In this document: positions 1-37,989 of the stretch, one piece after another | Numbering within the stretch: the first letter of the stretch is position 1 | Layout of the letters: every line of letters begins with the position of its first letter | Source: Acidimicrobiaceae bacterium | GTDB taxonomy: Bacteria; Actinomycetota; Acidimicrobiia; Acidimicrobiales; RAAP-2 | Length of the DNA stretch: 37,989 nt | Direction: 5' to 3' | Assembly (NCBI GenBank): GCA_947456095.1 | Contig: CANGPX010000006.1 | Span: forward strand, 1 to 37,989 | Translations under genes and position numbers: made by a program | Notes under the pieces: generated by a model | Seen by the model: the letters and a program-made list of their open reading frames with translations, nothing else | What the model was told of the DNA's origin: nothing | The model's database searches: none

Positions 1-14
1 ACTCCATTGTTCAT
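1..14 (-). CDS. 5' end of an off-window gene (MNNG...), possibly a leucine-biosynthesis gene
   Basis: Minus strand reads AGAAGGGGCGACC-ATG-AAC-AAT-GGA; purine-rich RBS-like sequence directly after a leader terminator. Identity cannot be seen. Confidence 0.5.
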
Positions 15-23
15 GGTCGCCCC

Positions 24-121
24 TTCTAAAAAACGAGAACCCCTGGCCATTTGGCACAGGGGTTCACGGCGAGCAGTTGCGCTCGCCGTTACAGAAGAAG
101 AAGGAAACCGATTGACTTCAC
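24..121 (-). promoter_or_regulatory. Putative transcription attenuator with Leu-rich leader peptide
   Basis: Leader ORF with four Leu codons; 9-bp stem ACGGCGAGC/GCTCGCCGT (66-89), then hairpin GAACCCCTG...CAGGGGTTC (37-65) followed by TCGTTTTTT on the minus strand, then an RBS and ATG. Confidence 0.75.
89..121 (-). CDS. Leader peptide MKSIGFLLLL*
   Basis: GTG AAG TCA ATC GGT TTC CTT CTT CTT CTG TAA on the minus strand; stop codon abuts the first stem. Confidence 0.7.
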   Translation of the reverse strand: MKSIGFLLLL

Positions 122-270
122 AGGACTTAGCCTACCTGTTTCACATGGCCGTGCTTCGTTAGCCTTTGTAGATCTTCAGCGCTACGACCGCTGGTCTGAG
201 CGAAGGAAGCAAGGCAACGTCGGCCAACAGTTCCGAGAGCGCCCAAAGAAACGCTTGGTCAAGCGAGCAC

Positions 271-864
271 TCATTGCTCCCAACCAAGTTCACTTGCTAT
301 TTGTTCAAGATGCTCAACCACCTTGGCCATGAGCAACATGGAATCGTCCATCACTTGGGGTGTGTAGAAGCCAGGCTGAGAGGGCGTGAGAATCGCCTGC
401 GCTTGAATGAAAGCAAGGGCGACCGTGAACATTGCCGTGCCTGTCCGGTGACTCAGACCTTCCGGTACGCCTAAGCGCTCAAGTGTGATCGACTGCAACG
501 AGGAGACGATCGCAGGGTCTGCTTCGAACTTTGCCGGCTCCACCCCTACGAGCGAGAGCCATGTCGTAAATCTGACCCAGAGATCTGCGTCATGAATCAA
601 CGTGAATCCCGTCCGAGCATTGTGGGTGAGGTGCTCGACTGCCCGAGATCCAATCACGTGCGCTGCGGCAATAAAGAGACCTTCAAGACTGCGAAAGTGC
701 CGGAAAATAGCGTTCGCATCCAAGTTGGCCTCTTGGGCAATGCGACGAGTCGTCAACTCAGGCAGAGGCACGGTCTCAGCTAGATGGATCACCGCAGCAA
801 CGAGAAGTTCTTTGGCCTCATCTGCAGAGACTCGAGGTTTCTTCTCCATCTGATCATTGGTCAT
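271..864 (-). CDS. TetR/AcrR-family transcriptional regulator
   Basis: N-terminal HTH pattern LTTRRIAQEANLDANAIFRHFRSLEGLF; about 197 aa. Start may be the internal ATG at 849. Confidence 0.85.
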   Translation of the reverse strand: MTNDQMEKKPRVSADEAKELLVAAVIHLAETVPLPELTTRRIAQEANLDANAIFRHFRSLEGLFIAAAHVIGSRAVEHLTHNARTGFTLIHDADLWVRFTTWLSLVGVEPAKFEADPAIVSSLQSITLERLGVPEGLSHRTGTAMFTVALAFIQAQAILTPSQPGFYTPQVMDDSMLLMAKVVEHLEQIASELGWEQ

Positions 865-909
865 AAGTCTTTCTCGACCTTACTCCCCGATACATTTAGG
901 CGCAGAATA

Positions 910-961
910 TTGTCAACAAAGGTGACAAGTGCTATCGTCAATTTGTCATCAATGTAGACAA
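910..961. promoter_or_regulatory. Divergent promoter region with two TTGTC-N9-GACAA dyads
   Basis: Dyads at 910-928 and 943-961, centres 33 bp apart. Plus-strand TTGTCA(910-915)-17-TATCGT(933-938); minus-strand TTGACA (911-916). Confidence 0.65.
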
Positions 962-992
962 CTCACCTAACAAGCAGAATTTGGAGACCTTT

Positions 993-3206
993 ATGAAGAA
1001 GTTTCGCAGTATCACTGCTGCTGTCGTAGTGAGTCTCGGTTTGTCTACGGTGGTGGGTTCTTCAGTCGCCTCGGCTGGCACGGTCACAGCCCCCGGTCTG
1101 TCATGGCCCACAGCCATCGCAGTCGCTCTCAACGGTCAACTCATCATTGCCGACCAGAACAATAACCGCGTGGTCGCAATCAATCCCGACGGCTCTGGTG
1201 AAACCACGTTGGCTTCAGGCCTCAACAAACCACGAGGAGTCGCCGTTGACGGAACTGGTGCCATCTACGTCACCACCCTTTTCGGTGGTCAAATTCTCAA
1301 GATGGATGCTGATGGTTCGAACCAGGTGACCATTGCCCAAGGTCTCTCGAACCCAAAGGGCATCGCCTGCGATGGCCAAGGACACCTCTTTGTGGTCGTT
1401 AACGACGGTCATCTCTTGCGACTGAACGATGATGGCACCGATCAACAAAGCTTCGGTCCAGCATTTCCGTTTCCCCTCAGTGTCGCCGTTGACGCTTCGG
1501 GCAATGTCTATGAAGGAGACGCAACTCGACACTTCATTACGGAAATGAGTCCCGACGGCACCACAACTCGGACGATTGACTTTGGCAACGGCAATGGATT
1601 TGGAGTGGCCACTGACGCAGCTGGCAATGTGCTGGTTGCAAGTCAGAGCGCAAACCAGGTCTACCGAGTTCAAGTTGATGGAACCATCACGACGATGGGC
1701 AACTCCCTTCAGGGCCCAACAGGTGTTGCTGTTGATGCTGACGGACAGGTCTACGTTGTCGACTTGGGCGGGTTCCTGCACGTCATTACGCCACAAGAAG
1801 CAGCTGCCACGCCTCCAGGTGCACCGACCGACGTGTCGGCTACCTCTGGGGGACTTCTTGAATCAGTGATTTCATGGACAGCTCCTGTGAGCAATGGTGG
1901 GCTACCAATTTCGAACTACACCGCCACTGACAGCCAAGGCCACTGGTGTTCGACCTCAACCTTGTCGTGCACCATTTCGGATATCCTTCCCGGCAATGAC
2001 ACGGTCACGGTCACAGCGACCAATGACGCGGGTACCTCACCATCCAGCGAAGCGGCAAGTTTTTCCGTCGTTGGGCCAGTGAGTCGGCCTCAAAACTTGT
2101 TGCCCACGCTCGTTGGAGATCCAGCGAGCGGCAACGTTGTTTTGACCTGGAGCCCGCCAACTCAGACCTATGGCCAAGCAATCACTGGCTACAAAATCAC
2201 CGTATTATCGTTTCGCGACGAGGGAGAGGCCGTCTACGAAGTGAGTGGCGACGCTCGTCAAGCAACACTGACCTTGCCCTCGTGGTATTCGCTCATCGTG
2301 ATAGTCGCGGAAGCTTCCAATGGTGACGGTATGAGCATGCAAACGTACATCTACGTCGGCCCACCGCCGAGTATCTCAAATCTGCCGAGTTCCGCAGCCC
2401 CAGGTGGATCATTCACTCCGACCATTGAGAGTGACCGAATTGGAGATCCCGGAGACGTCACCTCTGAAACTCCAGCAGTTTGCACACTGTCTGACGGTGA
2501 CGTGTCCTTTATTGGAGCTGGAACGTGCACGCTCGTGGCTCACGTGACAGATGTGTTGGGATTTGCAACTGACGGTTCACCACAATCGTTCACGGTCGCA
2601 GTGCCTGCAACAACACCGAGCGCTCCAACGGGTCTCAGCCTTGAACTCGGCAATTCCAATGTCACCTTCAGGTGGACTGCACCAAGTTCAACTGGTGGCG
2701 CGGCGATCACCGGCTACACCGTTTCTTCAAGTCAAGGGTCGCATTCATGTTCGACTTCTGGCGCATTGACCTGCACCATTGCTGGACTCACCCCAGGGAC
2801 TCGCTACACGTTCAGCGTCGTTGCTCAAAACCCCCAGGGTGCATCAGTTCCGTCGACTTCGGTGAGCGCCATTGCGATCAAAATGACAAATGTCGGGAGT
2901 TTTCGACGTGGGGATGCAATGCTGACCGCGGCTCTCAAGGCTGAAATCAAGGCAGTGGCAAGAGACATTCAGGCTCATGGCTACAAGGCCGTGTCCCTCT
3001 ATGGCTATGGCAACGAAGGTACTGATAGCGCTCTTGCCATCTCACGAGCCAAATCGGTCAAGTCCTATCTCAAGCTCCGACTCACCCAGTACGGAATCCA
3101 TGGAGTCAAGATCACCATCGCTGGCGGCTCAATGACGACAAAGTTCACGACAAACCATGGCTTGGACAAATCTGGCAACCGCTGCGTTGTCGTGAGCTTG
3201 TCTTAG
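993..3206 (+). CDS. Secreted NHL-repeat / fibronectin type III / Ig-like protein with OmpA-like C-terminal domain
   Basis: Signal peptide MKKFRSITAAVVVSLGLSTVVGSSVASAG; repeated NHL-like motifs (P.G(V/I)AVD..G..YV); FN3-like segments (APTGLSLE...FRWTAPSSTGGAAITGYTV); C-terminus with L..(I/V)..G....D..LA.SRA..V..YL pattern. Confidence 0.75.
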   Translation: MKKFRSITAAVVVSLGLSTVVGSSVASAGTVTAPGLSWPTAIAVALNGQLIIADQNNNRVVAINPDGSGETTLASGLNKPRGVAVDGTGAIYVTTLFGGQILKMDADGSNQVTIAQGLSNPKGIACDGQGHLFVVVNDGHLLRLNDDGTDQQSFGPAFPFPLSVAVDASGNVYEGDATRHFITEMSPDGTTTRTIDFGNGNGFGVATDAAGNVLVASQSANQVYRVQVDGTITTMGNSLQGPTGVAVDADGQVYVVDLGGFLHVITPQEAAATPPGAPTDVSATSGGLLESVISWTAPVSNGGLPISNYTATDSQGHWCSTSTLSCTISDILPGNDTVTVTATNDAGTSPSSEAASFSVVGPVSRPQNLLPTLVGDPASGNVVLTWSPPTQTYGQAITGYKITVLSFRDEGEAVYEVSGDARQATLTLPSWYSLIVIVAEASNGDGMSMQTYIYVGPPPSISNLPSSAAPGGSFTPTIESDRIGDPGDVTSETPAVCTLSDGDVSFIGAGTCTLVAHVTDVLGFATDGSPQSFTVAVPATTPSAPTGLSLELGNSNVTFRWTAPSSTGGAAITGYTVSSSQGSHSCSTSGALTCTIAGLTPGTRYTFSVVAQNPQGASVPSTSVSAIAIKMTNVGSFRRGDAMLTAALKAEIKAVARDIQAHGYKAVSLYGYGNEGTDSALAISRAKSVKSYLKLRLTQYGIHGVKITIAGGSMTTKFTTNHGLDKSGNRCVVVSLS

Positions 3207-3342
3207 CATCAGGCCAAGATTTTGACCAATCACGGTCGGTTCACGGTCTGCAAAAGCAGTGTTCGCTTATCTCGCAAGGGGAGTCTCGCAACTCCCCTTG
3301 CCAGGGGACGCAAGTGAACACTCAGCCTTCTAGGCTGGGCTT

Positions 3343-3498
3343 ATGAAGAAGCTCTTCGTTCTCCTCGTCCTACTCGCCACCTTTGGTGCTCTTGTGCTTC
3401 GTCAACTGACGAAATCAACGCCAAAGGCAGAGGCAAAGGCCTCTGCTCGGAGTTTGACTGACTACCGCGAAGTCGCTCGCAAACCGAGCGACTCTTAA
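3343..3498 (+). CDS. Small single-pass membrane protein, 51 aa (below ORF-track cutoff)
   Basis: ATG...TAA: MKKLFVLLVLLATFGALVLRQLTKSTPKAEAKASARSLTDYREVARKPSDS; TAGGCT-6 nt-ATG upstream; ends 2 nt before the convergent serA stop. Confidence 0.6.
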   Translation: MKKLFVLLVLLATFGALVLRQLTKSTPKAEAKASARSLTDYREVARKPSDS

Positions 3499-3499
3499 G

Positions 3500-5071
3500 T
3501 TAGAGCTCGACGCGAGCGACGGCCAAGATGCCGTCCATCGTGCGCAGTTGAGCAAGCAAGTCATCACTTGCCGGCGTGCCAGTTGCGAGCACCATCAGCG
3601 CAGTATTGCCCTCACGGCTTGGCCCAACAGCCATACGAGTAATCGAAACCGAAGCGTTGCCGAGCGCAGTTCCAACGGCACCAATCATCCCGGCACGGTC
3701 ATCGTTGCGGACAACGAGCATGTCCTTCGTTGGCTTCACGTCGACCAAGTGATCATCAACACCAACAATGCGAGGCTCGGTGCGAATGCCAACACCAGCC
3801 AAGGTGCCAGACACTGAGTGCTCAGCGGTGCGAAGGGTGATCAAGTTGACGAAGTCATGACTTGTCACCGTTGAAGTCTCAGTAATTGCCAAGCCATTGG
3901 CTTCGGCCAACTGTGGAGCATTGACGTAGCTCACTGACTCTTCAACAAACGCCCCAAGGAAGCCTTTCAAGACCGACAAGGTCAAGATCTTTGTTCCAGC
4001 ACCAGCGAGGTCACCAGCAAATTCGATTTCAAGTGCAGATGGCACGACATCGTGAAGTCCAGCAAAGAAACGCCCAAGTTGCTCTGCGACCGGCATGAAC
4101 GGTGCAACTGCACCAGACACTTCACCAGCAGAGACGTTAACGGCAAAGGGCACAAACTCACCATTGAGCGCCAAGATGAGTTGCTCGGCAATGGTCAGTC
4201 CCGCCTTGTCTTGGGCTTCTGCGGTCGATGCTCCAAGGTGTGGAGCAACCACAATGTTTGGGAGTCCAAACAGCGGCGACTCGGTTGTTGGCTCCTTCGA
4301 GAACACGTCCAAGGCTGCTCCAGCAATGATGCCTTCGCTTAAGGCCACGGCGAGGTCTGCTTCATTGACAATGCCACCACGAGCAACATTGATGAGCCGA
4401 AGGCTTGGCTTTGCCTTCTTCAGCATCTCCAAGTTGAACAAGTCGAGGGTTTCTTTGTTCTTCGGCAAGTGAATGGTGATGAAGTCCGACTGCGCAACGA
4501 CTTCTTCAATGGAGAGCAGCTCAACGCCCATGCGTTTTGCCCGCTCTGCTGAGATGTAGGGGTCATAGGCGACAAGGCGCATGCCGAACGCAAGTGCACG
4601 CTGGGCAACAAGGGCGCCAATGCGACCAAGGCCGAACACGCCGAGCGTCTTTTCATACAGCTCAACACCCTCCCATTTGGAGCGCTCCCACTTGCCATTG
4701 ACGAGCGCCGAGTGGGCTTGAGGCACATTGCGGGCAATGGCCAACATGAGCGCCATCGTCTGCTCAGCGGCAGAAACAATGTTTGACGTCGGGGCATTGA
4801 CGACCATGACTCCAAGTGCGGTTGCAACCGGCACATCAACGTTGTCGAGGCCAATGCCAGCTCGACCCACCACAATGAGGTCTTTGGCAGCAGCCAAGAC
4901 CGACTCGGTCACTTGAGTGGCGGAGCGGATGATGAGGGCATGTGCACCAGGGATGGTGGCAATGAGCTGCTCTTCAGTCAAGCCTTCTTGGACATCGACT
5001 TCATGGCCGGCAGCTGCCAGCATGTCGAGCCCATTTTGGGCAATCTTCTCGGTAACGAGGACACGGGCCAC
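3500..5071 (-). CDS. serA: D-3-phosphoglycerate dehydrogenase
   Basis: Start taken at GTG 5071 (MARVLVTEKIAQNGLDML); GLGRIGALVAQRA NAD motif; C-terminal ACT domain (VVRNDDRAGMIGAVGTALG). Confidence 0.93.
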   Translation of the reverse strand: MARVLVTEKIAQNGLDMLAAAGHEVDVQEGLTEEQLIATIPGAHALIIRSATQVTESVLAAAKDLIVVGRAGIGLDNVDVPVATALGVMVVNAPTSNIVSAAEQTMALMLAIARNVPQAHSALVNGKWERSKWEGVELYEKTLGVFGLGRIGALVAQRALAFGMRLVAYDPYISAERAKRMGVELLSIEEVVAQSDFITIHLPKNKETLDLFNLEMLKKAKPSLRLINVARGGIVNEADLAVALSEGIIAGAALDVFSKEPTTESPLFGLPNIVVAPHLGASTAEAQDKAGLTIAEQLILALNGEFVPFAVNVSAGEVSGAVAPFMPVAEQLGRFFAGLHDVVPSALEIEFAGDLAGAGTKILTLSVLKGFLGAFVEESVSYVNAPQLAEANGLAITETSTVTSHDFVNLITLRTAEHSVSGTLAGVGIRTEPRIVGVDDHLVDVKPTKDMLVVRNDDRAGMIGAVGTALGNASVSITRMAVGPSREGNTALMVLATGTPASDDLLAQLRTMDGILAVARVEL

Positions 5072-5113
5072 AAAGGGTCCTTTCAAATTGAGGTGAAACG
5101 AAACGTTCAGCGC

Positions 5114-6334
5114 TTAGTCAGTAGCGCCGTTGAACAATGAGGCTAGGCGGCTGACGCCCTCTTGCAGGTCGCCGTCACCAAGGGCGTAGCTCATTCGGAA
5201 GTATCCCGGGGCACCAAAGGCTTCGCCGGGAACAACGGCCACTTTTGCCACGTCAATGGCAAGTTCAGCCAGTTCTGCACTCGATTGTGGGCGGCTGCCA
5301 TCAATGGACTTGCCGAGCAGACCTGTCACATTTGGATAGGCATAGAACGCGCCGTCAGGCATGGGGCACGAGATCCCTTGAATGGCGTTCAACTCATCAA
5401 CAATGAGGTGGCGGCGACGATCAAACGCCGTGCGCATCTCTTCAACTGCCACCAAGTCACCAGACACTGCAGCAAGTGCCGCACGTTGGGCAACGTTGTT
5501 CACGTTCGACGTCGTCTGTGACTGATAGTTGATCATGGCGTCAGTGAGGTCACGTGGGCCAATCACCCAGCCCACTCTCCACCCAGTCATGGCATAGGTC
5601 TTGGCCACTCCATTGACGACGACCCAGCGATCAGCAATTTCTGGAACCACAACGGGCAGTGAGTAGTGGCGAGCGTCTCCATAGACGAGGTGCTCGTAGA
5701 TCTCGTCACACAGCACCCAAATGCCGTGTTCAGCCGCCCAGCGGCCAATGGCTTCAATCTCATCTCGGTGATAGACCGCACCAGTTGGGTTCGACGGCGA
5801 GACAAAGACCAAGACCTTGGTTTTCTGTGTTCGAACAGATTCAAGTTGCGCAACGGTCACCTTGAAGCCAGTCGACTCATCGGCAATGAGTTCAATGGGA
5901 ACCGCTCCACACAGCGCAGCGGCTTCTGGGTACGTTGTCCAGTACGGACCTGGGACGATGACCTCGTCACCTGGGTCAATGAGGGCAGTAAAGGCGTTGG
6001 TGATGGCGTGCTTGCCACCGTTCGTAATGAGCACCTGAGCAGGCTCAACAACAAGACCAGAGTCCCGAAGCGTCTTGGCCGCAACGGCTTCTCGGAGTTC
6101 GGGGAGTCCAGCGGTTGGGGTGTAGCGGTGGTTCTTTGGATCACGGACTGCTTCAACGGCCGCTTCGACAATGTGGGCGGGAGTTGGGAAGTCTGGTTCA
6201 CCAGCGCCAAAGCCAATGACGTCATGGCCGGCAGCTTTCAAGGCTTTCGCTCGAGCATCGACCGCCAAGGTGGCAGAAGGGGCAAGCGTCGCCAGTCGCT
6301 TTGAGATTCGGGCGGTTTCTTTGCGCGTGGTCAC
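5114..6334 (-). CDS. aspC: Class I/II PLP aminotransferase (aspartate aminotransferase-like)
   Basis: [39 protein letters not shown]-Lys region [17 protein letters not shown]. Start taken at GTG 6334. Confidence 0.88.
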
Positions 6335-6352
6335 TCTGTAATGATTACATAC
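6335..6352. promoter_or_regulatory. Divergent promoter with palindromic -10 (TGTAATGATTACA)
   Basis: Perfect dyad TGTAAT-G-ATTACA at 6337-6349, about 10 nt from both start codons. Confidence 0.55.
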
Positions 6353-7480
6353 ATGACCAATCCAGTCGACATTCAGATTCCTGCTCACCTTCTCCCCTCT
6401 GATGGACGCTTTGGGTGTGGTCCCTCAAAGGTTCGTCCAGCCCAAATGGAGGCCTTGGCAAAGGTCACGACGTCCTTCCTCGGCACCTCACACCGCCAAG
6501 CAACGGTCAAGAACGTGGTCGGTGAGGTTCGCTCAGGTCTCGCCAGTTTCTTCAACCTCCCCGATGGCTACGAAGTCCTGCTCGGCAATGGTGGAGCAAC
6601 CGCATTTTGGGACATTGCCACCTTTGGACTCATTGAAACGAAGTCCCAACACTTGTCCTTTGGTGAGTTTTCCTCGAAGTTCGCCAGTGCGGCCAAGCAA
6701 GCCCCGTGGCTTGCTGATCCTGAAGTACTGAAGGCAGAGCCTGGTTCGCGTTCCTACGCCGTTGCCAACGACGAGATCGATCTCTACGCCTTCACCCATA
6801 ACGAGACCTCAACGGGTGTGTCGATGGCCATTGAGCGCCCTGCCGGCGCAACTGGTCTCGTGGCCGTTGACGCGACCTCAGGTGCTGGAGGACTCGCCGT
6901 CGACCCCAGTCAGTTCGACTGCTACTACTTCGCTCCGCAGAAGTGCTTTGCCTCAGATGGTGGACTCTGGTTGGCGCTTGTTTCGCCAGCTGCTGTTGAG
7001 CGTATTGAGCGCATTGCTGCTTCAGACCGCTTCATCCCAGCGTTTTTTGATCTGAAGACTGCACTCGACAACTCACGGCTTGACCAGACCTACAACACCC
7101 CTGCACTTGCAACGCTGTACCTGCTCAATGAGCAAGTGAAGTGGATGAACGAGCAAGGTGGACTTGAATGGGCCACGAGTCGCACAGATCGCTCAGCCGA
7201 GATCCTCTACAGCTGGGCCAACGAAGCCGGCTTTGCTCGCCCCTTTGTTGAGCACCCTGAAGACCGCAGTCACGTCGTTGCCACCATTGACTTCGACGAC
7301 CACATCGATGCTGCAGCAATCGCCAAGGTGCTTCGTGCCAATGGCATCTTGGACACCGAGCCCTACCGCAAGTTAGGTCGCAACCAGTTGCGCGTTGCCA
7401 TGTTCCCCGCAATTGACCCAGAAGACATTGCCGTGCTTTGTGGTGCCATCAATCACGTTGTTGGAGCACTTGAGGGGTAG
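6353..7480 (+). CDS. serC: Phosphoserine aminotransferase
   Basis: [20 protein letters not shown]-terminus; [36 protein letters not shown]-Lys region. Confidence 0.92.
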
Positions 7481-7660
7481 TTCCATCGCTGGCGATGCTG
7501 GCAAGGTTCACGATCGCCGAAAAGTGGCACAGTCTTCAAAACGTGTGAAGATTTCCATGGGCTTGCGAGCGTCATAGCTTCGTGCACAGTGGCGCTGCCG
7601 TGACCCGAGCCGAGTTCTCAGTGACGAGACGTTCATACAACGGATTGCTAAATTCGTCGT

Positions 7661-7903
7661 ATGACGACCTACGCCATGAAACTCTCCGGAAACGGACAAA
7701 TTTCCATTCCAGCCAAGGTGAGGAGTCGCTGGGCGGTCACTGCATTGACCGTGGTTGATTGCGGTGATCATCTTGTTGTTCGACCGGCACCGGCCGATCC
7801 TGTGCGAGCCCTTGCCGGGAAGTATGCAGGCCGGGTCCGATCGACTGACGAAATTCGAGCAGCAGAGCGTGTGGCAGATGCGACTCGAGAGATGCTGCGT
7901 TGA
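7661..7903 (+). CDS. vapB: AbrB/VapB-type antitoxin
   Basis: MKLSGNGQISIPAKVRSRWAV swapped-hairpin DNA-binding motif; overlaps the toxin start by TTGA. Confidence 0.82.
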   Translation: MTTYAMKLSGNGQISIPAKVRSRWAVTALTVVDCGDHLVVRPAPADPVRALAGKYAGRVRSTDEIRAAERVADATREMLR

Positions 7904-8365
7904 TTCTTCTCGATGCTTGCGCAGTCATTGCCTTTTTTTGCTGGCGAGCCCGCCATGGAAGAAGTGACAGAACTGCTCGACAGTGAAGTGACCATCTTCA
8001 TGACTGCCACTGGAAGAGCTGAAGTCGTCGACTTTCTCATTCGCAATCTCAAGGTCGATGAAGACACCGCCCGAGCCGATCTCTCTCAGTTGCCAATTTC
8101 GGAGACTCTCGCCATCGACGCAAATCTCGAAGAGCGTGCTGGCGCCATTCGAGGGATGAAGCACCAACGAACATCACGCTGTCTGTCGATGGCCGACTGC
8201 TGTGCAATCGCCGTTGCGCAGCATTACCGCCTCACTCTGGCGAGTTCTGATGCAGATCTGCTGTTGACCGCAGACGAAATGGGCGTTGCCACCAAAAGCC
8301 TCCCCAATTCCTCAGGGAAGCGGTGGCAACTCCCACCGTCAAACAGCAATATTCAAGCGAACTGA
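7900..8365 (+). pseudogene. vapC: VapC-type PIN-domain toxin with an apparent frameshift at a T7 tract
   Basis: From TTG 7900: LILLDACAVIAFF, then T7 (7933-7939) shifts frame; the other frame continues AGEPAMEEVTELL...TGRAEVVDF...LSMADCCAIA...SSDADLL. Confidence 0.72.
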
Positions 8366-8372
8366 GCGCTGC

Positions 8373-9398
8373 TCAGCCACCTGAGGCGTCTTGGACGCGG
8401 GTCTTGCCAGCCGAGATGAATGGCATCATCGCACGAAGCTCCTGGCCGACCTTTTCGATTTGGTGCTCGGCACCTTCGGCCTTGAGCCGCAAGTAGTTCG
8501 GGCGACCGTTCTTGTTCTCTTCAATCCATTCGTTGGCAAAAGTGCCATCTTGGATTTCAGTCAGAACCTTCTTCATCTCGGCGCGCACTGCATCGTTCAC
8601 AATGCGTGGTCCACGGGTCAAGTCACCATATTCCGCGGTGTCAGAGATGGAGTAGCGCATGCCAGCGATGCCCTGTTCATACATGAGGTCAACAATGAGC
8701 TTCAACTCATGGAGGCACTCAAAGTAGGCCGACTCTGGCTGGTAGCCAGCGTCAACGAGGGTTTCAAAGCCGGCACGCACGAGCTCGGTCATGCCACCAC
8801 AGAGCACCACCTGCTCACCAAACAAGTCGGTTTCGGTTTCTTCGGTGAAGGTCGTGTCGAGCACACCGGCACGGGTGCCACCGTTTGCGTGCGCATACGA
8901 GAGCGCAAGTGCGTGGGCTGAGCCCGAAGCATCTTGGTGAACAGCGATCAAGCTCGGCACACCGCCGCCTTCGGTGTAGGTCCGGCGAACGAGGTGTCCA
9001 GGGCCCTTTGGCGCCACCATCGCCACGTCAATGAACGCGGGTGGGGTGATCTGGCCGAAGCGAATGTTGAACCCGTGGGCGAAGAACAGCGCGTCGCCCT
9101 CTTTCAGTGAAGGGGCGATATAGGTGTCATAGGCCGCCTTCTGCTCAGTGTCAGGAAGCAGCACCATGATGAGGTCCGCCCACTCACAGGCTTCTTTGAG
9201 ACCAAGCACCTTGAGTCCAGCATCGGTTGCCTTCGTAATTGACGAGGAGGTGTCACGCAGTCCAACGCGAACGTCGACGCCTGATTCCATCAAGTTGAGG
9301 GCGTGGGCGTGACCTTGAGAGCCGTAGCCGAGAATTGTGACCTTGCGGCCAGCGATGAGTGCGGGGTTCGCATCTTTTTCGTAGTACATCGTTGCCAT
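8373..9398 (-). CDS. ilvC: Ketol-acid reductoisomerase (class I)
   Basis: [44 protein letters not shown]. Confidence 0.96.
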
Positions 9399-9486
9399 GG
9401 TTGCTCCTTGTTGTTCGAATGGGTGATGTTGCTCGGTGTAACAACTGCGAATGAGTTCGGGATTCGTCGGTGCTTGACCGACTCAA

Positions 9487-10017
9487 CTACTGCGTGATGA
9501 GTTTAGGCAGGGCAACGAGACCAGTTCGGTGGAGTTGGTCAACGGTGTAGCCCGACAACAATTCTTGGAAGGCATTGATCTTGTCGGGGTGATCCGCCAA
9601 CATGACCGTAATCTCCCCCGCACCTGCGTCAACAACTTCAGCGTCGAAGTTTGCGCACAGGCTGATGGCGGTTGCCATTTGATCCGTTGGCACAGTAATT
9701 GAGGCGAGCAACAACTCTCGTTCCACCACTTGGTGTTCATTGACGTGACTGATTTCAACCACATTGATGAGCTTGTCGAGCTGATTGACAATTTGCTCGA
9801 GTGGAGCTGACGCTGCGTCAACCACAATCGTGATGCGGCTGAACCGGTGGCTGTCATCAGTTGGGGCAACCGCGAGCGAAAAGATGTTGAATCCTCGGCG
9901 TGAGAAGAGTCCAGCCACCCGGCTGAGCACTCCCGCTTTGTTCTCAACGAGCACCGACAGCACGTGGTGACGCTTCTCCTCTGCTGGGAGTTCATGGTCA
10001 ACGGCTTCTGGGGTCAT
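9487..10017 (-). CDS. ilvN: Acetolactate synthase small subunit
   Basis: ACT domain HVLSVLVENKAGVLSRVAGLFSRRGFNI; 4-nt overlap with ilvB. Confidence 0.95.
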   Translation of the reverse strand: MTPEAVDHELPAEEKRHHVLSVLVENKAGVLSRVAGLFSRRGFNIFSLAVAPTDDSHRFSRITIVVDAASAPLEQIVNQLDKLINVVEISHVNEHQVVERELLLASITVPTDQMATAISLCANFDAEVVDAGAGEITVMLADHPDKINAFQELLSGYTVDQLHRTGLVALPKLITQ

Positions 10018-11732
10018 GAGTGCAACCTTTGGCTCGGGTGAACGAGGACCTCGTCATTGGTGGCGCCAGCAGGCACCATGGGGAACACCTTTTCTGATGC
10101 ATCGGTGCGGAAGTCAATGACGACGGGACGGTCATCAATCGAATTTGCCCGCTCAATTGCCGAGGCAACATCGGCTGGGTCGTCGACCCGAATGCCAACA
10201 CAACCCATCGCTTCAGCCCACTGCACGTAGTTCGGAAGATCTGGCGACAAGTAGACCTCGCTGTAGCGCTCTTCGTAGAACATCTCTTGCCATTGGCGAA
10301 CCATGCCGAGATAGGCGTTGTTCAAGATCGCCACCTTGATGGGTATGCCTTCAGCCCGTGCGGTCACGAGTTCTTGGGCCGTCATCTGGAAGCAACCATC
10401 ACCATCAATGGCCCACACCGTGCGGTCAGGTCGGCCGACTTTGGCGCCAATGGCTGAAGGCACCGCGAAGCCCATGGTGCCAGCTCCACCGGAGTTGATC
10501 CACGTCCGGGGTTCTTCAAACTGCCAGTACTGACTTGCCCACATTTGATGCTGGCCGACACCCGAAGCCACAATCGTGCCTGCTGGGGCCAAAGCATTCA
10601 GCGTCTCAACCACCATTTGTGGCTTGAGCAGTCCATTGCCGTCGATCGGGTCATAGGCAAGTGGGTGTTTTGCCTGATAGCCATGCAGTTCGTCCCACCA
10701 CGCACGCAAATCACTTGGGGTAACCGACGCTGCAGCTTCAGCCAACGCTGGCACTGCTTCACTGGCATTGGCCACAATGGACAAGTCTGGTCGGCGAACT
10801 TTGCCGTGCTCAGCACGATCGACGTCTAAGTGAATGATCTTGGCCACTGGAGCAAAGCCGTCCAACTTGCCGGTCACCCGGTCATCAAAGCGAGCCCCAA
10901 GCGACACGAGAAGATCAGCACGCTGGATTGCCATGATTGCGGTGTAGTGGCCGTGCATTCCTGGCATACCAAGATGTTGTGGGTGCGTGTCAGGAAATGC
11001 GCCACGTGCCATCAAGGTGGTCACTACTGGAACACCCAGTCGTTCAGCAAGTGCTCGAAGGGCAGCGGACGCGTTGCCTTGCAAGACGCCACCACCGACG
11101 TAGAGCACTGGGCGCTTCGCTTCAAGGATCATGGCAATGGCTTGGGCGATGACTTCATGGTCGACGCCTTTTGTTGGACGATAGCCAGGCAGGTCAAGGT
11201 CAGCTTCAGTTGCTGGTCCGTTCCAAGTCATCATTGACTGAGCCACGTCTTTTGGCACGTCAATGAGCACAGGGCCAGGGCGACCCGTTGTGGCCACATG
11301 AAAAGCTTCCGCCACAATTCGGGGAAGGTCATTGGCATCGGTCACGAGCCAGTTGTGCTTCGTGATTCCTGATGTCACACCAGTGATGTCACATTCTTGG
11401 AAGGCGTCGGTGCCAATCGCTGCTCGACTCACCTGCCCAGAAACCACCACAAGCGGCGTTGAGTCCATGTAGGCATTGGCAAGCGGCGTGACGATATTGG
11501 TCGCTCCTGGACCTGAGGTGACCATGGCCACACCAGGTCGACCCGTTGCCAAGGCATAGCCTTCAGCCATGTGCCCTGCACCTTGTTCGTGGCGAACGAG
11601 GATGTGGCGAATCGACGAATCGAGAATCGGGTCGTAGACCGGCAGAATGGCTCCGCCAGGCAAGCCGAAAATAACATCGGTGCCTTGTTCTTCGAGTGAC
11701 TTGATGAGTGCTTGTGCTCCGGTGATTTCCAT
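10014..11732 (-). CDS. ilvB: Acetolactate synthase large subunit
   Basis: ITGAQALIKSLEEQGTDVIFGLPGGAILPVYD; TPP motif GDGCFQMTAQELVTA...NNAYLGMVRQWQ. Confidence 0.96.
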   Translation of the reverse strand: MEITGAQALIKSLEEQGTDVIFGLPGGAILPVYDPILDSSIRHILVRHEQGAGHMAEGYALATGRPGVAMVTSGPGATNIVTPLANAYMDSTPLVVVSGQVSRAAIGTDAFQECDITGVTSGITKHNWLVTDANDLPRIVAEAFHVATTGRPGPVLIDVPKDVAQSMMTWNGPATEADLDLPGYRPTKGVDHEVIAQAIAMILEAKRPVLYVGGGVLQGNASAALRALAERLGVPVVTTLMARGAFPDTHPQHLGMPGMHGHYTAIMAIQRADLLVSLGARFDDRVTGKLDGFAPVAKIIHLDVDRAEHGKVRRPDLSIVANASEAVPALAEAAASVTPSDLRAWWDELHGYQAKHPLAYDPIDGNGLLKPQMVVETLNALAPAGTIVASGVGQHQMWASQYWQFEEPRTWINSGGAGTMGFAVPSAIGAKVGRPDRTVWAIDGDGCFQMTAQELVTARAEGIPIKVAILNNAYLGMVRQWQEMFYEERYSEVYLSPDLPNYVQWAEAMGCVGIRVDDPADVASAIERANSIDDRPVVIDFRTDASEKVFPMVPAGATNDEVLVHPSQRLHS

Positions 11733-11771
11733 GGTGCTCCGAGTTGGGGATCTTAGGCCGAGAAAACAAAA

Positions 11772-11791
11772 GACCTCCCATTTGGGAGGTC
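11772..11791 (-). terminator. Rho-independent attenuator terminator upstream of ilvB
   Basis: Stem GACCTCCCA/TGGGAGGTC, followed by TTTTGTTTT on the minus strand. Confidence 0.85.
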
Positions 11792-11818
11792 AAGGCGCGA
11801 CGAAGAGGTGCCGTCGCG

Positions 11819-11857
11819 CTATCGAACTACTACCTCAAAGTCAGTGGTCTTGCTCAC
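11819..11857 (-). CDS. Leader peptide MSKTTDFEVVVR*
   Basis: GTG AGC AAG ACC ACT GAC TTT GAG GTA GTA GTT CGA TAG; three consecutive Val codons before the stem. Confidence 0.8.
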   Translation of the reverse strand: MSKTTDFEVVVR

Positions 11858-11895
11858 GAGTCCATTCTGCCACGCGAACTCCCCCCATGGCAACC

Positions 11896-13836
11896 TCATT
11901 GGTTTTCTTTCCCTTCCAAGAGATTGTTCACGCACGTTGCCGCAACCGCAGCTGAGCGTCGATGACTGAGCGCGCAAGCATCTACCGCCGCTTCGGTCTG
12001 CGACGTCACCTGTGGGTACGAGTGTTGTCTCAGGTTGCTCCACACCATCACCCGGTGATCAGTTACCGGCAAACTTCCCGTCAGCGCCACCATGGTGGCA
12101 GCCACGTAGCCAGCATTGAAGGACTTAGTCAAAATCACGATGTTGTCGACACCACGATGGCCAAGTGCTGCTTGGATCAGGCGAAGTTCTTTCAGCGTCG
12201 GCGCAGCAAGAGTTCCACGAAGAGTTTCTGCTTCAAGAAGGAAGGTGTCGAGTGCTTGCCGCTTACCAGTGAACGAGGACTGTCCATTGGCGTCGGGGAT
12301 GATTGCGTAACCACCGACCGTTTTGAACGGGAACTGCTCCATTGCTTCAAACAACAGTGATGAATAGGTTGGGTAAACCAGCACGGTATGCGAACTTGGA
12401 ATGAGATGGGACCGATGCGCAAACCACCACGGTTCATGCACAGACTCGGCGGGAAGTGCCGAATAGGTCAAGCCAATTGGCACAAGTGCGGCAATGAAGA
12501 CCGCTACGAGGCCAGCACTCGCGAGGTTGCGAAGTGTTGGGGTTTTGTCCAGAAGTCGCGTTGCCATGTGCGCATTCCACGCATCGATTCCCATGGCCAC
12601 CAATACGGCAAGAGCAAGCCCATAAAACACCACAAAGCGAGTCGGCAACATGGCATCAAACAGCGGGAGTCGACTCAGTTGCCGCATGGGCAGCAGGTTC
12701 GCCCAAAGGTTCGTTGAGCCAAACGCTCGTCCAAGTGAAAGCAGCCAGGCAATCACTGCCATGGCAAACATTGACCATGCAAGTACTCGACGCACCAAGA
12801 TCGCCGAAAGTCCCGTGACGACAAGGAGTGCCCATCCGAGATACGCGCCATTCAGATTTCGCCCTGAGCCAGGAGTACTTCCGCCAAAACTCGTTGAAAG
12901 TGAATGCACAATCGCCGACACGCCGTAGTGCGCGTAAGGAACAACTGCCCACGCTGGCCCGGTCACATGTTGTGGGCCGGCCAAGGCAAACCACAGCGGA
13001 TAAGCCAAACAAACCCCGACGACCACGAAAGCGGTGCCTGCGGCCTGACGAAGTGCGGCAAAGGGGAGCGCTGTCGCTTTCGGTCGAACGAAAGCGGCGA
13101 CCAGCAAGGTCGGCAGCGCAATTGCCACGGTCATCGCCAAGACTTCCGTGCCAATGAAGAACTGCACGATGGTCAAAAGACCAATGAGCAGCCCAATGGT
13201 CTTTGGCGTCTTGTTCTTCGTCACGACGAGGTCAAACAGCAGCGCCACCATGAGTGGCGGGTAGATCAGCACCGTCGCCATGAGGTGGCCACCTTGGGCA
13301 GGGCCAACGGTTGCAGGAAGGAAGGCAAAGATTGTGGCGCCAAGTAGTTGACCCGACACCGATCGCGTCAAGACTCGCAAACACAAAAACATCGCATACC
13401 CGCTCGCAACCGGCGCCAACAGCGTCGCCACATTGGCCGTCGCAAGAGGCCCAAGCAACCAGGTCACCGGAGCAGTCACCATGCCAATGGCCAACACAGA
13501 AGTCTGCGAAAGCAGATTGAATCCACCTTGCCCGGCATACATGAGGTCGCTCCAAAATGGCTGCGATGGATGGGTCAACAGATGTGCTGCGTACCCTAAA
13601 AACCACACTTGTTGCGAGGAGTCAATGCGCTGGCCGTGAAACATGCGCGAAGCGAAGTGTCCTCCAACGAACACTTGGTTGAACAACGCAAACGACAGCG
13701 CCGTCAGCCAAATAACCACGCCCACATGCAGCGCAAAAAGCCCTCGGCGAGCACCGAGCCATCGCTTGTTCTTGGTGGCGGTCGCCTCGTCCAAAGCGCC
13801 AAGCGTCGTGACGCCGTTTGGCGCCACCTTGGTCAC
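11896..13836 (-). CDS. Polytopic membrane protein, GT-C/YfhO-like, function unknown
   Basis: 646 aa, many hydrophobic helices; GTG start overlaps the ilvD stop by 1 nt (TAGTG). Confidence 0.75.
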   Translation of the reverse strand: MTKVAPNGVTTLGALDEATATKNKRWLGARRGLFALHVGVVIWLTALSFALFNQVFVGGHFASRMFHGQRIDSSQQVWFLGYAAHLLTHPSQPFWSDLMYAGQGGFNLLSQTSVLAIGMVTAPVTWLLGPLATANVATLLAPVASGYAMFLCLRVLTRSVSGQLLGATIFAFLPATVGPAQGGHLMATVLIYPPLMVALLFDLVVTKNKTPKTIGLLIGLLTIVQFFIGTEVLAMTVAIALPTLLVAAFVRPKATALPFAALRQAAGTAFVVVGVCLAYPLWFALAGPQHVTGPAWAVVPYAHYGVSAIVHSLSTSFGGSTPGSGRNLNGAYLGWALLVVTGLSAILVRRVLAWSMFAMAVIAWLLSLGRAFGSTNLWANLLPMRQLSRLPLFDAMLPTRFVVFYGLALAVLVAMGIDAWNAHMATRLLDKTPTLRNLASAGLVAVFIAALVPIGLTYSALPAESVHEPWWFAHRSHLIPSSHTVLVYPTYSSLLFEAMEQFPFKTVGGYAIIPDANGQSSFTGKRQALDTFLLEAETLRGTLAAPTLKELRLIQAALGHRGVDNIVILTKSFNAGYVAATMVALTGSLPVTDHRVMVWSNLRQHSYPQVTSQTEAAVDACALSHRRSAAVAATCVNNLLEGKENQ

Positions 13837-15527
13837 TATGCCCGGGTAACGGCGCCGAGATCAGCGCCAGTGACGAGCCGGGCAAATTTCGCCAGCACTC
13901 CGGTCTTATACCGAGGTTCGGGGTAGACGAGTACCAAGCGGCGTCGCTCAAGCTCTGCTTCGTCAACGAGCAAGTCAATGGAGTGTGCAGTCACGTCAAT
14001 GACAATGCGGTCTCCGTCGGCCACGAGGCCAATTGGCCCACCGTCAACGGCTTCAGGGGCGACGTGACCAATGCAGAAACCATGGGTTCCTCCACTGAAG
14101 CGGCCATCGGTGACGAGGGCGCAATCCGCGCCGCGGCCCGCACCTTTCATCGCACCAGTCACCGCCAGCATCTCTCGCATTCCGGGACCACCCTTCGGTC
14201 CCTCATAGCGAATCACGAGGACCGTGCCGGGTTCAATTGACCCAGCCAGGATTGCCTCCATTGCTGCGGCTTCACCATCAAAGACTCTTGCAGTGCCATC
14301 AAAGCTCAACGTGTCAATACCCGCAACCTTGACGACTGACCCCTTGGGTGCGAGCGATCCGTGAAGAATGGCGATGCCACCTTGAGCATTGATGGGGTTC
14401 GACAGTTCGTGGACGACGACACCGTCTGGTGCTGGTGGGTTGATCTCGGCCAAGTTCTCGGCCACGGTCTTTCCCGTCACTGTCATGCATGATCCGTCAA
14501 TAAGGCCAGCGTCGAGCAAGACCTTCATGACCACCGGCACGCCGCCAACCGCGTCGAGGTCGACCATGTGGAAACGGCCGTGGGGCTTCGTGTCAGCCAA
14601 GTGGGGAACTTTGGCGGCAATGCGGTTGAAGTCTTCCAAGGTGAGGTCAACTTCAGCTTCGACGGCAATGGCCAAGAGGTGAAGGACGGCATTGGTCGAA
14701 CCACCAAGTGCCATCACAATGGCAATGGCATTTTCAAAGGCGGCCTTGGTCATGATGTCGCGAGGGCGAATGTTTTCGCGCAGCAGGCGAACAACTGCTT
14801 CACCAGCTTGGAACGCGTACTCGTCTCGGCGACCATCAATTGCTGGAGCCGTTGACGATCCAGGTAACGCCATGCCAATGGCTTCGGCAACCGATGCCAT
14901 GGTGTTGGCGGTAAACATGCCCGCACAAGAACCCTCAGACGGGCAAGCGCCGCGCTCAATGAGCGAAAGCTCTTCGTCAGAGAGTCCGCCGACGGCATTG
15001 GCGCCAACGGCTTCAAACACACTGGTGATGTCAAGCGCCTTGCCATCAAGGTGTCCTGGCAGGATCGTTCCGCCATAGGTGAACACACTTGGAAGATTGA
15101 GGCGAGCTTGCGCCATGAGCATCCCGGGAAGCGACTTGTCGCAACCAGCAAAGGTGGCAAGTCCATCAAAGCGCTCAGCGTGCATCACTGTTTCAACACT
15201 GTCGGCAATCACTTCGCGACTGACGAGGCTCGCTCGCATGCCTTCATGTCCCATCGAGATGCCATCGGAAACAGCAATGGTGACGAATTCAAAGGGGTAT
15301 CCCCCAGCGGCACGAACACCCTCTTTGGCCCGCTTTGCCAACCGGTCAAGCGGCAAGTTGCAGGGGGTGACTTCATTCCATGATGAAGCAACGCCTATTT
15401 GGGGCTTGTCCCAGTCATCATCGGTCATACCAACTGCTCGCAGCATCGCTCGTGCTGGTGCTTTTGCTGGTCCGTCGGTGACCTCAAAACTGCGAGGCTT
15501 CATTGGGTTTGGGGTTGGGTTCTCCAC
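13836..15527 (-). CDS. ilvD: Dihydroxy-acid dehydratase
   Basis: [73 protein letters not shown]. Start taken at GTG 15527 with TATGAT 6 nt upstream; the track ORF extends to 15569. Confidence 0.94.
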
Positions 15528-15580
15528 GTTTCCATCATAGGCACCGCACTCAGAGCAATTTTCAGCCAAATTGACAAGCG

Positions 15581-16804
15581 TCAGCGGCTGAGTGCCAAAG
15601 GCTCTCGCGACCCATGGGTACTCGAGGTCGCCAATCGTTGAGCAGCAATCGCAGCCGCAATCTTCAGCCCTAACTCCAACTCTGCGTGGTTCGTGAGGTG
15701 GACATTGAGATCGGTTCTGTCAAGACCCAAGGAATCCACCGTCGAGGTTCGAGATCTCGTCAAGCTGAAAGCCTCATCTGCTTCGCGTACCGCAGCATCT
15801 CCGAGCGAAAGGTTGACACAAGTATCGATACCACATTTATTCAGGGCCGAAAGGTACTCGATAGAGGCAGAAATTGACTCTTTCACGAGGACCACTGGCG
15901 CTTTTGAAATTGCTGGAACTTCGTGGTTCAGACTTCCGAAAAAGGAAACTAAGGCAGAGAGGTACGCTTCCTTGGTCACGAATTTCATCGCATCACCTTC
16001 CCCCTGATACCAAACAAATCCTTGAAAGAAGTCGACAATTCCATGCTTTGCATCGAGGGCAATATGGTCATTGACCATACGAACAAGATTCACAAAGCCG
16101 CCGTACTTCGACAGGGGTGACCAATTTCCGAGGAGAGTTGAATTCGGAACCGTTACTTTCAAAATGCTCAGTGGTTCATGAAATGCAGCGGAGAGACCCA
16201 GCGCAATCCCAAGTTCTGGTCCAAAGAACTGCACATTTGAAATTCCGCCGGTGATGAGCGGGCTTTCTATTTGTGGCGTGGCAAGAGGGACATAACCAGA
16301 TGAACTTTGGGGTTGAGCGAGGGCAAACAACGATGACCAAGAAAGAGAGACTGCGCCTTTTGGGATCTGAGCGGAAACTTGGTCGACGAGATTTATGCCC
16401 GAACGTTCGTCAATGGCAAATGATGAAGATCCGAATGCATTTGACTGACCAGCAAGCAGCACAACGGTGCGAGTCTGCACGACGCGAGAATATGAAGGTA
16501 GCGAAGTTTTCCCAGCAGAATGGGCTACGACTGCCACTTTCACCGCACCGCTTCTCCCCACCGAAATTCGACACGAGAGCACTTTGACGACACACCCTCC
16601 AGATGACGGGACGGTCGATACCCAATAGGTTGCATCCTTGAGCGAACTCTTCTGCCATTTTGCGACCAACTCACCCGATGGATCCACTGAAACGGAGACC
16701 CGTATGGGTAATGGAGTTGAAACTCCTGCACTTGCATTCACCGAGAGCGCAGGGAACACTGCGAGGCAAGAGAACACCAGAGCAAGGGACCTACGGATTC
16801 TCAT
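15581..16804 (-). CDS. Secreted sialate O-acetylesterase-like (SASA/DUF303, SGNH superfamily) esterase
   Basis: Signal peptide; block I motif [16 protein letters not shown]; internal [13 protein letters not shown]-terminal [11 protein letters not shown]. Confidence 0.75.
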
Positions 16805-16995
16805 CTTGAGGCGAGTGTATCGTTCCCGCCAAGGTTCGGGTCCTCGTATACCTCGGGATGGTCCGAGTCCTCATCGGTCATACCAACTGTTCGCAGCATG
16901 GTTCGTGCTGTTGCTTTTGCCAGTCCGTCGCTGACCTCGAAACTCCGAGGCTTCCTGGGGTTGTGAGTAGGGTTTTCTCCGTCGTCAGCATACGA
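16801..16995 (-). pseudogene. Diverged in-frame fragment of the ilvD 5' end
   Basis: Reads [47 protein letters not shown] versus ilv[48 protein letters not shown]; same length, no indels. Confidence 0.85.
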
Positions 16996-17014
16996 CGCTC
17001 ACTGCAGTGCAGTT

Positions 17015-17941
17015 CTACAACAGCGGTTTTATCGCTGCCCCCATCACCGTTGAGAGATAACTGGCATAGATGGCTGAGACATGACTCGAGTCGTAGTCGG
17101 CAATCATTGAACCAATGACTGGGGAACACGTGGTCGAACACAGCCACGGAATGGGGTTCACGAACCCAACTTTGGCTGCTTTGGCTGCAGCTTGTTCACC
17201 AAGATGTGCATCTTGATTTGCCGCAAGGACATTGGTTGGTGACGTCGCACAATCTTGCACCGACGTTGGATGCAGCGCGAGGCACTGCGGCATCACCGCA
17301 TTGAACACCGGCATATCTCCAACAACAATGACCTTCGTCTTCACTGACTTGATGGCACGCAAGGTTGTTCCAAGTGCGGTCGTCCACTGCGCAGTGGTTG
17401 GCTGCGTTGCATTTGGGAGGTAATTCGTCGTTCGCTCGGAGAAGATGACCGCCGCAGGTGGCGTCTTTTTGATGTTCGCCAGTACATTTGCTCGCCAGGA
17501 TGCGCACTTTGTCTGCGGATCTGTTGGTGAAGTCAGAGAAAAGTTTGCCATTGGGCATCCCGGATACCACATGAGATTGAGCCGGTAGCCCGCCTTGGCC
17601 AGACTCGGAACAAGTGCCGGCACCCACATGAGCGCGTGACTATCCCCGGCAAGCAATACCGTCTTTTTTGATTTCAGCATGCCGAAACTACAGGTCGTCT
17701 GCACCACAGGGCAGACGCCCCCGAGGGCATTCAAATTCGACAAAGTCATTGATTGGCTGGCGTCGCCAAGACTTGGCGTTGTCGTCGCGGGAAGTTGCGA
17801 AATATTCACCGACGCCTTGACGAGTGCGGCGACTTGAGCAGCCGTTCCAGGGGCAATGAGTTGATAGGTCGGCGCAGCAGACGCAGACGCACCGCTCAAC
17901 ACCACGGCTCCAGCGATGAGACTTCCCCAAATGCGCTTCAT
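17015..17941 (-). CDS. Secreted SGNH-type hydrolase (similar to the SGNH domain of acyltransferase 3 proteins)
   Basis: Signal peptide MKRIWGSLIAGAVVLSGASASA; VLLAGDSHALMWVPALV (GDSH) and C-terminal DYDSSHVSAIYASYLS. Confidence 0.72.
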   Translation of the reverse strand: MKRIWGSLIAGAVVLSGASASAAPTYQLIAPGTAAQVAALVKASVNISQLPATTTPSLGDASQSMTLSNLNALGGVCPVVQTTCSFGMLKSKKTVLLAGDSHALMWVPALVPSLAKAGYRLNLMWYPGCPMANFSLTSPTDPQTKCASWRANVLANIKKTPPAAVIFSERTTNYLPNATQPTTAQWTTALGTTLRAIKSVKTKVIVVGDMPVFNAVMPQCLALHPTSVQDCATSPTNVLAANQDAHLGEQAAAKAAKVGFVNPIPWLCSTTCSPVIGSMIADYDSSHVSAIYASYLSTVMGAAIKPLL

Positions 17942-18055
17942 GAATTCCCCCTCGCCCACATCGTAGAGCGATCAACGAACGCGAAGAATGGCTTGACCTG
18001 CGGGTTCATCGCACACTCTCAGCCAACAACTTCGACCTCGACAGTGTCGCAGGAA

Positions 18056-19489
18056 CTAGGACGCGGCTGCCGCTCGTCGCTCGTTGAGCAAAGAGATCAC
18101 GGCTTTCCCATTGGCTTTGCCCTTGGTTGCCGCCATCACTTTGCCAATGAAGAACTGTGCGAGTTTGTCGTCGCCTCCGGCAAAGCGAGTCCATTCATCG
18201 TCGTTTGCTTGAATGACCTCGGCAACTGCTGTGGACAAGGTGTCATCACTCAGTTGTTCGAATCCCAGTTTGGCTGCGAGATCTTTCGGATCAGCATCTG
18301 GTTCTTCAATAAGAGCGGCCAACACAGTCTTTGCCTGCGTAGCCGACAGTGCACCCGACGCTTCCAACTGACACGTCGCAGCAAAACTTGCTGCACTCGG
18401 CAAGACGCCTTCTGCATTCAGTTCATTGGCCGCACGAGTGAGCGCCAATTGCGCCGGAGCTCCAGCAGCAGTTGCTTCAACGACCAAAGCATCAAGGTCA
18501 CGGTCAACAACCGTTGCCACAAGATCAAGGGTTGCTTGATCGTCACTCCCAAGGAGTTGCACAAGTGCTTGTCGGCGAGCCTTCGGCAGGGCGGGAAGGC
18601 CACGTCGAATCTCAGCAATCCACTCAACACTTGGCGCAAGTGGCACAAGGTCGGGCTCTGGGAAGTAGCGATAGTCGTTCGCTTCTTCTTTTGACCGCAT
18701 GGAACCTGTTCGACCTGCTGCTTCATCCCAGTGGCGTGTTTCTTGAACAATGCGTTCGCCTGCCTCAATGCAGTCAACTTGGCGCAGTGCTTCATATTCA
18801 ATGGCGCGTTGCAAACTGCGCAGTGAGTTCAAATTCTTGATCTCACAGCGCTTGCCAAAGGGGTCTCCGGGCTTTCGCACCGAGACGTTGGCATCGACGC
18901 GCATGGAGCCTTCTTCCATCCGGCCGTCGGTTGCGCCAACCGCCACCAAAATTGCGCGGAGCTCTGCGACGTAGGCACGAGCTTGCACTCCTGAGCGCAT
19001 GTCTGGCTCAGAGACAATTTCAACGAGGGGAACACCTGAGCGGTTGTAATCAATGAGACTGGCATCAGCGCCATGGATTCGCCCCGATCCACCTAAGTGG
19101 GTGGACTTTCCCGTGTCTTCTTCCATGTGGGCTCGAGTGATGCCAACAACGCTTCCATCGGGCAGTTCAATCCTGCCGTGCTCGTTGAGTGGCAGATCGT
19201 ATTGGCTGATCTGGAAATCTTTCGGCATGTCAGGGTAGAAGTAGTTCTTCCGGTGGAAGTTCGACCACTTGACCTCACACTCGAGCGCCAAACCAATCCG
19301 AATGGCGAATTCGACTGCTTTTTCATTGAGGACGGGAAGCGATCCCGGCAGTCCCACACACACCGGGCACACATTGGTGTTGGGCTCATCGCCAAACTGG
19401 TTTCGGCACCCACAAAACAACTTGGTTGCGGTTTTCAGTTCACAGTGGACTTCTAAGCCAATGATGGTTTCGTAGCCAGCCATGCTCAT
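18056..19489 (-). CDS. gatB: Asp/Glu-tRNA amidotransferase subunit B
   Basis: YETIIGLEVHCELKTATKLFCGC, NTNVCPVCVGLPGSLPVLN, MEEDTGKSTH, C-terminal YqeY-like tail. Confidence 0.96.
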   Translation of the reverse strand: MSMAGYETIIGLEVHCELKTATKLFCGCRNQFGDEPNTNVCPVCVGLPGSLPVLNEKAVEFAIRIGLALECEVKWSNFHRKNYFYPDMPKDFQISQYDLPLNEHGRIELPDGSVVGITRAHMEEDTGKSTHLGGSGRIHGADASLIDYNRSGVPLVEIVSEPDMRSGVQARAYVAELRAILVAVGATDGRMEEGSMRVDANVSVRKPGDPFGKRCEIKNLNSLRSLQRAIEYEALRQVDCIEAGERIVQETRHWDEAAGRTGSMRSKEEANDYRYFPEPDLVPLAPSVEWIAEIRRGLPALPKARRQALVQLLGSDDQATLDLVATVVDRDLDALVVEATAAGAPAQLALTRAANELNAEGVLPSAASFAATCQLEASGALSATQAKTVLAALIEEPDADPKDLAAKLGFEQLSDDTLSTAVAEVIQANDDEWTRFAGGDDKLAQFFIGKVMAATKGKANGKAVISLLNERRAAAAS

Positions 19490-20907
19490 TTTGCAACTCC
19501 TGCTTCAAGAACGGCACCAACTTGGAAGAGGCGGTCATCTCTGCGACCTGGACTCAAAATCTGCACACCAATCGGCATCCCTGCAGCCGAGTTACCAAAG
19601 GGCACCGACATTGCACCATGGCCGGCCAGGTTGGTCGGAATGGTGAACAGGTCCGACAGATACATCGACATTGGATCAGCCACCTTGTCGCCAAAGCCAA
19701 ATGCCGTCGTTGGCGTCGTTGCCCCGAGCAGCACATCAACCTTTGTGTAGGCGGCGTCAAGAGCGTTGGTGATGAGCCGACGCGTCTTTTGCGCCTGGCC
19801 GTAGTAGGCGTCGTAGTAGCCAGCCGACAATGCGTAGGTGCCAAGCATGATGCGACGCTTCACCTCTGGGCCAAATCCTGCTGTTCGAGTCGCCACGTTC
19901 ATTGCCGCCACATCTTCACGCTCAACGCGAAGGCCAAAACGCACGCCGTCGTAGCGGGCAAGGTTTGACGATGCCTCCGCTGGGGCAATCAGGTAATAGG
20001 CCGAAAGCCCAAGGCGCAGTTCGGGAATGGCAAGGTCAACAATCTCAGCACCTGCTGCTTCAAGCACACTGGCAGCAAGTCGGACCCGCTCAACAATTTC
20101 TGCATCAGCGCCATCGAGGAGGTCGCGACAAAGGCCGACTTTCAACCCCTTGACTCCCCGTCCACACGCAGCGACCAAGTCTTCGTAAGCATCAGGCATC
20201 GAGGTCGAGTCAGCCGGGTCATGGCCGCCAATGACTTGCGTCACAAGCGCTGCATCAGCAACCGTCGTCGTAAAGGGCCCGACCTGGTCAAGTGATGAGG
20301 AAAACGCAACAAGCCCGTACCGAGACACATGCCCATACGAAGGCTTGTAACCAACGAGGCCGCAAAATGCCGCGGGTTGGCGGATTGATCCACCAGTGTC
20401 AGATCCAAGTGCGACCGGGACAAAACCGGCGGCAACAGCAACCGCTGAGCCACCAGAAGATCCACCGGGAACCTTGGTCACATCATGAGGGTTTCGCGAC
20501 GGTCCAAAAGCTGAGTTCTCCGTTGAAGAACCCATGGCGAATTCATCGAGGTTGGTCTTGCCAACTGGCACTGCACCAGCGGCCACGAGCCGCTCAACAA
20601 CAGTTGCGGTGTACGGAGGCTTCCAGCCATCCAAGATCTTTGATCCACACGTTGTTGGCACGCCCCGCATGGCCAAGTTGTCCTTGATGCCAATCGGCAC
20701 GCCAGCAAGTGGGCCTGGGTCGCCACCGGCTGCAACTACTGCGTCAACGGCCTTCGCCGCTTTTCGGGCACCGTCGTGGTCAAGATATAAAAACGCATGC
20801 AGTTCGTGGTCACGCGCATCAATCGCGGCAAAGGAGTGCTCAAGTGCCTCGCTTGCGCTGATCTGTCCACTGCGGACCTGTGCGGCAAGTTCGTGGGCCG
20901 TGGTCAT
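19486..20907 (-). CDS. gatA: Asp/Glu-tRNA amidotransferase subunit A
   Basis: Amidase signature [15 protein letters not shown]...[23 protein letters not shown]; 4-nt overlaps on both sides. Confidence 0.96.
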
Positions 20908-21212
20908 GGCGCCTCTCCGAGAATACGGCCGACCTTGAATCGACCCGCTTCAACTGATGGTGCTGCGGCAAGGAGTTCGTCACGGTCAAGCGACGCGGTT
21001 GGCACGTCGGAGCGCAGGATGTTCTCCAAGTCAAACGGGTGGGCCATGGGGACCAGACCCTCAAGGTCAAGGCTTGAGATGTCAGCAGCATGGCTGAGAA
21101 CTGAGCCAAGTTGAGCAGTGAAGGTCTCTACCTCATCTTCGCTCAGTTCAAGCCGGGCGAGACCAGCCACATGGACAACCTCTTGTTTGGTGAGTGGGCT
21201 TGGGTCGCTCAC
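20904..21212 (-). CDS. gatC: Asp/Glu-tRNA amidotransferase subunit C
   Basis: LTKQEVVHVAGLARLELSEDEVETFTAQLGSVL. Confidence 0.93.
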   Translation of the reverse strand: MSDPSPLTKQEVVHVAGLARLELSEDEVETFTAQLGSVLSHAADISSLDLEGLVPMAHPFDLENILRSDVPTASLDRDELLAAAPSVEAGRFKVGRILGEAP

Positions 21213-21970
21213 GAATTTGCTCCAAGGTGTTCGGCGATATGGGCGAAAATTTCAGATTCAACCAAGGGCTGATCAAAGTCCATGGTGGCGACGTGGTAGC
21301 TGTTTTCAAGGAGTACTTGTCGCACAGGTCCTGACACGCGCTCAACAATTGCCGCTGCAGTGTCTGGTGGAACCACGTGATCTTGCCGCGAGGTCAACAC
21401 CAGTGTTGGGGCAACGATGTTGCTCAGATCTGCGTGCACGGTCTCCATGGCAAAAGACAAACTCTTCGCCGCTTCAAGTGGCGTGCCGGGATAGCCGAGT
21501 TCTGAGACGTCTGGTTTGGCAATGTCTGACCCAATGGAGTCGAAGTACTCAAGACCCGATTCGAGCAAGGCGTCAATTCCCTCACGCAGCTCGGCAACCA
21601 AGGGTTGGCACATGGGATTGACCAAGCCAAGCGCTGCGATCTCGCTGTGGTGTTCGGCCAGCGCCAAGGACAATCCGCCACCCATTGATAATCCAACGAC
21701 CGCCACTCGCTCACATCGGGCAAAAAGGCGTCCAAGGGCTGCATCTGCTTCGCCGTACCAGTCGGCCCAGCGAGTTGGAATCATGTCGGCAAGATCGGTG
21801 CCGTGGCCGGGAAGCAAGGGCATTTCAACGCTGTAGCCCCGAGCAGCAAAGCCTTCGGCCAACGAGCGCATCGATGCTGGAGAACCAGTAAAGCCGTGAA
21901 GGACGAGTACGCCGAGGTTTGAGCCTTCAGCAACGAGTGGTTCACAACCGGAAAGAACAGGAGCCGTCAT
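21209..21970 (-). CDS. Alpha/beta hydrolase, carboxylesterase/monoacylglycerol lipase-like
   Basis: GVLVLHGFTGSPASMR, VVGLSMGGGLSLAL, SRQDHVVPP, ENSYHVATMD. Confidence 0.85.
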   Translation of the reverse strand: MTAPVLSGCEPLVAEGSNLGVLVLHGFTGSPASMRSLAEGFAARGYSVEMPLLPGHGTDLADMIPTRWADWYGEADAALGRLFARCERVAVVGLSMGGGLSLALAEHHSEIAALGLVNPMCQPLVAELREGIDALLESGLEYFDSIGSDIAKPDVSELGYPGTPLEAAKSLSFAMETVHADLSNIVAPTLVLTSRQDHVVPPDTAAAIVERVSGPVRQVLLENSYHVATMDFDQPLVESEIFAHIAEHLGANS

Positions 21971-22032
21971 ACCTCAAGATGGTACCGGTGCCGGTAACCT
22001 CAACGAGTACAACTCTCGATTGAGGTATTCCC

Positions 22033-22437
22033 ATGGGTCATGTGTTCTTAAGTGAAGGTTGGATGACGGCGGCTCGAGACCTCTACGAGCGCTTCAGAGA
22101 CGTGCTGCCTCCAGTCGAGCATCAAGTGAAGGTCAACCTCCTCATCAACGACTCCCCCTTTGACGCCACTGAAGTCGAAGCCCACTTCGACACGACCTCT
22201 GGCGCGCTCATTGTTGAGCCTGGCCACATTGACGGTGCAGACCTGTTTGTGACAGTTGACTACGGAACTGCACGGGCACTGCTTGTTGACGGGAACCCGC
22301 AAGCAGCCATGCAGGCATTCCTCCTCAACAAGATTCGCGTTGAAGGCGATGTGGCGAAGTTGATGGTCTTGGCCCAAAATCCCATGGGTGATGATGCGGT
22401 GCAGTACGCCCAAGAGTTGCGCGATCTCACCGAGTAG
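22033..22437 (+). CDS. SCP2 sterol-binding-like domain protein
   Basis: 134 aa; YGTARALLVDGNPQAAMQAFLLNKIRVEGDVAKLMVL is SCP2-like; RBS-like GAGG upstream. Confidence 0.65.
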   Translation: MGHVFLSEGWMTAARDLYERFRDVLPPVEHQVKVNLLINDSPFDATEVEAHFDTTSGALIVEPGHIDGADLFVTVDYGTARALLVDGNPQAAMQAFLLNKIRVEGDVAKLMVLAQNPMGDDAVQYAQELRDLTE

Positions 22438-22439
22438 TC

Positions 22440-23399
22440 ATGGTTGACGAGGAGCCACTTGTTGAACCCTCCGAGATCTTCTCGATTGCGACCAACGATG
22501 GCCACCTGCTCTACGCCGAAGCGGTTGGCACCGGAACAACTCCCCTGCTTTATCTCCATGGCGGACCTGGGTCAGGGTGTTCACTCAACCAACGAAAGAT
22601 GTTTGATGGCGTGGCCACGACGAGCTACTTGCTCGACCAACGAGGCTCTGGTCGAAGCCGACCACTCGCCGAATCTTTCGAACATGATCTCGCCACCCAA
22701 ACAACGGCCAATTTGGTGGCTGATCTTGAACTCCTGCGCGAAGCCGCTGGGGTTGACGCCTGGGCCGTGCTCGGGCTTTCTTGGGGCACGACCCTCGCCT
22801 TGGCCTATGCAGAGGCTCACCCCGAACGGGTGACGAAAATCGGCCTTGGTCTCGTCACCACAACTTCAACCGCAGAAGTTGCCTGGATGACCGAAACCCT
22901 TGAACCGGTCTTCCCCCGAGAGTTCGCCGCGTTTCGTGATGCTGTTCCAGACCAATTCCGTCGGGAGCGAATGGTTGATGCCTATGGCGACTGGTTGGCG
23001 ACGTCTGACCCAACTCTTCGCCAACAAGCGGCAAGAGCGTGGTGTGACTGGGAAGAGGCTCACGTCTCTTTGGCCACTGGCCCGCGTCCGAACCCACTTT
23101 TTTCCGACCCAGCATTTGCCCTGCGCTTTGCCACCCTCGTGACCCACTACTGGCGAAATGCCCATGCCTTTGGCCACGATGACCTCATTGCCAATGCCAC
23201 TCGCCTCCGTGGCACTCCTGGTCGACTGGTCATTGGTCGCTTGGACATCTCAAGCCCAGCTCTCACCGCCACGAGTCTCGTGGACCATTGGCCCGACGCG
23301 TCATTAGAGATTGTTGATGACGCTGGGCACGGTTCGGGCAGAGGGTTTGGCGAAGCACTGGGCTCGCTCATTTCGTGGCTCGGTGAAACAGCCCCCTAG
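22440..23399 (+). CDS. pip: Proline iminopeptidase-like alpha/beta hydrolase
   Basis: LYLHGGPGSGCS, LLDQRGSGRSRP, VLGLSWGTTLALAYAEAHPERV. Confidence 0.85.
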   Translation: MVDEEPLVEPSEIFSIATNDGHLLYAEAVGTGTTPLLYLHGGPGSGCSLNQRKMFDGVATTSYLLDQRGSGRSRPLAESFEHDLATQTTANLVADLELLREAAGVDAWAVLGLSWGTTLALAYAEAHPERVTKIGLGLVTTTSTAEVAWMTETLEPVFPREFAAFRDAVPDQFRRERMVDAYGDWLATSDPTLRQQAARAWCDWEEAHVSLATGPRPNPLFSDPAFALRFATLVTHYWRNAHAFGHDDLIANATRLRGTPGRLVIGRLDISSPALTATSLVDHWPDASLEIVDDAGHGSGRGFGEALGSLISWLGETAP

Positions 23400-25018
23400 A
23401 ACTCGACGGAGGGCTCTTCGAGGGCTGTTGGCTTCGACCGGTCCATTGACCGCATAAACAACGAGGCCACCACGCCAATAATCGCCATGGCCGAGGCAAT
23501 GATGAACGGCAGCGTGAACGTCGAAACCAACTGACTCTGGGTTGGATGAGGAGGAAGTGCCCGTTGCTTGGCTGCTTGAATGGCCATGACAATCGTAATG
23601 CCAGCCACTTCACCAACTTGAGTGGCGATCAGCCCAGCAGCCGACATCACGCCGTATTCATGTTCTTCAACTTCATTGGCCATCGTCGCTGATGATGCCG
23701 GCATAGCCATACCCATGCCAATGCCCGAGAGGCCAAGTCCAATCATGAGGACCCACACCGGGGTTCCTGCTGCGGCAAAGGCAAACACGGCAAGTGAGGC
23801 AAACAGCGCGAGCGATCCGGCAATGGTGGTCGAACGCTCACCGAATTTGACCGCGGCATAACCAGCAATTGGCGAAGCAATGGCAAAGACAATGGGGCGA
23901 GGAATTGAGTAGATGCCAATTTGCGCGGTTGAGGAGTGATACACCACGGACATCAAAATCGGAAAGAGGACGAAACCGGAGAAATAGGCAAAGTTCGCGC
24001 TTGACCTCACCACCATGGGAAACACAAAGTTTCTCGTCGTGAAGTAGCGCTTCGGGATGAGGGGATGCGCCGAGTGGGTGAGTTGGAAAATGAACACCAC
24101 TGTTCCAAGGAGACCAATGCCAAACAACGACAACTCAAGCGGCGAAGTCACCGAGTGATGCTCGAGCATCGTGAGGCCGAGCATGATTCCAAGAACTGCA
24201 GCCATGAGTGACCAGTTCCCAATCCAGTCCATGCCTTCCCAGGAAATCTGCTTCGCACCCTCACGCTTTTTGTCAATGGACTTCGGAATGATGGTCGACA
24301 CCACGGCATAGGCAATCGCCAGCAAAATTAGCTGCACCCAAAACAGACCACGCCAGCCAACGGCCACGATGACTGGCGCTCCAACGGTGATCCCGACGAC
24401 TGGTCCGCCGGCACCAATGAGCGACCACCAGCCAAGCGCTTTCACTCGGTCTTCTTTGGCGAAGACCTTGTTGATGAGCGCCATTGATGCCGTTGCCGTT
24501 GCCGCCCCTTGGATACCGTCAAGGGTGCGTGCGGCAATGAGCATGGGTGCATTGACCGCAAACGAGGTCAACACTGCTGACACCATGGCCCCCATGAGGC
24601 CAAACAAATAGAGGCGGCGGTGTCCAAAGACATCACTGGCGCGACCGAAGATCGGCGCCGCCAACCCAAAGGCCAGCAGCGGTCCGGTCAGGGTCCATCC
24701 AAGAACCGTTGTTGACGTGTGGAAGTCATGACTGACCTTCAGCAGCACAATGTTGAACACGGTGAAGGTGAAATTGAGCGCCAAAAGGCCAGCAAGCAGC
24801 GAGCGAAGCACCCACCACTGATACTTCGGGCTCTCCGCGGCGCGCACGCCAACGCGATGGCGAAGGAGTTGAAACCACGGCAGGTCTGATGCGGCTTCGG
24901 TGCCTGCGCCACCAAGTGCACTTGCCCCTGGGTCTTTTACTGCGTTGAAGAGGTCGTCTGGATTATCGACCGATCCTCGATGGTGCTCCTGAGCGGAGGA
25001 CGTTTCGTCCTCGTTCAC
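23396..25018 (-). CDS. MFS transporter (DHA2-like)
   Basis: 540 aa, many TM segments; GRASDVFGHRRLYLFGL motif; 4-nt overlap with the SDR gene. Confidence 0.85.
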   Translation of the reverse strand: MNEDETSSAQEHHRGSVDNPDDLFNAVKDPGASALGGAGTEAASDLPWFQLLRHRVGVRAAESPKYQWWVLRSLLAGLLALNFTFTVFNIVLLKVSHDFHTSTTVLGWTLTGPLLAFGLAAPIFGRASDVFGHRRLYLFGLMGAMVSAVLTSFAVNAPMLIAARTLDGIQGAATATASMALINKVFAKEDRVKALGWWSLIGAGGPVVGITVGAPVIVAVGWRGLFWVQLILLAIAYAVVSTIIPKSIDKKREGAKQISWEGMDWIGNWSLMAAVLGIMLGLTMLEHHSVTSPLELSLFGIGLLGTVVFIFQLTHSAHPLIPKRYFTTRNFVFPMVVRSSANFAYFSGFVLFPILMSVVYHSSTAQIGIYSIPRPIVFAIASPIAGYAAVKFGERSTTIAGSLALFASLAVFAFAAAGTPVWVLMIGLGLSGIGMGMAMPASSATMANEVEEHEYGVMSAAGLIATQVGEVAGITIVMAIQAAKQRALPPHPTQSQLVSTFTLPFIIASAMAIIGVVASLFMRSMDRSKPTALEEPSVEF

Positions 25019-25893
25019 GCTTGAAGCTTGGCCATCTCGGTCTGCAACTCAGCAACAGTCCAACGCTCGTCTTTTTCAATCCGGTCAGTCATTGACCAGT
25101 TTTCAAAGGCGCGAACAGTTCCACCTTGGACAAAGAACACTCGACCCGTTGCCGGGCAAGACTCTGTGGCCAAATACGCAACAAGCGGTGAGACGTTTGC
25201 TGGGTCCCAGGCGTCAAAGACTGCTGCATCAGTTGGGACGGCAACAATGTCGGCGAGGCCGGGCGTTGACTCGGTCATGCGGGTGCGTGCAGCTGGCGCA
25301 ATGGCGTTGACGCGAACGCCGTAGCGCTTCAGCTCTTCAGCAATGATGAGCGAGAACGAAGCAATACCAGACTTGGCCGCTCCATAGTTCGACTGGCCGG
25401 GGTTACCAATGAGGCCAGAGGTCGACGAGGTGTTAATCACACTGGCCTTGACATCCTTGCCATTTTTGGTCTGCTCGCGCCAGTAAGCAGCAGCATGACG
25501 GGTTGGCACAAAGTGACCCTTCAAGTGCACATACATGACTGCGTCCCAGTCTTCTTCTGACATGTTGATGAGCACGCGGTCACGCAAGATGCCAGCGTTA
25601 TTCACGAGCACATGGAGGTCGCCAAAGTGCTCAATTGCTTGATCAATCAAGCGCTTTCCGCCATCCCACGAGGCAATGTCGTCAGTGTTGGCGATTGCCT
25701 CGCCACCAAGGGCCACGATTTCATCAGCGACTTGCTGGGCAGCTCCACGATCGTCGCCTGAGCCATCGACTGCGCCGCCAAGGTCGTTGATGACGAGTTT
25801 TGCCCCTTCGCTGGCAAACAACAATGCGTGCTCGCGACCAATGCCTCGACCTGCACCAGTAATAATTGCTACGCGACCGTCCAACGCACCCAT
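25015..25893 (-). CDS. Short-chain dehydrogenase/reductase
   Basis: AIITGAGRGIGREHALLFASEGAKLVINDLGG, NNAGILRD, SNYGAAKSGI; RBS-like AGAGGAGA. Confidence 0.9.
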   Translation of the reverse strand: MGALDGRVAIITGAGRGIGREHALLFASEGAKLVINDLGGAVDGSGDDRGAAQQVADEIVALGGEAIANTDDIASWDGGKRLIDQAIEHFGDLHVLVNNAGILRDRVLINMSEEDWDAVMYVHLKGHFVPTRHAAAYWREQTKNGKDVKASVINTSSTSGLIGNPGQSNYGAAKSGIASFSLIIAEELKRYGVRVNAIAPAARTRMTESTPGLADIVAVPTDAAVFDAWDPANVSPLVAYLATESCPATGRVFFVQGGTVRAFENWSMTDRIEKDERWTVAELQTEMAKLQA

Positions 25894-25959
25894 GGGGTTC
25901 TCCTCTGCCTAGATCTGTCCCACATCTTAGGCTGAAGCACTGACCTCGCCGCGAGGGTT

Positions 25960-26244
25960 CTAAACCTTGAACCACCATGACGATGTTCGGGCGTGAGCGT
26001 GGAAATGATCGGGGATTTGCCGCATGACCTGGTCAATCCGGTAGGGCGTTTCTCCAAGGACTCGGTCCGCCACCTCGGTCAAGCGAGCAACCATGTGCTC
26101 GACAATCTCCTCGGGAGGATTTGGACCATGTCCTTTCCACACCACCATCGGCACGTCACACACTTCACAGTCAGCAATCCAGCAGTGCTCATCTTCGAAA
26201 TGCCACGGCGTGATGCGGGCTGCTTCACACAGCAGACACGTCAT
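25960..26244 (-). CDS. Small Cys/His-rich protein, possibly HIT-related
   Basis: MTCLLCEAAR...CEVCDVPMVVWKGHG...IPDHFHAHARTSSWW; 4-nt overlap with upstream gene. Confidence 0.6.
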   Translation of the reverse strand: MTCLLCEAARITPWHFEDEHCWIADCEVCDVPMVVWKGHGPNPPEEIVEHMVARLTEVADRVLGETPYRIDQVMRQIPDHFHAHARTSSWWFKV

Positions 26245-28304
26245 GCCAGCGTCACTGTCACGGGCGTGCCAGCAGGAACAGTCGTTCCAGCCGGTGGGTC
26301 TTGTGCCGCAACGGCTGATCCCGTGCCGAGGAGATTCGGGGCGAGTCCAAGTCCCGACAGTTGGGCAACGGCATCAGGACCAGATTTTCCCACCACGTTT
26401 GGCACGACGACAGGAGCCGGACCAGTCGAGAGGTAAATCGTGACCGTTGAGCCCGAAGTGAGTGCACTGCCAGCTGCAGGCATGGAGCGCGTTACTGAAT
26501 TGACCGCCACGGTGCTTGAGTACTCAGACCCGACAGACACGGTAAAGCCAGCAGCACTGAGCGCTGATTTTGCTGCTGCTTCGGTTTGACCAGCGACATT
26601 TGGCACGGCCGTTGGTGCAGTGCCGCTTGACACTGACAAGACCACCACTGCCCCTTCTGCGACCGACGCAGGATTGGTCACCCCATCAACGCTGTAGCTC
26701 ACGACTTGACCTGGTGGAGTGGTGGCCGAGTACGTGGCCGCTGACGTTGGGCAAGATGAGGACAATTTGGCAGTTGCCAGTTTGTCTTCTGCCGCGGTGC
26801 AACTGAGGCCGAGCACAGCCGGCACGGGAACAAGCGGTGGTCCAAGAGACAGACGGAGGGCGATCGCACTGCCTTGTTTGACTGAGGTCCCAGCAGCTGG
26901 GTCTTGAGCAATGACCTCACCTTTTGGAATCGAGCCCGAATACGTGCCGGTTTCATAGGCCACGGTCAATTGCGCAAGACCAAGTGCACTTGCAGCTTGG
27001 TCCTTTGAATCTCCAACCACACTTGGCACGAGCACATCAGCTTTTTGCAAGCCCTGGAGCACGAGGAACGTCCCCCCTGCGGCGAACGAGAAGACGACAA
27101 CCAGACCAACAATCCACCACCACATCCGGCGACGTCGGCGGTTATCTTCACCGTCAACATTGTCGCCATCTTGCCCGCCCGCTTCGTAGTTGCTGGGCTC
27201 GCCAAACACTGTTCCTTGTGGCGCGGTCAACACGCCCGTTGCTTGGAACGCGGTGGTGGCGACGGTAGGCACTGCCCCAGTGAGCTCTGACGCTGACGGT
27301 GCGGTAAATCCAATGGTGGTGGCTCCAAGAACCGTTGTTGAAACTGCTGGCGTTGTTCCCGTTGGTGAAGCGGTGACGGAAGTCTCACGAACGCCAAAGC
27401 TTGACGCAACCGCAATGGTTGCCCCTTCGCTCGACAGTGTCGGGGCTGGTCGAGTGGTCGGATTGAGCGGACCGGGTGGCAACAACGTTGCTGCCAATGC
27501 CTCGAGGCGGTCGGCCAGCGTGGCTGCATCAATGCGCGCATCTGGGTCAGGAGCTGCGGCATAGGCCAAAATCTGATCGAGGGGTCCAAGTGCTGGATGA
27601 TGCGGCATGGCCATACCAACGCGAGCCATCAACGTGGCAATGGGTGAAGACGCCTCAAAGGGAAGCGACCCGGTGACGGCTTCGTACAGCACGAGGGCAA
27701 GTGCGTAGACGTCAGCTCGCTGATCAATGGGGGCACCAAGTGCCTCTTCGGGCGACGCGTAGCGAGCATGTTCGGCATCGAGCGTTGACGCCCCGAGGGC
27801 AAAGGGGTCTTTTGGGCCTTCAATCGGACTGAAATCAGTGAGGCGAAGTCGGTCATCGCCATCGAAGAGCAAGTTGGCTGGCTTGATCGCTCCATGAGTG
27901 ATGCCCGAGGCATGGGCAGAGGCAAGCGCACGCGCTGCTTGGATGCCAATGGCGACGACTTGGCTCACACTCAACATGCCGGTCACATTGAGCAGGGTGC
28001 GAAGAGACCCACCTTCAACATATTCCAACACCACAAAGGCATGTTGAGGGTCATCGGACCAGTCATAGACCCGAAGAATGGAAGGGTGGCTGAGGCCGGC
28101 AATAGCCCGAGCTTCTGCGGCAAAACGCTCACGGAAACCTTGGTCGCTAGCAAATTCCTCGTTCAAGACTCGAACAGCAACTTGGCGTTGCAGCGAGACA
28201 TCGTCACCGAGATAGGTCGAGGCGTGCGTACCGCTTCCAAGCAGCGCGACAAGTCGATAGCGACCGTCGAGCATCGTTCCGATGGCGTCGCTAGGGGTTG
28301 GCAT
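26241..28304 (-). CDS. Ser/Thr protein kinase-fold protein with TM helix and four PASTA repeats (probable pseudokinase)
   Basis: Kinase-like N-half; VAVR instead of VAIK and HGAIKPANLL instead of HRDxKPxN; DFS; single TM (WWWIVGLVVVFSFAAGGTFLVL); four PASTA-like units (VPNVVG...). Confidence 0.8.
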   Translation of the reverse strand: MPTPSDAIGTMLDGRYRLVALLGSGTHASTYLGDDVSLQRQVAVRVLNEEFASDQGFRERFAAEARAIAGLSHPSILRVYDWSDDPQHAFVVLEYVEGGSLRTLLNVTGMLSVSQVVAIGIQAARALASAHASGITHGAIKPANLLFDGDDRLRLTDFSPIEGPKDPFALGASTLDAEHARYASPEEALGAPIDQRADVYALALVLYEAVTGSLPFEASSPIATLMARVGMAMPHHPALGPLDQILAYAAAPDPDARIDAATLADRLEALAATLLPPGPLNPTTRPAPTLSSEGATIAVASSFGVRETSVTASPTGTTPAVSTTVLGATTIGFTAPSASELTGAVPTVATTAFQATGVLTAPQGTVFGEPSNYEAGGQDGDNVDGEDNRRRRRMWWWIVGLVVVFSFAAGGTFLVLQGLQKADVLVPSVVGDSKDQAASALGLAQLTVAYETGTYSGSIPKGEVIAQDPAAGTSVKQGSAIALRLSLGPPLVPVPAVLGLSCTAAEDKLATAKLSSSCPTSAATYSATTPPGQVVSYSVDGVTNPASVAEGAVVVLSVSSGTAPTAVPNVAGQTEAAAKSALSAAGFTVSVGSEYSSTVAVNSVTRSMPAAGSALTSGSTVTIYLSTGPAPVVVPNVVGKSGPDAVAQLSGLGLAPNLLGTGSAVAAQDPPAGTTVPAGTPVTVTLA

Positions 28305-28358
28305 AGTGCCCCTTACGCTACAGAGTGCGGCGCCACGTTGGTGGGACGTTTCCTAGAC

Positions 28359-31462
<3,104 letters not shown>

Positions 31463-31466
31463 CTGC

Positions 31467-32636
31467 TCAGTCAAGCAGACGAGCGGCCTCGGGCAAACGA
31501 ATACCACCAAGACGGCCAACGGTCGCCTCCACAATTGCCAAGGCTTCGGTCACGTCATCGTTCGTTGTCGTGCGACCCAAGCTAAAGCGGACAATCCCTT
31601 TTGCCACGTCGTCATCTCGGCCAAGTGCTGCAACCACGTGGCTCAATTCGGTGGCACCGCTCGCACACGAAGACCCTGCCGCTGCGGCAAGACCGGCCCG
31701 GTCAAAGCCAACGAGGAGTTCATCAGTGGCAAGACCCGCAAACGCCACATGCGCATGACCAGGCAGCATGTGCTTCGCCTTGACCGTTTCTGTTGCTCCG
31801 AGGGCCAAGAGGCCTTGAACGAAGCGGTGCCGAAGTTTCGCCACCCGTGCCCCATCGATTTCGCGGTCACGAACGGCACAGCGAAGGGCGACTGCCATCG
31901 CCATGGCCCCAATTGCGTCTTGGGTTCCGGCTCTGCGACCAAGTTCTTGTGCACCGCCGAGAACAAAAGCATCGAGGCGAACACCTTCTTTGGCCAGCAA
32001 GACACCTGTTCCCTTTAACCCACCGAGTTTGTGACTCGACACCGTCATGAGATCAACCGCTGCCGTCGCCGCTTGAAGATCAAGCCAAGGGGCAACCTGG
32101 ACGGCGTCGGTGTGGATCACCGCACGGCTCGCGCGTTGGCGGACGGTCTTGGCAATGGCTCCAAGGTCGTTCACGACGCCGAGTTCGTTGTTCGCCGCCA
32201 TGATCGACACCAGTGAAACTGACTCGTCAAGCAGCGCTCCAAGCGCTTGTGCCGTTACCTCACCGTCATCATTTGGTTCGACGAGTACCAGTGAAACGCC
32301 ACGAGCTTGAAACCGTTCTGCTGGTTCCAACACAGCCTTGTGTTCAATGGAAGAGACAACGGCTCGTGGCAAGCCCTCTCGCAGTCCTCGTTCCAAGGTT
32401 CCAGCAATCGCCCAATTGTCTGACTCTGTGCCGCCACTGGTAAAGATGATTTCACCGGGTTGCGCCCCAAGAAGTTGAGCAATCTCTTCTCGAGCATTGT
32501 CTAAGACAGCTCGCGCTGAGCGGCCTGATGCATGGCCAGCTGAAGGATTGGCATACGCCGTGGTGAAAAGCGGCGCAATGGCCTCAAGAACCTCAAGGCG
32601 AACCGGGGTTGCTGCAGCGTGGTCGAAATATGGCAC
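31467..32636 (-). CDS. Cysteine desulfurase (NifS/IscS family)
   Basis: PYFDHAAATPVR, FTSGGTESDNWAI, HTDAVQ, SSHKLGGLKGTG, GSSCASGATELSHV. Confidence 0.93.
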   Translation of the reverse strand: MPYFDHAAATPVRLEVLEAIAPLFTTAYANPSAGHASGRSARAVLDNAREEIAQLLGAQPGEIIFTSGGTESDNWAIAGTLERGLREGLPRAVVSSIEHKAVLEPAERFQARGVSLVLVEPNDDGEVTAQALGALLDESVSLVSIMAANNELGVVNDLGAIAKTVRQRASRAVIHTDAVQVAPWLDLQAATAAVDLMTVSSHKLGGLKGTGVLLAKEGVRLDAFVLGGAQELGRRAGTQDAIGAMAMAVALRCAVRDREIDGARVAKLRHRFVQGLLALGATETVKAKHMLPGHAHVAFAGLATDELLVGFDRAGLAAAAGSSCASGATELSHVVAALGRDDDVAKGIVRFSLGRTTTNDDVTEALAIVEATVGRLGGIRLPEAARLLD

Positions 32637-32642
32637 TGAGGA

Positions 32643-34007
32643 CTACGCGACGAACACAGTCTTGGCGTTGCAGAATTCCCGGATCCCAACACTTGAGAGT
32701 TCTCGGCCATAGCCGGAACGCTTGATCCCACCAAAGGGAAGCTCTGGGGTTGAGGCCACAATCGCGTTGACAAAGACCATCCCTGCTTCAATGCCAGCAA
32801 TTGCTTTTTCTTGTTCAGCGAAGTCATTTGCCCACACTGAGGCACCAAGGCCCCAAGGGGTTGCGTTGGCGACCGAAATGGCATGGTCAAGGTCTCGCAC
32901 CTTTTCAACCACGGCAACGGGACCAAAGAGTTCTTCGCTCCCAGCGCGCATCGAGGCATCAACACCGGTCAACACTGTTGGCCGGTAGAAGAACCCTGGG
33001 CCGTCAACGGCTGTGCCACCTGCGTGCACCACTGCACCCTTGGAGATGGCATCGGCAACTTGTTCGGCGATTTCATCTCGTTGTTGCGCCGACACCAGTG
33101 GTCCAACTCCAGTTGCTGGGTCCATGGGATTGCCGACGATGACTTCGTCCATCTCAGCGGCAAAGCGTGCAAGGAACTCGTCGTAGCGACTTTCAACTAC
33201 CAAGAAGCGCTTGGCGGCAATGCAGCTTTGTCCGTTGTTTTGGACCCGACCAGTCACCGCCATGGGAACCGCTCGCTCAAGATCAGCTGAATTTGCCACA
33301 ATGAACGGGTCTGAGCCGCCAAGTTCAAGCACGCACTTCTTGAGTGCATGACCAGCGGCTGCAGCAACGGATTGCCCGGCTGCTTCGCTCCCGGTCAAGG
33401 TGACCGCTGCGACGCGGTCGTCACCAATCAGTGCTGCGACTCGGCTGGCTGGCAAGAACAAGTTGGTGAAACAACCGTTGGGAAAACCAGCTCGGCGGAA
33501 CACGTCTTCTAACAACAACGCTGATCGCGGAACATTCGACGCGTGCTTTAACAGGCCAACATTTCCCGCCATGAGCGCAGGAGCAGCAAACCGCACCACT
33601 TGCCACAGGGGGAAGTTCCACGGCATGACCGCCAAGATGACGCCAAGTGGGTCATAGCGAACCCCAGAGCGCGAACCAGACGTTGCAATGGACTGCTCCA
33701 TCAGCATCGACTCTGCGTGCTCGGCGTAGTAGCGCATGGTCATGGCGCACTTCATCACTTCGCCACGAGCAGCGTTAAAGGTCTTTCCCATTTCTTCGGT
33801 CAACACCGCAGCAATGTTCGGCAGTTCGCCTTCAAAGGTCTCAGCCGCGGTGCGCATCCACATGGCCCGGTCTTCAAAACTGGTGTGTCGATAGGTCGCA
33901 AACGATGTTGCCGCCAAGCCGACGAGTGCATCGACTTCCTCTTCGGTGTGGTTCTCGAAGGTTGCAACGACTTCGCCGGTGGTTGGATTCGTAGAGATGT
34001 ACGCCAT
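32643..34007 (-). CDS. NAD(P)-dependent aldehyde dehydrogenase (succinate-semialdehyde dehydrogenase-like)
   Basis: [45 protein letters not shown]; start taken at ATG 34007. Confidence 0.88.
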
Positions 34008-34229
34008 GTCAACAGTCTGCCCGACGAAGACGGCAGCAGCGTTGCGATGAAGGGCCACTGGTCAAAAGAGGTTGCCACTTAGTGTTTTGAGACCTCACCT
34101 CACCTTGTGAGCATCGCTTTTTGCCCGGTGGACTTGACTCACACCGCGCAACCCGGGCGGACGCTGTGGAGTTGAGTTCAATTTCTGCTTGCTGTCCTAT
34201 GCTTTTGTGCAGTCTCCGAAAGGATGTTC

Positions 34230-35948
34230 GTGCTTAGCCTCTTTGGGATTGCCTTCCTCGCCGGAGTGGTCGCTGGGATCTCTCCTTGCATCTTGCCGGT
34301 CTTGCCAGTCGTCCTCGTTGGCTGGAGTGTGGAGGGGGCCGACGAAGGCACCTTCGCACGGCAGCGACGTCGTCGGGCCCTCTCGCTCGTTGCCGGACTC
34401 GTCATCAGCTTCAGCCTCTTCACTGCTGTTGGGGCAGAACTGCTCAGCGCAGCGCATCTGCCTGACGTCTTTCTCCATGATCTCGGCATTGCCACGCTGT
34501 TCATCTTTGGCCTGAGCCTTGTTGTTCCGCGCCTCGCACAACTCCTTGAAGGCCCCTTTGCCCGGTTTGCTCGAGAGGGAACCCGAGGCACACGCTCGAG
34601 TTTTCTCTGTGGAATTGGTCTCGGTTTTGTCTTCGTTCCCTGTGCCGGACCCGTCTTGGCAACCGTGGCAGTCCTTGGAGCTCGCCACCACGCCAGTTTC
34701 ACCACCTTGGCACTCAGTTTCTGCTTCGGCGTTGGTGTTTGCCTACCGCTCCTCGTTGTCGCGCTTGCTGGTGATCGACTGATTGAACGCAACAGGTGGT
34801 TGACCGCCAGAGCCCGCCGCCTTCGCCCCATTGCTGGGATGGTTCTCATTGTCATGAGTGTGTCGGTAGCGCTCAATCTCACCGCTCCGCTTCAACGAGC
34901 ACTCCCTTCGTATACCGCCTCTTTGCAGCACTGGATCGAAGGTGGGCAGGCGACAACGAAATCCTTGCGTTCACTTTCTGGAGAGCGAAGTGCCGATGCA
35001 TTGGCGCAGTGTGAGGCTACGGCCGCGAGTGGCACAGAGAGTGGCCTCAGCAACTGCGGGATTGCCCCTGAGTTCAAGGGGATCACGGGATGGCTGAATA
35101 CCAATCTCAACAAGCCCTTAACCATGCAAGGCCAGTGGGGCCACGTCGTGCTCATTGATTTCTGGACGTATTCGTGCATCAACTGCCAACGCTCCCTCCC
35201 GCACGTAAAGAACTGGTATGACCGGTACCGCGGCGTTGGTCTGCAAGTCGTTGGCGTAGCCTCGCCAGAATTTGCCTTTGAGCATGACGTCCAAAACGTC
35301 AAGGCTGGAGCGCAAGCCCTTGGGGTGCACTACCCCATTGCCGTCGATGCCAATCTCGCCACTTGGCAGGCCTACGCCAACCAGTATTGGCCAGCGGATT
35401 ATCTCGTCGACGCCACCGGAATGATCCGCCACGTGGGCTATGGCGAGGGGAACTACACCCACACTGAATCGCTGATTCGAAGTTTGCTGCGAGCAGCAAA
35501 CCCAGGTCGCCCCCTTCCTCCACCAACGAGCGTTGCCGACACGACCCCAACGGGTTCTCTTACTCCTGAGACCTATCTCGGAGCAGATCGTTCTGCCTTC
35601 CAAGAAAACGGAAGTGTCACGAGTGGATCAACCGAACACTTTGACTTTCCTGCGAGTACCCAAAACGGCTACTACAACTTGGGCGGAACATGGACGGCTT
35701 CGGGAGAGTCCATCACCGCAGGAGCAAAGGCGGAAATCGACCTCAATTTCACCGCCAAGAACGTCTTTCTCGTTTTGGCCGGAAATGGGACCGTGACCGA
35801 GCGGTTGAATGGGCATCTGCTGCGCACGTTCCAAGTTCGTGGGGTTCCAAGCCTCCATCAACTTGTTGCACTGCCACGTCAACGAGATGGAGAACTCCGC
35901 CTGTCAGTGACCAAGGGCCTCTCGGCCTACGCCTTCACCTTTGGTTGA
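34230..35948 (+). CDS. dipZ: DipZ-like protein: CcdA-type membrane domain fused to thioredoxin-like domain
   Basis: ISPCILPVLPVVL and VPCAGPVLA in TM region; LIDFWTYSCINCQRSLPHVKNWYDRY; C-terminal beta-rich domain. GTG 34230 has a better spaced GAAAGGA RBS than ATG 34224. Confidence 0.85.
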   Translation: MLSLFGIAFLAGVVAGISPCILPVLPVVLVGWSVEGADEGTFARQRRRRALSLVAGLVISFSLFTAVGAELLSAAHLPDVFLHDLGIATLFIFGLSLVVPRLAQLLEGPFARFAREGTRGTRSSFLCGIGLGFVFVPCAGPVLATVAVLGARHHASFTTLALSFCFGVGVCLPLLVVALAGDRLIERNRWLTARARRLRPIAGMVLIVMSVSVALNLTAPLQRALPSYTASLQHWIEGGQATTKSLRSLSGERSADALAQCEATAASGTESGLSNCGIAPEFKGITGWLNTNLNKPLTMQGQWGHVVLIDFWTYSCINCQRSLPHVKNWYDRYRGVGLQVVGVASPEFAFEHDVQNVKAGAQALGVHYPIAVDANLATWQAYANQYWPADYLVDATGMIRHVGYGEGNYTHTESLIRSLLRAANPGRPLPPPTSVADTTPTGSLTPETYLGADRSAFQENGSVTSGSTEHFDFPASTQNGYYNLGGTWTASGESITAGAKAEIDLNFTAKNVFLVLAGNGTVTERLNGHLLRTFQVRGVPSLHQLVALPRQRDGELRLSVTKGLSAYAFTFG

Positions 35949-36716
35949 GGAGAAGGACCCGAAACTCTCCCCCGAAGATTTCACGCTGCACTGAAGCACC
36001 GTGAGAAAAACACTGCACGGCGATGAAGGGGCAACTCGTATTCCGGCTCCGCACGTTGACGAGATGAGCGACGCTTGGCCCAACAGCGAACAACACCTGG
36101 GGCTCCCAAGAGGGGTCAGTCAGTTCCGCCGTTCACCCGACGCCTTCTTCGCTCGCTTTTGCTTTGCTGTTCACCTTGTCGTGGCAAGAGCGACCATGGT
36201 GTCTCGAGCAATCAGCTCGGCCAAGCGGCCGAATGGGTGACTCACCTCAAGGCTCCGGTCATCGCCAACATGCTGGCCAAGTGCTCCGAGATCTCCAAGA
36301 TGAAAACCAAAGAGGAGTTGGCAGCACGTCTTGCGTGAAACAGCATCCTCGACGGACGCATGCCACCGAGGTGTGCACTGAAAGAACCAAGTGTCCATGA
36401 GAGTCAATGTTCGCATGATGCTCATCAGCAACCATCCCTGACGACGCCTTGGGAGAGGTTCTGACCCACTGGCTTGCCAAGATTCTCGGGAGTTCTGGCG
36501 TCAATCATCTCCCTCTTTGGAACTTGTTCCGCCTTGAGTCAACGACGCGTCAGATGCAGTGAACGTTGCCAAGGACAACAAAACAAAAAGGACAGCATCG
36601 ACTCGTGAGTCCAGTCAAGACAAAGCCGCCATGGACCGCTCCTGCCAAGAAGACCATTCAGCCCCTCGGGCGTGAGCGGGGGGATTCAATCCTCCAGCTC
36701 TTTGCGCAAAAGTCGG

Positions 36717-37989
36717 TCAAAGCGTGGGTTCAATCACCGCAACTCGGTTGAGTGCTTGGTTGGTTGACCGCCCAATCTTTGATGGAGCAATCTGCACTGA
36801 AACCTTCGAGTTGGGGTTTGAGCTGAAGAGGCCAATCAGGTAGACCGCCACAACGGAAGCTCTCCGGTTCGCCAACGTCATGTCAAGGCCTTGTGCTCCA
36901 GGGTTCGCCATCCCAAACACGGTCACCTTGGAGTATGACGAGGCAACAATGGTCGCAGCGAATCGCTTGAGCGCCTTTTTGTCCACTGCGGTCAGCTTTG
37001 CTCCGTTGTAGGCAAACGAGAGGGTGAGTGGGGAAATGCTTCCCCAGCCAATCGTGAGACGAGCGGTGGCAGCGGTGTTGAACGCGTAGGTGGCGTCACT
37101 GCCACCTGAACACGAGATGAACAGTGGCGACACATTGGGTGATGTCGTAGGCGTGTAGGACGCTGTGCACGTTGGTGCTGTTGCGATTCCTGGAGCAACA
37201 ACTGTGCCCGAAGCAGAACCGGTGTGAAGGGTGAAGCTGTAGCTCGGCACTGCTGCGCCATAGAGAACTGCCTTTGCGTCAGGGACGACGTAGAGCACTG
37301 TCTTGCCAGCCGTGAAGGACTGCGCCGAGCCATCAGCAGCCGAGTAGTTGGTGCCGTTGGTCACGTGAGCCACGAGGGTGCAGGTGCCAGCTCCAATCGA
37401 GTTCACGATGCCGTTGGTGACGGTGCAGACGCTGGTGGTCGATGAAGTCACCGAGGTTGATCCGTCACCGGTGGTCGAGACCACTGGGGTGAAGGAACCG
37501 TTGAAGGTGCCTGAACCCGGGAGGTTGGTGATGCTTGGCGTTGACGATGCAGCACGGCTGACCGTGAAGCTTTGGCTCAAGCCATCAGCACTTGCGTGAG
37601 TGTTGCCTTGTCCAACGTGAGCCACCAAGGTGCAGGTTCCGACGCCGATGTAGTTGATGATTCCAGCAGTGACCGTGCAGACACTGGTCGTTGAACTGGT
37701 GACTGACTTGGTGCCATCACCGGTGGTCGAGACCACTGGGGTGAAGGAACCGTTGAAGGTGCCTGAACCAGGGAGGTTCGTGATTGATGGCGTTGACGAG
37801 GCAGCACGGCTGACCGTGAAGCTTTGGCTCAAGCCATCAGCCGAGGAGTAGTTCGTGCCTTGTCCCACGTGAGCGACGAGGGTGCAGGTTCCAACGCCGA
37901 TGTAGTTGACGTCGCCGTTGGTGACGGTGCAGACGCTCGTGGTGGAACTCGTGACCGAGGTTGATCCGTCACCAGTGGTTGAAACCACT
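36717..37989 (-). CDS. C-terminal part of a large secreted repeat protein with OmpA-like C-terminal domain (5' end off-window)
   Basis: Tandem 84-aa Ig-like repeats, MBG-like segment, then LTAVDKKALKRFAATIVASSYSKVTVFGMANPGAQGLDMTLANRRASVVAVYL. Confidence 0.75.
   Translation of the reverse strand, partial: VVSTTGDGSTSVTSSTTSVCTVTNGDVNYIGVGTCTLVAHVGQGTNYSSADGLSQSFTVSRAASSTPSITNLPGSGTFNGSFTPVVSTTGDGTKSVTSSTTSVCTVTAGIINYIGVGTCTLVAHVGQGNTHASADGLSQSFTVSRAASSTPSITNLPGSGTFNGSFTPVVSTTGDGSTSVTSSTTSVCTVTNGIVNSIGAGTCTLVAHVTNGTNYSAADGSAQSFTAGKTVLYVVPDAKAVLYGAAVPSYSFTLHTGSASGTVVAPGIATAPTCTASYTPTTSPNVSPLFISCSGGSDATYAFNTAATARLTIGWGSISPLTLSFAYNGAKLTAVDKKALKRFAATIVASSYSKVTVFGMANPGAQGLDMTLANRRASVVAVYLIGLFSSNPNSKVSVQIAPSKIGRSTNQALNRVAVIEPTL
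37300..37989 (-). repeat. Tandem 252-bp coding repeats (84 aa), two full copies plus a diverging third
   Basis: GTGGTCGAGACCACTGGGGTGAAGGAACCG recurs at 37471 and 37723, exactly 252 bp apart. Confidence 0.9.

Follow-up and report, generated by a model that had tools for sequence, protein, structure and literature searches.

The window, i.e., the whole stretch of 37,989 nucleotides that was analyzed, is part of an incomplete genome (G000; 80%). Among named relatives, the most similar IlvB proteins come mostly from Acidimicrobiaceae, Acidimicrobiales or other actinobacterial MAGs. The minus strand carries, one after another, ilvD, the gene of a 646-aa protein, a leader region, ilvB, ilvN and ilvC. 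The features of this strand, in the direction of transcription, are as follows.

13836-15569, minus strand: ilvD
11896-13836, minus strand: 646-aa protein between ilvD and the ilvB leader, without a Pfam match, membrane-like by eye
11888-11893, minus strand: -35-like hexamer TTGCCA, 18 nt from the -10-like hexamer
11864-11869, minus strand: -10-like hexamer CAGAAT with TG just upstream; its spacing to the leader start is kept in relatives
11819-11857, minus strand: putative leaderless leader ORF of 12 codons, VSKTTDFEVVVR, plus TAG; the GTG at 11857 is also the predicted transcription start
11825-11833, minus strand: candidate valine control codons GTA GTA GTT
11795-11819, minus strand: stem 1, with arms GCGCGACG and CGTCGCGC and loop GCACCTCTT, supported by covariation and fold; its first base is also the last one of the stop codon
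11762-11791, minus strand: predicted intrinsic terminator, GACCTCCC-AAAT-GGGAGGTC followed by TTTTGTTTTC, supported by covariation and fold; the hairpin spans 11791-11772
10014-11732, minus strand: ilvB, acetolactate synthase large subunit, the presumed controlled gene, with its ATG at 11732 (Pfam TPP_enzyme N, M and C)
9487-10017, minus strand: ilvN, acetolactate synthase small subunit, overlapping ilvB (Pfam ACT_AHAS_ss)
8373-9398, minus strand: ilvC, ketol-acid reductoisomerase (Pfam KARI_N and KARI_C)

The -35 hexamer of the leader begins right past the stop codon of the 646-aa protein. On the plus strand, between a serC-like aminotransferase and ilvC, positions 7661-8365 hold an 80-aa ORF and, after it, the gene of a PIN-domain protein (PF01850, E 4.7e-11). 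The 80-aa ORF has no Pfam match, and its start resembles AbrB by eye. Together the two are likely a toxin-antitoxin system of the VapBC type.

The leader ORF reads GTG AGC AAG ACC ACT GAC TTT GAG GTA GTA GTT CGA TAG. A preliminary description of the window had named a promoter, this leaderless ORF, two stems and ilvB, and each of these elements lies where it had been placed. The first stem, described as having 8 bp, is present, with nine pairs according to RNAfold. The terminator stem, described as having 9 bp, has 8 bp and an AAAT loop; the ninth pair (A-T) was discounted because only a 2-nt loop would remain. The 74-aa ORF in which a program-made list buries the leader is, as had been implied, a mechanical artefact; in the congeners L112 and L113 the sole in-frame start gives 12 codons. 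Between positions 11600 and 12100, the leader promoter is the only sigma70-like site (0.2 expected), and the leader terminator is one of 2 intrinsic terminators (0.4 expected). The leader RNA is predicted to fold with -36.7 kcal/mol, at z -3.4 relative to dinucleotide shuffles. A genome search with covariance model R1, which captured no more than the terminator stem because MAFFT had misaligned stem 1, and which was used for this search alone, returned a single strong copy of the leader and one further weak match (E 0.9).

The regions upstream of ilvB were then gathered from relatives, nearly all of them Acidimicrobiia, and duplicates were removed, leaving 128. In 127 of these non-redundant regions, a short ORF with Val codons is followed by two hairpins, stem 1 and the terminator, a recurrence beyond chance. 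At 75% identity, the alignable set is equivalent to about 61 independent sequences, and thus the pooled counts reported here overstate independence. Valine accounts for 19.8% of the leader residues, a count biased by the scan for ORF, hairpin and terminator, in which a Val codon was obligatory and Val codons raised the score. Because such a scan cannot alone prove a Val run, we rescanned the regions by structure only, blind to codons. In this rescan, most occurrences of GTA lay 10-17 nt ahead of stem 1, peaking at -14 (46) and -13 (32), and the stop codon was located at the start of stem 1 in 111 of the 128 regions, where about 42 would be expected naively. That homologues might lack the Val run had been named in the preliminary description as grounds for abandoning its reading; GTA is in fact among the last 8 codons in 126/127 leaders. 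The covariation analysis that it had suggested as a check shows that stem 1 and the terminator both covary, and the ten strongest mutual-information pairs all fall in one or the other. The opening base of stem 1, which doubles as the third one of the stop codon, co-varies with its partner (TAG:C 83, TGA:T 12, TAA:T 9). Stem 1 sets in about 14 nt past the first GTA, and the spacer between stem 1 and terminator is 0-5 nt in 122/127 loci. In a class of about 17 loci, which we refer to as class B (e.g., L032-L038), the leader typically extends to VVVGxxRR*, with its stop codon located within stem 1.

Across the 127 loci, the U-tract of the terminator is often interrupted (TTTTGTTTTC, TCGCAGTTTTC), and the letters CCTCCC/GGGAGG of the terminator are constant in most of them, though its outer pairs covary. 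In other classes and families of the phylum (L177-L179, L193, L196, L197, L200 and L201), stem 1 likewise begins at the stop codon; in L197, L200 and L201, the Val codons are GTC/GTT in place of GTA.

This pattern of conservation bears on whether the region might be a metabolite- or tRNA-binding RNA, such as a ppGpp riboswitch or a T-box, instead of a translated leader. RNAs of this sort do control ilv genes in other bacteria (PMC10272879). However, Rfam covariance models gave no match to the leader at the gathering score, and no T-box or ppGpp riboswitch at a relaxed threshold; what is conserved, moreover, is the codons, the stop codon and two hairpins, and not unpaired bases elsewhere. We consider such an RNA almost inconceivable here.

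To place the -10 hexamer, we used a generic sigma70 matrix that ignores the start codon. The hexamer placed in this blind manner ends 4-9 nt before an in-frame leader start in 102/127 loci, compared with 16.6% in shuffled upstream sequence. A Shine-Dalgarno core (AGGA, GGAG or GAGG) precedes only 6/127 leader starts, versus 98/128 ilvB starts. Based on this spacing and on the absence of a Shine-Dalgarno core, the start codon of the leader is predicted to be the 5' end of the transcript. The window and its congeners L111, L112 and L113 share a spacing of 6 nt, close to the mean of 6.3 nt that separates the -10 hexamer from the start site in S. lividans (PMC8079986). The wider spacing of 9 nt seen in 35 relatives may correspond to a 5' UTR of a few nucleotides. 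The leaderless valine leader peptide ahead of an attenuator-type terminator and ilvB, as first described for the window, is thus supported and conserved across Acidimicrobiia, including its Val run.

The Val codons of the leaders are themselves peculiar. GTA makes up 64% of the 338 Val codons in the leaders, whereas the ilvB genes of these loci use it for 2.7% of their 5392 Val codons. In the last ten leader codons, its counts by reading frame are 218:6:0. No codon shift of comparable size was found for Leu, Ile, Thr, Arg, Ser, Ala, Pro or Gly. Ahead of the Val run there is usually a Leu codon, but the genus of the window has other codons in its place (EVVVR, AEVVLQ, REVVPI), which identifies Val as the constant element. 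Among the 30 tRNA loci read in the genome, with ten further matches set aside, the tRNA-Val anticodons are TAC and GAC. Theory holds that sensitive attenuators require a particular choice among synonymous regulatory codons (PMC1183508). GTA may have been chosen for its rarity; a sensor consisting specifically of the rarest valine codon had no counterpart in the literature compared.

Could the arrangement be a structural relic, i.e., a terminator and peptide that are kept while a promoter or repressor sets expression and the Val codons are irrelevant? A substitution of leader codons in S. coelicolor ilvB, as summarized in PMC1262725, had no effect on regulation. However, a GTA bias of this size confined to one frame, together with the preserved spacing between GTA and stem 1, is hard to explain without selection, and in M. 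tuberculosis the leader codons do matter (PMC13236596). A relic is therefore highly improbable.

Taken together, the promoter spacing, the GTA bias, the covarying stems and the geometry from GTA to stem 1 point to the anatomy of a valine-responsive attenuator. As in amino-acid leader attenuators, the ORF is enriched in codons for the product and a terminator lies between the leader and the first gene; as in the leaderless ilvB leaders of actinobacteria, it is located directly upstream of ilvB and has branched-chain control codons and a terminator. We thus propose, with a probability of roughly 0.8, that ilvB-ilvN-ilvC is controlled by a valine-responsive, ribosome-mediated transcription attenuator; that is, the leader very probably switches the branched-chain amino-acid genes off when valine is plentiful. 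Sequence and comparison back the spacing between promoter and start, the lack of a Shine-Dalgarno sequence, the Val(GTA) run, both stems with their covariation, and the distance between GTA and stem 1; from these we infer the start site, translation, ribosome stalling and regulation.

In the proposed mechanism, RNA polymerase would begin the transcript at the GTG itself, so that a ribosome would initiate on a leaderless mRNA and translate the 12-codon leader, which ends Val-Val-Val-Arg-stop. When Val-tRNA is plentiful, the ribosome would reach the stop codon and cover the 5' arm of stem 1; the terminator would then form, and transcription would stop ahead of ilvB. When the Val-tRNA that reads GTA is scarce, the ribosome would wait on the first GTA, its front not quite reaching stem 1, which could therefore form right before the terminator. 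With stem 1 formed beside the terminator, read-through would increase. How stem 1 would reduce termination is the least certain step.

We assessed these two states with a folding model in which the ribosome is assumed to cover about 13 nt from the first base of the A-site codon. Across 104 loci, stem 1 pairs to 87.5% with the ribosome on the first GTA and to 0% with the ribosome at the stop codon; in this model, then, though only there, formation of stem 1 depends on the position of the ribosome. The terminator is predicted with a probability of about 0.99 in either of these ribosome positions, so that only stem 1 changes. Equilibrium folding thus does not explain read-through.

The preliminary description had proposed an antiterminator to account for this step, namely that upon stalling at the Val codons the first loop (ACCTCTT) pairs with the 3' arm of the terminator (GGGAGGT). 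The complementarity is present in the letters of the window, where seven pairs can be written, and the same geometry, a P1 loop with the 3' shoulder of P2, has been proposed for the Corynebacterium ilvB-II motif (PMC10272879), which we compared by its published description, no Rfam family having matched here. Conservation and other support fail, however. Using shuffled loops, shuffled arms and swapped arms as controls, and the loci outside the smaller class B set, we found that pairing between loop 1 and the 3' arm equals that of shuffled loops (z 0.01 ± 0.09) and amounts to -5.61 kcal/mol, versus -5.52 kcal/mol when the 3' arms are exchanged among species. The nearest relative, L111, has GCACCAACT in this loop and has lost the complementarity. 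Forcing the pairing is about 13 kcal/mol less favorable than the default fold. In addition, loop 1 is exposed in both ribosome positions, and pairing through it would therefore hardly discriminate between them. We consider this antiterminator very unlikely.

Nor did other pairings emerge. Neither the arms of stem 1, nor its loop, nor the leader codons gave a convincing pairing signal against either terminator arm, the lowest score being that of the leader with the 3' arm (z -0.24 ± 0.12), and mutual information in the alignable set revealed no third helix. An extension of stem 1 into the base of the terminator was also considered and rejected: at 104 loci it is no better than swapped controls (-3.11 versus -3.23 kcal/mol). 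In the window and in L111, stem 1 can be extended into the first bases of the terminator, which recalls the overlapping hairpins of C. glutamicum (PMC11857589). With no conserved alternative pairing, and with the terminator at 0.99 in both states, the mutually exclusive structure and terminator that characterize the classical mechanism were not found; we therefore do not file the leader as a classical attenuator of the trp type, although some unseen or tertiary interaction may exist.

Because no mutually exclusive antiterminator is conserved, we favor the notion, at slightly less than even odds, that stem 1 acts by interfering where the two adjacent hairpins meet. This resembles the 'fast attenuator' model of C. 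glutamicum ilvBNC. A stronger form, which is tentative and on the whole doubtful, is that there is no exclusive antiterminator at all: the ribosome position would set only the presence of a helix abutting the terminator, this helix would lower termination, and the rare Val codon would be the sensitive trigger. If true, attenuation by a neighboring helix would apply to Acidimicrobiia as a whole, and perhaps to the ilv leaders of other actinobacteria as well.

Alternatively, stem 1 might be a pause hairpin that holds RNA polymerase for the leaderless ribosome, with antitermination brought about by an invisible pseudoknot, a protein or a ribosome-polymerase contact. The conservation and covariation of stem 1 and its position 0-5 nt before the terminator would suit such a role, and pausing has been discussed for the H1 apex in C. 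glutamicum (PMC11857589). Pausing alone, however, leaves unexplained why stem 1 sets in at the stop codon, since a ribosome arriving there at the end of the leader would melt it, and no interaction partner was seen. We regard the pause hairpin as an unlikely, though not negligible, alternative to interference at the hairpin junction.

Leader peptides and terminators before ilvB were predicted in 2005 for Corynebacterium, Mycobacterium and Streptomyces (PMC1262725), and the actinobacterial leaders resembled attenuators lacking a part (Seliverstov 2005); mutants of S. coelicolor gave ambivalent results. The IlvL of S. lividans ilvBHC, MRTRILVLGKRVG, is transcribed leaderless (PMC8079986), and like the leaders described here it is a short ORF before ilvB followed by hairpins and a U-rich terminator. 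Unlike them, it has no run of Val codons, and its ORF extends in the direction of the first hairpin, whereas in the leaders described here the stop codon marks the start of stem 1. In our survey of the phylum, L183 encodes a peptide identical to this IlvL, and its first Val codon is GTA. In C. glutamicum ilvBNC, the leader start is 1 nt from the transcript start and the control codons are CUU (Leu) and GUA (Val) (PMC11857589); the start at the transcript end, the GUA control codon and the hairpin adjoining the terminator are shared features (PMC11857589, PMC10272879). The antiterminator and terminator of C. glutamicum have a GCC trinucleotide in common, whereas no shared bases are conserved in the Acidimicrobiia leaders.

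The M. tuberculosis ilvB1NC operon is similar in having a uORF with LVVI codons, a GUA control codon and a Rho-independent terminator, and its induction is codon-dependent, in that changing LVVI to AAAA abolishes it (PMC13236596). A mutually exclusive antiterminator has been proposed there, whereas none is conserved in the Acidimicrobiia leaders. The mycobacterial polycysteine uORFs, as summarized in PMC9031893 (citing Canestrari 2020), are likewise short leaderless ORFs that contain consecutive codons for the amino acid under regulation. They differ in that this amino acid is cysteine, not valine, and that, by the account in PMC1262725, a conserved terminator was not found in mycobacterial cys leaders.

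Given these precedents in Streptomyces, Corynebacterium and Mycobacterium, the arrangement belongs to a known actinobacterial kind. In the open-access literature, we found no publication that combines Acidimicrobiia, attenuator and leader peptide. What is new is the lineage in which the leaders occur, how large their GTA bias is, and that comparison across loci speaks against a conserved antiterminator. The lack of a conserved antiterminator helix had no counterpart in the literature compared, and bears on the old puzzle of the missing part. Leaderless ilv attenuators would thereby be extended to a largely uncultured actinobacterial class, with about 120 natural variants that allow a direct test of whether the helix adjacent to the terminator is itself the switch. 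In one clade (L032-L038, L042-L045, L047 and L048), the leader typically ends VVVGxxRR*, the stop codon lies in stem 1 (CCGGTAG), stem 1 is flush with the terminator, and the terminator could extend over the last bases of stem 1; this clade might reveal how the two hairpins compete.
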